64,000 nucleotides of DNA. It comes from Cyanobacterium stanieri PCC 7202 (GTDB lineage Bacteria; Cyanobacteriota; Cyanobacteriia; Cyanobacteriales; Cyanobacteriaceae). How positions within the stretch are numbered: the stretch's first letter is position 1; every line of letters begins with the position of its first letter. The translations under genes and the position numbers were made by a program. This document shows, piece after piece, positions 1 to 64,000 of this stretch. The stretch spans positions 186,001 to 250,000 of the forward strand of contig CP003940.1 in NCBI GenBank assembly GCA_000317655.1. The letters are read 5' to 3'. The notes beneath the pieces were generated by a model. The model was given only the letters and a program-made list of their open reading frames with translations, had not been told where the DNA came from and made no database searches.

Positions 1-315
1 ACAGAAAAGTTAGTCAAAAATTTATCTTCCCAATCTGTTTACTCCATATCAGAACAAAATCAACTCTGTTTAGGGATTTTGACCACAGGAAAACAATTGC
101 ATTGGTTAGATCCTTTTCATTATCAACTAAAATTAAATCGTCCTCAAAGGGTAATCAAGGAAATGATTATCTACGAAAAGCAGTTGATTAGGGAAATGAA
201 ACAATATTTAATCACCAAAAATTGTCGTTGGGCTTTTTTACTAAGGGCTTTTGATCATAATATTTCTTCTTCCTTTCGTTGCGGTGTTTGCGATAATTGT
301 TTAAAACAGAGTTAG
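1..315 (+). CDS. RecQ-family ATP-dependent DNA helicase, C-terminal fragment
   Basis: The reading frame is open from the first base of the window, so only the C-terminal end (about 104 residues) is present. The end carries the RecQ zinc-binding signature: a Cys in NCRW followed by an RCGVCDNC cluster, preceded by the YLITKNCRWAFLL segment that resembles the family's Y-x-CRR-x2-LL pattern. RecQ helicases unwind DNA 3' to 5' in recombination and replication repair. The helicase motor lies outside the window. The stop is 3 bp before the next gene, so the two are probably co-transcribed. Family assignment rests on this C-terminal motif only; the exact RecQ subclass cannot be decided. Confidence 0.8.
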   Translation, partial: TEKLVKNLSSQSVYSISEQNQLCLGILTTGKQLHWLDPFHYQLKLNRPQRVIKEMIIYEKQLIREMKQYLITKNCRWAFLLRAFDHNISSSFRCGVCDNCLKQS

Positions 316-318
316 TTT

Positions 319-783
319 ATGGAAAAAAATCAAGAAAAACAGTTAGTGTGTGGTTGGGAAGAGTTTTGGGGTTGTTGTGAAACTGTAGCTCAGGCTATGA
401 TTAATAATCATCAATCTTATACTCAGGCGATCGCCATTGTCCGAGGAGGATATTATCTAGGGGATTATCTTTCCCGTCGTTTTCAGATTCCTTTGGGGGT
501 AATTGCCACTAAAAGTTATTCTGAAAGCAATCATCAGCAAGAGGAGTTGATCATCGGCGAACTTTCTTGGGTTCAAAAACCCTATGGTAAAATTTTGTTA
601 GTAGATGATTTGGTGGACACAGGGATAACTCTAAAAGCTATCAAAAATAAATTAATTCAAGAGTATGAAGTAGAAGTAGATACGGCGGTAATTTGGCAAA
701 AATCCCATGCTCAGTTCCAGCCCGACTATTATCATAGTGTTACTCCCTCAGATTGTTGGATTATTCAACCTTTTGAAATATAA
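319..783 (+). CDS. Phosphoribosyltransferase (type I PRTase fold)
   Basis: This 154-residue protein contains the PRPP-binding loop ILLVDDLVDTGIT (residues 92-104), the hallmark of type I phosphoribosyltransferases, with acidic pair DD before the TGxT phosphate loop. An earlier IVRGGYYLGDYLSRR segment (about 40-54) fits the beginning of the fold. Length is similar to xanthine/guanine PRTases, but the base specificity cannot be read from the sequence. It starts 3 bp after the RecQ-type helicase gene, suggesting translational coupling. It may act in purine salvage or be a regulatory PRTase; I cannot choose. Confidence 0.85.
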   Translation: MEKNQEKQLVCGWEEFWGCCETVAQAMINNHQSYTQAIAIVRGGYYLGDYLSRRFQIPLGVIATKSYSESNHQQEELIIGELSWVQKPYGKILLVDDLVDTGITLKAIKNKLIQEYEVEVDTAVIWQKSHAQFQPDYYHSVTPSDCWIIQPFEI

Positions 784-841
784 TCATATATTTTTTATCA
801 AGTCTTAATTATTTTTTATTTTCAATAAACAGTTATTTTAC

Positions 842-1543
842 ATGAATTTGAAGGCACTTTTGTTCGATTTTAGTGGTGTAATCATTAACGATGAAAATAT
901 CCATCGGCAATTAGTTAATGATTTATTAATCAATGAAAATTTAAGACCTTCAGGGGATGATTATTATGACTTGTGTTTTGGTAGGTGCGATCGTTTTTGT
1001 CTCAAAGATATTTTAGAAAAAAAAGGCAGGGTCGTAACCGATGATTATATCGATAGATTAGCTCTCAAAAAAGCCCAAGATTATCGTTTAATTATGGAAG
1101 GGATGGAACAAATTCCCCTTTATGAAACGGTGATCGGTTTTATTCGTCAAATGCCCGAAAAATGTTTACACCTTGCCTTGGTTACGGGGGCTTCTCTTGG
1201 GGAGGTAGAGTTTATTTTGGATAAGGCGAAAATCAAAGAATATTTTGATGTTATCGTCACGGGGGAGGATGTCAAAGCCCGTCAACCCCATCCTGATGGT
1301 TATCTTTTGGCGATGGATAAATTAAATCAGAAGTATCCTGATTTGGATCTTCAGCCGAATAATTGTCTAGTAATTGAAGATACCCCGGCAGGAATTGAGG
1401 GGGCAAAAAATGCTCAAATGCAGGTAGTTGGTATTACCCATACCTATCCTTTCCATATGCTTCACCGTAAAGCCGATTGGTGTGTGGATTATTTGGCAGA
1501 GTTGGATTTAGATTTGGTGAATGAAGTATTAGCACGAGCTTAA
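842..1543 (+). CDS. HAD-superfamily phosphatase, beta-phosphoglucomutase-like
   Basis: The 233-residue protein has the four HAD motifs: motif I DFSGV (nucleophile Asp9), motif II in LVTGAS, motif III Lys in KARQPHPDGY, and motif IV in LVIEDTPAGIEGA. A helical cap follows motif I, as in the CbbY/beta-PGM subfamily. The second Asp of the usual DxD is replaced by Ser11, which removes the general acid/base of typical HAD phosphatases. The substrate is unknown. The gene stands alone, upstream of the tRNA-Ala. Confidence 0.85.
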   Translation: MNLKALLFDFSGVIINDENIHRQLVNDLLINENLRPSGDDYYDLCFGRCDRFCLKDILEKKGRVVTDDYIDRLALKKAQDYRLIMEGMEQIPLYETVIGFIRQMPEKCLHLALVTGASLGEVEFILDKAKIKEYFDVIVTGEDVKARQPHPDGYLLAMDKLNQKYPDLDLQPNNCLVIEDTPAGIEGAKNAQMQVVGITHTYPFHMLHRKADWCVDYLAELDLDLVNEVLARA

Positions 1544-1577
1544 TTTTTGATCTATACTTATAGATGGCTTTTTAGTT

Positions 1578-1650
1578 GGGGCATTAGCTCATTTGGTAGA
1601 GTGCTGCGATCGCACCGCAGAGGTGAGGGGTTCAAATCCCCTATGCTCCA
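1578..1650 (+). tRNA. tRNA-Ala (anticodon CGC)
   Basis: A complete 73-nt cloverleaf can be folded by eye. The 7-bp acceptor stem is GGGGCAT with ATGCTCC and contains the G3-U70 wobble that identifies alanine tRNAs. The anticodon stem CTGCG/CGCAG closes a 7-nt loop ATCGCAC with anticodon CGC. The T arm is AGGGG-TTCAAAT-CCCCT. The last base is discriminator A; a separate CCA tail is not encoded. A HIP1 octamer lies across the anticodon arm. Confidence 0.95.
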
Positions 1651-1655
1651 TAAAG

Positions 1656-1870
1656 TAATTGACAATAAAAATTAAGGTATCAGGTATCGGGTGTTAGGTA
1701 TCAGGTTAAAATAACTTGAGTTCGGGATAACATTTTTTGCTTAAGGCTAGGAATGGGCAATGGTTTCAATGTTTTGATAGATCACATTCTATTTAGAGAA
1801 ATTAAACCTGCAACCAGTCACCAGCAAACCTAGTCACTTCAATTTTTCAATACTACCTACTTATTAATTT
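1656..1870. repeat. Intergenic region of short dispersed repeats between tRNA-Ala and ispE
   Basis: This gap holds no gene. It contains repeated short words (GGTATCAGGTATCGGG, AGGTATCAGG), a CTTGAGTTCGGGATAACAT segment found inverted near 17,470 and in degraded form near 10,170, and a GGGCAATGG element seen in many other gaps of this window. It looks like accumulated cyanobacterial intergenic repeats; no promoter could be assigned. Confidence 0.5.
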
Positions 1871-1882
1871 TTTTTAGTATCT

Positions 1883-2833
1883 ATGCAATCTTATTCTCTA
1901 TTTGCCCCTGCTAAAATTAATCTTCATTTAGAGATTATTGGCGATCGCCCCGATGGCTACCATGAATTAGTAATGATTATGCAAAGTGTCGCCCTAGGAG
2001 ACGTTATCGACATCAGAGCTAATGGAAAAGAAGAAACCCGACTTTTTTGTCAAAATCCCCAAGTCCCCCTCGATAACACCAATTTAGCCTACAAAGCGGT
2101 GCAGTTGATGCAAACTAATTATCCTACCCCAGCCCGAAATTTTGGCGGATTGGATATTCACATACAAAAAAATATCCCCGTCGCCGCTGGTTTGGCAGGG
2201 GGTTCGAGCAATGCTGCCGCTGTATTGGTGGGGATTAATCTTTTGTGGGGATTGGGTTTAACCCAACCAGAATTAAGGGATCTAGCTACCTATTTAGGCT
2301 CTGATGTACCCTTTTGTATTGCGGGAGGAACGGCGATCGCCACTGGACGGGGGGAAGAAATAGAACCCCTACCAGACCTCGATAACATCTGGGTTATCCT
2401 CGCCAAATATAGCAATATTAGCGTATCCACCCCTTGGGCCTACAAAACTTATCGAGAACAATTCCACGACCTCTATGTCCAAGATAGCCATGGAGTCAGT
2501 CAGCGCACCCACGCTGTACATTCAGGAGAATTGGTAAGGGCGATCGCCCATCGTAACTCAAAACAAATAGGAGCCTTGTTATACAACGATCTCCAAAAAA
2601 GCGTTTTGCCAGAATATCCCGAAGTAGAAAATCTAATCAACAGTTTCAAAAAGCAAAACGTCCTCGGTGCTATGATGTCAGGATCTGGTCCTACTGTTTT
2701 CGCCCTCTGTGAAAACGAAGATCAAGCCAACGAAATCAAAAATATCATCCAAAAACAAATTAACGATCCTAACCTAGAACTATGGGTAACAAAAATGTGC
2801 GCCCACGGTATCACCACCATCGAAACTAAATAG
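1883..2833 (+). CDS. ispE: 4-diphosphocytidyl-2-C-methyl-D-erythritol kinase
   Basis: IspE phosphorylates CDP-methylerythritol in the MEP pathway that supplies isoprenoids for carotenoids, phytol and quinones. The 316-residue protein has the GHMP-kinase signature: N-terminal APAKINL with Lys11, the glycine-rich ATP loop PVAAGLAGGSSNAAAVL (about 99-115), LGSDVPF with the catalytic Asp141, and the C-terminal GAMMSGSGPTVFAL loop. Length is normal for the family. It is a single gene on the + strand, followed 73 bp later by the CyanoP gene. Confidence 0.97.
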   Translation: MQSYSLFAPAKINLHLEIIGDRPDGYHELVMIMQSVALGDVIDIRANGKEETRLFCQNPQVPLDNTNLAYKAVQLMQTNYPTPARNFGGLDIHIQKNIPVAAGLAGGSSNAAAVLVGINLLWGLGLTQPELRDLATYLGSDVPFCIAGGTAIATGRGEEIEPLPDLDNIWVILAKYSNISVSTPWAYKTYREQFHDLYVQDSHGVSQRTHAVHSGELVRAIAHRNSKQIGALLYNDLQKSVLPEYPEVENLINSFKKQNVLGAMMSGSGPTVFALCENEDQANEIKNIIQKQINDPNLELWVTKMCAHGITTIETK

Positions 2834-2906
2834 CGATCGAGCTTTTTATAAGATAATCACAGTTTTTCATGGGAGAATAAAACAAAATACTTTAAACAAG
2901 AGAATT

Positions 2907-3464
2907 ATGATAAAGCGCCTAATTTCCCTATTATTAATTGCCGTCACCTTCACCCTAGCCTCCTGCTCTGCCAGTATGTCAGGATTACAACGTTATACCG
3001 ATGCCATTGACGGCTACCAGTTTTTATACCCCAATGGTTGGATGCCTGTGGAAGTTCAAAACGCCTCCGACGGAGTTGATGTGGTTTATCGAGATTTTAT
3101 CGAGCGCACCGAAAACCTAAGTGTCATTATTAGTGAAGTTAACGAAAACAAAGATTTATCCGATTTAGGTAGTCCTACGGATGTGGGTTATCGTTTTATG
3201 AAAATGGTTAATCAAAATCAAGACTCTGGTAGAAATGCCGAATTGATTTCCGCCGACAAAAGAGAAGTGGATGGCAAAGACTATTACATCCTAGAATACC
3301 GAGTCAAACTAGGGGAAGATCAATATCGTCATAATCTTGCTAGTGTCGTTACCAACAACGGTAAATTATTTACCTTCAATATTTCCACCAAGGAATCTCG
3401 TTGGGATAACGTTTCCGAATTATTTAGAATCGTTGCCAATTCCTTTAGTTTGGCATCTTACTAA
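2907..3464 (+). CDS. CyanoP, PsbP-like photosystem II-associated lipoprotein
   Basis: The 185-residue product begins with a lipoprotein signal peptide ([20 protein letters not shown]) whose lipobox places the lipidated Cys at residue 20. The mature part begins [11 protein letters not shown], the typical PsbP-family strand, and ends with a pattern ([20 protein letters not shown]) conserved in PsbP-fold proteins. CyanoP is a thylakoid-lumen protein linked to PSII assembly in cyanobacteria. Length is as expected. The gene precedes maf by about 70 bp; a functional link between the two is not known. Confidence 0.9.
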
Positions 3465-3537
3465 TTTGACGTTTGTTGTAGGGGTAACATTTTTTAACCC
3501 CTCATTGCCCCATATTTTCAATTATCCATTATTTCCC

Positions 3538-4122
3538 ATGACTAAATTTATCCTTGCTTCTGCCTCTGTGGCTCGTCTAAAATTGTTACAAATGATTGGG
3601 ATTAATCCCCAAGTGGAAGTCAGTAACTATGATGAATCCCTCATTGACTTACTCAATCCCCATAACCTCGTTAATACCTTGGCAGAAAATAAAGCCTTAA
3701 CAGTGGTCGAAAATCATGATCATGGATTGGTATTGGGATGTGATTCTGTTTTGGCTGTCAATGGCGAAATCTATGGCAAACCCGAGAATGAGGAGGAGGC
3801 GTTTCATCGTTGGCGGCAGATGAGGGGTAATGTGGGAAAGTTATACACTGGTCATGCTTTATTTGACCTTCGGCAGGATAAAAAAGTAATTCGTTGTGGT
3901 ATCACGGAGGTTTATTTTGCCAATGTAGATGATGATACTATTCGGGCTTATGTGGCGACAGAAGAACCTTTAAAGTGCGCTGGAAGTTTTGCCCTCGAAG
4001 GTAGGGGCGGTTTTTTGATTGATAAAATTGTTGGTTGTCATAGTAATGTAATTGGTTTGAGTTTACCTTTATTACGACAGATGTTGGCAGAATTAAATTA
4101 TCGAGTCACAGATTTTTGGTAA
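3538..4122 (+). CDS. maf: Maf-family nucleoside triphosphate pyrophosphatase
   Basis: Maf proteins hydrolyse non-canonical or modified nucleoside triphosphates to monophosphates. The 194-residue reading from ATG 3538 begins [17 protein letters not shown], the family N terminus; the motif is LASASVAR rather than the more usual LASxSPRR. Further family blocks are VLGCDSVL (catalytic Asp), YGKP, TGHALF and [12 protein letters not shown]. The open frame extends upstream to 3337 over the CyanoP gene, but that extension has no family similarity, so 3538 is the chosen start. Confidence 0.92.
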
Positions 4123-4183
4123 AATTATTTTTGTTTATCAGTTAAGCTATTGGAAAGAAAATTTATAAGGTAGTCTCTTTGAT

Positions 4184-4495
4184 ATGAGCAAAATTGAAGA
4201 AGTTAAAGGAAAAATTAGAGATGGTGACATTGATCAAGCAATGGCGATCGCCATGTCAGAAGCATTAAAAATAGAAATTGTAACCAGTTCATCTCAAGAT
4301 GGCAATTTTCGTAGTACCGTTAATCTCTTAGAAAACGAAATCGAACACGAATTAGGAGAATCATTGGACGGTAATAATAACAGTGATCAAATAAAACAAT
4401 TGCATTTTCAAGAGGTAGAAAATGCCAACCAAAGAATATTACAAAATATTCAAAGTTTACAAACTATGTTCAATTTGCTACAAGAAAACTCCTAA
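4184..4495 (+). CDS. Hypothetical protein, short paralogue of the following gene
   Basis: This 103-residue acidic protein has no motif I recognise. Its N-terminal block (DGDIDQAMAIAMSEALKIEI) and a downstream helix rich in Gln/Asn/Glu align with the first 100 or so residues of the protein encoded 18 bp downstream (QKDYKKALLVALSNSLEIKV), so the pair arose by tandem duplication. It consists of a predicted helix pair followed by a possible coiled coil (FQEVENANQRILQNIQSLQTMF). The two are almost certainly one operon. Function unknown. Confidence 0.75.
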   Translation: MSKIEEVKGKIRDGDIDQAMAIAMSEALKIEIVTSSSQDGNFRSTVNLLENEIEHELGESLDGNNNSDQIKQLHFQEVENANQRILQNIQSLQTMFNLLQENS

Positions 4496-4513
4496 TATTT
4501 AATACTTTTTAAT

Positions 4514-5431
4514 ATGGATAGCTCTCAACAAATACATGAAGCCCTAAATCAAAAAGACTATAAGAAAGCTCTCTTAGTTGCCCTTAGTAATAGCTTAGAA
4601 ATTAAAGTAAAAACATCTTTAAAAACTGATAATCAAACCTATTCTGTTACCAAAAAAATCAATTTAATTCAAGGTTCCCATGATCATATAGACTCTGAAT
4701 TATTAAATTCTGAGTATGAGTCAGTGATCAATTTTCACCACAAACAAGTAAAAGAAATTCATCAAACTTGGGAACAAAATAGGGAAACCTTGCTTCAGGC
4801 TTTTGAGATTATGTCGGGGGGGAATGTAAATCTTGAGCCTCTCAAAATTGGTCATAGTAAGCCTCCTGCAGAAGATTTAAAACAAGAATATATTAGCGAT
4901 ATACCAGAAGACTTTGAGGATTTTGGTGTGGAAGAAAATCCTGCTGTTTCTTCTATGGAATTTGATGATTTTGAAGAAACTACCGAGGATGAATTTACCC
5001 AAATCATATCCCCTGATGATGTGGAGGAGCATAGTTACGATGATTTTGAAGATAGTTTTGAAGGGGATGCCATCGAGGAGAATTGGGTGGATGATGTGGT
5101 AATTCAAGATTCTCCTACTCAAGAAGAGAATACTTCCCAGAATAACTATGTCAATGATTATGTTGCCATGGATGAGGAGGAAGCTGATTCGCTTTTTTCT
5201 GATGAAGATGATGATTTTGCCACGGTAGATTCTTCGGGTGAAAGTGCCACGGAGGAAGACTGGGGAGATTTGTTGAATGAGAGTGAAAATAATGCCACTG
5301 CCGAAGCTGTTAGCCCTGATAATATTGATAATTGGAATGAATGGATAGAAAGTCAAGATAATGGCGAAATATCTTGCAATCCCGAGGAGATTGATTGGAG
5401 TGAGGATGATTGGAGTGATACTCCTGCCTAA
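4514..5431 (+). CDS. Hypothetical acidic protein with a duplicated N-terminal domain
   Basis: The 305-residue product has two parts. Residues 1-105 match the preceding small protein. From about 120 to the end the chain is extremely acidic and low-complexity, full of DDFEDF/EEDW/DDW motifs and poor in basic residues, which predicts disorder with regularly spaced aromatic residues. Such tails can be electrostatic binding surfaces, but no partner can be inferred. It is conserved enough in reading frame to be a real gene; overlapping frames on either strand are shadows. Function unknown. Confidence 0.75.
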   Translation: MDSSQQIHEALNQKDYKKALLVALSNSLEIKVKTSLKTDNQTYSVTKKINLIQGSHDHIDSELLNSEYESVINFHHKQVKEIHQTWEQNRETLLQAFEIMSGGNVNLEPLKIGHSKPPAEDLKQEYISDIPEDFEDFGVEENPAVSSMEFDDFEETTEDEFTQIISPDDVEEHSYDDFEDSFEGDAIEENWVDDVVIQDSPTQEENTSQNNYVNDYVAMDEEEADSLFSDEDDDFATVDSSGESATEEDWGDLLNESENNATAEAVSPDNIDNWNEWIESQDNGEISCNPEEIDWSEDDWSDTPA

Positions 5432-5544
5432 AAAAATTATTAGTCATGAGTTTTATTTAAGTTTCAAATAGCTTATAAAATGGGCTTAATAATTACTATT
5501 TTTTCAAATAAAAATTAACTTTACACGGTAGCAAATAACAAAAA

Positions 5545-5766
5545 ATGACCGATAATAAATTAGATTTGAGGGGAACACCTTGCCCTCTAAACTTTATTCG
5601 TAGTAAGTTACAATTGGAAAAAATGCCCTCGGGGCAACTATTAGAAATTTGGCTCGATGGTGGTGAACCTGTGGAACAAGTGCCAAATAGTCTCAAAATG
5701 GAGGGTTATGAGATACAATCTATTACTCCCTTGGATGATTATTTTGCCCTCTTGGTTAAGTCTTAA
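5545..5766 (+). CDS. TusA/SirA-family sulfurtransferase-like protein
   Basis: This 73-residue protein begins with the TusA signature DLRGTPCPLNFIRSK, in which the Cys of the CPxP motif (residue 13) is present but the second Pro is Asn. TusA proteins carry persulfide sulfur for tRNA thiolation or other sulfur transfer, and the fold is a small two-layer alpha/beta sandwich. The gene stop is 9 bp before rsgA, so they probably form one transcript. Whether it acts as a true TusA relay is unknown. Confidence 0.85.
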   Translation: MTDNKLDLRGTPCPLNFIRSKLQLEKMPSGQLLEIWLDGGEPVEQVPNSLKMEGYEIQSITPLDDYFALLVKS

Positions 5767-5775
5767 GTAGTTTTT

Positions 5776-6825
5776 ATGACTGAAACTGATCCCAAAATTG
5801 GAACTGTCATGGCAGTACAAGCAAACTTTTATCAAGTACGCCTTGATGAAGGGCAGACTCTACTTTGTACCCGTCCTACTCGTCTAAAAAAAATTGGTCA
5901 AAATGTCCTTGTGGGCGATCGCATTTATGTAAAATCCACAGAATTTGAACGAGGGGCGATCGCCTCTGTAACCCCCCGTAAGACAGAACTACAACGCCCT
6001 CCCATCGCCAATGCAGACCAAATATTATTAGTCTTTGCCCTCGAAGAGCCAACCTTAGATCCCGTCCAACTCAGTCGTTTTTTAGTCAAAGCAGAATCCA
6101 CTAATTTAAAACTATTATTAGGACTAAATAAAGCTGATTTAATAACCCAAGAAAAACAAAAAGAATGGGAAGAAAAATTAAAATTATGGGGCTATGAACC
6201 ATACTTTTTTAGTGTAGAAAATAATCAAGGAATAGAAGAAATTAAAACAGCCTTAAAAAATAAAATCACCATCTTTGCAGGGCCTAGCGGAGTGGGAAAA
6301 TCTAGTTTAACCTCCCTCCTCATTCCCCAACTAGACATCCGCATCGGCGAAGTATCAGGCAAACTACAAAAAGGCAGACACACCACCCGCCACGTAGAAT
6401 TATTTGAAATGCCCCAAGGAGGCTACATAGCCGATAGTCCGGGATTTAATCAACCAGACTTTGATTGCAACTCCCAAAATTTGATTAACTACTTTCCCGA
6501 AGCCAGACACAGACTTAGTCAAGGGCAATGTAAATTTAATGACTGTTTACACCAAGAAGAACCAGAATGTATAGTAAAAGGAGAATGGGAAAGATATGAA
6601 TATTATCTGAGATTTTTAGACGAAATCCTTGCCCAAGAAGAAAAAATAGCCCAAACCCGTGATACAGAATCTAGCGTAAAAAAAATGGTCAAAGATTCTG
6701 GAAAAGTTTACACCGAACCCAAATTAAACACAAAAAAATATCGTCGGGTATCCCGTCGCCTCAGTCATCAAAAATTGGAAGAATTGTACGACCATCAATC
6801 CTTAGAAGAAGAAGATTATTTTTAG
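5776..6825 (+). CDS. rsgA: Ribosome small-subunit-dependent GTPase A
   Basis: RsgA (YjeQ) is a circularly permuted GTPase that checks late maturation of the 30S subunit. The 349-residue protein shows an N-terminal OB-like region, then G4 (GLNKADL) before G1 (GPSGVGKSSLTSLL) and G3 (DSPGF), the permuted order typical of the family. A C-terminal zinc site is seen in CKFNDCLHQEEPEC. An extra basic tail (about residues 300-349) follows the zinc domain. It lies directly after the tusA-like gene. Confidence 0.96.
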   Translation: MTETDPKIGTVMAVQANFYQVRLDEGQTLLCTRPTRLKKIGQNVLVGDRIYVKSTEFERGAIASVTPRKTELQRPPIANADQILLVFALEEPTLDPVQLSRFLVKAESTNLKLLLGLNKADLITQEKQKEWEEKLKLWGYEPYFFSVENNQGIEEIKTALKNKITIFAGPSGVGKSSLTSLLIPQLDIRIGEVSGKLQKGRHTTRHVELFEMPQGGYIADSPGFNQPDFDCNSQNLINYFPEARHRLSQGQCKFNDCLHQEEPECIVKGEWERYEYYLRFLDEILAQEEKIAQTRDTESSVKKMVKDSGKVYTEPKLNTKKYRRVSRRLSHQKLEELYDHQSLEEEDYF

Positions 6826-6847
6826 CTGATTCAGATAATAAAAAATA

Positions 6848-7693
6848 TTAATTTTCAGTATTCTCCGTTAACCAATTTTCTAAATCAATGATACTTTGGA
6901 AATCTAATAAGGCTTCTCCTAATGATTCTAGTTGAGTAATAGGGAGGTTACGAATTTGGTCTTGTAATTCAGGAGATAAGTTACCAAAACGCCGATTCAA
7001 CTGACGAATAACCATATTAATTTCCCCTATTTGTGTTCCTTCTGTGCGTCCAATTTCCAGCACTTGTTGATAAAAACGAGTTTGAGTAATATCTGCTTCT
7101 CTTAAATTGATCATTTTTTGTATCTCCTCAATAGTTAACTTGGGAAACTTATTTACCAGTATAGCTTCCACTAAATCCAATCTTAAGTTAAATTCTTCTT
7201 GATTCGTGGTACTAGCTAAAATTTTATTTGCTTCTGATATGGCTTCTTTTTTGGGGGTAACAATTAATTTTAGTAACGCTAAATTAGGGCTTAATTTTTC
7301 CTTGGTTAATAAGTCTGATAAAAATAATCTTTGTACTCTATTATTGAGTAAATCTTGATAGGGAATTTCACAACCCAAATCCTGATTACGTTTATTTAAG
7401 ATTAATAATCCTCGCCAATTTCTAGTAATACTATATTGATGAAGATAGATAAAAATTCCTCCAAAATAACGACTATAAAAATCCCTATCTTTCTGCATCT
7501 GTGCTTCGAGAAATATTAAAGGTATATTTTCATCTTCCATGGGTGTTAACAATCCATCGAGACGAAATTCTTTTTCCTTTACCACAGGCGCACTATAGTC
7601 AAATTGACAATTGACTGGTATCTCTGGTATTAATTCAGAGATTAAAGAAGGTTGATTTAAAAAGATACGATAGAATAATTTATCGGTTTTCAC
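6848..7693 (-). CDS. DUF2887/DUF4351 protein, Rpn-like PD-(D/E)xK nuclease family
   Basis: Read from GTG at 7693 the product begins MKTDKLFYRIF, matching the usual N terminus of cyanobacterial DUF2887 proteins; an ATG 21 bp further upstream (7714) would add residues encoded by a dispersed palindromic repeat and is less likely. The core FRLDGLLTP...PLIFLEAQMQ carries the Asp and Glu-x-Gln expected of a PD-(D/E)xK nuclease (related to Rpn/transposase_31). The C-terminal 55 residues (LNRRFGNLSPELQDQIRNL) are a DUF4351 helical domain. Such genes are numerous, mobile and poorly understood in cyanobacteria. Confidence 0.85.
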   Translation of the reverse strand: MKTDKLFYRIFLNQPSLISELIPEIPVNCQFDYSAPVVKEKEFRLDGLLTPMEDENIPLIFLEAQMQKDRDFYSRYFGGIFIYLHQYSITRNWRGLLILNKRNQDLGCEIPYQDLLNNRVQRLFLSDLLTKEKLSPNLALLKLIVTPKKEAISEANKILASTTNQEEFNLRLDLVEAILVNKFPKLTIEEIQKMINLREADITQTRFYQQVLEIGRTEGTQIGEINMVIRQLNRRFGNLSPELQDQIRNLPITQLESLGEALLDFQSIIDLENWLTENTEN

Positions 7694-7705
7694 GGTGTTA
7701 ACTGC

Positions 7706-7722
7706 GGTGGGCATTGCCCACC
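7706..7722. repeat. Dispersed palindrome GGTGGGC-ATT-GCCCACC
   Basis: A 7-bp perfect inverted repeat with a 3-nt loop. Near-identical copies occur at 10142-10158, 39700-39716 and (6-bp arms) 56552-56566, all next to gene ends or starts. This copy overlaps the upstream ATG of the DUF2887 gene. Confidence 0.8.
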
Positions 7723-7883
7723 AATATAAGTTATCTCTAAATAATTAGGAAGACTGTTAAGTAAATATACTATCTTGAATCTCAAAAGAGGACTCCCGTT
7801 GAATTTGACAGCAAAAAAACACACACTTCAAATCAACGGGAGATGAATTTTGAGCAACCAAGAAACCGAGCGACAGCGAGTAT

Positions 7884-8033
7884 TTATTTTTCTTCAACTT
7901 CGGGTAATTGCTTACAGTAATCTTGAATCACCTCTGACATACTTACTTGCTTAGACTTGGCAAATTTCGCCAGTCTTGCTTTTTCATCATCAGTTAACCT
8001 AACCAACAATAATTTTTCTCTAGTCATTAACAT
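7884..8033 (-). CDS. Small ribbon-helix-helix (CopG/Arc-like) protein within the tnpB element
   Basis: A 49-residue ORF starts at ATG 8033 (a second ATG lies at 8027) and ends at TAA 7884. The sequence LLLVRLTDDEKARLAKFAKS then QVSMSEVIQDYCKQL has the pattern of a short DNA-contacting strand followed by two helices of RHH repressors. It runs divergently from tnpB across a 53-bp promoter gap and lies between the left-end motif and tnpB, so it belongs to the element. It may regulate tnpB or itself; this is inference. The second tnpB element lacks such a gene. Confidence 0.7.
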   Translation of the reverse strand: MLMTREKLLLVRLTDDEKARLAKFAKSKQVSMSEVIQDYCKQLPEVEEK

Positions 8034-8086
8034 TATATACAATTTGTTATAGTATTAGAGTAACAAACAATGTTGGCTAATAACCA

Positions 8087-9308
8087 GTGATTACCTTAAC
8101 TTACCAGTTCAGGCTAAAACTAAATAGACAACAAACTCAAGAAGTGGAACACATTTTGAGTGTCTGTAAGTCGGTTTATAATTACGCTTTAGCTGAACGT
8201 AAGCACTGGTATAACAGCCGTAAATCACTGGTTGATCGTTGTTCATTATTTGCTGAGTATATAATCCCCGCTAACGCACCATATCCTAATTACAATAACC
8301 AAGCAAAAACTTAACCATTGCCAAGAAAACTAACCCAGACTTAAAATCTGTTAATGCTCAAGTATTACAACAGACTCTGAAAACTTTAGACAAAGCTTTT
8401 TCTGATATGAAAGCTAAAGGTTTTGGTTTTCCCCGTTTTAAAAAGCACACTTTAAGTTTTGTTTTCCCTGCCATGCTAAAAAATTGTTTAGGGGAAGGCA
8501 AGGTTAAGTTACCACAATTAGGCTGGTTAAGAATTAAACAGTCAAGAGATTATCCTACCGGATTTGAGCCAAAACAAGCTCGTATTGTGAAAAAAGCAAC
8601 AGGTTATTATCTGATGATTGCTTTTCAATCTCAAGAATCTTGTCCTGATGCGCCTGTGGGAAAAGTTAGTTTAGGGATAGATGCAGGGATAGAATCATTT
8701 ATTGCTACAGATAGAGGAGAGTTAATCAAAGCCCCTAAGTTTTTGTTAAAAGCACAGAGTCAGCTTAAATTGCTACAAAGACGCTTAAAACATAAGATTA
8801 AAGGCTCTAATAATTGGTTAAAACTCCAAAACAAGATAGCAAAAATCCATGAAAAAGTAGCTAACACTCGCCGTGATTGCATTTTAAGTTAGCAAATTAC
8901 CTCTGTGATTTGACTGACAACATTTTTGTGGAGGATATAAATTTTGTTTCTTGGAGTCGAGGGATTGTGAGAAAGCAATCTTTGGACTCGGGTATAGGGC
9001 AGTTTATTAATGAAATATTGCCATATGTGTGCTGGAAACGAAGTAAGTTTTATCTGAAAGTTGACAAGAATGGTACATCCCAAGAATGTAGTAACTGTGG
9101 TACTCACACGGGCAAAAAGCATTTGAATCAGAGAGTACATAGTTGCCAGTATTGCGGTTATACCGCACCAAGAGATGTGGTTAGTGCAGAGGTAATTAGA
9201 AATAGAGGATTAATTGCGGTAGGACATACCGTGAGTCAAAATGCTTGTGGAGACGTACTGACGGGGTTTAGCCAAAGTAATTTGACTAAGCTAGTTAAGT
9301 GTCTGTGA
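8087..9308 (+). pseudogene. tnpB: tnpB (RNA-guided nuclease/OrfB family), broken by two frameshifts
   Basis: Three consecutive frames together make one TnpB. Frame 2 (GTG 8087 to stop 8314) gives the N terminus, frame 1 continues from about 8311 to 8892, and frame 3 from about 8877 to 9308. Each transition fits loss of one base (near 8311 and near 8878). RuvC-like residues remain: Asp in LGIDAGIESF, Glu in VEDINF, Asp in APRDVVSAEV, plus zinc Cys pairs CSNCG and CQYCG. Full-length protein cannot be made without recoding, so it is probably inactive. Confidence 0.88.
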
Positions 9309-9310
9309 AT

Positions 9311-9356
9311 CAAGAATCCCCCGACATAATCTTTGATTTGTCGGTGGGAGTGTCAA
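9311..9356 (+). repeat. Right-end hairpin of the first tnpB element
   Basis: Downstream of tnpB the sequence reads AATCCCCCGACA, a short loop, then TGTCGGTGGGAGTGTCAA: an imperfect stem with CCGACA pairing to TGTCGG. The same framework (TGAA-CAAGAATCCCC, hairpin, GGGGAGTGTCAA) flanks the second element. In this family such right ends also form the 3' part of the guide RNA. Confidence 0.65.
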
Positions 9357-9383
9357 TGTCAGTATCAGCTTAATCCTTGAAAG

Positions 9384-10115
9384 ATGAAAACTATTTTGAC
9401 GAATAAACTTGTTTTATTACCAACTATTACATTTATTGTTCTTTCTTTTATATTTTATCTATTCTATTGTCAACCTCGTTGGTTATTATCAATTCCAAAC
9501 TACTTTTTACCCGAAGTAATTTATTTTAAAGAAACTGATAAGCCAATTATTGCCCTCACCATTGATGATTCTCCTGACCCAAAAACAACCCCAAAAATAT
9601 TAGAAATACTAAAAAAATATCAAGTCCAAGCAACCTTTTTTGTCATTAGTAATAACATAGAAGGTAACGAAGAAATCATACAACAAATAGTTAATGATGG
9701 TCACGGATTAGCTAATCATCTAACCGAGGACTTTCCCAGTATCAAATTAACCGACGAAGAATTTGAAAAACAACTTTTGACGGCCCATGAAACCATCTCA
9801 GAATATTATCAACCCCGATGGTTGCGCCCTGCTTCGGGATGGTACAACAAAAATATGATTAACACCGCCCATCGCCATGGCTACCAAGTGGCATTGGGTT
9901 CAATTTTTCCCTTTGACACTAATATTCCTTCCTCTGGTTGGGTCATTCAAAACATTTTATTTAATGCTTCTTCTGGAGATATTATCATCCTCCATGATAC
10001 TGATGACTGGGGCATGAGGACAGTTTCTACCCTTGATATGGTTATTCCTAAATTACTACATCGGGGTTATCACATTACTACTTTATCGGAATTGGATGAA
10101 CTTTCAACAAAATAG
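9384..10115 (+). CDS. Membrane-anchored polysaccharide deacetylase (NodB-like, CE4)
   Basis: The 243-residue product has one N-terminal membrane segment (about 8-29) and an extracytoplasmic NodB domain. Motif 1 is ALTIDDSPDP (catalytic and metal Asp), motif 2 NHLTED, motif 3 RPASGWYN, followed by the late IIILHDTD motif. In motif 2 the usual H-(S/T)-x2-H is H-L-T-E-D: the second metal-binding His is Asp, which may change metal use or activity. Family members remove N- or O-acetyl groups from cell-wall or exopolysaccharides. It stands just after the first tnpB element. Confidence 0.87.
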   Translation: MKTILTNKLVLLPTITFIVLSFIFYLFYCQPRWLLSIPNYFLPEVIYFKETDKPIIALTIDDSPDPKTTPKILEILKKYQVQATFFVISNNIEGNEEIIQQIVNDGHGLANHLTEDFPSIKLTDEEFEKQLLTAHETISEYYQPRWLRPASGWYNKNMINTAHRHGYQVALGSIFPFDTNIPSSGWVIQNILFNASSGDIIILHDTDDWGMRTVSTLDMVIPKLLHRGYHITTLSELDELSTK

Positions 10116-10141
10116 TTACTTTAAACAACAAATTATCAAAT

Positions 10142-10185
10142 GGTGGGCAATGCCCACCCTACTAGAAAATTTTATCCCAAACTCA
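10142..10185. repeat. Palindrome GGTGGGC-AAT-GCCCACC plus CCCAAACTCAAG repeat
   Basis: The gap between the convergent deacetylase and antiporter genes holds the dispersed 17-nt palindrome (10142-10158) followed by a sequence similar to the inverted GTTATCCCGAACTC repeat near 17,470. The hairpin could serve as a terminator for either gene but lacks a clear T tract. Confidence 0.6.
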
Positions 10186-10196
10186 AGTATGAAATC

Positions 10197-11774
10197 CTAT
10201 TCGCCTTTTTGTTTGGCGATAATTTCTTGGACTACAGGAGATAAATTTTCGTTTAACTCCCCTGTCAAAATCAAATCGGCATAGGTATCTGCTTCCACAG
10301 AGATTAAATTATCCCTTAGCTTTTGCATGGATACATTTTTAAATTCAGGATTTAGGTTTTGTAAATCGGTAATTTTTTCTTGAATACTGTTTAACTGACC
10401 TTGAATCAAATTTTTTTCATAGTTATAAAAATCAGGTTCAATCTCGGGCATCGTACTAATGGGAATACCATTCATGTATTCCAAAACTTTGTTTAAGGCA
10501 GTTCTACGGGCAAGGAGTTCAGTATATTCTTGTTTAATGTTTTGATCTCCTACCAAATTAAGTTTTTGTAAAAATGTTTTGGTGGTTAATCCTTGTACTA
10601 AAAGGGTAAATAATACCACTCCAAAAACCGTGCCGATTACCTCCTGTCTATCCAATAAGATTACTGGTACACTGAGGGCTAGGGCAACGGATACAGAGCC
10701 TCGTAAACCGCCCCACCATAAAATAAGTTGTTCTCGCCAATTGATTTTATCAACGGTAATTAAGTTACTAATACTACATAGTAAAAATACCGCTACAAAA
10801 CGACTTCCTATAAGAGAAAGAATCGCCACTAAAATTAATTTCCAGCTATTTAATAATACGGGAAAATCGATCTGATCTCCAATTAACAAAAAGACGATAG
10901 AATTGACAAAAAATGCTAAAAATTCCCAAAACTCTGACACACTTAACCTCGTACGAGGGTTCATGCCGATTCTGGAGCCAAAGTTACCTAATATTAAACC
11001 CACAGTAACGACTCCAATTACCCCTGAACCCCCTAAACTTTCGGTGATAAGATAAGCACCATAGGCGGACACAAGGGTTAAGGATTGTTCTACTAGGGGT
11101 AAGTCAAACCGTTGGGTAAGGTAGGAGATACCAAAACCAATGACAAAACCAACCCCAATACCAACACCGACAAAGGTAAAGAATTGAACGATAGAATCGG
11201 TAATGGATATGCTTTCATTGCCAAGGGGGATACCTACCAATAAAGCAAAGGCAACCACGGCAACCCCATCATTAAACAAACTTTCCCCTTCCATAATGGT
11301 GGTGAGTTTTTTTCCTGTGCCTAATTCTCGGAAAAGGGCAATGACAGAAACGGGATCACTAGCGGATAAACTGGCACCCACTAATAGGGCTGTGCCCAGA
11401 GAGATGGTGGTGAAGTAACTGAGGGCGAAGGATACACTGGCGACGGAAATAATGACTCCCACAACGGCAAGGAGAATGATGGGGGTGAGATTATTTCTTA
11501 AGTCTTTCCAGCGAATATTCCAAGCGGCTTCAAAGAGTAATGGGGGTAAGAAGATTTCAAGAATTAATTCTGGGGAAAGGTTGACTAGCCGAATATCTAC
11601 GAGGGCTAAACCTAGTCCAACTATTACCAATAGTAGGGTATAGGGAATTTGTTTGAACCAGATAAACACTCGAGAGATGGTGGCTACTGCCAAGGAAACT
11701 GATAAGACTATCAGGAATTGTTCGAGGTTTTTTTCTATGGATATTTCTGCAAGGGTTAGTATATCTAAACTCAT
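10197..11774 (-). CDS. Na+/H+ antiporter, CPA1 (NhaP/NHE) family
   Basis: The 525-residue protein has about 12 hydrophobic segments in residues 1-400 and a soluble C-terminal tail of about 125 residues. Family ion-binding motifs are visible in LSASDPVSVIALF (DP pair) and GESLFNDGVAVV (ND pair). Such antiporters expel Na+ in exchange for H+ and support salt and alkaline-pH tolerance in cyanobacteria. Length and layout match NhaS/NhaP proteins, though which paralogue cannot be settled. Single gene, convergent with the deacetylase. Confidence 0.92.
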   Translation of the reverse strand: MSLDILTLAEISIEKNLEQFLIVLSVSLAVATISRVFIWFKQIPYTLLLVIVGLGLALVDIRLVNLSPELILEIFLPPLLFEAAWNIRWKDLRNNLTPIILLAVVGVIISVASVSFALSYFTTISLGTALLVGASLSASDPVSVIALFRELGTGKKLTTIMEGESLFNDGVAVVAFALLVGIPLGNESISITDSIVQFFTFVGVGIGVGFVIGFGISYLTQRFDLPLVEQSLTLVSAYGAYLITESLGGSGVIGVVTVGLILGNFGSRIGMNPRTRLSVSEFWEFLAFFVNSIVFLLIGDQIDFPVLLNSWKLILVAILSLIGSRFVAVFLLCSISNLITVDKINWREQLILWWGGLRGSVSVALALSVPVILLDRQEVIGTVFGVVLFTLLVQGLTTKTFLQKLNLVGDQNIKQEYTELLARRTALNKVLEYMNGIPISTMPEIEPDFYNYEKNLIQGQLNSIQEKITDLQNLNPEFKNVSMQKLRDNLISVEADTYADLILTGELNENLSPVVQEIIAKQKGE

Positions 11775-11901
11775 GGCAAATATTAATTTTTGTTCATTTT
11801 ATCAATACTTTTGGCAATTTCTACTATCTGCCTGGCTTTTAATGGCATAAAACATTGGATAAATATTTGGGTGTGTTGAGAAGATATGATGGTGGGCAAT
11901 G

Positions 11902-12831
11902 CTACTGATGGTTAAGATTGTCTTTTAACCATTGTTGAAATTCGGAGAGGGTGGGAAATTCACCTTTACGGGTAACAGAAAGACTACCGTTAATTAAACC
12001 CCAGGTTACGGCTTCTTCGAGGGAATAATTGTTAACCAAGGCGGTGGCTAAACCACCATTAAAGGCATCTCCTGCCCCTACGGTGTCCACAACTGTAACA
12101 GGGGGAGTGGATAACCAAAACTGCTCATGATGGGATGCACAATATACTCCGTCGGCACCCATGGTGATGATGACTGTTTGCACTCCTTTATCCAAAAACC
12201 ATTGCCCTGCTTTTTCTACTTGGGCTTGGGTTTGCACTTCAAAACCTACTAATTGACTGGCTTCGATCGCATTCGGGGTGATAATACTAATGTCTTGGTA
12301 AATATCATGGGGTAGGGTATGGGCAGGGGCAGGATCCAAAATCACAGGTACATGGTGCTTTTTGGCGAGGGTGATGGCTTCTAAGACTACGGGGAGGGGA
12401 ATCTCTAACTGTAATAGTAAGTAACGACAATGGGGCAGAAGATTCGTCAGATCTAATAGTTCTTTTGTACCTACCACTCCGTTAGCCCCAGAGATAATGA
12501 TAATTTGATTTTCTCCTGTTTCTTCCTCGACGGTAATCATGGCAGTGCCTGTGGGGTGTTGGACATCTTGACTGAATTTATCGATATTGACTCCTTGCTG
12601 ATGTAATTCTTCTAGGATGCGATCGCCCCAATTATCTTTCCCTACCCTCCCGATAAAAGCCGTAGGGGTACCCAAACGACTAAGGGCAATGGCTTGATTT
12701 GCCCCTTTACCACCGACGGAGATGGTGAAATTATTTCCTTTGAGGGTTTCTCCTGATTGGGGAAGATGGGAAACAGTTACGGTTAAATCGATGTTGACAC
12801 TACCAAAAACTACTATTTGAGAGGATTTCAT
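11902..12831 (-). CDS. rbsK: Ribokinase (PfkB-family sugar kinase)
   Basis: From ATG 12831 the product (309 residues) begins MKSSQIVVFGSVNIDLTVTV, the canonical ribokinase N terminus. It contains PfkB signature 1 (VGGKGANQAIALSRLG) and signature 2 (DTVGAGDAFNGGLA) with catalytic Asp. The frame stays open upstream to 12975, but those 48 residues come from a dispersed GGTTTTGATCCCCCC-type repeat and are not part of the family. Ribokinase makes ribose 5-phosphate; a broader sugar or nucleoside specificity is possible. No ribose transporter is adjacent. It is divergent from the CHAT gene. Confidence 0.9.
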   Translation of the reverse strand: MKSSQIVVFGSVNIDLTVTVSHLPQSGETLKGNNFTISVGGKGANQAIALSRLGTPTAFIGRVGKDNWGDRILEELHQQGVNIDKFSQDVQHPTGTAMITVEEETGENQIIIISGANGVVGTKELLDLTNLLPHCRYLLLQLEIPLPVVLEAITLAKKHHVPVILDPAPAHTLPHDIYQDISIITPNAIEASQLVGFEVQTQAQVEKAGQWFLDKGVQTVIITMGADGVYCASHHEQFWLSTPPVTVVDTVGAGDAFNGGLATALVNNYSLEEAVTWGLINGSLSVTRKGEFPTLSEFQQWLKDNLNHQ

Positions 12832-12899
12832 AAACTTTTTGTAAACATTTACACCGTGCCAAAATTTGAGTGTTAAAATTCTAGGCAACAATCTATTTA

Positions 12900-12960
12900 T
12901 ATCAGGTTTGGTAAAGCAGGGTTTTGATCCCCCCTGCCTTAATAAGGGGGAAATAAATCG
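12900..12960. repeat. Dispersed repeat with GGTTTTGATCCCCCCTxxC and TTAATAAGGGGGAAAT
   Basis: The rbsK-CHAT divergent gap includes a CCCCCCTGCCTTAATAAGGGGG element with a partly self-complementary core. A second copy lies between ndhD3 and ndhF3 (about 33250-33305), extended by AATTGAAA. It is intergenic in both places. Confidence 0.7.
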
Positions 12961-13022
12961 AAAACTATTTCCCATTCCCTGCCCCCAATAATTAATCTTA
13001 TTTTTCTTTGTAGGCTAAAACT

Positions 13023-16000
13023 ATGATGGTAAAAACATGGGGTTTGATGGTTTCTCTGTTGTCAGGATTGGTAATCTTCCATCCTCGTCTGGTTTATAGT
13101 CAAGAAATAATAATCGATCGCACCACAGACACTAATATTACGGTAGATGGTAACAATATCTTGATCAATGGTCAAACCCTGTCGGGGGATGGCAAAAATT
13201 TATTTCATAGCTTCCAAGAATTTGGCTTAACTAACGAGCAAATCGCCACCTTTCTCACCAACCCCAACATTCAAAATATCCTCACCCGCATTACGGGGGG
13301 TAATCCTTCGCAAATAAATGGTTTGTTGCAGGTAGTGGGGGGCAACTCTAACCTGTTTTTGATGAATCCTGCGGGGATTATTTTTGGGCAGGGGGCAAGT
13401 TTGAATGTACCTGCGGACTTTAGCGCTACCACCGCCACGGGTATCGGTTTTGGCAATGGGATTTTTAGTGCTGTGGGTGCCAATGAGTATCAAAATTTGT
13501 GGGGTAATCCCCATAGTTTTATTTTCAATCAAGATAACATCGGTAGTATTATCAATCAGGGAGATTTAACCCTTGGGGCCGGGCAAAATCTGAGCCTGAT
13601 GGGGGGCAATGTCATTAATGCAGGTGTCATAGAAACCGCAGGGGGCAGAATTAATATACAGGCGGTGGAAGGCACTTCGAGGATAAAAATAACCCCTGAA
13701 GGTAGTTTCTTGAGTTTAGAGCTTGATTTACCTACCGATGAGAGAGGAAATTTGTTAGGGTTCAGTCCCCAAGATTTGCCCTCTTTGCTCACAGGAAAAG
13801 ATGTGGATGGGGTGAGGGTAGATAATGGACAAGTGAGGGTAAATGAGAGTTTAATTCCCCAAGGGCAAGGAAGTGCGATCGCCTCGGGAACCATCTCCAC
13901 CAACAACAGTGAAGGTATGGGGGGAGATATAACCATCTTAGGAAAAAATGTAGGGGCGATCGCCTCTACCATAACCGCCGACGGACAAACAGGGGGCGGT
14001 AACATCAGAATAGGGGGAGATATGATGGGGCAAGGTACTATCCCCAACGCCTCCGTTACCTACATCAGCCCAGATTCAAACATCTCTGCCAATGCCACCA
14101 CCCAAGGAGATGGGGGTAAAATTATCATCTTTGCCCAAGAGTTCGCCCGTATCCATGGCAACCTCAGCGCCACAGGAGGCACCATGGCAGGGGATGGGGG
14201 ATTCATTGAAACCAGCGGTTTGAGAAGTTTTAGTATTACCTCAGTTCCCAATATTCGAGCTTTCAACGGACAAGGGGGAGAATGGTTAATAGATCCCTTT
14301 GATATTACCATCACTAACGATGCCGATTCCGACGTTTCAGGCATCAATCCTTTTAATCCCTTTGTCGCCGAGGATGATAATGCCGTTTTACCCGTCACAC
14401 TAATTCAAACTGCCTTGAGTGACGGCGATGTCACCATTTCCACAGGTATAGGAGGAAGTCAGACAGGGAATATCACTTGGAATGATGATGCCATTCTCTT
14501 TTATTCTCTTTCAGCAAGTAGAACCCTTACCCTCAACGCCGCAGGGAATATAAATTTTAATGGGGGAATTGAGCCATTTTCCGTATCAGAACCCTTGAGT
14601 TTAATCTTTAATAGCAACACCAACAATAACGGTATCGGCAACATTAATATTAATACTGGTTCATCCCTTGCCCTCAGCGGTGGTTCCATAACTTTGGACG
14701 GTGTCAATGTCACTAGCAAGATAGATTTATTTACCGATGGGGGAGACATTACCATCAAAGCTACCAAACAAATTAATACCCAAATCCTTGATACTTCAGG
14801 AAGTCAATTTGCAGGGGATATAAAACTAAGTGCAGGGGGCAATATCACCACCTTGGATGTGGTGGCAGATACTCCTTCTTTTCAAAGTAATGCAGGTAAT
14901 ATTTCCCTGAATTCTGGTAATGACATAAAGACGGGCAATATTAGCACTCAACAAACGGATGGATTGGGTAATTCTGGCACAATCACTCTTCAGGGATTTA
15001 GAAACATTCAAACAGGAGATATTTTATCCAGTACATTTGATGGCAATGCAGGAGGAATAACCATCAAAGCATCCCAAGGCACCATTTCCACCGCAACTAT
15101 CTTATCCTCTGGTTCCGAGAGTTCAGGTAATATCAACTTAAACGCCAATAATGCCGTTACCACCAGTTCCATCGCATCCAATGCCAGTGGCAATACGGGT
15201 AACATTAATATCAATAGTCAAAATAGTATTAACGTTGGTGATTTATCCTCCGTTTCCTTTGGGGGAGGGAAGGCAGGAAATATAACTCTCAATGCACCTG
15301 ATGGTATTGTGGTTGATGCCATTGATGCTAGTTCCTTTGATGGTGTTGCAGGAAATATCGCAGTTACCACAGGCTCTACCTTCAGAGTATTAGAAACCAC
15401 CAGCTTTGATCCTGATAGTAGTATTAGAACCGTTGGGGTAAGTGGTACTGGGGGAAATATTTCCATTAAATGGAGTAATCCAGTACCAGAAGATTTTAGT
15501 TTTGATGTGAATGTCGGTGCTTTAATTGCGGATTCAAGCAATGGCACAAGGGGAACTATTAATGCAGGATTGGCAAGGATTCCAGAAGTTGGCAACTCCC
15601 CTGAGATTATTACTGAACCTATCATTGTGGTAGGAATTGCAGGGGGTTCGATAGATGTTTCTTTTGATATTGAAATACCTGAACCTGAGCCTGAACCTGA
15701 GCCTGAACCGGAACCGGAACCTGAACCTGAGCCTGAGCCTGAACCCGAACCTGAACCTGAGCCTGAGCCTGAACCCGAACCCGAACCTGAGCCTGAACCG
15801 GAACCGGAACCCGAACCTGAGCCTGAACCCATACCTCTTGATCCTCGGGATGAGTTACTTTCCTTTGTATTACAATCCAATGATCCTGATCCGATTAATA
15901 ATCAAACTTCCTATAATCCAACCATCGGCGAAAACATACCCATTGATGGGCAAGAGAGTTTATTAATTCTCAGTATTGATCAAGCCAAGGATATATTAAG

Positions 16001-17255
16001 CACCATTGAAAATAGGACGGGGGTAAAAAGTGGATTTATTTATGTCAGTTTTACTCCTCCCAATTATCAACCCTCTAGTTTGGATGAGGATATGGCAAGA
16101 CGGGAAGCTCAAAAAACCAATGAGTTTGGCAGGGTGGTTGATGACATTCCCAATGTCTCTCCTGTGGTAGGACTAGATAGGGTAGAAGATACTCAATTGG
16201 ATATTTTAATTATTACCGCAGAGGGTGAGCCTTTACGGGTGGTGGTGCCTATAACTCGGGAGGAGGTTACTAATTCGGTTAATAATTTATGGTCAAATGT
16301 TGCTGATATTTTTAATTTGAGTGACGACTACAGGGCGGATGCTACCCAGATTTATCAATGGTTGATAGAGCCTTTGGAGGGGTTATTGGTTGAGCGAGAA
16401 ATTGAAAATTTAGTTTTCATGTTGCCCAATGAGATGCGTTTTTTGCCTTTAGCGGTTTTATATGATCAAAAAAGTGAGGAATATCTAGTCGAAAAGTATA
16501 GTCTTTCCCTTACTCCTAGTATTAATCTTAATGATAATGAATATAGTCCTGTAGGCGATCGCAGCTTATTAGCCATGGGTGCATCAACCTTTGAAGATCA
16601 ATCCATTACCCCCCTACCTGCGGCAGGAGTAGAATTACCAACCATCTCAAGGGTATGGCAGGGAGATGATAATCTCAGACAGGATTTATTTGCCAGTGAT
16701 AGCTTTACCCTCGATAATATTCGCCGAAATTTAAACGAAAACACCCATGGTATCGTCCACTTTGGCACCCATGGAGAATTTAACACCAGAGAAATCGATA
16801 GTAGTTTTATTCAACTCTATAATGATCGCCTCAACTTGAAGGAATTACGCAATTTAGGACTCAAAAATTTGGGAGTAGAATTATTAGTCCTCAGTGCCTG
16901 TAATACAGCCTTTGGCAATGAAATGGCGGAACTAGGATTCGCAGGTTTAGCAGTACAAGCAGGGGTAAAAACAGCCTTGGGTAGTGTATGGCAAGTGAGC
17001 GATACAGGTACCCTTGCCTTAATGACTAATTTTTATAGTCAATTAAGAAACCACACCATCAAAGCCGAAGCCTTACGTCAAGCACAATTGAGTTTACTAA
17101 AGGGAGAAACCAGAAAAAGTGATGATGGAGATACAATTATCACTCCCAATCTTGATATTTCCCTAATGGAATTACCCGAAATATCTCGTAAGTCTGAGGA
17201 CTTTTCCCATCCTTTTTATTGGGCACCTTTTACAATGATCGGTAGTCCTTGGTAA
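13023..17255 (+). CDS. Secreted TPS-domain/CHAT-protease fusion with Glu-Pro hinge
   Basis: This 1410-residue protein has a signal peptide (cleaved near VYSQ, residue 26), then a haemagglutination-activity/TPS domain (about 30-160, with [15 protein letters not shown]) that in other proteins directs export through a TpsB pore. Glycine/asparagine-rich beta-helix repeats fill about 160-870. A perfect Glu-Pro run spans 887-936. The C-terminal 340 residues are a CHAT (caspase-like) peptidase domain with the dyad His1250 (HFGTHGEF) and Cys1293 (LSACNTAFG). No TpsB pore gene is in the window. Cyanobacteria carry several such fusions; substrate and role are unknown. It is divergent from rbsK. Confidence 0.88.
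15681..15830 (+). repeat. Hexanucleotide tandem repeat encoding 25 Glu-Pro dipeptides
   Basis: Twenty-five GAR-CCN units alternate among GAACCT, GAGCCT, GAACCG and GAACCC. The six-base unit keeps the reading frame after slippage, so the hinge length can change without inactivating the CHAT protein. The opposite strand is open as Ser-Gly, a shadow frame only. Confidence 0.95.
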
Positions 17256-17293
17256 ATTATATGGGTTTACGGCGTTTTTCAAATTGCTAAATA

Positions 17294-17396
17294 ATATCAA
17301 GTTCTGATAAATTCTTACAATGGGAAGTCCCCCAAAATTGGGGGATTTAGGGGGCAAAACCGCTTTTTTCCACAACTGATTACTCGGACATGATGT
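17294..17396. repeat. MITE-like element, copy A
   Basis: About 103 bp beginning ATATCAAGTTC and ending in a degraded complement CGGACATGATGT. Internally it has AGTCCCCCAAAATTGGGGGA followed by TTTAGGGGGCAAAAC. It aligns along its length with the reverse complement of the copy at 30124-30227. It lies between the CHAT and GGDEF-EAL genes and codes for nothing evident. Confidence 0.7.
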
Positions 17397-17496
17397 AACA
17401 CCTAGAAATGGTGAAAAATATTCACTTCACTATTGCCCATTGCCTATTCCCTATTGCCTGCCGACCCTAGAAAATGTTATCCCGAACTCAGGTTAA

Positions 17497-20328
17497 TTAG
17501 AAATTATCGGCAATAAAATCTAATAAATTATCCGCCAAAAGTGGACGACTAAATAAATAGCCCTGTCCAGCACAACAATTTTCTGCTTCCAAAAATTTTA
17601 ATTGATTAATAGTTTCGATACCTTCAGCAATTACCGACAAATTGAGATTATATGCCATAGCAATCATGGTTTTTATTAATGCTTTTCCCTTATCACTTTC
17701 TTCCATATCCAAAACAAAAGAACGATCTATTTTTACTACCTTAAAAGGGTATTTACGAAGATAACTTAGGGAAGAGTAACCCGTGCCAAAATCATCGAGG
17801 TAAAGCTCAAAACCAAGGTGACTAAGATTAAACAATAATCCTTGTACCGAAGGTATATCTTCTACTAATAATTGTTCAGTAATTTCTAATTTTAAATAAT
17901 GGGGTTTAATATGATATTTTTCGGTCATCTCAAGGATAATATCTACCAAATTAACATCCCTAAATTGTCGAGGAGATAAATTAATAGAAGCATAAATATA
18001 TATACCCTGTTGTTGCCAATCAGCCAACTGTTGACACACACTTTCTAACAACCACTTACCCAAATCTGTAATTAAACCCGTTTCCTCTGCAATGCTGATA
18101 AACTCTATAGTCGAAACATTACCCAAAATGCTATTGTGCCAACGCATCAAACTTTCGACACCGACAATTTTTTTTGTTTTTAAATCAATAATGGGTTGAT
18201 ACACTAAAAATAGTTCATCATTCTTTAGTGCCTGACGCAGATAAGTTTCCTGTTGCATTTTTTTCTGGGCAACTTCATTCATGCGAGAATTAAAAAACTT
18301 GAAATTATTTTTACCCTTTCTCTTGGCGGCATACATTGCTAAGTCTGCATTTTGAATCAAGTTTTGAATATTATCACCGTCTTGGGGATAAAAAGTAATG
18401 CCGATACTGGCAGAGATAAATCTTTCCTCCCCTGCTATGGTGAAAGAATTTCTCATGGCATAGAGCAATTTGGAGGCGATAATTTCCCCTTGGGAGGGGG
18501 ATGATAGGGAGGAAATAATGATCAAAAATTCATCTCCTCCGAGTCGGGCTACTGTATCACTTTTTCTTAGACATTCTTGTAGTCGTTGGGCAACAACAAT
18601 TAATAATTCATCTCCATATTGATGCCCTAGGGTGTCGTTAATATTTTTAAAGTTATCTAAGTCCAAAAAAATCAAGGCTACGGATAAGTTGTTACGATTG
18701 GCTTTGGCTATTTCTTGCTTTAGCCTTTCCATACCTAATAGACGGTTGGGTAATTCTGTTAAATAGTCGTAGTTTGCTTGGTGAGATAATAATTCTTCTT
18801 GACGTTTTTTTTCTGTGATGTCTTCTTTTACTGCTACATAGTGACTGATGAAACCATATTCATCTTTGATAGGTGATATGGACGCTATTTCCCAAAAAAG
18901 TTCACCGTTTTTTTTGCGGTTATGAAATTCTCCATGCCATTCTTTGCCGTGAGAGATTGTTTCCCACAGTTTTTGATATTCTTCTTTGGTGGTTTCCCCT
19001 GATTTTAAGATGCGTGGATTTTGTCCTATGACTTCTTCTCTGGTATAGCCTGTAATTGTTTCAAATTTGGAGTTAACATATTGGATTTTTCCTGTATTAT
19101 CTGTAATCATAATGGAGGCAGGACTTTGTTCTGATGCTTGATGTAAAAATTTGAATTGCTCTTCTATTTCTTTTCTTTTGGTAATGTCAATGAAGGTGAT
19201 GAGATAGGCTTTTTGATTTTCCCATTTGATGGGGGTTACGTCCATTTTGACGGTTAAAATTTTTCCTTCTTTATAGGGGATGATGATTTCTGTGGATTTT
19301 TGGGAGGCGAGGGGAATGCCAAATAATTCACCAAACATTTGGTTTGCTTTTCCTGCAAATATTTTTTTACAGGCAGGGTTTAAAAATAATACTTTTCCTT
19401 CTTCGTCTGTTACCATTAATCCGTTAATGTTGTAATTTGCGATCGCCCCTAACTTTTGTTGAGTATGGATAAGGGTATCGATATTACGGCAAATGATTAG
19501 AAAATGGAATAAGTCGGTATCAGCATAAAATACTTTAATAATTCTAATTTCTAACCAAATTAAACCCAGATTAGAATCAACTTGTTTTTGCCAGATAAAT
19601 TCTGATTTATGTTGCTGGGTAAAGTGTTTAAAAAGTTCTGTTAGCCAAGGTATTTTCAGTTTATAATCTTGATATAAGTGGGAAAAAAGACTGTCTGGTT
19701 GCTCAATTCCAAAGAGTTTTTTTACCGCTGTATTAATGTTGAGTAGGTTAAAATCTTGATCTAATAATAAGATCCCGTCATCAAAACTTTCCAGAAAAGA
19801 TAAATTATCTTTTATGCCTTCATTAAGGGTCAGATTTGAACTAAAATTATACTGTTGTTTTTTGCTCCATTCTTGAGATAAATATATCTCGATACAATCA
19901 AAAAAATTGTGAATAAAAAGATTAAATAGATTTTTCTGATAGTTATAAAAAATAGCTAGATCAATTATTTCTAAATAAGCGTAGCGATAATACTTACAAA
20001 CTTTGATCACAACATCAAAATTAACTTGCCTATATATTTTATCAATTAAATTTGTTGGTGTTATGTTCTTTATTTGATAAAAAAGATAAATTTGTAGAGT
20101 TTTTAATGAGCATCTATTACCTACATTAATAATAGTATCAATAATTATTTGAGATAATACTTCAACGAGCAGTTGCCGATTTTCCTTGATAAAAATAACA
20201 CATTCTTGATCATTTTCTTGGTGACTATACTGGAGTAATTGATTAAGTAAAAATTTTTCACCATTATCAATTATATTAATTAATGGTAATAAAGAATTTT
20301 TACCCTTATTATCGTCAAAAGAGGTCAT
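17497..20328 (-). CDS. PAS-GGDEF-EAL cyclic-di-GMP signalling protein
   Basis: The 943-residue protein has an N-terminal helical region of unknown type (1-175), three PAS-like domains (about 178-290, 302-390 and 398-510, the last with the QNPRILKSGETTKEEY segment), a GGDEF domain with intact ARLGGDEF, and a C-terminal EAL domain. The EAL motif reads ESL (GVESLMRW), but its Glu and later catalytic blocks (NLSPRQF, EITEQLL, DDFGTGYSSLSYL, VIAEGIE) are conserved, so both cyclase and phosphodiesterase activities are possible. No transmembrane segment is obvious. The PAS ligand is unknown. Monocistronic. Confidence 0.93.
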   Translation of the reverse strand: MTSFDDNKGKNSLLPLINIIDNGEKFLLNQLLQYSHQENDQECVIFIKENRQLLVEVLSQIIIDTIINVGNRCSLKTLQIYLFYQIKNITPTNLIDKIYRQVNFDVVIKVCKYYRYAYLEIIDLAIFYNYQKNLFNLFIHNFFDCIEIYLSQEWSKKQQYNFSSNLTLNEGIKDNLSFLESFDDGILLLDQDFNLLNINTAVKKLFGIEQPDSLFSHLYQDYKLKIPWLTELFKHFTQQHKSEFIWQKQVDSNLGLIWLEIRIIKVFYADTDLFHFLIICRNIDTLIHTQQKLGAIANYNINGLMVTDEEGKVLFLNPACKKIFAGKANQMFGELFGIPLASQKSTEIIIPYKEGKILTVKMDVTPIKWENQKAYLITFIDITKRKEIEEQFKFLHQASEQSPASIMITDNTGKIQYVNSKFETITGYTREEVIGQNPRILKSGETTKEEYQKLWETISHGKEWHGEFHNRKKNGELFWEIASISPIKDEYGFISHYVAVKEDITEKKRQEELLSHQANYDYLTELPNRLLGMERLKQEIAKANRNNLSVALIFLDLDNFKNINDTLGHQYGDELLIVVAQRLQECLRKSDTVARLGGDEFLIIISSLSSPSQGEIIASKLLYAMRNSFTIAGEERFISASIGITFYPQDGDNIQNLIQNADLAMYAAKRKGKNNFKFFNSRMNEVAQKKMQQETYLRQALKNDELFLVYQPIIDLKTKKIVGVESLMRWHNSILGNVSTIEFISIAEETGLITDLGKWLLESVCQQLADWQQQGIYIYASINLSPRQFRDVNLVDIILEMTEKYHIKPHYLKLEITEQLLVEDIPSVQGLLFNLSHLGFELYLDDFGTGYSSLSYLRKYPFKVVKIDRSFVLDMEESDKGKALIKTMIAMAYNLNLSVIAEGIETINQLKFLEAENCCAGQGYLFSRPLLADNLLDFIADNF

Positions 20329-20471
20329 ATTTTTATTTTAACAATGATGACTATCTAGTAGTCCATCAAGGAATAAACTCAATAATTAGCTACCAGATAT
20401 TACAATTTATAACTCTCTATTAATAGCCATGACAATAGAAAGTATTACTGCTGATATATCAAATTTTGCGC

Positions 20472-20519
20472 ACCCATAATGAATATAAAATTGTATGGCG
20501 AATAATTCTGATTATGGGT
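20472..20519. terminator. Inverted repeat downstream of the YtxH-like gene
   Basis: ACCCATAAT (20472-20480) pairs perfectly with ATTATGGGT (20511-20519) around a 30-nt loop. It sits 23 bp beyond the stop of the minus-strand gene. There is no strong T tract, so terminator function is uncertain. Confidence 0.3.
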
Positions 20520-20541
20520 TATAAATAAAATTTTTATTTGC

Positions 20542-20826
20542 TTAATTTCTTTCAGCTTCTAATTCGGAATTTTTAATCAAGGTGACTCTGACATCGTCAA
20601 TGGCGTGATTAAGTTGATTAATTTTTTCTTCTAAACTCATTCGGGCTGTTTCGATATTTTCATTATTGTTTAGAAAACCATTGGAGTTAAAGTTGGGTTC
20701 ATTATCTGCATTTTGTCCTAGCTGACTAACTTTCTTAGATGCGATCGCACCGATGACACCACCGACCACACCACCAATAATCGTCCCCAAAAGAAATCCA
20801 CCTGCAAAATTATCTTTTTCACTCAT
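20542..20826 (-). CDS. YtxH-like small protein with a glycine-zipper membrane segment
   Basis: From ATG 20826 the product (94 residues) starts MSEKDNFAGGFLLGTIIGGVV and contains a glycine-rich hydrophobic helix (GTIIGGVVGGVIGAIASKK) then a polar helix with coiled-coil character. This is the YtxH/DUF pattern widespread in bacteria and linked only loosely to stress. A longer reading from 20868 adds 14 unrelated residues. The HIP1 octamer falls within the gene. Function unknown. Confidence 0.75.
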   Translation of the reverse strand: MSEKDNFAGGFLLGTIIGGVVGGVIGAIASKKVSQLGQNADNEPNFNSNGFLNNNENIETARMSLEEKINQLNHAIDDVRVTLIKNSELEAERN

Positions 20827-20975
20827 AATATGGTTATTGCCAATCTTAAATATTTGTTCCCCTTCCATTATCTAATATTTTAAGATTTGTTGACTATGGA
20901 GATTAACAAAAATTAAGCAATGAGCAAATTTAAGAATCAGTCAGCCCTCCAAAGGTAGAGGGTTTATCGAACTGA

Positions 20976-21788
20976 TTATCCTTGATTTAACTCTTGAGAG
21001 CGATGTTTTGCCGCTCTTACCGCTTCGATGAGAGCATAACGAAAACCATTTTTTTCTAGCTGGGAAACCCCTGCAATGGTAGTACCCCCAGGGCTAGTAA
21101 CTTGATCTTTTAATACCGCAGGATGTAACTCTTTGGTTTTGATCAATTCTGCGGTACCTAGCACCGTCTGCAATGCCAGTTGGGTAGCGATGGCACGGGG
21201 TAAGCCTACCGCCACTCCCCCATCACTAAGGGCCTCTATCATCATGGCTACAAAGGCAGGACCAGAACCCGATAACCCTGTGACTGCGTCCATCATATAT
21301 TCTGGTACTTCAATCACTTCGCCAATGGCACTGAATATTGATTGGGCTGTGTTTAAATCTGCTTCCTTTACTTTATCATTAGGTGCGATCGCACTCATGC
21401 CCTGACCTACCAAAGCAGGGGTATTGGGCATTACTCGGATGATGCCACATTGAGGAAAAGCCGACTCCAATTTGCTTAGGGAAGTACCTGCCAAAATAGA
21501 AATCACTAAACGGGGAAAATGGGCAGAATTTTGTCCTGCCAAATCAGCCACCACCGCCGAAAAAATTTGGGGCTTAATGGCTAACAACAAAATCTCACAA
21601 CTCCCAAACAATAAGCCATTATTATCAGTAGTGCCAACCCCATAACTATCTTGCCAATATTCTCGGCGCTGAGTTTGGGGTTCACTTACTTGTATTTGAT
21701 CTGCTTGATATATTTTTTGTTCCAAAAGACGGGAAATGATCGCCTCTGCCATCACTCCCCCACCAATAACACCTAATTTAAAAGACAC
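20976..21788 (-). CDS. proC: Pyrroline-5-carboxylate reductase
   Basis: ProC reduces pyrroline-5-carboxylate to proline with NAD(P)H. The 270-residue protein starts with the Rossmann loop GVIGGGVMAEAI and has the family signature PNTPALVGQGMSAI and the C-terminal VLKDQVTSPGGTTIAGVSQLE block that forms the substrate site. Length is normal. It follows sepF by 53 bp on the same strand, the arrangement found in many cyanobacteria and Gram-positives, so the two are probably co-transcribed. Confidence 0.97.
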   Translation of the reverse strand: MSFKLGVIGGGVMAEAIISRLLEQKIYQADQIQVSEPQTQRREYWQDSYGVGTTDNNGLLFGSCEILLLAIKPQIFSAVVADLAGQNSAHFPRLVISILAGTSLSKLESAFPQCGIIRVMPNTPALVGQGMSAIAPNDKVKEADLNTAQSIFSAIGEVIEVPEYMMDAVTGLSGSGPAFVAMMIEALSDGGVAVGLPRAIATQLALQTVLGTAELIKTKELHPAVLKDQVTSPGGTTIAGVSQLEKNGFRYALIEAVRAAKHRSQELNQG

Positions 21789-21841
21789 AGAATAAATAAG
21801 TAACTAATAATTTAATTTGTTAACAACAATTTTCAACTCGA

Positions 21842-22534
21842 TTATTGAGCCAAAGGAGAAGATAAATCAGGTAGAGGAGTATTACTCCAGAGACTGTCAG
21901 AGAAGCCATTGGCGCTAAAATCATCTACCGCATTCTGTTCAGATTTTTTCCCCACACTAGAGCTACCTTTAGAGTTGGTTACTTGAACATTTCTAGGGGT
22001 GAAAACAAAAATAGATTCCCCAACCCTTTCACAATTACCATCAAGGGCGGCAGTGCCTCCTGTGACAAAATCTACGGCTCTTTGAGCTTCGTAGGATTCC
22101 ATTAAATTAAGATTAAGAACAACAGATCTTTGTTGTTTAAGAAGGTTGATAACTTCTGATGCTTGTTCAAAGGTGTGAGGCTCAAAAATTTCAATTTCAT
22201 TCATGGTGGTGTTAACTCCGGGTAATCCAATTACATTGCTAGGGAAACGACTGGACATTCTGTTTTGCTCCATATCTAAATCACTATTACTATCCATATC
22301 CATAGAAGGCGCACGACGGCGACGACGGGTAAAAGGAGAATGGGGGGCTACTGCTTCGTCTTCCCTAATAGGGGCCACAGGCTCATCAAATAATTGAGAA
22401 TCTTCTTCCTCTTCTTCAATCATCTCCTCGGACATCATTTCTTCCATTTCTTGCTCAAAGGAATCGTAATCGTCATTGGGTCGATTGACTATATTTTTTA
22501 GTTTTTCTAAGCCGCCAAAAAATGTTTTTCTCAC
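21842..22534 (-). CDS. sepF: Cell division protein SepF (Cdv2)
   Basis: SepF anchors and bundles FtsZ filaments at the division site. The 230-residue protein has an N-terminal amphipathic start (MRKTFFGGLEKLKNIV), a long acidic linker (EEMMSEEMIEEEEEDS and following, about 25-110), and the conserved C-terminal SepF domain (about 113-195) with EIFEPHTFEQASEVINLLK and RAVDFVTGGTAALDG. Cyanobacteria lack FtsA and rely on SepF/Cdv2 and ZipN. It heads the sepF-proC unit. Confidence 0.95.
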   Translation of the reverse strand: MRKTFFGGLEKLKNIVNRPNDDYDSFEQEMEEMMSEEMIEEEEEDSQLFDEPVAPIREDEAVAPHSPFTRRRRRAPSMDMDSNSDLDMEQNRMSSRFPSNVIGLPGVNTTMNEIEIFEPHTFEQASEVINLLKQQRSVVLNLNLMESYEAQRAVDFVTGGTAALDGNCERVGESIFVFTPRNVQVTNSKGSSSVGKKSEQNAVDDFSANGFSDSLWSNTPLPDLSSPLAQ

Positions 22535-22706
22535 TGCTTTAACTTTGGTTACAACTCTTGTATGATAATACCTATTTTTGTTTAATCACAAAAACTTACT
22601 TAAGATTAAATCATAAAAATGGAATTGGTTACTTTTTTATTATTAATCTAGTATAAAAGTAGGATCTTTTTTGCATAATAGAAAACTTTTTTTCCTAAAT
22701 CTGCTT

Positions 22707-23477
22707 ATGAATGAAAATACATCTTTGCCTCAAGAGCTAAAAGAAGCAAAAATTGCTTATTACAATGCCTTATTATATGCTCGTTTTCAAGCTGGTTTTT
22801 TGGGCAGGGTATCCCATGAAATTCGATCGCCTTTAGGTAGCTTAATGAGTATTCATCAACTAATTGTTAACGATTTGTGTGAAAGCCCGGAGGAAGAAAA
22901 GGAATTTATCGCAGAGGCCTACAATTACGCCAAAAAGTTAATGGATATGTTGGACGAATTAATTGAGGTTTCTAAGTTAGAAGCAGGTAGATTTGAGTTG
23001 GAGTTAATACTGCTCAATTGTCTTGATTTTGTGACTTTTGTTAAAAACAAAATGAAGGTACAAGCCGCTAACCGTAATGTGATATTGAATATAGCACAGA
23101 TAGACCCCCAGTTATTAGTTTTAGGAGATCGTCAAAAATTAGCTCAGGTATTTTTTTATTGGTTGGAAGTGGCGATCGATCTTTGTGAATTGGGTACTAT
23201 TACTTTATCAGCGGATGCTGTGGCACCAGAAAATCAGACAAGGTTAACCATTGAGTTACCCTTCAAAAGTAGTGAATTCAACGAACCTAGCCAATTTCAT
23301 GAGTTACCTTTTGAGGAGGTTAAGGGTATGGATTCTTTTCCACAACTATCCAACGGTACCAAGATTACCCTCGCTCAAAGTTTGGTTAGATTGATGGGAG
23401 GGCAATTCAAAGTTAGTAATGGCACGGAAAAAACTACCTGTTTAGAGATATTTCTTCCAAATTCTGAGACTGTTTGA
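22707..23477 (+). CDS. Histidine-kinase-like protein with degenerate ATPase domain
   Basis: From ATG 22707 the 256-residue protein starts MNENTSLPQELKEAK and carries a HisKA dimerisation segment with the H-box FLGRVSHEIRSPLGSL, including the phospho-acceptor His. The following ATPase half is abnormal: the N-box place reads QVFFYWLEVAID with no Asn, no DxGxG box is visible, and the G2 region is NGTKITLAQSLVRLMGG. It may be a phosphotransfer or scaffold protein rather than a kinase. No sensor or membrane domain is present. A TTG at 22671 would add 12 residues and is less likely. Its 3' end overlaps the convergent acetyltransferase gene by 44 bp. Confidence 0.75.
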   Translation: MNENTSLPQELKEAKIAYYNALLYARFQAGFLGRVSHEIRSPLGSLMSIHQLIVNDLCESPEEEKEFIAEAYNYAKKLMDMLDELIEVSKLEAGRFELELILLNCLDFVTFVKNKMKVQAANRNVILNIAQIDPQLLVLGDRQKLAQVFFYWLEVAIDLCELGTITLSADAVAPENQTRLTIELPFKSSEFNEPSQFHELPFEEVKGMDSFPQLSNGTKITLAQSLVRLMGGQFKVSNGTEKTTCLEIFLPNSETV

Positions 23478-23910
23478 GCAAATCTTCGGGGTTTGGATAG
23501 CTGTTGTATAACACCATGGTAGTAGTTTCATTTTCCACAAAACCGATTCTTTGATAAAATTTTTGTTGATGGGTGGTGGTGAGATATATCCTTTCTACTC
23601 GGTTGAGAAGGGGATGGCTGATCAATGTTTCTACTAATTTACGTCCTAATCCTAGCCCTTGATATTCCGCATCAATGACCACATCCCAAATGGTGGCTCG
23701 ATAAATACCATCGGATGTTGCCCTAGCACTACCGATAAGACGTTTATTATCCCATACTGATATTACAGGATTGCTATGGGCGATCGCCACGGTAACATCT
23801 TCAAGACAACGATTTTTTGCCCAAAAAGCATTTTTTTGATACAAGGCTAACAATTGATTAAGGTCAATTTTTTCTTTATCAGTACAAAATTTGATGTGAC
23901 GACAATCCAT
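23434..23910 (-). CDS. GNAT N-acetyltransferase, Ycf52/NSI-like
   Basis: The 158-residue product is a GNAT enzyme with acetyl-CoA loop VVIDAEYQGLGLGRKLVETL and the later HQQKFYQRIGFV motif. The segment GSARATSDGIYRATIWDVVI resembles the Ycf52 proteins of red-algal plastids and plant NSI/GNAT plastid enzymes, which acetylate lysines or N termini. Start 23910 is preferred because a GGGGAGG ribosome-binding site lies 8 bases upstream; ATG 23931 would put that site inside the gene. It overlaps the 3' end of the upstream convergent gene. Confidence 0.82.
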   Translation of the reverse strand: MDCRHIKFCTDKEKIDLNQLLALYQKNAFWAKNRCLEDVTVAIAHSNPVISVWDNKRLIGSARATSDGIYRATIWDVVIDAEYQGLGLGRKLVETLISHPLLNRVERIYLTTTHQQKFYQRIGFVENETTTMVLYNSYPNPEDLLKQSQNLEEISLNR

Positions 23911-24129
23911 CCCGATTTCCTCCCCAACCATTGAGATTTTAAAATTCCCTAAATAAACTTAAAAACACAATTGTATAACGGTTAAACCTAAAATGTCCTA
24001 CCTGTGCGATCGCTACCTAAACCATAATCATAGACAAATTAAACTTATCCCATTACCTTTGTGCAAATAATCCTAACAAATATTTTCTATTCTCGGACAA
24101 GGAGATGTCTTGAAACGATGACCAAAAAA

Positions 24130-24369
24130 TTAATCCCCATGAATATCTTTTAACGTTTTCCAACCGGGTTGCCATAAATCTCTGTCCTTTAATTGTTGAG
24201 CATTAATCCAAAAGCGTACATTATCATCACAAGAAGCCGTCATTTCAGCAAATACCCACTTATCTTTATTTTTACGATTAATAACTTGAAAGTGTCTCCA
24301 CCCCCATGTTTTTTGAGTAGATGTCCACTTTGAGCCTAATAAATGGGGAAATTTTTGTTTTTTTGCCAT
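24130..24369 (-). CDS. Small tryptophan-rich protein, TIGR02450 family
   Basis: Read from ATG 24369 the protein has 79 residues: MAKKQKFPHLLGSKWTST at the start, then five more Trp residues through HFQVINRKNKDKWVFAEMTASCDD and RDLWQPGWKTL. This matches the TIGR02450 small-protein pattern, whose role is unknown. The frame is open to 24426 but those residues derive from a dispersed CAATTGACAATTA-like repeat. It stands alone with short flanking gaps. Confidence 0.8.
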   Translation of the reverse strand: MAKKQKFPHLLGSKWTSTQKTWGWRHFQVINRKNKDKWVFAEMTASCDDNVRFWINAQQLKDRDLWQPGWKTLKDIHGD

Positions 24370-24509
24370 GGTCAAGAAATCAACAATATATATTCTCAAT
24401 GTACAATCAACCATCAACATTGACAATGAACAATTATCATCCCTAATTGAGGTTAATTAAGTTTCCCCTAGTACGATAAAATAAACCTTGAAGACGCACA
24501 AAAAAATAG

Positions 24510-25067
24510 ATGTCAATAATACCAGAACTACCACAAAATCTAGGCTCAAGGCTCTCTTTTCAAGGCAGAAAATTTCAATTTGAAGTCAACAGACTCAGAC
24601 TACCCAACGGAGTGGAGGGAGAATGGGAATGTATCCGCCATCCGGGGGGAGCTTTAGCTGTTCCTATTACCCCAGATGGTAAACTGGTATTAGTACGTCA
24701 ATATCGCTTTGCTGTCAAAGGAAGACTCCTCGAATTTCCCGCTGGTACTGTGGAAAAAGGAGAAAGTCCCCTTTCTACCATCGAACGGGAAATAGAAGAA
24801 GAAACAGGATACAAAGCCTCTCAATGGCAAAACCTCGGTAAATTTCCCCTTGCCCCCGGTTATTCTGATGAATATATCTACGCCTTTCTGGCTCAGGATT
24901 TGGAACAGTTACCCCATCCTCCCCACCAAGACGAAGACGAGGATATTGAAGTTGTCTTGATGGGTTTTGCGGAGTTTGAAGAGGTCATTCGCCGAGGTAG
25001 TCAAGTAGATGCGAAATCTATTGCTGCTTATTTTTTAGCTCGTCCTTTTTTAGCGGAAAACAATTAA
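24510..25067 (+). CDS. NUDIX hydrolase, ADP-ribose pyrophosphatase type
   Basis: The 185-residue protein has a complete Nudix box (GTVEKGESPLSTIEREIEEE followed by TGY), matching G-x5-E-x7-REUxEExGU, with the metal-binding Glu residues intact. N-terminal LPNGVEGEWECIRHPGGALAVP fits the ADP-ribose pyrophosphatase subgroup. It would cleave ADP-ribose or related nucleoside diphosphate sugars. It precedes the HAD gene by 19 bp, suggesting one transcript. Confidence 0.92.
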   Translation: MSIIPELPQNLGSRLSFQGRKFQFEVNRLRLPNGVEGEWECIRHPGGALAVPITPDGKLVLVRQYRFAVKGRLLEFPAGTVEKGESPLSTIEREIEEETGYKASQWQNLGKFPLAPGYSDEYIYAFLAQDLEQLPHPPHQDEDEDIEVVLMGFAEFEEVIRRGSQVDAKSIAAYFLARPFLAENN

Positions 25068-25086
25068 ATTTTAATCAACATTTTTT

Positions 25087-25728
25087 ATGAAACCACAGGT
25101 AATATTTTTGGATGCCGTTGGCACTCTTTTTGGTGTAAAAAATAATGTGGGTTGGGCTTATACCGAAATATCAAAAAAGTATGGAGTAAGTGGCGATCGC
25201 ACTTTAGTTAATGAAGCATTTTATCAGTGTTTTAAAGATTCTTCACCCCTTGCCTTTGATACCCAAGAAGAAAGTCGAGTAAAATCCCTTGAATTTGACT
25301 GGTGGAAAAAAATCGCCCAAGATACCTTTACTTCATTGGGTTTGTGGGAAGAATTTACCAGTTTTGATGAATTTTTTGTAGAGCTATATCAATATTTTAG
25401 CGGTAGTGAACCATGGTTTATTTATAATGAGGTTATTCCCACCCTCGAGAGATGGCAAAAAGAAGGGATTGAATTAGGGATTATTTCTAATTTTGATACC
25501 CGCATTTTTTCTGTTTTAGACAGTTTAAATCTAACTCAATATTTCTCTAGCATCACCATTTCTTCGTTATCAGGAGTTGCCAAACCCCATCCTGATATTT
25601 TCCTCAAAGCCCTACAACATCATCATTGTTCCCCCGAAAATGCTTGGTACATTGGGGATAGTAAAAAGGAAGATTATTGGGGTGCAAAAACTGTCGGTAT
25701 GCAGTCTTTCTGGCTTAACAGAGAATAG
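25087..25728 (+). CDS. HAD-like hydrolase (HDHD3/DUF-type subfamily)
   Basis: The 213-residue product begins VIFLDAVGTLFGVKNNVG, in which motif I is DAVGT: the nucleophile Asp is present but the second Asp is Val, as in HDHD3-like members. Later blocks LGIISNFDTRIF (motif II), GVAKPHPDIF (motif III Lys) and WYIGDSKKEDYWGAK (motif IV) are intact. Substrate unknown; the missing acid/base residue may mean low phosphatase activity. It follows the NUDIX gene closely. Confidence 0.88.
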   Translation: MKPQVIFLDAVGTLFGVKNNVGWAYTEISKKYGVSGDRTLVNEAFYQCFKDSSPLAFDTQEESRVKSLEFDWWKKIAQDTFTSLGLWEEFTSFDEFFVELYQYFSGSEPWFIYNEVIPTLERWQKEGIELGIISNFDTRIFSVLDSLNLTQYFSSITISSLSGVAKPHPDIFLKALQHHHCSPENAWYIGDSKKEDYWGAKTVGMQSFWLNRE

Positions 25729-25840
25729 ATGCTTTAAGTTGGTTAAGGCTTTCCATGGCTAAATGTTGTCTCGTACTCAAGTTAAAATAGAGTATGAGAT
25801 CGTTGTAATTGTTAATTTTCTTCTGGGTCATTTTTTCTCT

Positions 25841-27001
25841 ATGCAAATTTATTTAGATGCTTCTGCTACTACTGCTCCTCGTGTTGAAGTTATTAATTTG
25901 ATGCAGGAGACATTATTAAAGGGATGGGGAAATCCCTCTAGTTTGCATAGTTGGGGAGAAAGGGCTACTTTGATTTTGGAAAAAGCGCGATGGCAAGTGG
26001 CTTCCTTAATCAATGCTCCTTCTAGTGATGCCATTATTTTTACTTCGGGGGGAACTGAGGCGGATAATTTGGCACTTTTTGGAGTCACTACTCAGTATGA
26101 TTCCCCTCAACATATTATTATTTCTGCCGTAGAACACAGTGCGATCGCCCTTCCTGCCCAAATTTTAGAAAACCAAGGATGGCAAGTAACCCGTTTAGCC
26201 GTGGATAGTAGAGGGAGAGTAAACCCTCAAGCCCTATCCATGGCAATACAACCAAATACGGTGTTAGTGTCAATCATTTATGGACAAAGTGAAGTGGGTA
26301 CCATTCAACCCATCAAAGAATTAGCTACCATCACCAAAAATCAGGGAATTTTATTCCATACCGATGCGGTACAAGTGGCAGGGCGCTTAACCCTTGATGT
26401 GGAAGAGTTGGGGATAGATTTATTATCCCTTTCTGCCCATAAGTTTTATGGCATTCAAGGGGCAGGTGCTTTATATATTCGCCCTGGGGTAAAATTAAAT
26501 TCCCTCGGGGGAGGCGGTGGACAAGAAAAAGGTTTAAGGTCAGGTACTCAAGCATTAGGGGCGATCGCATCTATGGGTTTAGCCTCCCAACTAATCCAAG
26601 AAGAACTAGAATTAGAAACCCCCAAAATTAGGGCATTGCGAGACTATCTACTAGAACTATTATCCTCCTTTCCCTACTTGACCATTACAGGAGATACTAT
26701 ACACCGTTTACCCCATCATGCCAGTTTTATCATAAATCACCCTTCCCCCCTACTCACAGGGCGTAAACTGGTCAGAGAATTAAATTTTGCAGGGATTGGT
26801 ATCAGTGCAGGATCTGCTTGTAATAGCGGTAAAACTCAACCCTCATCAACCCTTTTGGCGATGGGATATACTCAAAATCAAGCTCTTAAAGGTATTCGCA
26901 TTAGCTTAGATCGTCACACCACCAAAGAAGACATTACATGGACAGCCATGGTACTCAGGCAAATTATTAACCGCCTCATTTCAGATTTAAATTCACATTA
27001 A
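25841..27001 (+). CDS. Cysteine desulfurase (NifS/IscS-like)
   Basis: This PLP enzyme removes sulfur from cysteine for Fe-S cluster and tRNA thiolation. From ATG 25841 the 386-residue product starts MQIYLDASATTAPRVEV, the family N terminus, and contains TSGGTEADNLAL, the PLP-lysine motif SLSAHKFYGIQGAG, RSGTQ, and the sulfur-carrying Cys in SAGSACNSG. The open frame extends upstream to 25763 without family similarity. Length is as expected for group I desulfurases. The precise member (NifS or IscS type) is uncertain. Confidence 0.93.
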   Translation: MQIYLDASATTAPRVEVINLMQETLLKGWGNPSSLHSWGERATLILEKARWQVASLINAPSSDAIIFTSGGTEADNLALFGVTTQYDSPQHIIISAVEHSAIALPAQILENQGWQVTRLAVDSRGRVNPQALSMAIQPNTVLVSIIYGQSEVGTIQPIKELATITKNQGILFHTDAVQVAGRLTLDVEELGIDLLSLSAHKFYGIQGAGALYIRPGVKLNSLGGGGGQEKGLRSGTQALGAIASMGLASQLIQEELELETPKIRALRDYLLELLSSFPYLTITGDTIHRLPHHASFIINHPSPLLTGRKLVRELNFAGIGISAGSACNSGKTQPSSTLLAMGYTQNQALKGIRISLDRHTTKEDITWTAMVLRQIINRLISDLNSH

Positions 27002-27210
27002 GTCTGGTTGGGGTGGGCAATGGGCAATAGTTTTCAATGGTTTATGGTTATAATACCAAATCCGATTAGTAAAGTTTACTATTATTCACTGTGTAACAAT
27101 TGACAATAAACAATTGTTATCTTTTGCCTGTTCCCCGTTCCCTGTTCCCCGCCCTAATTAGTATATTATTCAAACAGGATTTAGTATAAGGGGTAGGGAT
27201 TTAGGGGGAA
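27002..27210. repeat. Intergenic repeats between cysteine desulfurase and rpsA
   Basis: The gap holds GGGCAATGGGCAATAG, AATTGACAATAAACAATTG and CTGTTCCCCGTTCCCTG elements, each a variant of short repeats seen in several other gaps of this window, and a TTAGTA-GGGGTAGGGATTTAGGGGG segment related to the MITE-like core. No gene or RNA is evident. Confidence 0.55.
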
Positions 27211-27241
27211 AAACAAAAAAAGGAGGGTAAAACCCTCCTTC
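27211..27241 (-). terminator. Rho-independent terminator of rpsA
   Basis: Read on the minus strand, a perfect 7-bp GC-rich stem (GGAGGGT with ACCCTCC, 4-nt loop) is followed by a run of about seven T. It lies 34 bp beyond the rpsA stop codon. Confidence 0.85.
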
Positions 27242-27274
27242 TAATCAACAAAATTCAGATAGTCTCAAATAAAA

Positions 27275-28357
27275 CTACTCACTAGCGCTAGAAGCTAATT
27301 CCTCATCGCTATTATCACTGACTTGAGTTTCTGTTTCTTCCACTACTTCACTGGTTTCCTCAGTAGCTACATTTTCAACCACTTCCGTAGTTTCTTCCTC
27401 AACCACTTCAGCCGCTTCCTCTTGAGCGTCATCACCAGCTAATAATCTCTGACGGTATTGTTCAGCCATTTCTTCAGCTTTTTCAAATACCAATTCCCGA
27501 TTAGTCAACATATCACCAGGTTCAGGTTCTAATTGCTTAGTAGAAAGGGAAATACGTCCTCTTTCTGCGTCTAAGTCGATGATCATGACTTTTAATTCAT
27601 CATTAACATTGAACACACTATGAGGAGTATCAATATGATCATGGGAAATTTCGGAGATGTGTAATAAACCACTTACACCGCCGATGTCGATAAAGGCACC
27701 ATAAGGCTTGATACCACGAACAGAACCGACTACCACTTGAGCCACCTCTAAACCATTCATCTTACGCTCTACTAAAGCACGACGATGACTCAATACAAGA
27801 CGATTGCGCTCTTCATCAACTTCTAAGAATTTTAAGGGTAAATCTTGACCTAATAAATCCTCTTTAGCATCTTTGGCACTGATGTGAGAACCGGGGATAA
27901 AGCCTCTTAAACCTTCAACTCTAACCAATGCACCACCTCTGTTGGTAGCGAATACATTAGAATAAACGGTGGCATCTTCTTGTTGTAATTGACGGACTCT
28001 TTCCCAAGCGCGCATATATTCGATGCGACGGATAGAGAGGGTTAACTGTCCATCTTCGTTTTCATCGGTGAGGATAAAAAATTCTCTGGTTTCGTTGGGT
28101 TGTAAAACCTCATCGGGGTTATCAACTCTGTTGATAGAAAGTTCTTGTACGGGAATATAAGCGGCAGTCTTTGCTCCGATGTCGATGAGCGCGCCTCTTT
28201 GCTCCATACTAAAAACAGTACCGGGTACTACATCCCCAGGACTGAAATGATAGTCATATTGATCTAAAAGAGCGGCAAAATCTTCATGGGTAAAACCAAT
28301 ATCGGTTTTTGCGGTTTCTGTTTGACTGACCATAGGCATATTTTCAAAGGTTTTCAA
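27275..28357 (-). CDS. rpsA: 30S ribosomal protein S1
   Basis: The 360-residue protein has three S1 RNA-binding domains: about 38-105 (GDVVPGTVFSMEQRGALIDIG), 125-190 (ATVYSNVFATNRGGALVRVEG) and 200-275 (AQVVVGSVRGIKPYGAFIDIG with GLLHISEIS). Cyanobacterial S1 is of this short three-domain kind. The C-terminal 60 residues are acidic and low-complexity (EEETTEVVENVATEE), which is common in this lineage. Monocistronic with its own terminator. S1 binds mRNA leaders and starts translation. Confidence 0.96.
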   Translation of the reverse strand: MKTFENMPMVSQTETAKTDIGFTHEDFAALLDQYDYHFSPGDVVPGTVFSMEQRGALIDIGAKTAAYIPVQELSINRVDNPDEVLQPNETREFFILTDENEDGQLTLSIRRIEYMRAWERVRQLQQEDATVYSNVFATNRGGALVRVEGLRGFIPGSHISAKDAKEDLLGQDLPLKFLEVDEERNRLVLSHRRALVERKMNGLEVAQVVVGSVRGIKPYGAFIDIGGVSGLLHISEISHDHIDTPHSVFNVNDELKVMIIDLDAERGRISLSTKQLEPEPGDMLTNRELVFEKAEEMAEQYRQRLLAGDDAQEEAAEVVEEETTEVVENVATEETSEVVEETETQVSDNSDEELASSASE

Positions 28358-28947
28358 TTTACTTAGTTTTCTGATAATTACAAATATTTTCCATGGACTT
28401 ACAAAAGTTATTCATAAGTGATTTGGAAAAAATAAACATAGAGATTAATTTTAGAATTTAATACTTCTATTTATGGAGTTTGACACGGTATAAGATGAAA
28501 TAGTTGTCCTAGGTATATATACCTTTGGTGTTTCACCCTCTACTGCATAGGATTTATATTAATCCCCAAGACGACAAGCCCAATTATCTAGCTTAACACC
28601 AAAAACGATCTAAATTTTTGATTTAAGGTATATTATACAGAATTTTGAGCAGGGGATGTTGAATTATTGGGTGATAAAAATTATTTTTTTGCTATGTTTT
28701 TGTAAATTCTGTCACCAAATCTTCAAAAACATCTTCCATCATCTCCGTTTGAGCCAAGATGAAGTTCATTCCTATTTTGTTAACCATAAAATTGATTGTT
28801 CTTATGCAATAACAAAATGTAACGAATTTTTATCAATATAGAATCACAAAGTTAAATATAAATATCATGTATATGGATTTATAAAATGTTGGACAAAAAT
28901 TAAAGTTCCAAACTCATCCATAAATATTTAACGAAGATAGAAAAAAT
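28358..28947. other. 590-bp intergenic region upstream of rpsA and the amidase gene
   Basis: This gap contains the divergent promoter zone of rpsA and the exported amidase. I see a small palindrome AGGTATATATACCT (28511-28524) and A/T-rich tracts. A 61-codon + frame at 28656-28841 has no recognisable features and Cys/His-rich but unordered content, so I do not call it a gene. No RNA gene is evident. Confidence 0.4.
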
Positions 28948-30033
28948 ATGTTTTTATCGTTTTTTGATCACTTTTGCAAAAACTCGAATATTGTAAAGAC
29001 GATCGCACTTTCGGCAATGATGATTAACCTGTTTCAACTTCCCGTCCTAGCCTGTACAAGGGCAGTTTATCATGGCAAAGATGACTTAGTTATAACAGGT
29101 CGTACCATGGACTGGTTAACGGAAATGGATAGTAACCTATGGGCTTTTCCTAGGGGCATAGAAAGAAGTGGACTAGCGGGGGAAAAATCCCTAAAATGGA
29201 CTTCTAAATATGGAAGTGTAGGGGTAGGTGTTTGGGATATTGGCATCGCTGATGGCATGAATGAAATGGGGTTAGTGGCAAATATGCTTTATCTAACCGA
29301 GACAGAGTTTCCCACCCCCAGTGCCAATGATCCTCGCAAAGCTATATCCTTATCTCTATGGGTACAGTATGTGCTAGATAACTTTGCCACCGTGGAAGAA
29401 GCCGTGAGAGCCATGGAAAAAGATGAATTTTATGTAATTCCCATGCAATCTCCCGACGGTAAAGAGGGAACAGTTCACCTGTCTATCTCCGATGCCACGG
29501 GAGATTCTGCTATTTTTGAATATCTCGAGGGTAAATTAGTAATTCACCATAGCTCTGATTATCAAGTGATGACTAATTCACCACCCTTTGACCAACAATT
29601 GGCATTAAATGGCTATTGGCAAAATATTGGTGGTACAACCATGTTACCGGGTACTAATCGACCCAGCGATCGTTTTGTTCGGGCTTCTTTTTATATTAAC
29701 GCAGTTCCTAAAACGGCTGATCCTGCTGAGGGTATCGCCAATGTTTTTTCTGTGATGCGTAATGCTTCTGTACCTTTGGGAATATCTACCCCTGAGCGTC
29801 CAGAAATCTCTTCTACTATTTGGCGCACCGTGGCAGACCAAAAAAATCGGCGCTATTTCTTTGAGTCAACCCGTCAGCCCAATGTTTTCTGGGTTGATAT
29901 GGCTAAGTTAGATTTTTCGTCCCAAAGTCCTGTCAAAAAACTAAACCTCGTTGATGGTGAAGTGTTTGCTGGAGAAACTTCTGCCCTATTTGAACCCACC
30001 CAAGGAATGCAGTTTCTTCCTGCGGTTAACTAG
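28948..30033 (+). CDS. Exported linear amide C-N hydrolase (choloylglycine hydrolase/penicillin V acylase family)
   Basis: This 361-residue Ntn hydrolase has a signal peptide ending in PVLAC; the Cys (residue 36) becomes the N-terminal nucleophile after cleavage. It is followed by TRAVYHGKDDLVITGRTMDWL, the family's Arg/Asp substrate-positioning block, and DATGDSAIFEYLEG. This fits the Gram-negative cluster of bile-salt hydrolase/penicillin-acylase proteins. Members of this cluster can hydrolyse N-acyl homoserine lactones or penicillin V; the cyanobacterial substrate is unknown. It faces the converging cupA operon across a MITE-like repeat. Confidence 0.9.
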   Translation: MFLSFFDHFCKNSNIVKTIALSAMMINLFQLPVLACTRAVYHGKDDLVITGRTMDWLTEMDSNLWAFPRGIERSGLAGEKSLKWTSKYGSVGVGVWDIGIADGMNEMGLVANMLYLTETEFPTPSANDPRKAISLSLWVQYVLDNFATVEEAVRAMEKDEFYVIPMQSPDGKEGTVHLSISDATGDSAIFEYLEGKLVIHHSSDYQVMTNSPPFDQQLALNGYWQNIGGTTMLPGTNRPSDRFVRASFYINAVPKTADPAEGIANVFSVMRNASVPLGISTPERPEISSTIWRTVADQKNRRYFFESTRQPNVFWVDMAKLDFSSQSPVKKLNLVDGEVFAGETSALFEPTQGMQFLPAVN

Positions 30034-30123
30034 CTTTTGGGTATTAGGTCTGTTAAGTGTTGGGTAGGTTTTACATTGAGTTAAGGTATTCGTCTAACCC
30101 TCTTTTGACATTAAAGATAGTTT

Positions 30124-30227
30124 ATATCAAGTTCGACGAATCAGTTATGAAAAGGAATCCTGTTTTGCCCCCTAAATCCCCCAATTCTGGGGGACTTTCA
30201 TTGTAAAAATTTATCCGAACTTGATAT
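30124..30227. repeat. MITE-like element, copy B
   Basis: A 104-bp unit with perfect 12-bp terminal inverted repeats (ATATCAAGTTCG at 30124-30135 and CGAACTTGATAT at 30216-30227). The interior has the same GGGGGCAAAAC and CCCCCA-N2-TTGGGGG core as the copy at 17294-17396, in the opposite orientation. Its right end touches the cupA stop codon. No ORF is inside. Confidence 0.75.
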
Positions 30228-31519
30228 TAACGATAGTCTGGGCTTTGAATATCTCTCAAACGGGCTTCAGGGCGCAAAAATCGGTCTAATTGTTGCTCGT
30301 AAAATTGACGATTTTTTAACAAATGTTCGGGATTTTCATCATCCAAGGGGTGACAGGTAGCCGTGCGCAAGGCTTGAATTACCGCAGAAGTGACATTGTA
30401 CATCGAGCGCTGGAAAGTTACCCCCAATTGAATCAACATATCTTCCTCCCCTCGGCAATGTTGACGGTAATAATCTACCAAATAAGGAGGTAAAAAATGT
30501 AACATGTCATCCATTAACAGGGTGGGAGGAATACCAGCGCCCCCCACGGGAAACACATCAGCATATAAGATACCATAATGAAACTCTTTTTGATCCTGTG
30601 GCACTTGTCTGGCTTGGGCATTATAGGATTTGGTACCACGGAAGGGCGATGTGCGATAAAATACTGATTCCACATAGGGGAGGGCGGCATCATTCAACCA
30701 GTTAAAACCTTTACTTTTGGGGATGATTTCGTAACACTTTCCGCCGATATAAGCATGGTGATAAATAGGGCGACTTGCCACGGCAAAAATACCATTAACT
30801 AAAAAATCCATGGCTTCTTTTACAGTGGTCATTTTTCCTTCATCATATAAATCAGACATTTCCAAGAATACAGGACACATTACCTCCCAAAATAATCCTA
30901 AATTGGAATAATAAGATAGTTGTTTTACCTGTTCCAAAAACATGTCAGGAAATAGCTTATATATTCCTAACATAACGGGGTTAGATTTAAAGTAAGCCTT
31001 AATAGCTATATCCGCATTATGACGATATTCTTCGGTGTCTAAATAAGCATCAAAACCACCCATATTCATATCTTTTCCATGCCAAAACATGGCTCTCATA
31101 CAGGCTTCTGCAAATTCCATATTAATGCGATCGTGCAATAAATGATGGAATAATTTTGGCATTTTAGTAGTCTTACCTTTATTCATAAATTCCAGTAACT
31201 CTGGGTGCGCTGATGCTTTTCCTCGCCATACAGGTAAGTCTGCATTTTCCCCCGCATAATGGTTGGGCATATCTAAATATTCTTTAGATATAAAGTATTT
31301 AAAAAAGGGAAAAGGATTAAGAAAAACTTTCTCGGCAATATACAATAAATCCCGCCAATAAAAGTCCATGGGAATGGCGTACGCTTTATAGATACCGATA
31401 ATTTGTTTGAGGTTTTCTGGGGTATCGGGTAACATGGATTGCCCTGCTTCTAAGCGATGGACAATTTCGGCAAAGGGATGATTTGATGGTGGTAATTTAG
31501 TTTGGTTAATAGTATTCAT
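30227..31519 (-). CDS. cupA: CO2 hydration protein CupA (ChpY), NDH-1MS subunit
   Basis: CupA couples NDH-1 electron flow to conversion of CO2 to bicarbonate at the thylakoid. The 430-residue protein begins with HPFAEIVHRLEAGQSMLPDTPENL and contains the long conserved HLLHDRINMEFAEACMRAMFWH segment of the ChpX/ChpY family. Its length fits the CupA (ChpY) group rather than the shorter CupB; the partner genes ndhD3 and ndhF3 are upstream on the same strand, and a CcmR/NdhR-type regulator precedes them. A CupS-like gene, often next, is absent here: the stop codon abuts a MITE-like repeat. Confidence 0.93.
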   Translation of the reverse strand: MNTINQTKLPPSNHPFAEIVHRLEAGQSMLPDTPENLKQIIGIYKAYAIPMDFYWRDLLYIAEKVFLNPFPFFKYFISKEYLDMPNHYAGENADLPVWRGKASAHPELLEFMNKGKTTKMPKLFHHLLHDRINMEFAEACMRAMFWHGKDMNMGGFDAYLDTEEYRHNADIAIKAYFKSNPVMLGIYKLFPDMFLEQVKQLSYYSNLGLFWEVMCPVFLEMSDLYDEGKMTTVKEAMDFLVNGIFAVASRPIYHHAYIGGKCYEIIPKSKGFNWLNDAALPYVESVFYRTSPFRGTKSYNAQARQVPQDQKEFHYGILYADVFPVGGAGIPPTLLMDDMLHFLPPYLVDYYRQHCRGEEDMLIQLGVTFQRSMYNVTSAVIQALRTATCHPLDDENPEHLLKNRQFYEQQLDRFLRPEARLRDIQSPDYR

Positions 31520-31786
31520 GGTTATTTTTCTGGTTATTTTTATAATGTTTTGGTTAGGGTGGGCAATGGGGAATAGGCAATGGGCAATGGTTTTATATGG
31601 TTTTGCCCCCTAAATCCTTACCCCTCTGCCTTCGGCATCTCCCCTTGAAAGGGGAGAGGGAAACTTTTTACTTTTAATTAAGGTGTGCTAATTAAGGATT
31701 TTAAAATATTAAAAGTATTGAAAATGCGTAACAAAGTAATTATTCATTCTCAATTATCAATTATCAATTATCAATTACCAATTACC
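31520..31786. repeat. Repeat-filled gap between cupA and ndhD3
   Basis: The 267-bp gap contains GGGCAATGGG-type tracts, a CCCCTTGAAAGGGGAGAGGG palindrome with a TTTTGCCCCCTAAATCC segment, and a TTATCAA-type tandem array (about 31745-31785). It is unusually long for an operon of co-acting subunits. Confidence 0.7.
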
Positions 31787-33220
31787 TTAATTCAGCATGG
31801 TTAACCATGTGGGGTTAACACCGAAAAAGACAATCAACACAGTTAAAACGAGGGCGGGGATTCTTTCGCTAAACCTTACCTTGGGTAAATAACCTGTGCT
31901 ATTTTCCATACGTCCAAAAAATACTTGGTTTAGGAGAATTACGAAGTAAACAGCGGTTAAACCAGTGGCAATGAGACAGATAAGGGTATAGATAGGAAAT
32001 ACGGCAAAACTACCCTGGAAGGTAAGAAATTCGCCCACAAAGCCCACCATCCCGGGGATTCCTGCACTTGCCATGACGGCGGTAATCATCAAACCGCCCA
32101 CAAAAGGCAAACCTCGATAGGGATTCATCAAGCCATGGAGTTGTTTTATCTCACGGGTATTGGTTTTGTCTTCGAGGATTCCTGCTAGATGGAAAAGGAG
32201 GGCAACGATTAAACCATGGGCAAACATTTGAGTAATTGCCCCTACAATAGCCAAGTCGGTGGCGGCGGCGGTAGCTAAGACGACAAAGTTGATATGGGCG
32301 ATGGAGGCATAGGCTATCATCTTCTTGATGTCGGTTTGGGAGATGGCAATGAGGGAGGCATAGATGGCACTAATGACGGCAAGGATGGCAATATATGGGG
32401 TTATGTTTACCCAAGCATCGGGGAATAATCCTAATCCGAAGCGGATTAAGCCGTAGGTGCCTAGTTTGGAAATGATGCCTCCTAGTAGCATGGAGACGGG
32501 GGTGGAGGATTCGGTGTAGGCATCGGGTAGCCATGTATGGAGGGGAATAATGGGGATTTTGATGGCGAAACCGATGACGATGGCGACTAAGATAATGATT
32601 TGTTTGGCGAAGGGAAGGAGATTGGTTTGGATGTTGTTGTAGTCGAAGCTATTGATGTCGCTAAGGAATACTAGGGCGAGGAATCCTGTTAGTACGAAGA
32701 TACCTGAGAAGGCGGTATAGAGTAAATATTTTGTTCCTGCGTAGCTTCCTTTTTTGTCTCCCCAAATGGATATTAATAGATAAATGGGTACTAATTTGAT
32801 TTCATAAAAAATGAAAAATAGGAGCAGGTTTTGGGCTATTAATGCACCGTTGACGCAGGAGGCGAGGAGTAAAATCAGGATGTAATATAGGGTGGGTTTA
32901 GTCAGGGGTTTGGTGCCTGATTCACTGCTATAGATGGCAAGGGTGATTAAAAGGCAGTTTAATATTATTAGGGGTAATGATAAACCATCGATCGCACTTA
33001 CATAGTTTAAGCCAATAAAGGGCAACCATTGATAGGTATGTTCATATTGTAATTGACTGGTGGAATAGTCAAAGTTAGAACCAATATAAAGGCTAATTGC
33101 TAAGGTAATAAGCGCAGAAATTAGAGCGATATTTTTACTTTGTTTTCCCTTGAATATGTTTGCTGAAATTCCAAGGGCGATCGCCCCTATTATGGGAGTT
33201 AATACTAATAAGTCAAGCAT
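31787..33220 (-). CDS. ndhD3: NAD(P)H-quinone oxidoreductase subunit 4 (NdhD3-type)
   Basis: The 477-residue protein has about 14 hydrophobic segments and the Nqo13/NuoM-type signature with the conserved Glu in FIFYEIKLVPIYLLI and the lysine-containing helix PIIPLHTWLPDAYTESSTPVSM. It is a proton-pumping antiporter-like subunit of the NDH-1 complex. Its neighbours ndhF3 and cupA identify the low-CO2-inducible NDH-1MS form; the sequence alone would not separate NdhD3 from NdhD4. Start at 33220; the 142-bp gap before it contains a palindromic repeat. Confidence 0.9.
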   Translation of the reverse strand: MLDLLVLTPIIGAIALGISANIFKGKQSKNIALISALITLAISLYIGSNFDYSTSQLQYEHTYQWLPFIGLNYVSAIDGLSLPLIILNCLLITLAIYSSESGTKPLTKPTLYYILILLLASCVNGALIAQNLLLFFIFYEIKLVPIYLLISIWGDKKGSYAGTKYLLYTAFSGIFVLTGFLALVFLSDINSFDYNNIQTNLLPFAKQIIILVAIVIGFAIKIPIIPLHTWLPDAYTESSTPVSMLLGGIISKLGTYGLIRFGLGLFPDAWVNITPYIAILAVISAIYASLIAISQTDIKKMIAYASIAHINFVVLATAAATDLAIVGAITQMFAHGLIVALLFHLAGILEDKTNTREIKQLHGLMNPYRGLPFVGGLMITAVMASAGIPGMVGFVGEFLTFQGSFAVFPIYTLICLIATGLTAVYFVILLNQVFFGRMENSTGYLPKVRFSERIPALVLTVLIVFFGVNPTWLTMLN

Positions 33221-33235
33221 TTTATTAATGGATAA

Positions 33236-33362
33236 TTGAGAGTTGATAATGAAGGTTTTGATCCCCCCTAGCCCCCCTTAATAAGGGGGGAAATTAATTG
33301 AAATTTAACCGATAGATTGATTAATATGGCATTTATCCCCCCAGAATTGGGTGTAAGGGGGC
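33236..33362. repeat. Palindromic repeat between ndhD3 and ndhF3
   Basis: A second copy of the GGTTTTGATCCCCCC / CCCTTAATAAGGGGGG repeat (33251-33290), followed by a CCCCCCAGAATTGGG fragment akin to the MITE core. The stem could form a strong hairpin in the transcript. Confidence 0.7.
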
Positions 33363-35171
33363 TTACATTGATAAACCAAAGATAAGGGCAACAAATACCA
33401 ATCCTAAAAGGATAGAAAAGATATATAATTGGGACTGTCCAGAGGTACTATATTTCAAACCTTGACCTCCTAAAAGGGTTGTAAATCCTACTAAATTAAC
33501 AACCCCGTCCACAATATATTTATCGCACCAACTAGCAACCTTTGCAGTAAGATTTACCACCGCAATAATAGTTACTTTATAGATGTCTTGAATATATAAA
33601 TCATTGGCAAATATTTTTTGCAAAGATTCGGGAATTGTATTAACAATTGATTGATGATCTTTTCTGGTATAAATTACTGCTGAAGATACTATGCCCGCTA
33701 TCGTAAAAATAGTCAATATAAGACCTATATTCTGATGTAATGTTAATAAATTAAATTGGTCAAAAATCAAAGGTAAATGGATACCATAACCCATCAAAAT
33801 CATCATAGGAATAATCATCGGCCATAACACTTCTGGGCTACGCATGGACATCTGTTTTGCTTCTCCCAAAAACACAAGGCAAAAAACCCTCATCAGACTA
33901 AAAGCCGTTAAACCATTTACCAAGGCGATAATTACCATCAAAGGGGTACTTACTTCCACCGCCAAACGACTTAGTATCCAAAATCCGCCAAAGGGTGGCA
34001 TGGAGGTTAAGGCTACCATACCCACTAACAAACCGATACCACAAAAAGGACGACGAGACCACAAACCCCCTAATTGGGTAACATCTTGGGTGATACTGTT
34101 GAGGATAATTGCACCCATACTGGTATATAACAGTGCCATGGCGATCGCATATACCACGATTAAAAGTAACGCAGTTTGAGGATGATCAGTACCTACCGCA
34201 ATAAACACCAAGCCCATATAAGCACTTACAGTATAGGACAGGATTCTTTTTAGGTCAACCTGTGCGATCGCAATTAAACTCGCCAATACCGCCGTCACAC
34301 TACCAATTACTAATACAGTCTCCGAAGCAATGGGGGATAACTCCAATACAGGCTGTAACTGAATCAAAACATAAGCCCCCGTCGCCACCACAATGGAATT
34401 ACGCAAAATAGAAGCAGGAAGAGGGCCTTCCATCGCCTCATCAAGCCACAACTGTAAAGGAATCTGCGCACATTTTGCCAAAGGACCAGCAATCAAGCCA
34501 AAACACAATATAGTAATAATAGTAGGATCAATATCTGCGGTTTTCGCCCAGATGCCTAAATCAGTATAATTCCATGTTTTCGAGAAAGGATATAGGGCGA
34601 TGACACTCATTAATAATAAAATATCCCCCACCCTTTTTGTCCAAAAAGCATCCCTCGCCCCAGAAACTACGAGAGGTTGGGCGAACCAAAAACCGACTAA
34701 TAGATAAGTACCAAGGGTGAGAATTTCCAGATATACATAGCTGAAAAACAGAGAGTTACATAAAGCCAAGCCTCCCATTCCCGCCTCAAAAAATCCCATC
34801 AAGGCAAAAAATCTCGCCCAGCCCCAATCCATCTCCAAATATCCCACCGCATACAATTGGGATAAAACATTTAACCCCGTAATCAACACCAAAGCGCCGA
34901 CACTAATCGCCGATACCCGTATGTCAAACGAAATAGTCAAATCAGCTGCCTCTAGCCAAGTAAAACGAATATCTTGGGGAGGAATATCCCATATTTGATA
35001 TAAAGCAATAATACTATGTAAAAAAGCAAAAGAAGTCATCAACAAATTCACATAACCCGCAGGGCGTGAACCTGTTTGCTTAATAATACCGGGCGACCAC
35101 AATAGGGCGACAACACCACCTATCAAGGTATAGCAAGGTATAAACCAAATAGTTTCCTTGAAAAAATCCAT
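33363..35171 (-). CDS. ndhF3: NAD(P)H-quinone oxidoreductase subunit 5 (NdhF3-type)
   Basis: This 602-residue membrane protein has about 15 hydrophobic segments and Nqo12/NuoL-type features (AKCAQIPLQLWLDEAMEGPLP, with the antiporter-type Lys replaced in a family-specific way, and SMPPFGGFW). It is a distal membrane-arm subunit of the CO2-uptake NDH-1MS complex with NdhD3 and CupA. Its length matches cyanobacterial NdhF3. It is the first gene of the unit, 151 bp downstream of the regulator's stop codon. Confidence 0.91.
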   Translation of the reverse strand: MDFFKETIWFIPCYTLIGGVVALLWSPGIIKQTGSRPAGYVNLLMTSFAFLHSIIALYQIWDIPPQDIRFTWLEAADLTISFDIRVSAISVGALVLITGLNVLSQLYAVGYLEMDWGWARFFALMGFFEAGMGGLALCNSLFFSYVYLEILTLGTYLLVGFWFAQPLVVSGARDAFWTKRVGDILLLMSVIALYPFSKTWNYTDLGIWAKTADIDPTIITILCFGLIAGPLAKCAQIPLQLWLDEAMEGPLPASILRNSIVVATGAYVLIQLQPVLELSPIASETVLVIGSVTAVLASLIAIAQVDLKRILSYTVSAYMGLVFIAVGTDHPQTALLLIVVYAIAMALLYTSMGAIILNSITQDVTQLGGLWSRRPFCGIGLLVGMVALTSMPPFGGFWILSRLAVEVSTPLMVIIALVNGLTAFSLMRVFCLVFLGEAKQMSMRSPEVLWPMIIPMMILMGYGIHLPLIFDQFNLLTLHQNIGLILTIFTIAGIVSSAVIYTRKDHQSIVNTIPESLQKIFANDLYIQDIYKVTIIAVVNLTAKVASWCDKYIVDGVVNLVGFTTLLGGQGLKYSTSGQSQLYIFSILLGLVFVALIFGLSM

Positions 35172-35225
35172 GATATTAATGATTAAAAATATTTTAAATA
35201 AAAACGAAAGAAATTAATAAAATTC

Positions 35226-35254
35226 TATCAATTCAATTTGATAATTTGATTCAA
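35226..35254. promoter_or_regulatory. Candidate CcmR/NdhR operator before ndhF3
   Basis: A perfect palindrome TATCAA-N6-TTGATA (35226-35243) sits 55 bp upstream of ndhF3. It overlaps a second spaced repeat TCAATT-N10-ATTCAA. The latter resembles TCAATG-N10-ATCAAT, which I recall as the published NdhR site. Function inferred. Confidence 0.4.
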
Positions 35255-35322
35255 TAAAATCAACACCTAATATATAATTTGATAGTTTTAAAATTTAATT
35301 AATCCTATAATCAAAAGTAAAA

Positions 35323-36255
35323 TTAATGATGACTATGGGCGAGATCATATTGTCTATCAGCAGTATAATTTTCACTTTCAACAAGTAAATAATCCAAGAA
35401 AGTTTGAGCAACTACTGATAATTTTTTCCCAGATAAATGGGTAACATACCAACTTTCATGAATAGGGAAAGTTTCCACATCCAAAATACATAATTCCTCA
35501 TAACAACTAGAAGTTAAAGTATGTTTAGAAAGTACCGAAAGCCCTAATCCGCCGATAATAGCTTGTTTAATAGCTTCATTACTACCTAATTCTAAACGTA
35601 CTTGAATTTCCAGATTATGGTCATCAAAAATTTTGTGAATAACCTTTCTAGTGTTAGAGCCAACTTCTCTTAAAATAAAAGGGAAATTTTGTAATTTGCT
35701 CAGAGGAATATTTTTTTGATTACTTAAAATATGATTTTTGGGAGCTACTACCACCAAAGGATTATCTAAAAAAGCTCTTCTTTCCAAGTCAATATCTTCA
35801 GGGGGTTTGCTGAGGATATATAAATCATCTTTATTTTCCAACATTCGTTGATGGATTTGATGATGATTAGTAACTTGTAAAGATACATCAACATGGGGAT
35901 AAATTTGACAAAAAGAGCCTAACAAACGAGGAATAAAATATTTTCCAGTAGTTACTACCGTCAAACATAATTTTCCTTCTTTAACACCTTTTAAGTCTGC
36001 CACTGTCATTTCAAAGTTATCAAGCCTAGCAAAAATATCATGGCAAGTGCTTAATAACTCTTCCCCTGCATTAGTCAAATAAAGTTGCTTTCCGATTTGC
36101 TCAAATAATGGTAAGCCCACTGTTTGAGTGAGTTGTTTTATTTGACTAGAAACAGTGGGTTGTTTGATAGATAACTCCTCCGCCGCTTTAGTAAAACTCT
36201 GCAAACGGGCGGTAGTTTCAAAGACTTTTAGTTGGTGCAAGGTTGCATGAATCAA
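35323..36255 (-). CDS. ccmR: LysR-family regulator, CcmR/NdhR (CmpR-like) type
   Basis: The 310-residue protein has a LysR N-terminal winged helix-turn-helix (HQLKVFETTARLQSFTKAAEELSIKQPTVSSQIK) and a two-subdomain effector-binding region with GSNEAIKQAIIGGLGLSVLSKHTL. The HQLKVFE start and this block are typical of the cyanobacterial NdhR/CmpR family rather than RbcR. These regulators sense 2-phosphoglycolate, 2-oxoglutarate or NADP+ and control Ci-uptake genes. It lies directly upstream of ndhF3-ndhD3-cupA on the same strand, so NdhR/CcmR is the best reading; CmpR is the alternative. Confidence 0.87.
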   Translation of the reverse strand: MIHATLHQLKVFETTARLQSFTKAAEELSIKQPTVSSQIKQLTQTVGLPLFEQIGKQLYLTNAGEELLSTCHDIFARLDNFEMTVADLKGVKEGKLCLTVVTTGKYFIPRLLGSFCQIYPHVDVSLQVTNHHQIHQRMLENKDDLYILSKPPEDIDLERRAFLDNPLVVVAPKNHILSNQKNIPLSKLQNFPFILREVGSNTRKVIHKIFDDHNLEIQVRLELGSNEAIKQAIIGGLGLSVLSKHTLTSSCYEELCILDVETFPIHESWYVTHLSGKKLSVVAQTFLDYLLVESENYTADRQYDLAHSHH

Positions 36256-36273
36256 AACAAGCCTCCTAAGCCT

Positions 36274-36336
36274 TGATTGTATAAGTCAATCATAGTAGTT
36301 ATGATAGATTTTTGTCAATGATCCCTTGCAATGAAT
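36274..36336. promoter_or_regulatory. Candidate autoregulatory LysR operators upstream of ccmR
   Basis: Two LysR-type sites lie 19-81 bp before the ccmR start. TGATTG-N7-CAATCA (36274-36292) is a perfect inverted repeat. TCAATG-N10-ATGAAT (36315-36336) differs by one base from TCAATG-N10-ATCAAT, the NdhR motif I recall from Synechocystis. Binding has not been shown. Confidence 0.5.
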
Positions 36337-36407
36337 AGATTTTTGTTTATAATGAGATTAATAAAAAAAAATGATAGGTTTAAAGTGATTTTTTTATTGA
36401 GCTGTAC

Positions 36408-36453
36408 TTGAGACTCTCCACCTTCAACCCATAGGTAAGCTGGAGAGTCTCAA
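36408..36453 (-). terminator. 13-bp perfect hairpin after glgA
   Basis: TTGAGACTCTCCA (36408-36420) pairs perfectly with TGGAGAGTCTCAA (36441-36453) over a 20-nt loop, 6 bp past the glgA stop. No U tract follows directly, so it may end transcription inefficiently or protect the mRNA 3' end. Confidence 0.55.
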
Positions 36454-36459
36454 CAGACT

Positions 36460-37884
36460 TTATTTGACTTTTTGGTCAATTATTTTTTGTTCTTTGTCAG
36501 TCAATTCGGGAGCTTCACCGATAACCTCTCGATACATTTTGATGTATTCTACGGAGGAGCGATACCAGCTGAAATTTTGACTCATGGCTCTAACTTGTAA
36601 TTTTTCCCAGGCACCCTTGAAGCGGAAACCCTCATAAGCCCTAATCATGCAAGTATATAAATCCAGAGGCTCATAACGATCAAAACAATAGCCCAAACCT
36701 TGCTCATTGGCAGGATCAAAAAATGGCACGGTATCCACCAAACCGCCTGTTTTCCGCACGATAGGAATGGCACCATAACGCATTGCCAACATCTGACTAA
36801 TACCGCAAGGCTCAAAACGAGAGGGCATCAAAAAGGCATCTATACCGCTATATACTCGACGGGAGATAGTTTCATTGTGCAATAGTTGCACTGAGATTCG
36901 ACCACGATAACGGGCAGATATTTCCCATAATTGGGTTTCGTAAAAGCGATCGCCCGTACCCAGTATAATTAATTGAGCATCGGTGTAAGCCAAAAATCGC
37001 TCCAAAGTCTGTAAAACAAGGTCAATCCCCTTTTGTTCCACCAAACGAGTCACCATGCCGATGAGAAAGGCGTTACGATTGATTTCTAACCCCGACTCCT
37101 CTTGTAACCTTACCTTATTCAAGCGACGCTTTTCGATAGTTTTAGGAGTGAAATTTTGAGCGATTAATCTATCCGTGGCAGGGTTATATTTCTCTGTATC
37201 AATGCCATTAATAATTCCCCTCGTCTTGCCACTAATCCAAGACAATAAACCATGTAAATTTTCCCCATACTCAGGAGTCTTAATTTGCTCGGCATAGGTA
37301 GGAGAAACAGTATTTACCAAATTTGCAAACTGTAACCCCGCCGCCATGGCATTATCCCCCTGCATATGCCAAGGACACCATGTAATCTGCTCAAGCATTT
37401 CACGACCTGGCCCTTGGTAGGCTAAATTATGAATAGTAAACACAGTGCTAACATCAGGAGAATCACTCATCCATACAGGAATCATCCCCGTATGCCAATC
37501 ATGACAGTGGATAATCTGAGGTTTCCAATAATTCCAAGCAAACTCCGCCGCCCCATTGGCAAAAAAAGTAAAGCGCCAATACTCATCATCACCGCCATAG
37601 ACACTACGCCCAGAAAAACAAGGATGTCCAAATAAGTAAAGAGGAACATCCGTCTCAGGTAAAACCGTTTCATATACAGCGAACTTTTGAAACATGGCAT
37701 CTCCCCACCACACAGGTTCGGTGGGAATGTCCACTTTATCAGGTAAAAAGCCATAATAGGGCATAATTATCCTGACATCATGACCTAATTTTCTTAATAC
37801 TTTTGGTAATGCCCCAACAACATCCCCCATACCCCCAACCTTTGCTATGGGTGACGCTTCCGCTGCCACAAATAAAATTCGCAT
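36460..37884 (-). CDS. glgA: Glycogen synthase (ADP-glucose), GlgA1-type
   Basis: GlgA extends alpha-1,4-glucan from ADP-glucose. The 474-residue protein starts MRILFVAAEASPIAKVGGMG with the ADP-glucose-binding KVGG motif (Lys15), followed by the catalytic-region blocks GGDDEYWRFTFFANGAAEF, HCHDWHTGMIPVWM and a GT5 C-terminal domain with SRFEPCGISQMLAMRYG and TGGLVDTV. Length and sequence fit cyanobacterial GlgA1. It sits apart from other glycogen genes. Confidence 0.95.
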   Translation of the reverse strand: MRILFVAAEASPIAKVGGMGDVVGALPKVLRKLGHDVRIIMPYYGFLPDKVDIPTEPVWWGDAMFQKFAVYETVLPETDVPLYLFGHPCFSGRSVYGGDDEYWRFTFFANGAAEFAWNYWKPQIIHCHDWHTGMIPVWMSDSPDVSTVFTIHNLAYQGPGREMLEQITWCPWHMQGDNAMAAGLQFANLVNTVSPTYAEQIKTPEYGENLHGLLSWISGKTRGIINGIDTEKYNPATDRLIAQNFTPKTIEKRRLNKVRLQEESGLEINRNAFLIGMVTRLVEQKGIDLVLQTLERFLAYTDAQLIILGTGDRFYETQLWEISARYRGRISVQLLHNETISRRVYSGIDAFLMPSRFEPCGISQMLAMRYGAIPIVRKTGGLVDTVPFFDPANEQGLGYCFDRYEPLDLYTCMIRAYEGFRFKGAWEKLQVRAMSQNFSWYRSSVEYIKMYREVIGEAPELTDKEQKIIDQKVK

Positions 37885-38002
37885 AGTGATTCAGACTAGA
37901 TGTGATTTCTTGATTGACTAGGGTGATTGTTACATAATCTTTGCACCTATGCCAAATTATTTTTTATCTGTCTGAAACCTAACACTTAAACCCTTTGCCT
38001 AA

Positions 38003-38119
38003 TTATTCGATTCCAATTTCGTTGGTACGTTTGTATTGACGATAAGCGGCAAAAAATAATCCTAATAAGGTAACGGGAATTAGTCCGATGACAATCCCTA
38101 ATAATAAAGGTTCTACCAT
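38003..38119 (-). CDS. petG: Cytochrome b6-f complex subunit PetG
   Basis: A 38-residue ORF reads [20 protein letters not shown] then [18 protein letters not shown], the single-span PetG protein. It starts at ATG 38119, with the ribosome-binding sequence AGGAGAAA 5 bases upstream. PetG is needed to assemble the b6f complex and binds near the haem-quinone core. It is too short to be found by ORF-length cut-offs; sequence identity with the family is clear. Confidence 0.95.
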
Positions 38120-38227
38120 TTTTTTCTCCTAGGTTGTTAACTTTTTTTAACTATTAATTTTAATTGTCCATTGTCCATTGTTAATTGTCAATTGAGTTAT
38201 GGTCTGTTTGTTTTATAATAAGGTCAG

Positions 38228-38240
38228 CCGTGGCACACGG
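38228..38240. other. Small hairpin CCGTG-GCA-CACGG upstream of ndhL
   Basis: A perfect 5-bp stem with a 3-nt loop 33 bp before the ndhL start. It may form in the 5' UTR; no known regulator binds such a site as far as I can tell. Confidence 0.3.
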
Positions 38241-38272
38241 TAAGTAATTTTATTTTGTATTTAAATTTAGTG

Positions 38273-38524
38273 ATGGAAAATCTCTTAAGTATTGAAAATA
38301 TTGACTTAGAAACCATTATCACGGCGGTTTTATATCTTAGTTTGAGTGGACTATATCTATTAGTCATTCCTGGAGGGGTATATTTCTATCTTAATAAACG
38401 CTGGTATGTGGCAAGTTCTTTTGAACGGGCATTTATGTATTTTTTGGTGTTCTTTTCTTTCCCCGGGATGTTGTTACTGAGTCCATTTCTTAATTTTCGT
38501 CCCCGTCGTCGAGAGTTAACTTAA
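38273..38524 (+). CDS. ndhL: NAD(P)H-quinone oxidoreductase subunit L
   Basis: From ATG 38273 the 83-residue protein has two hydrophobic segments (about 14-36 and 55-71) around [20 protein letters not shown], matching NdhL (formerly IctA), a cyanobacterium/chloroplast-specific NDH-1 subunit needed for CO2 uptake and respiration. An upstream frame start at 38255 has no support. It is followed 13 bp later by the DUF3007 gene, an arrangement common in cyanobacteria. Confidence 0.93.
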
Positions 38525-38537
38525 GTTTTTAATTGCT

Positions 38538-38828
38538 ATGAGAAGAATTGACGCTATTTTAATCGCCCTCGGTGTGTTTTTGGCTGGGGGTGTCATCTAT
38601 TTTGTATTTCAAGTTTTGGGTTTGGATGCGGCGGATGCTGGTATCTGGAGTCAGGTGGTATTGGTATTGGGATTGATTGGTTGGGTTTCTACTTATCTGA
38701 TTCGGGTTTTTACCAATGATATGACCTATCATAAGCAGGTGAAGGATTATGATGATGCTTTTTTTGCTAAACAGTTGGAAAAAATGTCTCCCGAGGAAAT
38801 TGAGAAGTTGATGGGGGATGAGCAATAA
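38538..38828 (+). CDS. DUF3007 family membrane protein
   Basis: This 96-residue protein has two predicted membrane segments (about 7-27 and 38-58) and a basic/acidic tail MTYHKQVKDYDDAFFAKQLE then EKMSPEEIEKLMGDEQ. It is the DUF3007 protein that regularly follows ndhL in cyanobacteria and has plastid relatives in plants. A role near NDH-1 or PSI assembly is suspected only from its position. It precedes trpA by 68 bp. Confidence 0.88.
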   Translation: MRRIDAILIALGVFLAGGVIYFVFQVLGLDAADAGIWSQVVLVLGLIGWVSTYLIRVFTNDMTYHKQVKDYDDAFFAKQLEKMSPEEIEKLMGDEQ

Positions 38829-38896
38829 GTCTCTACAGGCAACTCAGGTTAATGTATGATTTTAATGCTAAGAAAATTTTTATATTAATAGTTTAA

Positions 38897-39691
38897 ATGA
38901 GTTCAGTTTCTCAATGTTTTGCTAACCTCAAGGAACGGGGTGAATGTGCTTTAATTCCTTTTATTACTGCGGGTGATCCTGATTTGGCTACCACGGAAAG
39001 GGCGATCGCCCTTTTGGCGGAAAATGGAGCGGATATGATTGAGTTGGGAGTGCCTTATTCTGATCCTTTGGCGGATGGCCCTGTGATTCAGGCGGCGGCT
39101 ACCCGTGCTTTGCAAAAGGGGGTAAATCTTGATCAGGTGTTAGATTTGGTTAAAAGGGTCGTAAATAAGGTATCTACACCGATTATTCTATTTACCTATT
39201 ACAATCCTATTTTCTATCGTGGGGCGCAAAATTTTCTCTCCCAGATTGCCGAGGCAGGAGTTAAGGGTTTGGTGGTACCTGATTTACCCCTAGAGGAGGC
39301 AGAAAGTTTTTTGCAGTTAGCCGAAGCGAATAATATTGAGGTCACTTTGTTGGTGGCGCCCACAAGCCCTATGGAAAGGATAAAGGCGATCGCCCTTAAA
39401 TCTCAAGGGTTTATCTATCTTGTCAGTGTGACGGGGGTTACGGGCATGAGAAACGAAATTCAAACTAGGGTAGAGGATTTGATTGCCCAGTTAAATAGTG
39501 CCACTGATAAACCTGTGGGGGTTGGTTTTGGCATTTCTGAACCCCATCAAGCTACCCAAATCAAGGAATGGGGAGCGGATGCGGTCATCGTCGGTAGTGC
39601 CTTTGTGAAAAGGTTAGCTAATCAAGAGCCTGAAACGGGTTTAAGGGCGATCGCTGATTTTTGTGCCGAATTGAAACAAGCCATCAAATAA
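38897..39691 (+). CDS. trpA: Tryptophan synthase alpha subunit
   Basis: TrpA cleaves indole-3-glycerol phosphate to indole and passes it to TrpB. The 264-residue protein has the N-terminal catalytic Glu in [18 protein letters not shown], the Asp in [11 protein letters not shown], and the phosphate-binding [14 protein letters not shown] and [13 protein letters not shown] loops of the family. Length is normal. The trpB gene is not in this window; trpA is in an ndhL-DUF3007-trpA order as in other cyanobacteria. Confidence 0.97.
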
Positions 39692-39699
39692 CCTCGTAG

Positions 39700-39716
39700 G
39701 GTGGGCACGGCCCACC
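39700..39716. repeat. Palindrome GGTGGGC-ACG-GCCCACC
   Basis: A copy of the dispersed 7-bp-stem palindrome found near 7706, 10142 and 56552, here between the convergent trpA and lyase genes. It could act as a bidirectional hairpin, but there is no T tract. Confidence 0.7.
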
Positions 39717-39740
39717 TCATAAAAAATAATTTAATCCTTG

Positions 39741-40262
39741 CTATTTTTCTTCTACTTTAATTTTTTTAATTTCGGAATAAAAAGAGGTTTCAATTACTTG
39801 ATCTTTATGTTTGATTACGGTGTTTCTTAGACGTAAATTATCATTAGCAAACCAGATTTTTTCCTCAACATATTGATTATCCTTATCAAGGGTAAAAGTT
39901 ATGGAATTATCTTCCGCAATAGAAAAATGTCCTTCTAACAGTTTTTTATTACCAAGTAAACGCCAGATTTTTCCTGCTTTTAAATCATCGGTATTATGAT
40001 TAATGATCATGGTACTATGACCTACTTGTTTAGGTTTTCCCCAATCAGGGGAGTTGTCCCAGTCGGAGGCGATAATGGTAATATCTTCTATATCAAGACC
40101 ATTTTCTTGACAAATCGCTTTTGCTTGGTCACTATTTTTTTCTAATAAGTTAATGTTTAAATTGGCTTTACTATTATCGACGGCTTCTTTATTTATGTTA
40201 TAGGTGGTACGCTGAGAAAACCAACTCCCTGCTGTTTTCTCGATAAAGGTATTTATATCCAT
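39741..40262 (-). CDS. Phycobiliprotein lyase, CpcS/CpeS-type
   Basis: This 173-residue protein is a member of the CpeS/CpcS lipocalin-like lyases that attach phycocyanobilin to Cys84 of phycobiliproteins. Family features are AGSWFSQRTTYNI at the start, SDWDNSPDWGKPKQVGHSTM in the middle, and EEKIWFANDNLRLRNTVIKH then SFYSEI at the end. It may be CpcS or CpcU; the sequence suggests the CpcU-like member by the DWGKPKQVG block, but I cannot be sure. Monocistronic. Confidence 0.87.
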   Translation of the reverse strand: MDINTFIEKTAGSWFSQRTTYNINKEAVDNSKANLNINLLEKNSDQAKAICQENGLDIEDITIIASDWDNSPDWGKPKQVGHSTMIINHNTDDLKAGKIWRLLGNKKLLEGHFSIAEDNSITFTLDKDNQYVEEKIWFANDNLRLRNTVIKHKDQVIETSFYSEIKKIKVEEK

Positions 40263-40594
40263 TAATCTTATATTAAAGTACTTTTTATAATAAATCGATC
40301 GCCCTTAATCGTAAATATAGTCAAAGGCAACATTGATTATATCATTTAAGGGAACAGGCAACGGGGAACAGGTAACGGGGGGTTGCTGATTTTAGATATG
40401 ATTTCTCGTTTAGGTGGGGAATGGGCAATAGTGATAACATTTTTGATGTCTCAGTTCTTAGTGTCATTCAATTATATTTCATACCATTATTAAACAATAC
40501 CAAGTTGAATAGGTTTGCAGGTTAGAGGTTGCAGGTTAAATTTCTTTCAATGAGAGAATTAAAAAAAGAATAATTATCCATTATCAATTATCAA
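40263..40594. repeat. Repeat-rich gap before ribD
   Basis: This gap contains GGAACAGGCAACGGGGAACA, GGGAATGGGCAATAG, and AATTATCAATTATC-type repeats, plus a HIP1-like GATCGATCGCCC. I see no coding potential or RNA signature. Confidence 0.5.
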
Positions 40595-41677
40595 TTATTG
40601 AATGTATCCTTGAATCAAAAAATCATCATCAAATCTTTGTACACTAACATGATGTAACTTTAAAGCATCTTGCATCGTTGTAATACCCAAATCACCCACA
40701 GGATTAAACCCCCCTTGTCCACCGATAATTTTTGGCGCTATAAACCCTAATACCTTTTGTATGTTACCAGAGGCGATCGCCCTTGCTCCCAAATTACCGC
40801 CACATTCCCAGAAAACAGAATTAAAACCACGCTCATATAAATCATCCATCACCACCGTAGGAGAAAGATTTTCACACTCTACCACCTCCACCCCTTGGGA
40901 TAACAAATGAGCCTTGAGAGGTGAATCAACATCTTGAGGGAGAGTAAAAACCACCGTAGGTGCCATGATAGTATCCCATAGATGACAATCCCAAGGTAAA
41001 TCAAAACTTTCCGACATCACCACCCGCAAAGGATTATGACTACTCACCCCATGGGTAGTTAAACGGGGATTATCCTTCCTTACCGTATTTCCTCCCACCA
41101 CCACCGCATCACAACCAGCTCGCAAAAAATGAACATAATCCCGTGACTTTTGCCCCGTAATCCACTTACTATCCCCCGTAACCGTGGCAATTTTGCCATC
41201 CAGAGTCATGGCATACTTTAAAATACCCAAAGGGCGCTTATGAATCACCCGATGAATAAAAGCCTCATTCAATTTGCGACAGGCTTCCTCCTCCACCCCT
41301 ACCTTAACATCGATACCAGCGGACACCAGACGCTTAATACCACCCCCTGCCACCCTTTCATCGGGATCCACCATACCTACCACCACTCGGCTAATTCCTG
41401 CCCGAATAATTGCCTCTGTGCAAGGGGGCGTTTTTCCATAATGATTACAAGGCTCAAGATTTACATAAATTGTTGCCCCCCTAGCCCCCTCTCCTGCTTC
41501 CTTCAGGGCAAAAACTTCGGCATGGGGAGATCCCGCCCGAGGATGGAACCCCCTGCCCACAATCTGACCATTTTTAACCACCACTGCACCCACCAAAGGA
41601 TTAGGAGAGGTTCTTCCCCATGCTTTTTTCGCTAACTCCAAGCATTCCGAGATCATTTTCTGGTCAAATTGATTCAT
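40595..41677 (-). CDS. ribD: Bifunctional riboflavin biosynthesis deaminase/reductase RibD
   Basis: RibD deaminates and then reduces the pyrimidine intermediate in riboflavin synthesis. The 360-residue protein has the N-terminal zinc deaminase motif HAE (52-54) with PCNHYGKTPPC (Cys77 and Cys86), and a C-terminal reductase domain that includes KYAMTLDGKIATVTGDSKWI and GCDAVVVGGNTVRKDNPRL. Length is normal. It is transcribed away from the group 2 sigma factor gene, with a shared 287-bp promoter region. Confidence 0.96.
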   Translation of the reverse strand: MNQFDQKMISECLELAKKAWGRTSPNPLVGAVVVKNGQIVGRGFHPRAGSPHAEVFALKEAGEGARGATIYVNLEPCNHYGKTPPCTEAIIRAGISRVVVGMVDPDERVAGGGIKRLVSAGIDVKVGVEEEACRKLNEAFIHRVIHKRPLGILKYAMTLDGKIATVTGDSKWITGQKSRDYVHFLRAGCDAVVVGGNTVRKDNPRLTTHGVSSHNPLRVVMSESFDLPWDCHLWDTIMAPTVVFTLPQDVDSPLKAHLLSQGVEVVECENLSPTVVMDDLYERGFNSVFWECGGNLGARAIASGNIQKVLGFIAPKIIGGQGGFNPVGDLGITTMQDALKLHHVSVQRFDDDFLIQGYIQ

Positions 41678-41862
41678 TACTCCATCATTAAAAATAAGAT
41701 AAATCTTTGTAACCCTTATGAAACATAACTTGTAGGGATTTCAAAAAAAAGTTTTACAAAACTTTCCTTTATGCCTTATGATTGATAAGTGGTCAACTTT
41801 ACTATTATGCCGTAACTCATCTAAGAAAGACAAGGTTAGTAATAGTAAAAGGCGAGTTTGTG

Positions 41863-41940
41863 ATGCGAAAAACTCAAAAAAATGACCGAGATTTACGCAC
41901 TATTATGTATAATTTTAATTCCCTAGATCTTATTAACTAA
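41863..41940 (+). other. 25-codon in-frame upstream ORF before the sigma factor
   Basis: ATG 41863 to TAA 41940 (MRKTQKNDRDLRTIMYNFNS then LDLIN) is in the same frame as the sigma gene and ends 24 bp before its ATG. It could be a leader peptide, or the remains of a longer N terminus that is now interrupted by one stop. There is no proof that it is translated. Confidence 0.3.
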
Positions 41941-41964
41941 TCTAGTATAGATACTTATTGTCTT

Positions 41965-42921
41965 ATGCAACCTTTACCCAAGAATATTGATACAATCCGT
42001 GTTTATTTGAAAGAAATTGGTCGAATTCCTCTATTAACCCAAGAGGAAGAGATTATTTATGCTAAACATATTCAAGAGCTAGTCGCCCTCGAGAAAAAGA
42101 AAGAAACCCTTGCTAAAAAACTCGAGCATGAACCTACTTTAGGGGAGTGGGCAAAGGCTGCAAAAATTTCTGAAAAAAATTTACAAATTAAAATCACCCA
42201 AGGTGAAAAAGCCAAGCGTCGCATGGTAGAAGCTAACTTACGTTTAGTCGTATCCATCGCCAAAAAATACCTCAAGCGCAATTTAGATCTTCTTGATCTC
42301 ATCCAAGAGGGTACCATTGGTATGCAAAGGGGTGTGGAAAAATTTGACCCCACAAAAGGTTATCGTTTCTCTACTTATGCCTATTGGTGGATTCGTCAAG
42401 CTATTACAAGGGCGATCGCAGAGAAAAGCCGAGCCATTCGCTTACCCTTACATATTACCGAAAAACTAAATAAAATTCGTCAAACTCAAAGAAAATTATC
42501 TGAAGAAAAAGGTCGCCCTGCAACCATTGCTGAATTAGCCGAAGCCTTGGAATTAAGCACCGAACAGGTTAGAGAATATCTTGGTAAAGCTCGTCAACCT
42601 CTTTCCCTCGATCTCAAAGTCGGAGATAATAATGACACAGAATTAGGAGAACTATTAGAAGACAAAGGACAATCCCCCGAAGACTTCACCGACTACTCTT
42701 GTTTGCAATTCGATCTCAAAAAAATGATGTCCGAATTGACCCAGCAACAGCAGGACGTAATTAGGTTACGCTATGGACTAGAAGACGGAAAACCCCTCAC
42801 CCTCTCCAAAATTGGTGACATTCTCAGTATCTCCCGCGAAAGAGTTAGACAAATCGAAAGAGAAGCCCTCACCAAATTGAGAAAGCGCAAAGAAGTAATC
42901 CAAGAATATATCGCCAGTTAA
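41965..42921 (+). CDS. sigD: Group 2 RNA polymerase sigma factor (SigD-like)
   Basis: The 318-residue protein has region 1.2 ([21 protein letters not shown]), region 2 ([20 protein letters not shown] with [20 protein letters not shown] and [19 protein letters not shown]), region 3, and the 4.2 helix-turn-helix ([20 protein letters not shown]). It lacks the long N terminus of the primary sigma SigA. Length equals that of the cyanobacterial SigD group, which supports adaptation to light and redox change; the letter assignment is inference. It carries a strong terminator. Confidence 0.9.
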
Positions 42922-42935
42922 TCCAATAATTTTTT

Positions 42936-42959
42936 GACCTCCTGTTTGGAGGTTTTTTT
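42936..42959 (+). terminator. Rho-independent terminator of the sigma factor gene
   Basis: A 6-bp stem ACCTCC-TGTTT-GGAGGT followed immediately by seven T, 15 bp after the stop. Typical intrinsic terminator. Confidence 0.92.
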
Positions 42960-43077
42960 GTATCAGACGACACAATTTTACTGATACACTAAAACACATT
43001 TTGATGATCAAAATCCAAAGCTGTAATTGATATAGAAAAAAACTATATAATCTTAACAGTGATTTTGATAAAAGTGT

Positions 43078-43989
43078 ATGAAAGGAATTTATATAGTAGC
43101 TAATGATAAAGTCATAGAGAACACCATCGCTCTATTGAATAGTATTCGTATTAATGATCCATTAATTCCTATTTATTTAATTCCTTTTGATGATCAATAC
43201 CATAATGTTGCTGAAATCGTCACAAAAAAACATGACGTAAAAATATTTCCCGATTTAAAATTCATTGAGGATTTTACTGGACAAATTGCGGCTATATTTG
43301 ACCGAGATTTTTTAGCCTTACCCAATAAAATGCGCAAATTAGTTCAATGGTTCGGTCCGTTGGATGAATTTCTTTATATCGATACAGATATTATTATTTT
43401 TGAATCTTTATATCCCATTCTTGATTATCTGCAAGAATATCAATTTATTAATTGTGATTATCACTTTAAAGGAAGAAAATTAAATGACGTCTTTTCATCA
43501 GTGGTCACTGAAAAAAACATCTTTTCTTCACAAGAACTAGAAGATGTTTTTAACAGTGGTTTTTGGGGATCTAAAAAAGGACTTTTTTCAATTTCTGAAT
43601 TATATAAAATACTAACTGAGTGTGCAAATAATAAAGAATACTTTGATTTTTCTCAAAAAACTACGGACCAACCGATTCTCAATTATATTATCTTGAAAAG
43701 TACGGAAAATCGTTTAAACCTTGTCAAATTGAATAATCATGAACCGGGTAGCTGGGCAGGTTCAAAACACTTTGTAGAGAAAGATCATAAACTATATGAT
43801 AAAGGCAAACCATTACGCTATTTACATTGGGCAGGTGTACCCCTAAATCCTCAAGGAAATTATTATGAACTATGGCAATATTATCGCTATTTAGGAGAAG
43901 AAAAACCTGCTAATATCTCAGTAGATAACCATAAAACCAACTATTGGGATATTATTAAAAATAAAGCAAGAAAATTACTTAAAAAATAA
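43078..43989 (+). CDS. GT-A-fold glycosyltransferase-like protein, Npun_R2821 family
   Basis: This 303-residue protein begins MKGIYIVANDKVIENTIALL, as in the Npun_R2821/Npun_R2823 family of cyanobacteria, and contains FLYIDTDIIIF with the DxD metal motif of GT-A glycosyltransferases. It has no signal peptide. The C-terminal NYWDIIKNKARKLLKK is basic and may touch the membrane. It is AT-rich, alone, and lies between two terminators. The acceptor is unknown; surface polysaccharide synthesis is likely but inferred. Confidence 0.8.
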   Translation: MKGIYIVANDKVIENTIALLNSIRINDPLIPIYLIPFDDQYHNVAEIVTKKHDVKIFPDLKFIEDFTGQIAAIFDRDFLALPNKMRKLVQWFGPLDEFLYIDTDIIIFESLYPILDYLQEYQFINCDYHFKGRKLNDVFSSVVTEKNIFSSQELEDVFNSGFWGSKKGLFSISELYKILTECANNKEYFDFSQKTTDQPILNYIILKSTENRLNLVKLNNHEPGSWAGSKHFVEKDHKLYDKGKPLRYLHWAGVPLNPQGNYYELWQYYRYLGEEKPANISVDNHKTNYWDIIKNKARKLLKK

Positions 43990-43991
43990 TC

Positions 43992-44022
43992 AAAAGACGT
44001 AGTTATTATGCTACGCCTTTTT
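43992..44022. terminator. Bidirectional terminator between the glycosyltransferase and PBP genes
   Basis: AAAAG-A-CGTAG (43992-44002) pairs with CTACG-C-CTTTT (44011-44021) with one A-C mismatch, giving A and T runs on both sides. It sits between two convergent genes and could end transcription from both. Confidence 0.8.
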
Positions 44023-44057
44023 GACATTCACCCTTAAGAGTATAATTTTTTTAAACT

Positions 44058-45989
44058 CTACCTTGCTTCAGGACGTTTAAACTGAGAAGCAGCTGGAAAC
44101 TGAAGCACAGGTTCATTTTCCAGTGCCATATTCATAAATTGTCGCCATACAGGTGCCGCTGTACCTCCCCCCGTAACCCCTCTGCCTAGGGTGCGGTTGA
44201 AATCATCATTTCCAATCCAAACAGCTACAGATAACTGAGGAACATAGCCCACAAACCAAACATCACGCTCTCCACTGGTGGTTCCCGTTTTACCAGCGGC
44301 TGGTCTGCCAATATTAGCTGAGGGAGCAGTTCCGCCCGGACGCATTACATTTTGTAATACCGTAGTTAGAGATGCCGTAGACCATTCATCTAAAACTAAC
44401 CTAGGTCGAGGAGTATTATCAATAATGGTGTTTCCGTTGCTATCTGTAACTTGTAGAATCATTGTGGTGTCAGATTGCCAACCATTACTCGCAAAAGTGG
44501 CATAGGCACTCGCCATCTCCATGGGAGTGATACCAATGGGTCCTAGGGGAAGGGATATAACGGGTTGTAAAGGACTTTCAATGCCCAAAGTGCGGCTCAC
44601 ATCAATGACGCTATCAAGACCAATTTCTTGACCTATGACCACCGCAGGAATATTGAGTGATACAGTGAGGGCATGGTTAATGCTAACATCTCCTCCCCCT
44701 GTGTCTCCACCATAGTTAGTAGGGCGATAAATGCCAGAGCCATCCCTAAAACCACGGCTATGGTTGGCGATACTACTTCCTGGGCTATATTTCCCTGTGG
44801 CAAAAGCGGTATAGAATACAAAGGGTTTAAAAGCTGATCCCGGTTGGCGGCGTGAATGTAAAACTCGGTTGAATTGACTGGTTTCATAGTCAATACCCCC
44901 CACTACAGCTTTGACAAAATGGGTGCGAGGATCGATCGCCACTAAAGCCATTTGATCCGCCCGAACTCCAGAGCGACGTAAATTATTATGGGCATTCCTG
45001 ACCACTTCTTCTGCCCTGATTTGCATATTATAATCAAGGGTAGTTTGCACATTTAAACCACCTTTAATTAACATATCACTGCCAAAACGATTAATAATTT
45101 CCTCCCTCACCGCATCGGTAACAAAAGGAAGTCGGCTTCTTTGCCATGCTTGAGGTCTTCCGATACCCAGAGGTTCAACTTTCGCCGCCTCGGCTTCTTG
45201 CTCAGTAATCCATTCCAAATCCACCATCCGATTAAGAACTAATGCCTGTCGTCTTTTGGCTATTTCATAATTAACAAAAGGACTAAAGGCTTCTGGTGCT
45301 TGAATAATTCCTGCCATCATCGCTGACTCTGCCAAATTTAGCTCTGAGGCTGGTTTATCAAAATAACTTTTGGCAGCGGTTTGTACACCATAGTTGTTAT
45401 GACCCCAATAGATGTTATTGAGATACATATCAAGAATTTCATCCTTAGTAAAAACCTGCTCAATACGAAGAGCCAAAATTGCTTCGGCCAACTTACGAGC
45501 ATAACTCCTTTGATGGGAGAGAAACATATTTTTGGCTAACTGCATAGTAAGGGTTGAAGCACCTTCCACAACTCCTCCACTACGGTAGTTAACCACGATC
45601 GCCCTTGCTACACTACTAGGATTAATACCATCATGATAATAAAAATTACTATCTTCAATGGCAAGAACAGCCCTTTTTAGCTCAGGAGAAATCTCATTCA
45701 ACTCCACCGTTTGACGATGTTCTTCAGAGTGAAAACTAGCTAATAAAACCCCCTTAATATCATATACATAACTGGTTTGAGCAGGAATATGACCCCGTAA
45801 CACCCTCACATCAGGAAGATTACGAAAACTGATGGCTAACCCTGCCAAACCTCCTGCTACCACAGAAGTTGTCAACAAAGTTAAACTGAGGAACGTCCCC
45901 CCCGCAACCTTGGTAACACCTAACACGAAATTCCCTACATGATTAGGCTTTGGCGGTTTAGTTTTTAACTTAAGAGTAGTAGATGACAC
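44058..45989 (-). CDS. Class A penicillin-binding protein (transglycosylase/transpeptidase, PBP1a-like)
   Basis: The 643-residue protein has a short cytoplasmic start, one membrane helix (about 30-53), a GT51 transglycosylase domain (IEDSNFYYHDGINPSSVARA, GASTLTMQLAKN) and a transpeptidase domain with SxxK in GSAFKPF, SxN in VSLNIP and KTG in AAGKTGTTSGE. It builds and cross-links peptidoglycan. All catalytic motifs are present. Length is typical for cyanobacterial class A PBPs. Its stop faces the bidirectional terminator. Confidence 0.95.
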   Translation of the reverse strand: MSSTTLKLKTKPPKPNHVGNFVLGVTKVAGGTFLSLTLLTTSVVAGGLAGLAISFRNLPDVRVLRGHIPAQTSYVYDIKGVLLASFHSEEHRQTVELNEISPELKRAVLAIEDSNFYYHDGINPSSVARAIVVNYRSGGVVEGASTLTMQLAKNMFLSHQRSYARKLAEAILALRIEQVFTKDEILDMYLNNIYWGHNNYGVQTAAKSYFDKPASELNLAESAMMAGIIQAPEAFSPFVNYEIAKRRQALVLNRMVDLEWITEQEAEAAKVEPLGIGRPQAWQRSRLPFVTDAVREEIINRFGSDMLIKGGLNVQTTLDYNMQIRAEEVVRNAHNNLRRSGVRADQMALVAIDPRTHFVKAVVGGIDYETSQFNRVLHSRRQPGSAFKPFVFYTAFATGKYSPGSSIANHSRGFRDGSGIYRPTNYGGDTGGGDVSINHALTVSLNIPAVVIGQEIGLDSVIDVSRTLGIESPLQPVISLPLGPIGITPMEMASAYATFASNGWQSDTTMILQVTDSNGNTIIDNTPRPRLVLDEWSTASLTTVLQNVMRPGGTAPSANIGRPAAGKTGTTSGERDVWFVGYVPQLSVAVWIGNDDFNRTLGRGVTGGGTAAPVWRQFMNMALENEPVLQFPAASQFKRPEAR

Positions 45990-46189
45990 TTTTAATATAT
46001 ATAGATAGAGGACAGGTTTTCAATAAGGCTTAGTAAGTAAGCGCAACAGCCATTAATAACTATTGCCCATAAAGAACATCAAAAAAATAACTGCGCATGA
46101 TTCTAACACAAACACCCTATAATGTATCAAGATATGACTTGACATTTAATTACCCTTATTTTAAAGCAAAATTTAGTTTAACTTAACTC

Positions 46190-46552
46190 ATGTTTGTTCT
46201 TAACGGTTACGAATACTTTCTCGGATTTTTACTTGTTAGTAGTTTAGTACCCATTCTAGCCCTAACTGCTTCCAAATTACTTAGACCTAGAACAGGAGGT
46301 CCTGAAAGACGCACTACTTATGAATCAGGGATGGAACCGATAGGCGGAGCTTGGATTCAATTCAACATTCGTTACTATATGTTTGCTCTAGTATTTGTTG
46401 TATTCGACGTAGAAACAGTTTTCCTTTATCCTTGGGCAGTAGCTTTTAATACCCTTGGATTATTAGCCTTTGTAGAAGCCCTCATTTTTATCTCCATTCT
46501 CGTGGTTGCCCTCGTCTATGCTTGGCGTAAAGGTGCTTTAGAATGGTCTTAA
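46190..46552 (+). CDS. ndhC: NAD(P)H-quinone oxidoreductase subunit 3
   Basis: The 120-residue protein has three hydrophobic segments and the conserved NdhC blocks [22 protein letters not shown] and [13 protein letters not shown] (with the Asp-Glu pair). It is a small membrane-arm subunit of NDH-1 by the quinone site. It heads the ndhC-K-J unit; the 79-bp gap to ndhK holds a CAATTGACAATTAAC repeat. Length is normal. Confidence 0.97.
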
Positions 46553-46631
46553 ATCAATTGACAATTAACAGTGGACAATTGACAGTTAAAATTGAGACAG
46601 AAGCAAAGACAGCTATTAAATTAAAATTATT

Positions 46632-47372
46632 ATGAACAATTCAACCCCTGATTTAGCCACTTTGGAACAAAACGCCAAAGACAAGATTCTGAATCCCATT
46701 GCCAGAAGTCAGGTGACACAAGATTTATCAGAAAACGTCATCTTAACCACCGTTGATGATTTGCACAACTGGGCAAGACTATCTAGTTTATGGCCGATGC
46801 TTTATGGCACTGCCTGTTGTTTTATTGAATTTGCAGCACTCATCGGTTCTCGTTTTGACTTCGATAGATTTGGTTTGGTGCCTCGTTCTAGCCCTCGTCA
46901 AGCGGATTTGATCATCACTGCAGGTACCATTACCATGAAAATGGCTCCTGCTTTGGTTCGGTTGTACGAAGAAATGCCTGAGCCTAAATATGTCATTGCC
47001 ATGGGGGCTTGTACCATCACTGGAGGAATGTTTAGCAGTGATTCTACTACTGCTGTGCGTGGGGTTGATAAATTAATCCCTGTGGATGTTTATATTCCGG
47101 GTTGTCCTCCCCGCCCCGAGGCAATTTTTGATGCCATCATCAAGTTGAGGAAAAAGGTTGCCAATGAATCTATCCAAGAAAGAGGTACGGTACAAAGACA
47201 AACTAACCGCTACTATAGTACAACCCATAACCTCAAGATAGTTGACCCTATCCTAGATGGCAAATATCTTCGTAATGATTCTTTGAAAAATCCCCCTGCG
47301 GAGTTGGCGGCTGCCATGGGTATGCCTGTTAATCCTGCATTAGAAACCAGTAAAGAAAAAGAGGAGGCTTAA
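46632..47372 (+). CDS. ndhK: NAD(P)H-quinone oxidoreductase subunit K (PSST)
   Basis: The 246-residue protein carries the four cysteines of the N2 [4Fe-4S] cluster: the CC pair in [10 protein letters not shown], one in MGACTITGG and one in [11 protein letters not shown]. It transfers electrons to plastoquinone in the NDH-1 connecting module. The last 50 residues form a cyanobacterial extension. It is followed 4 bp later by ndhJ. Confidence 0.97.
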
Positions 47373-47376
47373 AATA

Positions 47377-47907
47377 GTGACTGAAGAAAATCAAGAAAAT
47401 GTAGAAACCACTGAAAACACGGAAATTGTTGAGGCGGGAGAAACTTCTAAGTGGTTGACGGAGAATGGTTTTGATCACCAATCTTTGGAAAAAGATCATT
47501 CTGGCATTGAGTTAATACAAGTTGAGTCTGAGTATTTATTGCCTATTTGTACGGCTTTATATGCCTACGGTTTTAATTATCTACAATGTCAGGGTGCTTA
47601 TGATTTGGGCCCAGGTAAGGAGTTGGTAAGTTTTTATCATCTGATTAGGGTTAGTGATAATGCTGATACTCCCCAAGAGGTGAGAATTAAGGTTTTCTTG
47701 AATCGTGAAGAGCCGAAAGTTCCTTCTGTATATTGGATTTGGAAGGCGGCTGATTGGCAGGAGCGAGAAAGTTATGATATGTATGGCATTATTTATGAGG
47801 GTCATCCTAATCTTAAGCGTATTTTGATGAATGAGGATTGGATAGGTTGGCCTTTACGTAAGGATTATATTTCTCCTGATTTTTACGAGCTTCAGGATGC
47901 TTATTAA
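47377..47907 (+). CDS. ndhJ: NAD(P)H-quinone oxidoreductase subunit J
   Basis: The 176-residue product starts at GTG 47377, 4 bp after ndhK, and has the NuoC-family blocks [38 protein letters not shown] and [17 protein letters not shown]. It is the peripheral-arm subunit of NDH-1 that sits near NdhK and NdhH. The first 25 residues are acidic and variable. The ndhC-K-J order is conserved with chloroplast genomes. Confidence 0.97.
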
Positions 47908-48032
47908 TTAATATTCTCGTTTTTTAATCACGATGGGGGCGATGTTTTTGCGTTTTTAATAGGGCGCAGGGCGATCGCCCTTTTCTATGGTTCTATAATA
48001 ATAAATAGAATAAATTATTCTTAGTCAAAAAT

Positions 48033-48593
48033 ATGATTGCTACTCAACCATTAACTGATAAATTATCCTCGGAACAATATTTAAAAGACGAGGAAAAAAG
48101 TTTAGTAAAACGAGAATACATTAATGGAGAAGTATATGAAATGGCAGGTGCAAGTTCTAACCATATAACAATTGCAGGAAATATCTTTTTTTTATTAAAA
48201 AGTCATTTAAGAGGAGGCAATTGTCGAGTTTATATTTCGGATATGAAAGTTAGAATTGACCACTTGAATGTGTTTTATTATCCTGATGTGATTGTTACCT
48301 GCACTGAGGAAGATAAGAGCTTAAATTACTACAAAAAACAACCAAAAATCATTATTGAAGTTTTATCAGATAGTACAGAATCCTTGGATCGAGGGGATAA
48401 ATTTGCTGATTATCGTTCCATTGACACTTTAGAAGAATATTTACTTATTTCCCAAACAAAAAAAAGATTAGATTTATTTACAAAAAAAGATAATAATGCT
48501 TGGGAATTGACTTCTTTTTCCGAAGGAGAAAAGTTTAGATTAAATAGCATTAATTTTACCTGTGAAGTAACTGATATTTACGAAGATATTTAA
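48033..48593 (+). CDS. Uma2-family (DUF820) PD-(D/E)xK endonuclease-like protein
   Basis: The 186-residue protein shows the Uma2 fold: KREYINGEVYEMAGASSNH near the start, the Asp of YYPDVIV, and Glu/Lys in KIIIEVLSDSTESLDRGDK, forming a PD-(D/E)xK-type site. Cyanobacteria encode many such proteins of unknown role. The stop codons of this gene and of the convergent aminotransferase overlap. Terminal part (NSINFTCEVTDIYEDI) is normal for the family. Confidence 0.87.
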   Translation: MIATQPLTDKLSSEQYLKDEEKSLVKREYINGEVYEMAGASSNHITIAGNIFFLLKSHLRGGNCRVYISDMKVRIDHLNVFYYPDVIVTCTEEDKSLNYYKKQPKIIIEVLSDSTESLDRGDKFADYRSIDTLEEYLLISQTKKRLDLFTKKDNNAWELTSFSEGEKFRLNSINFTCEVTDIYEDI

Positions 48594-49747
48594 TCACTAT
48601 TTCTAACTATATCAGTTAAATGTTTCACTACCAACTCCAGATTTTCATCATCTATGCCGGGATACATAGGCAAAGAAAGGATATTATCACAAAGTATTTC
48701 AGCATTCGGAAAATCGCCTTTTTGGTAGCCTAAATATTCGTAAGCAGGTTGTAAATGACAAGGTATAGGATAATGTATTCCTGTTTGAATACCGATTTCA
48801 TCTAATTTATTTTGGATGATATTACGATCATAAATAGGCTGTGGAGAAGTTTCTATATTAATAACATAAAGATGATAAATATGCCCCCCTTGCACCACAT
48901 TTTTTATGGGGGTAATGCCATATTCGGCTAGGGGTTGTAAAAGTTGATCATATTTTGCCCCCGCCCGATTACGCCAATCATTCCATTTTTTTAAATGGGG
49001 TAATTTGATGTTTAACACTGCCCCCTGAACAGTATTTAAACGGCTATTGGTGCCAAAATCGGTATGATAGTATTTTTTGGGAGCACCATAATTTCTCAAA
49101 CTACGGACTTTTTGAGCGATTTCTTCGTTATCAGTAACCACCATTCCCCCATTACCAAATGCTCCTAAATTTTTACTAGGATAAAAACTAAAACCACTGG
49201 CTAAACCAATACTTCCTGCGGTTTTGCCTTCCCTTTGGGCTAAATGAGCTTGGGCGCTATCTTCAAAGATGATTAAATGGTTACTTTGGGCAAAATCTTC
49301 TATCTGTTGAGGGGATACCATTTGCCCATATAAATGGACGGGAACAATCGCTTTTGTTTTTTCGGTGATGGCTTTTTGGGCTGATTCTAAATCAATTAAG
49401 GCGGTGTTAATATCACAATCTACTAAAACAGGTTTCGCCCCTGCTAATATCACCCCGATAACTGTAGCGATAAAGGTGTTCGCAGGAACAATCACCTCAT
49501 CCCCTTCCATAATACCACAAGCTCTGAGTCCAAGGGCGATCGCATCGGTACCACTACCAACACCAATACCATATCTAACCCCACAAGCCTGTGCAAAATC
49601 TTTCTCAAACTTCCTAACTTCTTGACCTAAAATAAAATCCCCCCGTCGTATCACATCCCGTATTGCCCCATCAATATCCGCCAACAAAGGCTCGTTTTGC
49701 CAAGACAAATCAACAAAAGGAATATTAAGCAAATTACTATTCATCAA
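48590..49747 (-). CDS. DegT/DnrJ/EryC1/StrS sugar aminotransferase
   Basis: The 385-residue PLP enzyme has the family blocks PFVDLSWQNEP, GVGSGTDAIALGLRA, VPVHLYGQ, EDSAQAHLA and the lysine motif FYPSKNLGAFGNGGM. It aminates nucleotide-linked keto-sugars for polysaccharide or glycan building. There are no other sugar-modifying genes next to it, so the product is unknown. It is divergent from the carboxysome cluster and shares a 500-bp upstream region with it. Confidence 0.92.
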   Translation of the reverse strand: MMNSNLLNIPFVDLSWQNEPLLADIDGAIRDVIRRGDFILGQEVRKFEKDFAQACGVRYGIGVGSGTDAIALGLRACGIMEGDEVIVPANTFIATVIGVILAGAKPVLVDCDINTALIDLESAQKAITEKTKAIVPVHLYGQMVSPQQIEDFAQSNHLIIFEDSAQAHLAQREGKTAGSIGLASGFSFYPSKNLGAFGNGGMVVTDNEEIAQKVRSLRNYGAPKKYYHTDFGTNSRLNTVQGAVLNIKLPHLKKWNDWRNRAGAKYDQLLQPLAEYGITPIKNVVQGGHIYHLYVINIETSPQPIYDRNIIQNKLDEIGIQTGIHYPIPCHLQPAYEYLGYQKGDFPNAEILCDNILSLPMYPGIDDENLELVVKHLTDIVRNSD

Positions 49748-50248
49748 AGCCGTTAAAATATTTTGATTAATTAACTATTTATAACAAAAGATATTCATCT
49801 TCGATGAGTCAAATCAAGTATTGCTACGTAGCACAAATCATAAAAAAAACATATTTTCTTAACAAAACGTTATTGATCCCAAATATATTTAAAGACTATT
49901 TATTCTCCACTTTAACCCCAAATATATAGTGCAGATACAAAAACTAAGATCCAATATCAAAATCTTGCTAAAAAATAAAGAGTCATTAAAAATCATTAAG
50001 GAAAAGATTAATAAATATCATCATCCTTTATCTTGTCAAACGTACCACCCTTGTTTATGCTTATGTTAGATAAAATTTAAAATTCTGACAGCAAACTAAA
50101 ATTATCGACAAAAATTAAACTCACTTTTTTTGTCTAAGGATATTTTCTTTCCCACAAAAAGGGATCGACCGTCCAAAAAAGTAGTACATAAAAACTACCA
50201 TAAAGATAATTTTAACAAAAACAGAATAGGAGATAACAAAAACAAAAA
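49748..50248. promoter_or_regulatory. 500-bp region upstream of the ccm cluster
   Basis: This AT-rich region separates the divergent DegT gene and ccmK. A small inverted repeat GTAGT-N8-ACTAC occurs at 50184-50201. A purine-rich AGGAGA lies about 20 bases before the ccmK start, more distant than usual. I could not identify a firm -10/-35 pair or a riboswitch. Confidence 0.4.
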
Positions 50249-50560
50249 ATGTCAATTGCAGTAGGAATGATTGAAACCCTAGGGTTTCCCGCAGTAGTAG
50301 AAGCTGCTGATGCCATGGTGAAGGCCGCTCGTGTAACCCTTGTGGGTTATGAAAAAATCGGTAGTGGTCGTGTAACCGTAATTATTAGAGGAGACGTATC
50401 CGAGGTACAGGCTTCTGTAGCCGCTGGGATTGAAAGAGCCAATAGTGTAAATGGTGGAGAAGTATTATCTACCCATATTATTGCTCGTCCCCACGAAAAC
50501 CTCGAATATGTCCTACCCATTCGCTATACCGAAGAAGTAGAGCAATTCCGTACTTACTAA
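50249..50560 (+). CDS. ccmK2: Carboxysome shell hexamer protein CcmK (CcmK2-type, first copy)
   Basis: CcmK forms the hexagonal facet tiles of the beta-carboxysome. The 103-residue BMC-domain protein has [22 protein letters not shown], the pore loop [12 protein letters not shown] and the [20 protein letters not shown] tail. Length is that of CcmK2. It is the first of three tandem copies, 83 bp before the second. It shares long identical DNA stretches with the third copy in its 5' half, suggesting gene conversion. Confidence 0.97.
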
Positions 50561-50643
50561 AGACGAAATCTAAATTTAACTACCGCCCATAAGTAGTTTT
50601 AACTTATACATACAAAATCAAACAACATTAGGAAATATTAATT

Positions 50644-50955
50644 ATGTCAATTGCAGTAGGAATGATCGAAACCTTGGGTTTCCCCGCAGTAGTAGAAGCC
50701 GCTGACTCCATGGTAAAAGCTGCCCGTGTAACCCTTGTGGGTTACGAAAAAATCGGTAGTGGTCGTGTAACCGTTATCGTTAGAGGAGACGTATCCGAAG
50801 TACAAGCCTCTATCGCTGCAGGTATCGAAGGTGCGAACAGAGTAAACGGTGGTCAGGTATTATCCACCCACATCATTGCTCGTCCCCACGAAAACCTCGA
50901 GTATGTACTACCTATCCGTTACACCGAGGAAGTTGAGCAGTTCCGTAGTTATTAA
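50644..50955 (+). CDS. ccmK: Carboxysome shell hexamer protein CcmK (second copy)
   Basis: The 103-residue product is nearly identical to the first copy, with changes confined to a few sites (for example DSMVK instead of DAMVK, and GANRVNGGQ instead of RANSVNGGE). It keeps the pore loop KIGSGR. Length fits CcmK2 rather than CcmK1. The duplicate may tune shell permeability or dosage. It is 59 bp before the third copy. Confidence 0.97.
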
Positions 50956-51014
50956 TTTCTAATAGCTACCTACAAACATCATAGTGTCAGTCAAAACAAA
51001 AAAAAGTAACGATT

Positions 51015-51359
51015 ATGTCAATTGCAGTAGGAATGATTGAAACCCTAGGGTTTCCCGCCGTGGTAGAAGCCGCCGATGCGATGGTGAAAGCCGCCCGTGT
51101 AACCCTTGTGGGTTATGAAAAAATCGGTAGTGGTCGTGTGACTGTTATCGTCAGAGGAGATGTATCCGAAGTACAAGCGTCAATTTCTGCGGGTATTGAC
51201 AATGTAAAACGAGTAAATGGTGGTCAGGTATTATCTCACCATATCATCGCTCGTCCCCATGAAAACCTCGAATACGTCTTACCCATTCGTTATACCGAAG
51301 AAGTAGAACAGTTCAGAGAAAGCATCAACCCTCGTCCTTTAGGCAACAGAAGACCATAA
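51015..51359 (+). CDS. ccmK1: Carboxysome shell hexamer protein CcmK (CcmK1-type, C-terminal extension)
   Basis: The third copy has 114 residues and ends in the longer, basic tail [14 protein letters not shown], as CcmK1 does. Its BMC core again matches copies one and two, while the helix around residue 70 differs ([14 protein letters not shown]). The first 44 bases are identical to copy one. It lies 16 bp before ccmL, so the cluster probably continues as one transcript. Confidence 0.96.
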
Positions 51360-51375
51360 TTTTAGGTTAATCAAA

Positions 51376-51684
51376 GTGCAAATAGCTCAAGTGTGCGGTA
51401 CCGTCGTTAGTAACCTTAAGTCCAGAAATTTGACTGGGGTAAAACTCCTTTTGGTTCAATTAGTCGATGCGGAGGGAAATCTTCTCCCCACCTATGAGGT
51501 GGCAGGGGATACCGTAGGCGCAGGAATTAATGAGTGGGTTTTAATTACTAGGGGTAGTGCGGCAAGAAAGGAGACAGGACAGGAAAATCGTCCTGTGGAT
51601 GCCATGGTGGTAGGTATTATTGATACAGTGACAGTCGCATCAGGAATGCTTTACAGCAAAAAAGATGTAGAAAGAATGTATTAA
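51376..51684 (+). CDS. ccmL: Carboxysome shell vertex protein CcmL
   Basis: CcmL pentamers cap the vertices of the shell. The 102-residue protein starts at GTG 51376 (MQIAQVCGTVVSNLKSRNLT) and shows the BMC-V family pattern including GAGINEWVLITRGSAAR and VVGIIDTVTV. Length is normal. It sits between ccmK1 and ccmM and probably shares their transcript; the 124-bp gap to ccmM contains the ccmM leader. Confidence 0.96.
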   Translation: MQIAQVCGTVVSNLKSRNLTGVKLLLVQLVDAEGNLLPTYEVAGDTVGAGINEWVLITRGSAARKETGQENRPVDAMVVGIIDTVTVASGMLYSKKDVERMY

Positions 51685-51798
51685 TCTGCTACCGTTTCCC
51701 TTTCTTAAATAAAATATCGAGGACAAGGAGACTAACTCACAATGGCTGGGGAATGGTTGACCTCTTTTGTCCTTTTTAAAGTTCGTAGTATAAAAAAT

Positions 51799-51804
51799 GG
51801 AGGT
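51799..51804 (+). promoter_or_regulatory. Ribosome-binding site deciding the ccmM start
   Basis: GGAGGT lies 5 bases before ATG 51809. The alternative upstream ATG (51797) overlaps this site and would add four residues. With the 51809 start, residue numbers of the active site coincide with those of characterised CcmM. Confidence 0.8.
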
Positions 51805-51808
51805 TTTC

Positions 51809-53821
51809 ATGCGCGTCCCTAAAATGGCAGCGCCCCCTACTCCTTGGTCCAAGGATTTGGCGGAGCCGAGGGTAGATGAAACTGCCTATGTGCATTCTTT
51901 TTCTAATTTAATTGGTGATGTGACGGTGGGTTCCCATGTGATGGTAGCCCCCGGCACTTCTATTCGTGCCGATGAGGGTACACCCTTTTATATTGGTGAT
52001 GATAGCAATATTCAGGATGGGGTGGTAATTCATGGGTTAGAAAAAGGTCGAGTGAAGGGTGACGATGGCAAGGACTATTCTGTGTGGATTGGTAAGGAAA
52101 CCTGTATTACTCATTTATGTTTAATCCATGGTCCTGCCTATGTGGGCAATAATTGTTTTATTGGATTCCGTTCCACGATTTTTAATGCCCGAGTTGGTGA
52201 TGGTTGTATCGTAATGATGCACGCATTGATTCAGGATGTGGAAATTCCTCCGGGGAAATATATTCCTTCGGGGTCTATTATTACTAATCAACAACAAGCA
52301 GATCGTCTTCCTGATGTCCAGCCTGAAGATAAGGAGTTTGCGGCTCATGTGGTTCATGTTAATGAGGCTCTGGCGGAGGGTTATCTTTGCGCCCAAAATG
52401 ATGCCTGTATGACCAATTATCGCACTCAGGCTGTTCCTAGTTCATCTAATCATAATAATAATCAAGATAATAATAGTTATCAATCAGTAACTAATATGAG
52501 TTTAAATACAGATATAGTTAATCAAGTTCGTTCTCTCCTCAGACAGGGGTATAAAATTGGAGTCGAATATGCCAGTGTACGTCGTTTTAGAACTAAGTCC
52601 TGGTTGACTGGTTCTATTAATGCAACCCAAGAAGCCCAAGTTTTGGCGGAGTTAGAAGGTTTTTTAAATGAACATCAAGGGGAGTATGTTCGTTTGATTG
52701 GGGTGGATACCCAAGCTAAGGCAAGGGTTGCGGAAATCATTATCCAGCGCCCTGATGATACTCCTGGACAGCCTTCTCGTTTAAATACTACCTCCGTGGC
52801 TCCTGCGGTGGCTAATGCGAGTAGTAACGGTGGTGCTTCTGTGGTGGCTGCCAATGGTACTGATATTAGTGGTGAAGTGCGATCGCTCATACAAGGCGGT
52901 TATAACATTGGGGTAGAACATGCAGATGTTCGTCGCTTTAAGGCAAAATCTTGGATTACTGCCCCTAGCATTACCACTAATTCTGTCAATGAAGCGGTGA
53001 AAACCCTACAGGGTTATCTCAAGGAGTTTGATGGAGAATATGTGCGTATTATTGGGGTTGATCCTCAAGCCAAAAAACGTGTTTCCCAAACTATTATCCA
53101 GCGCCCTGGGGAATCTGCGGCGGTAAGTGGTAATGGTGGTGGTGGTAGTTATACCCCCCGTAGCAACAATGGTAATGGTGCAGTAACTACCAGTTTGAGT
53201 TCTGAAGCAGTGGAGCAGGTACGCTCTTTGTTGGGTCAGGGTTATCAGATTGGCACTGAACACGCTGATATTCGTCATTTTAAGGCAAAATCTTGGAAGA
53301 GTTGCTCCCCCATCAAGGCAACCAATGAAAGGGATGTTATTACTGCCCTAGAGGGTTGTATGCAAGAACATGCTGGAGAGTATGTGCGCATGATTGGTAT
53401 TGATACTGAGGCAAAACGCCGTGTGTTGGAGATGATGATTCAACGCCCTGGAGATAATCGTGAGCCTCAAACGGTGAAAACTTCTTCTAGTTCTAATGGT
53501 GCTAGTCGTCCTGCCTCCGTGGCTTCTTCTAATGGACGTAATGGTCATACCGTGAGCAGTCGTTTAGGGGATGATGTACTCAAACAGTTGCGATCGCTCC
53601 TATCCCAAGGTTATAAAATTGGCACTGAACACGCCACTGTAAGACGTTTTAAGGCTAAGTCTTGGCAGAGTTGTTCTCCTATCAATAGCACCAACGAATC
53701 TGAAGTTATCAGAGCCTTAGAAGGTTGTCTTCAAGATCATGATGGCGAATATGTCCGCATGATTGGTATTGATACAGATGCCAAAAAACGTGTGGCTGAG
53801 GCTATTATTCAGCGTCCATAA
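51809..53821 (+). CDS. ccmM: Carboxysome assembly protein CcmM (gamma-carbonic anhydrase-like domain plus four SSU-like domains)
   Basis: CcmM gathers Rubisco inside the carboxysome. From ATG 51809 it has 670 residues. The N-terminal left-handed beta-helix (about 1-205) has His75 (VVIHG), His102 (ITHLC) and His107 (LIHGP), plus the Cys194/Cys200 pair, identical in position to the active Thermosynechococcus enzyme. Four Rubisco-small-subunit-like modules follow at about 233-318, 351-434, 464-548 and 587-670. A Cys pair (SCSP with EGC) is present only in modules 3 and 4. Gly/Ser/Asn linkers join the modules. It follows ccmL. Confidence 0.96.
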
Positions 53822-53832
53822 TTGTCTTATTT

Positions 53833-53881
53833 CCCCCTCTGTTATCCTTTGTTTTTTACTCAGTAAATGAGGGGGATTTTT
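53833..53881 (+). terminator. Possible terminator after ccmM
   Basis: CCCCCTC (53833-53839) pairs with GAGGGGG (53869-53875), and ATTTTT follows. The loop is long (29 nt). If it works, ccmN would be transcribed mainly from its own promoter. Confidence 0.5.
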
Positions 53882-54042
53882 AACCAAAACAAACATAAAA
53901 TATACTCTGTTTAATCAATAAATTTAACCTTAATTTTCCTTTAAAAAAATCTATTTTATATCTATTTAAATACTTACTAGATTTTAATAAATAGTTTTAA
54001 TATTTCAAAAAAAAATCAGTTCAAAAAAACAATTTAGCTCGA

Positions 54043-54783
54043 ATGTCATTACCCATTCTGCAACCAAGCACAAGTAAAAATATCCAAATCCGAGGCGATG
54101 TCACCATAGATGATAGTGCGGTTATTGCTGATGGTGTGATCATAAATGCTCCCGAAGGTGCTAAAATCATCATTCGCAGTGGAGTATGTTTGGGCATGGG
54201 TTCGATTATTACTGCTTTTCCCGAGGCGACCATTGAAATTAAGGCTAATGCGATTTTGGGTGCTGGGTGTCTGATTTTTGGGCAATGTACCATCGGCAAT
54301 CAGGTTTCTATCGGTTCGGCAGTCACTATCTATAATGTGGATATTGAACCTTTGAGCGTTATTCCTTCTGGTACCGTTATGGGCGATCGCTCCCGGACTG
54401 TTACCATAGAAAGTGAAACCATACCCGAAGCCTCTTCAGAAGAAACTCAAGAAATTACGACCACTCAAAAGGAAACTGCAGAATCTGAGAAAGCTAAATC
54501 CGATGCCATTAAACAACAAGAGCATCTTAATAAATATAGAAATAAAATACCATCCCTTGATTCGGTTCAAAATCAAATCCCTACTACTCCCCAAAACCAT
54601 CAAGATACCACCCCCCAAGAAGATACTCAGAATAAACAAGAAAAACAAGAGGCGATCGCCACAGACGATGATCCTTGGGGTATAACCAAATCAGACTCTA
54701 AAGAAGTAGCAGGACAAGTCTATATCAATAGATTATTCGTAACTCTGTTTCCAGAAAAAAATATCCCTCCTCAACAAACCTAA
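54043..54783 (+). CDS. ccmN: Carboxysome assembly protein CcmN
   Basis: CcmN links CcmM-Rubisco cargo to the CcmK shell. The 246-residue protein has a left-handed beta-helix N-terminal half (about 10-125, with GVCLGMGSIITAFPEA and GAGCLIFGQCTIGNQVSIG), a long disordered linker rich in Gln/Glu/Thr (125-220), and a C-terminal encapsulation peptide VAGQVYINRLFVTLFPEK that should form the shell-binding amphipathic helix. It lies 221 bp after ccmM, across a possible terminator. Confidence 0.95.
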   Translation: MSLPILQPSTSKNIQIRGDVTIDDSAVIADGVIINAPEGAKIIIRSGVCLGMGSIITAFPEATIEIKANAILGAGCLIFGQCTIGNQVSIGSAVTIYNVDIEPLSVIPSGTVMGDRSRTVTIESETIPEASSEETQEITTTQKETAESEKAKSDAIKQQEHLNKYRNKIPSLDSVQNQIPTTPQNHQDTTPQEDTQNKQEKQEAIATDDDPWGITKSDSKEVAGQVYINRLFVTLFPEKNIPPQQT

Positions 54784-54788
54784 AAAAA

Positions 54789-55433
54789 TCAGTCTGAGTC
54801 ATGAAGAGCGTTAATCACCTCAGCACATTTTTGGGTCACAGGTTCTAAATCTCTTTTCTTGGTAGATGCGGGAGGAGCAATCACATCACCAAATTTGATC
54901 GTCACCGATACAGGTTGAGGTAGTTTTTTCCCCTTTACCAAAATATTTTCTGTACCACGAAGACACACGGGCAGAATAGAGGCCTGAGATTTTGCCGCAA
55001 TTAATGCTGCCCCCAGTTTAGGGTTATAAACCTTACCATCAGGGGTGCGAGTACCTTCTATAAAGACACAGGTAGCCCATTCTTGTTCTATTCTAGCCAA
55101 TGCTTGACGGATGGCGTTGCGATCGCCCTCACCCCGATTGACAGGATAAGCCCCCAAAAAAGAGATCAACTTACCAAAAATAGGAGAATCAAATAACTCC
55201 TGCTTTGCCATAAAAGAAACCCTGCGAGGCATAGCACAAGCAAGAATGGGAGGATCAAACACACTGGCATGGTTACTAACAATAATTAACTTACCCTCCC
55301 GAGGTACTTTCTCGACATTTTCTACCTTGCCTCGAAAATAGCCATGAAAAAAAGGAGAAACCACCAATAATTTAGCCAAATAATAAATCGCTGGATTAGT
55401 CTTTTTGATCGCAGGTTTAGAGTCCTTAGTCAT
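54789..55433 (-). CDS. plsC: 1-acyl-sn-glycerol-3-phosphate acyltransferase (PlsC family)
   Basis: The 214-residue enzyme has the acyltransferase H-x4-D motif in SNHASVFDPP, the glycerol-phosphate block FIEGTRTPDGK, and an N-terminal hydrophobic stretch that can associate with the membrane. It acylates lysophosphatidate in membrane lipid synthesis. The sequence order and length are normal for cyanobacterial PlsC. It converges on ccmN with a gap of 5 bp. Confidence 0.93.
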   Translation of the reverse strand: MTKDSKPAIKKTNPAIYYLAKLLVVSPFFHGYFRGKVENVEKVPREGKLIIVSNHASVFDPPILACAMPRRVSFMAKQELFDSPIFGKLISFLGAYPVNRGEGDRNAIRQALARIEQEWATCVFIEGTRTPDGKVYNPKLGAALIAAKSQASILPVCLRGTENILVKGKKLPQPVSVTIKFGDVIAPPASTKKRDLEPVTQKCAEVINALHDSD

Positions 55434-55645
55434 TTTGAACTTCTTTTGTTAAGATATTTTAAGCCAATAAAGATGTATAATTGACGACCAACTGTTAACA
55501 TTACCTCGAAACATATAAGTAGTTTGAGGAACATATACTTAAAAAATTTTGTCATTCAAGTAAATCTCTAAACTTAAATTTACAATTATCAATCACTTTT
55601 GAGCAACTTATCAGCAAAAGTTCATTTAATCCTGTCCATAACAAT

Positions 55646-56530
55646 ATGATCAAAAAACAAAACCTCATCACCTTTTTATCAATTATTTCCCTAACATCTG
55701 GAGGTGCCGTATCAGCCCAACAAATCAACGCCCCCATCCTCGAATTTAATCCATCTAGGGAAAATCAATCTATTTCCATTCCCGTTGAACCCCCAGAAGT
55801 CAGAAGTATCGCCCCCAATATCTGCACTCCCGAATTAAACGCTTCTATGCAACAGATAATCAATAGCCATGGTGGTAGTTGGGGAATATTGGTACAGAGT
55901 TTAGCCACAGGAGAAACTATCTACCATTACAACGCTGATCGAGGTTTTATCCCCGCTTCCAACACCAAAATATTAACCACCGCTGCCGCCCTACAAAGAA
56001 TGGAACCTAATGCCACTTTTAGCGGTAATACCTCAGTCAGAGAATGGATTAATGTAGTGAATTTGAGAAGTAATAATTATTATGCAGATACTCTTTTGCG
56101 CCGTGTGGGAGGATCTACCACCGCAAAACAAATTTTAGCGGAAATGGGGGTAAATCCTAGTGCTTTCCATTTTGCTGATGGTTCGGGATTATCTCGTAAT
56201 AATGTGGCGACTCCCAGGGCAATTGTGGAAACTCTGAGGGTTATGTATCATGATCGTAATCGAGATGTCTTTTTGGCATCTTTACCCACTGCAGGGGTCA
56301 GTGGTACTTTAACCAATCGTATGCGACAAACTCCTGTACAGGGCATTGTCAGGGCAAAAACTGGCACTTTACGGGGAGTAAGAGCTTTATCTGGTTATTT
56401 AGACCATAGAGAACATGGTACTTTAGTATTTAGCATCATGGCAAATCATCCCACCAGTGTGGGAACTAATTTAGTTAGTGGCATTGATCAAATGTTGATC
56501 CGTCTTAATATGACTGGTCCTTGTCGTTAG
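55646..56530 (+). CDS. Compact D-alanyl-D-alanine carboxypeptidase (PBP4/DacB-like)
   Basis: The 294-residue protein has an export signal (cleavage near VSAQ, residue 25) and the three penicillin-binding motifs: SxxK at Ser105-Lys108 (PASNTKIL), SxN at Ser183-Asn185 (GLSRNN) and KTG at 238-240. PBP4 usually has about 240 residues between the first two motifs; here there are 78, so the inserted domains II/III are missing. The flanks align as a clean internal deletion. It could be a real compact form or a low-activity relic. Beta-lactam-type DD-peptidase function inferred. Confidence 0.87.
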   Translation: MIKKQNLITFLSIISLTSGGAVSAQQINAPILEFNPSRENQSISIPVEPPEVRSIAPNICTPELNASMQQIINSHGGSWGILVQSLATGETIYHYNADRGFIPASNTKILTTAAALQRMEPNATFSGNTSVREWINVVNLRSNNYYADTLLRRVGGSTTAKQILAEMGVNPSAFHFADGSGLSRNNVATPRAIVETLRVMYHDRNRDVFLASLPTAGVSGTLTNRMRQTPVQGIVRAKTGTLRGVRALSGYLDHREHGTLVFSIMANHPTSVGTNLVSGIDQMLIRLNMTGPCR

Positions 56531-56551
56531 ATTTTTTGTTTCTCCATCAAA

Positions 56552-56566
56552 GTGGGCATTGCCCAC
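56552..56566. repeat. Palindrome GTGGGC-ATT-GCCCAC
   Basis: A copy of the dispersed palindrome, between the carboxypeptidase gene and the right end of the second tnpB element. Confidence 0.6.
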
Positions 56567-56643
56567 CACTTCTGGGTGTTGTTTGACACTCCCCACCTTA
56601 CCTATCGGTTGAAGGTGGGGATTCTTGGTTCACCGACTCGCCG

Positions 56644-57824
56644 TTAGACGACAGGTTTACACCAATCGCCCAAGAGGGCAGATCTCCCCAAGCGTATGTT
56701 CCCGTATGCCCTACGGTACGTAATGCTTTTATCAGGATATTTTTTGTCAGCATTCCAATCTCTATCTTCAATATGCCCACAGTGGGGACAAACATGAGTT
56801 CTAGTGGATAGAGATTTTTGCACTTTTTGACCACAATTAGAACAATCTTGGCTAGTGTTATGAGGTGGTACGGCTACTGTTATTTTGCCGTATTTATACC
56901 CAAAATACTCTAACCATTGCCTAAAAATAGTCCATCCAGCATCACTGATTGATTTAGCTAGTTTCCGATTTCTGACCATGCCTTTCACGTTTAAATCTTC
57001 ATAGGCGACCAAATCGTTAGATTTGATTACGCAGTATGCTACACTCTTAGCAAACTCTTTACGTTGCCTACTTACTTTTAAATGTTTACGGGCATACCGA
57101 ACCTTAGCCTTGTGATAGTTATTTGATTGAGGTTTTTTACCTTTAACAAATTTTTTTGACTTTTGGCGATTTGCACGATTAATGGCTTTCTCAGCTTTTC
57201 TCAAGAAGCGAGGATTTTCTACTTTATTACCTTCACTATCCGTGAGAAATTCTTTTAAGCCAACATCTAAGCCAACGACTTTATTTGTCGGTTGAGTCTC
57301 AATCTGCATATTTACTTTAACCGAGAATTGACAATAGTAGCCATCGGCTCTTTTGACTAAACGCACTCGTTTAATATCAGAGGCATTGTAGAAATATATA
57401 TCTCTACTGCCTACCAATTTAAGTCTGCCAATGCCCTTTTTATCGGTAAAGGTGATATGCTTTTTGTCTTTTCATCTAATTTCCAACCACTAGCTTTATA
57501 TTCCACTGAACGAGAGTTTTTCTTGAATTTGGGATAGCCTTTCTTGCCCTTAACACCTTTCTTACAGTTGTCAAAAAAACGAGAAATAGAACTCCAAGCT
57601 CGTTCAGCTGATGCTTGTCTAGCGGTGGAATTTAACTCAGACGCAAATGGGTACTCTTTAGCTAAGACGGCACAATATTTATTTAGGTCATATTTGTTAA
57701 CCTTATCACCATCCATCCACAACCGCAAGGCTTTATTTCTAATGAATTGAGCCGTGCGAATAGCATCATCAATGGCTTGATATTGGTATTGCTTGCCTTT
57801 TAACCGGTACTCGAGGACTATCAT
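56644..57824 (-). pseudogene. tnpB: tnpB (OrfB/RNA-guided nuclease family), broken by one frameshift
   Basis: The first part (57824-57411, MIVLEYRLKGKQYQYQAIDD) and second part (57417-56644) together form a nearly complete TnpB. The junction near 57455 (after the codons for TKSIS) fits loss of one base; upstream the frame ends with LADLNW-stop. The rest keeps RuvC Asp in VVGLDVGLKEF, Glu in YEDLNV, Asp in EDRDWNADKK and zinc Cys CSNCG/CPHCG. It is probably inactive, but younger than the first element because just one lesion is present. Confidence 0.88.
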
Positions 57825-57929
57825 TTGCTCAGTTTTTTGCTTATACCGAATATGTTAGCACAATATTTGTTCTTTGATGTCTGAAATCTCGGAAAGTATG
57901 GACTCACTGTCGTTCGGTTTTTTTTTTGG

Positions 57930-57985
57930 TCGCCATTCATCCCTACCCTATAGAGGGATAGGGTATTCTGGCGACATTAATGATA
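57930..57985. repeat. Left-end hairpin of the second tnpB element
   Basis: GTCGCCA and TGGCGAC frame an inner near-palindrome ATCCCTACCCTAT-AGAG-GGATAGGGTAT. A comparable but different hairpin precedes the shared 17-mer in the first element. Confidence 0.65.
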
Positions 57986-58056
57986 AATTTTAAGTAAAAA
58001 AAATGTAACAAAATTGACAATAGATCGTTAACCGTGAAAATATAGTTTATTAATTT

Positions 58057-58087
58057 CCTCACTGATGGTTTTTTGGTGGAGGTGAGG
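58057..58087. other. Hairpin in the leader of the DUF3110 gene
   Basis: CCTCAC (58057-58062) pairs with GTGAGG (58082-58087), 32 bp before the DUF3110 start. It could affect ribosome access; function unknown. Confidence 0.3.
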
Positions 58088-58119
58088 TAATCTATATTTA
58101 CAGTTTGGGAGTACGGTTT

Positions 58120-58509
58120 ATGATTGTTTATGTTTTGCTATATAATTCGGGTACTAATAATGAGGGAATTCATACATTGCAGATAGGCGATCGCGACTGT
58201 GTGTTAATGTTTGAAGCAGAGGATGATGCGGTGCGCTATGCCTTACTTTTGGAGGCGCAAGATTTTCCTATGCCCTCGGCAGAAGCCATCGAAATGGAAG
58301 AAATTGAGGATTTTTGTGCCAGTGCAGGATATGACCACAAATTTATCTCTGAGGGTATGTTTGAAGTTCCCCCTGAGAATAATGTTGAGCAGATGGATTG
58401 GGATATTAATGGTACTCCTCAGCCGCCCATTACGGAAAATTCTTCCCCAGCGGAAATGTCGGCCTTTGAACTTGAGCGCATCCGTCGTCAACTTGAAGGG
58501 TTATTGTAA
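58120..58509 (+). CDS. DUF3110 domain protein
   Basis: Read from ATG 58120 the 129-residue product starts MIVYVLLYNSGTNNEGIHTL and has the DUF3110 core VLMFEAEDDAVRYALLLEAQ with DFPMPSAEAIEMEEIEDFC. This is a cyanobacterium/plastid-specific family of unknown role. A TTG start at 58105 is possible but not needed. The C-terminal 45 residues are variable and acidic. Alone in its transcription unit. Confidence 0.87.
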   Translation: MIVYVLLYNSGTNNEGIHTLQIGDRDCVLMFEAEDDAVRYALLLEAQDFPMPSAEAIEMEEIEDFCASAGYDHKFISEGMFEVPPENNVEQMDWDINGTPQPPITENSSPAEMSAFELERIRRQLEGLL

Positions 58510-58685
58510 ATTGGGGAATAGGGAACGGGGAATAGGCAATGGTGAAAGAATCAGAAATTAATTCTTGAATTATATTGTCTTGAATCACGTCAATTGATAA
58601 TGGATAATAAAGGAAATTGGAGAAATGTGTATATTTTCTCGGTTATTTTTATAGTCTAATTATTAGTTATTAATTTTGAAAAAAA
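58510..58685. repeat. Repeat gap between DUF3110 and murQ
   Basis: GGGGAATAGGGAACGGGGAA and AATAGGCAATGG repeats dominate the first 40 bases; the rest is AT-rich leader. No gene visible. Confidence 0.5.
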
Positions 58686-59591
58686 GTGAATAATCATATT
58701 ACGAGGGGACATCTTTTGACCGAACAGATTAACCCCGCTAGTGTTAATTTGGATCAACTTTCTTGTTTGGAAATGGTGGATGTTTTTAATCAAGAGGATC
58801 AAAAAACCGTAGATGCGATCGCCCTTGCCCGTGAACCTTTAGCTCAAGCCATCGATATTACTTCCCAATGCCTTGCCCAAGGAGGTCGTTTATTTTATGT
58901 CGGAGCGGGTACTAGCGGACGCTTGGGGGTGCTGGATGCGGCGGAATGTCCCCCCACCTTCTGCACCGATCCCACCATGGTACAGGGCATCCTCGCAGGG
59001 GGAGAGGGGGCAATGTTCAAAAGTTCAGAAGCCCTAGAAGATTTACCAGAAGATGGGGCAAAGGCGATCGCCCTTAATAATATTACAGAGGTTGACGTGG
59101 TGGTAGGCATCACCGCAGGGGGTACAACTCCCTATGTCCATGGCGCCCTCGAAGAGGCAAAAAGAAGAAACGCCAAAACCATCTTTATCAGTTGCATTCC
59201 CCAAGAACAGTTTAGGGTGGATGTAGATGTAGATATTAGATTATTGAGTGGGCCAGAAGTGTTGGCAGGTTCTACCCGTCTCAAGGCAGGTACCGTTACC
59301 AAAATGGCATTAAATATAATTTCCACGGGGGTAATGGTCAAATTAGGTAAAGTATATGGCAATAGAATGATCGATGTCTCCGTCACCAACAGTAAATTAT
59401 TAGATCGCGCCCTGAGAATTATTACTGATTTAACCGACTTAGAACGAGAAAAAGCCCAAGAATTATTAACCGCCAGTGGATCTAAGGTAAAATTGGCACT
59501 ATTGATGTATTGGAAAAATATCGGTAAAACCGAAGCCCAAACCCTTTTGGATCAACATCAGGGCAACCTACGTCAAGCAGTTAATAGTTAA
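58686..59591 (+). CDS. murQ: N-acetylmuramic acid 6-phosphate etherase
   Basis: MurQ converts MurNAc 6-phosphate to GlcNAc 6-phosphate plus D-lactate in peptidoglycan recycling. The 301-residue protein begins at GTG 58686 (NNHITRGHLLTEQINPASVNLD) and has the sugar-isomerase (SIS) domain with FYVGAGTSGRLGVLDAAECP, GITAGGTTPYVHGAL and STRLKAGTVTKMALN. Length is normal. No anmK or transporter gene is next to it. It precedes the site-2 protease gene by 24 bp. Confidence 0.95.
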   Translation: MNNHITRGHLLTEQINPASVNLDQLSCLEMVDVFNQEDQKTVDAIALAREPLAQAIDITSQCLAQGGRLFYVGAGTSGRLGVLDAAECPPTFCTDPTMVQGILAGGEGAMFKSSEALEDLPEDGAKAIALNNITEVDVVVGITAGGTTPYVHGALEEAKRRNAKTIFISCIPQEQFRVDVDVDIRLLSGPEVLAGSTRLKAGTVTKMALNIISTGVMVKLGKVYGNRMIDVSVTNSKLLDRALRIITDLTDLEREKAQELLTASGSKVKLALLMYWKNIGKTEAQTLLDQHQGNLRQAVNS

Positions 59592-59615
59592 TATCACCGT
59601 AATAATTCATTCATA

Positions 59616-61148
59616 ATGTTAGATTTACCTGAAAACTTTACCATTTTAGCCATAGGGGCGATCGCCCTTATAATCTTAATATGGGGTTATAATCGAGGCA
59701 AACAACTAGGAGAAATAGGCATTCTTGCATGGTTACAATCCGTCACCCTCATGACTCCTTGGCTACTATTCTTTATCCTCCTCGCCACAGGTATCTATAT
59801 TAACTTTATCGGTGTCATTTTTTTACTCCTTACTTCCACAGGAGTATATATTTATTTGGGCAGACAAATCAGAAAAAAAGCCATCGAACAAAACCTTTCC
59901 TCCGTCAACCTCAACAATAATATTTTGAAAAGCGAAAAAGAAAACCCCGAAAATTCCAACTCCGAAGAAGAAAAAAACAATCAGGAAGAATCATCCCTCC
60001 AAAACCCCATCCCCGAAATAAACTTTACCCCCATCGATGAACAAGACATCGAAACCATCAAGGGGATTTTTAACATCGATACTTTTTTTAGTACCGAAAC
60101 CATCCCCTACCAAGAAGGTGCCATCTTCAAAGGAAACCTACGCACCGAACCAGAAATTGCCCATCAAAAACTAAGCGAAAAGCTAGAAGAAAAACTCGGT
60201 GATAAATACCGTCTCTTCCTCGTAGAAACCCCCGACGGAAAACCAGTGGTCATTATTTTACCCAGCAGTAACGATCCCAAACCTCTTACTCTAGTTCAAA
60301 AAAACCTCGCCCTAGTGCTATTTGTCGCCACCGCCTTCACATCCATAGAAGCCATCAGCGTCTTACTAGGTTTTGATCTCATCGATAACTGGAGTCGTTA
60401 CCCCGAATCTTTACCCCTCACCCTCGGATTATGGTTAATTCTTTTTGTCCATGAAATGGGGCATCGCATCATGGCAGAAAAACATAACATAAAAGTCAGT
60501 CTCCCTTTCTTTTTACCCAATATCCAAATCGGTACCTTTGGGGCCATTACCCGTTTTGAAAGCCTTATCCCCAACCGTAGTGTCTTATTTGACATTGCTT
60601 TCGCCGGGCCTGCCTTGGGGGGTGGATTATCCCTGATTATGCTCTTTTTTGGGCTAGTGATGTCGGGAGGAAATACAGGCTTACAAATTCCTAGTCTTTT
60701 CTTTCAAGGATCAATTTTAGTGGGCGGTTTAGCAAAATTAATTTTGGGATCTACCCTTTCCCAAGCCACCATCGCCATTCATCCCTTGATGATTTTAGGC
60801 TGGTTAGGGTTAGTGATTACTGCCCTTAATTGTTTACCCGCAGGACAACTCGACGGCGGTAGAATTATCCAAGCTATCTATGGTCGTAAAATTGCTAGAC
60901 GAGCCACAATTCTAACTCTGATTGTCTTGGGTATTGTTAGTTTGTTTAACACCGTCAACTCTTTACCATTTTACTGGGCGATCGTCATTTTATTTTTACA
61001 ACGAGATTTAGAGCGCCCTAGTTTAAATGAACTTACTGAACCCGATGACACTCGCGCTGGTTGGGGTTTATTGCTCATCTTCATGGCTTTGATTACTCTT
61101 ATTCCCATTACCCCCAGTTTGGCGATTCGTTTCGGCATCGGTATTTAA
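59616..61148 (+). CDS. Site-2-type zinc metalloprotease (M50, EGY-like)
   Basis: The 510-residue membrane protein has an N-terminal two-helix stretch, a Glu/Asn-rich linker (about 95-135), a soluble domain, and a C-terminal set of about seven hydrophobic segments. The zinc-binding HEMGH is at 279-283 and the third ligand is in QLDGGRI (about 413). This arrangement, with FDIAFAGPALGGG, matches EGY1/EGY2 homologues of cyanobacteria and plastids. Site-2 proteases cut substrates within the membrane; the substrate is unknown. It may share a transcript with murQ. Confidence 0.92.
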   Translation: MLDLPENFTILAIGAIALIILIWGYNRGKQLGEIGILAWLQSVTLMTPWLLFFILLATGIYINFIGVIFLLLTSTGVYIYLGRQIRKKAIEQNLSSVNLNNNILKSEKENPENSNSEEEKNNQEESSLQNPIPEINFTPIDEQDIETIKGIFNIDTFFSTETIPYQEGAIFKGNLRTEPEIAHQKLSEKLEEKLGDKYRLFLVETPDGKPVVIILPSSNDPKPLTLVQKNLALVLFVATAFTSIEAISVLLGFDLIDNWSRYPESLPLTLGLWLILFVHEMGHRIMAEKHNIKVSLPFFLPNIQIGTFGAITRFESLIPNRSVLFDIAFAGPALGGGLSLIMLFFGLVMSGGNTGLQIPSLFFQGSILVGGLAKLILGSTLSQATIAIHPLMILGWLGLVITALNCLPAGQLDGGRIIQAIYGRKIARRATILTLIVLGIVSLFNTVNSLPFYWAIVILFLQRDLERPSLNELTEPDDTRAGWGLLLIFMALITLIPITPSLAIRFGIGI

Positions 61149-61243
61149 GCGGGTTTGCAGAAAAAAGTAGAGTCATGAAGGCGGGGAATAGGCAATGGGC
61201 AATAGGCAATGGTTTCCATGTTTTACCTGACACCTGACACCTT
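61149..61243. repeat. Short repeats between the protease and DUF39 genes
   Basis: GGGGAATAGGCAATGGGCAA and TGACACCTGACACC tandem elements, part of the window-wide short-repeat families. No gene. Confidence 0.5.
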
Positions 61244-62431
61244 CTAAATAGCTCCATCTTGGGCGATAAAGGTGCGATCGCACGGTAGGGGGGCAACGGC
61301 TTGGGTAAGGGTAAATTGAGCATCTAAAATCTGTTGTTTGAGAGCTTGGGCAACCTGACGGGAAAGGTATAAACTAGCCACCGAAGCCACCCGCACCACT
61401 TGCCCCTCAATTTTTATTTTGCTACTCTTGAGGTGAGCATAACTGGCCAAGCCAAAGCTAGGGCGCACCCGACGGGGGATAGAAAAATCCATCACGGGCG
61501 CCACAATGTCTTTATCATCCACGGCACAGTTAGCAACAATTTTTTCACTTAGCAGAGGGATGGGAATGCCTACCCCCAACATGAGGGATGAACCATAATT
61601 TTTGAAATAACAACCCCGCACCCATTGATGGTTCATCTGTTTGGCATCCCCCACCAAAGCCACTGTGGAAGCTGGACCAATGGGGGTACGATTTTCCAGC
61701 CTTTTTTGTCGGGGAAAATGTTGGGTCCCTTCCCAAGCAATGTACCCTTGCGCCCCCCCTAAAAATATCTTGGTACCGATGCCTAATACTTCCAAATCGG
61801 GGTCGTTTAATAGGGGTGAGAGGGCGCCTACGCTGGAATATACGGCGTTACCTAGGCGTGGTAAAAGGGGACCTAGATAGGTGTATAAAGTGCGATCGCC
61901 CCCATTCACTCCCACGATGAAATTTTGATACAAATTACGGGGGTTATATAAGTAAAACTGATTAATAGAATCCATGGTGATGGTGGATTCAAAGGAAGCC
62001 CGAGGATAACAGTCCGTCACCTGTCCCACTGCTTTGATGGGTACTGCTTTTCCTGCAATAAGATCCTCAATGACATGGGCGCCTCCCCGTTCGGGTAAAT
62101 TTGACGGCACATGATCCCCTAACTCTTTATTACTGCCATATTCCGAGGGTACCGTTGCCCCCAAGCACAAGTCCACCGCCCCAAAACCTGCATAGGTAGG
62201 CACTCCATCGAGCCAACATTGACGAATTTTAATGGGCGGATCCGTATGCCCAAGGTTGATGATCGCACCCGATGATTCCATGGGTTCAAAAGTACCTGTA
62301 CAGACTACATCGACTTCTTGATAAGTTTTCTTTATACCTTGTTTCTTGACTTTGCTTTTTAATTCTTCAATGGTGCATACTTTTACGGTGCGATCGGCTA
62401 TTTTTTCATTAATTTGGGCAACAGTGCGCAT
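61244..62431 (-). CDS. Homocysteine biosynthesis protein (HcyBio/DUF39)
   Basis: This 395-residue protein matches the DUF39 family, whose methanogen member makes homocysteine by a sulfur transfer from aspartate semialdehyde. Key blocks are DVVCTGTFEPMESSGAIINL with Cys, IRQCWLDG, AVDLCLGATV, GGAHVIEDL, and LGIGTKIFLGGAQGYIAWEG. In methanogens the enzyme has an extra CBS/NIL region and a ferredoxin partner; both are absent here. The role in cyanobacteria is inferred. Single gene. Confidence 0.87.
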   Translation of the reverse strand: MRTVAQINEKIADRTVKVCTIEELKSKVKKQGIKKTYQEVDVVCTGTFEPMESSGAIINLGHTDPPIKIRQCWLDGVPTYAGFGAVDLCLGATVPSEYGSNKELGDHVPSNLPERGGAHVIEDLIAGKAVPIKAVGQVTDCYPRASFESTITMDSINQFYLYNPRNLYQNFIVGVNGGDRTLYTYLGPLLPRLGNAVYSSVGALSPLLNDPDLEVLGIGTKIFLGGAQGYIAWEGTQHFPRQKRLENRTPIGPASTVALVGDAKQMNHQWVRGCYFKNYGSSLMLGVGIPIPLLSEKIVANCAVDDKDIVAPVMDFSIPRRVRPSFGLASYAHLKSSKIKIEGQVVRVASVASLYLSRQVAQALKQQILDAQFTLTQAVAPLPCDRTFIAQDGAI

Positions 62432-62624
62432 AATCCATCAACTCTGGTATCTGAAGGGCTAAGAGTTAATGTATCAAATATTCACCTAATTTTAACGGTT
62501 TTCTGGATAAAACAAACAAGATCCCACTAAGGAGCAAAAAAAGATCTTTTTAAACCTCCAAAATACCTTTCAAAATTACTGATGGGGAGCGAAAAATTAT
62601 CGACAATTTCCCACTCCTAACAGA

Positions 62625-63788
62625 TTACAATAAGCCAACAAAATGTAAAGGACCATGACCACTCATTAACTCAAGTAATAACGCCATAAAGCCTAACATG
62701 GCTAAACGTCCATTCCACACTTCGGCGGCGGTGGTTAAACCCCATTCCCATTTTTCTTGGGGGTACATCTTCATATTTTTCTTGGGGTGAGTAACTTGAT
62801 CAAACCTTAGAGGGGTTTTATCTAATGCCTCGGTGGTCAGGTTGGAAAGGGCGTTGATAAATTCGGGGTGAGTGTTGGGTGCAGGAACTCTTTTAAAGTT
62901 GCTAATACCTGCCTCTTCTGCTACTTCCCGATATTCGAGATCAATTTCTTGTAATGTCTCAATGTGTTCCGATACAAAGCTAATGGGTACTACCAATAAA
63001 TCCTTTATTTCCTTTTCCCCTAATTCCATCAAGGCATCTTCAGTGTAGGGTTTGAGCCATTCCACTGGCCCTACTTTGCTTTGATAGGCGAGGGTGTAGG
63101 GGTTAGCGGTGTTCAAGTTGTTCATGATCAACTCGGTACACCGTTCGATTTCTTCTTGATAGGGATCACCTGCTTCGGTGACATAGCTTTTGGGTACCCC
63201 ATGGGCGCTAAAGAAGATATGAACATGGTCGGGGTTTTCAAACTGTTCTAATTCCTGCCTGATCAGATCCGTCATGGAGGCTAGATAGTTTTGATGATCG
63301 TACCATGAGGGAACTAGGGTATATTCAATGTTTTTGAGGTCAGGATCTTTTAACCACATTTCTTCTAATACCCGAAAACTTGAACCGCTGGTACTGATGG
63401 AAAAATGGGGATAGAGGGGGAGGATCACTAATTTTTGTATGTTGTCGGCTTTGATTTGGGCGATCGCCTCTTCGGTGAAGGGATGCCAGTATCTCATGCC
63501 TACATATACTTTAATGTCTTCTCCTTGTTCTTGTAACTTTGTCTGCAATGCCTCGGCTTGAGCTTCGGTAATTTGCAATAATGGAGAACCTCCCCCGATT
63601 TCCTTATAATTCTCTTCAGACTTTTTGCTTCTGAGGGTAGAAATTAACCACGCAAGGGGCTTTTGTAAGAGGGGAGAAGGTAGACGAATAATTTCGGGGT
63701 CAGAAAATAGATTGTAGAGGAAAGGACGAACATCCTCTAATTTTTCTGGTCCACCCAAATTTAATAATAATACTCCTGTCCGAGCCAT
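62625..63788 (-). CDS. hemH: Ferrochelatase with C-terminal chlorophyll a/b-binding-like tail
   Basis: HemH inserts Fe2+ into protoporphyrin IX. The 387-residue enzyme has the family blocks [15 protein letters not shown], the metal/porphyrin His in [26 protein letters not shown], and [17 protein letters not shown]. The last 45 residues form one membrane helix with the LHC/HliP motif [18 protein letters not shown] (Glu/Asn-Arg chlorophyll ligands), the extended type found in cyanobacteria and plastid ferrochelatase II. The tail couples haem and chlorophyll supply. Confidence 0.97.
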
Positions 63789-64000
63789 AATATTAATATT
63801 GATTTATTTTAAGTTTCTTTACTAAGTGTAACAATATCTTATTGTTGCTTTAAATTTATGAGTGCAATGATACTTATTTACTCTTAAATTTATGAATTAT
63901 TATGATAATAATAACTTTTTTTGACAAAAAACTTCATGGAAATTAATTGAGAATATAACCTAGCTAATTGAGAATAAGTTTATTTAGGTTGTTTATTGAT

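Follow-up and report, generated by a model that had tools for sequence, protein, structure and literature searches.

Exoproteins of two-partner secretion (TpsA) such as EtpA, FhaB and HMW1 carry a leader, a TPS domain with an NPxG-type motif and a beta-helix, and their genomes encode a TpsB of the ShlB/FhaC family. Bacterial CHAT and other caspase-like proteases are discussed largely as intracellular enzymes of cell death and defence. For HetF, a cyanobacterial CHAT protein, the passages of PMC8406250 concerned with it describe a putative protease and a divisome and heterocyst factor whose function is abolished by mutation of the active site; they mention no TPS domain. Secreted rods with a caspase-like domain occur among polymorphic toxins, according to sections of PMC3482391. 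Here, we describe a protein of Cyanobacterium stanieri PCC 7202 that shares the features of the TpsA exoproteins but ends in a caspase-like protease, and whose TpsB gene is unlinked. No paper on such TPS-CHAT proteins was found in the open-access literature, and they apparently form a large, little studied cyanobacterial group.

The gene lies in a window of 64,000 nucleotides, the whole stretch of DNA that was analysed. From the sequence, the domain order and the putative catalytic dyad of the protein are established as follows.

13023..17255, + strand: TPS-CHAT gene, 1410 amino acids, ends of the open reading frame exact
13023..13100, + strand: signal peptide, residues 1-26, leader called by a heuristic, cleavage after VYS placed by eye
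13104..13709, + strand: TPS secretion domain, residues 28-229, PF05860 (E 3e-41)
13710..15602, + strand: beta-helix passenger, residues about 230-860, from the EtpA match by sequence and the fold of a predicted model, end approximate
15677..15829, + strand: hexanucleotide tandem repeat, 25.5 copies, coding for the Glu-Pro linker
15975..16334, + strand: conserved segment ahead of the Pfam CHAT match, residues 985-1104, from alignment A1
16335..17246, + strand: CHAT protease domain, residues 1105-1408, PF12770 (E 1.8e-61) and predicted model
16770..16772, + strand: His1250, putative catalytic histidine, kept in 45/46
16899..16901, + strand: Cys1293, putative catalytic cysteine and sole cysteine of the protein, kept in 46/46
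17001..17003, + strand: Asp1327 (WQVSD), candidate acidic S1-pocket residue, invariant D343 of A1

The leader is signal-like, with a score of 2.55 in a home-made heuristic. It is directly followed by the TPS domain (Pfam), which includes a match to adhes_NPXG (NCBIfam, residues 61-138, E 1.5e-23); PF05860 was also matched by all 34 aligned TPS segments of relatives. Residues 10-733 match EtpA by sequence (E 8e-27), and EtpA was the top fold match of the passenger model as well (E 1e-15, TM 0.40 on the query), a model of middling confidence with a mean pLDDT of 70.5. The original prediction was of an exported TPS beta-helix protein ending in CHAT. TPS, EtpA-like passenger and CHAT matches were all found, and the leader as called by the heuristic, the TPS domain and the beta-helix agree with the predicted two-partner-secretion architecture.

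The CHAT profile is matched at near full length (2-289 of 289). The original prediction of a complete dyad is borne out by the presence of both His1250 and Cys1293, and its proposed check in orthologues found the cysteine in 46 of 46 aligned sequences and the histidine in 45. The exception is an incomplete match to the TPR-CHAT of the same genome, the full sequence of which has the motif. Asp1327 may be the acidic S1-pocket residue, as in separase. The catalytic cysteine is kept in 33 of 33 relatives, in which cysteine is otherwise rare from the TPS start on (54 in 57,399 residues, compared with 714 in 183 control ORFs totalling 87,454 residues), and in 23 of the 33 no second cysteine is found from that point. 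Alignment A1 of the C-terminus comprises 44 sequences and has 28 invariant columns; its members were chosen by their C-terminus, and relatives with other C-terminal ends lie outside its scope.

Residues 985-1410 gave a predicted model with a pLDDT of 90.1 and a pTM of 0.92. The fold matches to Csx29 and separase cover model residues 1-426, and the conserved segment 985-1104 thereby included is part of the same predicted fold as CHAT. The best Z scores were 24.7 for TPR-CHAT (Csx29), with 21.2-24.7 over the listed entries, and 23.5 for separase. Csx29 of the type III-E CRISPR system Craspase shares the CHAT fold and the His/Cys dyad, but by its entry titles it partners the RNA-guided Cas7-11, whereas the window protein has a leader and no TPR. 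Separase has the protease fold in common and differs in being a eukaryotic cohesin protease. The gingipains RgpB and Kgp (Z 17.3-17.9), also cysteine proteases with a related fold, are secreted and belong to another family with another secretion route. A further match, DdvA (Z 16.8-17.1), is a transmembrane anti-sigma factor by entry title alone, and no paper on it was among those listed by a literature search. All of these matches came from fold comparison; searching the sequences of solved structures with the CHAT profile gave nothing relevant. Among the anti-phage defence models of PADLOC, BovA gave a match (E 3.6e-9) restricted to residues 1234-1401, inside the CHAT domain. The identity of a defence-type TPR-CHAT was rejected, as Pfam finds no TPR in the window protein.

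Between beta-helix and CHAT, the Glu-Pro hinge that had been predicted does exist, as a run of about 54 residues coded by the hexanucleotide repeat. A proline-rich stretch precedes CHAT in 17 of 33 relatives, compared with 1 of 121 passenger stretches, and the other 16 relatives lack proline-richness at this place. In one relative (L047), the repeat is much longer and an out-of-frame change splits TPS from CHAT. Phase variation through the repeat was considered and rejected; it rests on this relative, whose frame change may be an assembly error, so that only length variation of the repeat is claimed.

The genome contains one TPS match, the window protein, and one ShlB (TpsB) match, which carries a ShlB-type POTRA. 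As had been stated, there is no TpsB in the window: the single ShlB match, obtained by the genome search that had been suggested, falls outside it and is unlinked to the TPS-CHAT gene. In a quick, midpoint-rooted tree, this TpsB groups with five TpsBs that adjoin TPS-CHAT genes in sister genera (SH-aLRT 98), which makes it a candidate partner of the TPS-CHAT protein. The flanking genes code for a PfkB kinase and for a protein of the PAS-GGDEF-EAL type on the other strand; no adjacent immunity gene was seen among them, and the 241-base downstream gap holds no same-strand ORF of more than 27 amino acids. Promoter- and terminator-like sites were no more frequent than in shuffled sequences.

TpsB-centred loci are enriched for CHAT, either fused to TpsA or as a separate protein with a leader. 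CHAT was found at 12 of 55 such sampled loci compared with 2.48 expected (Poisson 1.2e-5, an expectation that is too simple because CHAT genes cluster), and at 11 of the 19 loci whose stretch includes a TPS gene compared with 1 of the 36 without one (Fisher 6e-6), the other 35 of which have no CHAT. Removal of the three fused loci leaves 9 CHAT loci (Poisson 1e-3), with 8 of 16 compared with 1 of 36 (Fisher 1.3e-4). Among the nine separate CHATs at TpsB loci, eight could be scored and seven carry a leader. In the quick tree, these separate CHATs accompany another TpsB lineage and therefore may not inform on the fused kind.

Given these data, our best explanation, to which we assign about an even chance, is a TpsA-type (type Vb) exoprotein with an intact extracytoplasmic CHAT protease that cuts a partner of its pathway, probably at first on the periplasmic side. 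Export, the periplasmic side, protease activity and substrate are what we infer. Sec would export the protein, its TPS domain would then dock on the one TpsB of the genome, and the rod formed by the beta-helix would be threaded to the cell surface. The CHAT domain, behind the proline-rich linker, would most likely remain, initially at least, at the periplasmic face of TpsB. Secretion of the entire polypeptide is also possible for TpsA proteins, and the CHAT domain could then come to lie completely outside the cell. A periplasmic CHAT may cut its own rod or linker and so free the rod from the cell, or it may cut a different envelope protein. The periplasmic placement is by analogy with FhaB, the C-terminal prodomain of which is periplasmic according to passages of PMC8263021.

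Two specific forms of this explanation can be distinguished, both of them tentative. The exported CHAT may cut its own polypeptide and free the beta-helix, as a built-in counterpart of the proteases that mature FhaB or of the caspase-type peptidases that bring about release in polymorphic toxins. The association of CHAT with TpsA in cis or in trans is consistent with this, as are parts of PMC3482391, in which releasing caspase peptidases of secreted toxins are described, and of PMC8263021, in which several proteases mature FhaB. However, the Glu-Pro run, as read from the translation, has no basic residue, and a trypsin-like CHAT would need to cut outside it. The other form, which we regard as equally uncertain, is that the rod senses an outside cue and activates a periplasmic CHAT that acts on an envelope regulator or stress target. 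Split systems, in which a leader-bearing CHAT lacks a TPS domain, and the fold shared with DdvA would fit such signalling, whereas no ligand, substrate or regulated promoter was seen. A rather speculative extension is a conserved module of the envelope made up of TpsA, TpsB and an exported CHAT, whether CHAT is fused or separate. This would be a switch spanning the outer membrane, in which an event at the outside rod unleashes a periplasmic 'caspase' and the Glu-Pro or other proline-rich stretch serves as a brake, or as a spacer, within the channel of TpsB.

We consider it unlikely that CHAT, displayed on the rod, is a toxic protease directed at neighbouring cells, prey or grazers, a version of the original idea that it would act outside the cell or on neighbours. 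Sections of PMC3482391 hold C-terminal caspase domains of polymorphic toxins to be likely toxins, and parts of PMC3501461 suggest extracellular, fratricidal metacaspases; apart from the former view, nothing found here favours action on neighbours. The window protein differs from polymorphic toxins: its C-terminal protease is conserved, no toxin follows it, and no immunity gene was seen among the flanking genes or in the downstream gap. A variable C-terminal toxin end was not observed, as the C-termini of A1 align and the CHAT end of 43 relatives is 33-82% identical to that of the window protein. The separate CHATs without a TPS domain also argue against such an effector. That CHAT serves only for structure or binding and is not a working protease appears improbable to us. 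We know of no activity for any member found here, which would suit such a role, but the kept dyad, and a catalytic cysteine that in 23 of 33 relatives is the only one after the start of the TPS domain, would be hard to explain without catalysis.

The locus samples were drawn from score-sorted lists and were not random. In the proposed survey of proteins with the same domain order, the TPS fusion was found in 35 of 40 loci chosen among the top CHAT matches across the phylum; in all, 80 loci were named, and the fusion is present in 56 of the 69 untruncated ones. The same heuristic called a leader in 25 of 36 sampled cyanobacterial CHAT ORFs (22 of 32 among those without a TPS domain), in 40 of 58 TPS proteins and in 114 of 465 controls. 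An exported CHAT had been presented as exceptional; with leaders about as frequent as in TPS proteins, this view is not supported, and the premise of a cytoplasmic CHAT does not carry over, since most of the sampled cyanobacterial CHATs look exported. They also show a recurrent link to two-partner secretion. If active, they would give many cyanobacteria a large and so far unexplored repertoire of caspase-like proteases in the periplasm and at the surface, which would bear on how the surface is processed, on the behaviour of colonies and on the caspase-like activity reported for cyanobacteria.

A COP23 gene overlaps the stand-alone CHAT gene of the same genome, and COP23 shares a stretch with TPS-CHAT at three loci (L040, L042 and L043). 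COP23 was rejected as a partner, as no CHAT lay within 1.5 kb in any of 30 COP23 loci (tblastn, two CHAT queries), and the connection is at most a family-level link. The same gene trio of TpsA, TpsB and CHAT was observed on a Caballeronia plasmid.

The gene encodes a protein that carries a TPS secretion domain and a CHAT protease on one ORF. The original prediction had observed this combination, and Pfam confirmed both domains.

13023-17255, + strand, TPS-CHAT ORF of 1410 aa (ORF call)

The TPS domain spans residues 28-229 (E 3e-41) and CHAT residues 1105-1408, with the whole profile covered (E 1.8e-61). The filamentous-haemagglutinin N-terminal (NPXG) domain of NCBIfam was also matched. The adhesin EtpA resembles passenger residues 10-733 by sequence (E 8e-27), and the predicted passenger model (mean pLDDT 70.5) matches EtpA in fold as well (E 1e-15, with a TM of 0.40 on the query). 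Between the beta-helix rod and the protease lies a Glu-Pro run of ~54 residues, encoded by 25.5 copies of a 6-base tandem repeat. Residues 985-1410 gave a confident model (pLDDT 90.1, pTM 0.92), whose fold matches TPR-CHAT/Csx29 (Z 24.7), separase (Z 23.5), gingipains (Z 17.3-17.9), SAVED-CHAT (Z 17.4, 175 residues aligned) and DdvA (Z 16.8-17.1). Upstream of the gene, at 12929-12950, a short near-palindromic stretch was seen (CCCCCTGCCTTAATAAGGGGG), which we take to be of a kind common between cyanobacterial genes.

The original prediction described the catalytic dyad (His1250 and Cys1293) as apparently complete and made its case dependent on retention in orthologues. Among 46 aligned CHATs the dyad is kept, with Cys in 46/46 and His in 45/46; the one CHAT without the aligned His is a partial match to the TPR-CHAT of the same genome as the window, and the full sequence has HLATHG. 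Two loci (L111 and L242) failed a simple dyad pattern, yet both carry the dyad. Cys1293 is the sole cysteine of the 1410-aa protein, and the catalytic Cys is present in all 33 TPS-CHATs from relatives. From the TPS start onward, these 33 contain 54 Cys in 57,399 residues, whereas 183 control ORFs from the retrieved loci, 87,454 residues in all, contain 714; in the same part, 23 of the 33 have no Cys besides the catalytic one. Another 35 Cys lie ahead of the TPS start (leaders or over-long ORF starts), giving a whole-ORF total of 89. The CHAT protease looks to be under selection for catalysis, judging from these sequences.

A survey for the same order of domains, proposed for paralogues with the original prediction, found the fusion in two samples of relatives. 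For the first, 40 loci from 38 genomes were picked by hand from the score-sorted list of CHAT matches. They hold 43 CHAT ORFs of at least 300 aa; a TPS domain was detected on 33 with the window's TPS sequence alone as query and on 35, spread over 35/40 loci, with a profile made from alignment A2. The second comprised the best 80 named loci of another collection, of which 11 are truncated at the 5′ end; the 69 left include 56 fused TPS-CHATs, 7 loci with a TPS ORF elsewhere and 6 without TPS. By title, the records of this sample are cyanobacterial with the sole exception of L111, a Chloroflexaceae MAG. Across the phylum, the last 450 residues of the protein have matches in 125 of 386 genomes (E <= 1e-20). 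Public annotation goes no further than the domain names, ‘CHAT domain-containing protein’ and ‘filamentous hemagglutinin N-terminal domain-containing protein’, and full-text searches of the open-licence literature, judged by titles and abstract starts among the matches listed, found no paper on TPS-CHAT proteins. They are a widespread, apparently little-studied variant of TpsA proteins.

The genome search for a TpsB gene, also suggested earlier, gave one ShlB match (G000:C1:484856-485815, in the organism's own genome); the genome also has 1 TPS match and 3 CHAT matches. All 85 genomes of its class with a TPS match, own genus, family and order included, have a ShlB match as well (E 1.5e-16 or better, by eye); a ShlB match without a TPS match also occurs in the class, e.g. 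in G270. A TpsB gene adjoins the TPS-CHAT gene in 13 of the 40 picked loci; the own genus and its sister genera supply 8 of the 40, and five of these 8 have such a neighbour. The own TpsB clusters with the TpsBs of those five (SH-aLRT 98) in a quick tree built from 69 TpsBs. Because it is the sole ShlB match and groups with TpsBs adjoining TPS-CHAT genes, it is the likely partner. Its unlinked place would be explicable by rearrangement.

CHAT is also tied to two-partner secretion outside the fusion. Searching a plasmid collection by tblastn revealed separate neighbouring CHAT, TpsB and TpsA genes in Caballeronia grimmiae and Nostoc sp. UHCC 0302. Gloeothece citriformis PCC 7424 has a similar set, in which a small gene intervenes and a gene of the BamA/TamA family replaces ShlB. 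All three CHATs have an N-terminal leader (by eye); TPR repeats are clear in the first two and weak in that of Gloeothece. In Nostoc sp. TCL26-01, the gene order is TPS, TPR, CHAT, and no TpsB is annotated in the stretch. On the C. grimmiae plasmid (L189 3732-13954), type VI secretion genes flank the row.

For a TpsB-centred test, one TpsB per genome was taken from 55 genomes, the first-listed in a score-sorted list, with ~6.5 kb on either side (shorter at contig ends). A TPS gene is in the stretch at 19 of these loci and absent at 36, so the majority of high-scoring TpsBs are orphans. Since CHAT genes cluster, the following values are rough: CHAT is found at 12/55 loci (3 fused, 9 separate) versus 2.48 expected from genome-wide CHAT counts (Poisson 1.2e-5; 1e-3 for the 9 with fused loci omitted), and at 11/19 loci with TPS versus 1/36 without (Fisher 6e-6; 8/16 versus 1/36, 1.3e-4, with fused loci omitted). 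In the TpsB tree, the nine ‘separate’ TpsBs fall in one part and 15 of 16 ‘fused’ TpsBs in the other, the 16th (L069) being a very long branch; the CHAT-TpsB link therefore seems to apply to two lineages of TpsB. At another locus (L210 2201-7597, G172:C38), a single 1798-aa ORF combines a TPS domain with a ShlB-type TpsB, a two-partner system condensed into a single chain, and is followed by a leader-bearing CHAT.

The premise of the original prediction that CHAT is a cytoplasmic enzyme was weakened. By a home-made leader score, 25/36 CHAT ORFs recovered from 40 sampled loci are leader-positive compared to 114/465 control ORFs (Fisher 7e-8), and 22/32 with four TPS fusions removed (Fisher 5e-7 against the same controls). 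As the score catches just 40/58 TPS ORFs and 45/73 ORFs of the TpsB set, which includes COP23, 25/36 is about the rate for general export, which suggests that the sampled cyanobacterial CHATs are mostly exported. In the own genome, the TPS-CHAT and the TPR-CHAT are leader-positive; the third CHAT (L076) fails the score despite an N-terminal hydrophobic stretch seen by eye. This stand-alone CHAT gene, outside the window, shares its strand with a COP23 gene and overlaps it (L076 6712-8771). COP23 also occurs in the stretches of TPS-CHAT at L040, L042 and L043; no general COP23-CHAT link was found.

A separate CHAT with a Sec-type leader only, beside TpsB and TpsA, should be periplasmic, and the fusion would place CHAT at the polypeptide end that exits last. 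A Pro-rich stretch precedes CHAT in 17/33 relatives, compared to 1/121 passenger stretches. In FhaB, the C-terminal prodomain stays periplasmic (PMC8263021). On these grounds, we favour a CHAT that would be periplasmic at least initially and would cut either an envelope protein or a component of the pathway to which it belongs. The invariant Asp1327 of the WxVSD motif may make CHAT cut after basic residues, a role that we assume from separase. Orthocaspases cleave after positively charged residues, according to excerpts of PMC6426788. It is possible that CHAT acts on neighbouring cells, and caspase domains ending polymorphic toxins are held to be likely toxins in excerpts of PMC3482391; however, no immunity gene was seen near the TPS-CHAT gene, and the C-terminal end is conserved. 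The original observation is confirmed and its interpretation upheld in part: the architecture and dyad stand, the cytoplasmic premise is weakened and action on neighbours is a possibility. For some prokaryotic caspase homologs an extracellular place has been proposed (PMC3501461, in part), and sections of other papers treat HetF (PMC8406250), FhaB processing (PMC8263021) and CHAT in further contexts (PMC9895726, PMC12691664, PMC10907252).

Some relatives deviate in structure. At L052, L057, L065 and L070, the TPS-CHAT ORF starts with a segment resembling a family-2 glycosyltransferase N-terminus ahead of the TPS domain (by eye), clearest in the first three, either a real fusion or an over-long ORF start. 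A family of small genomes outside the own class (f31) has TPS and ShlB matches, but the 125 genomes that reached E <= 1e-20 in the CHAT search include no member of it. At L047 4085-9411 (G076:C1), which carries a very long Glu-Pro hexanucleotide repeat, an out-of-frame change splits the TPS ORF from the CHAT ORF, by drift, phase variation or assembly error; at L046, from the same genus, the locus is one ORF.
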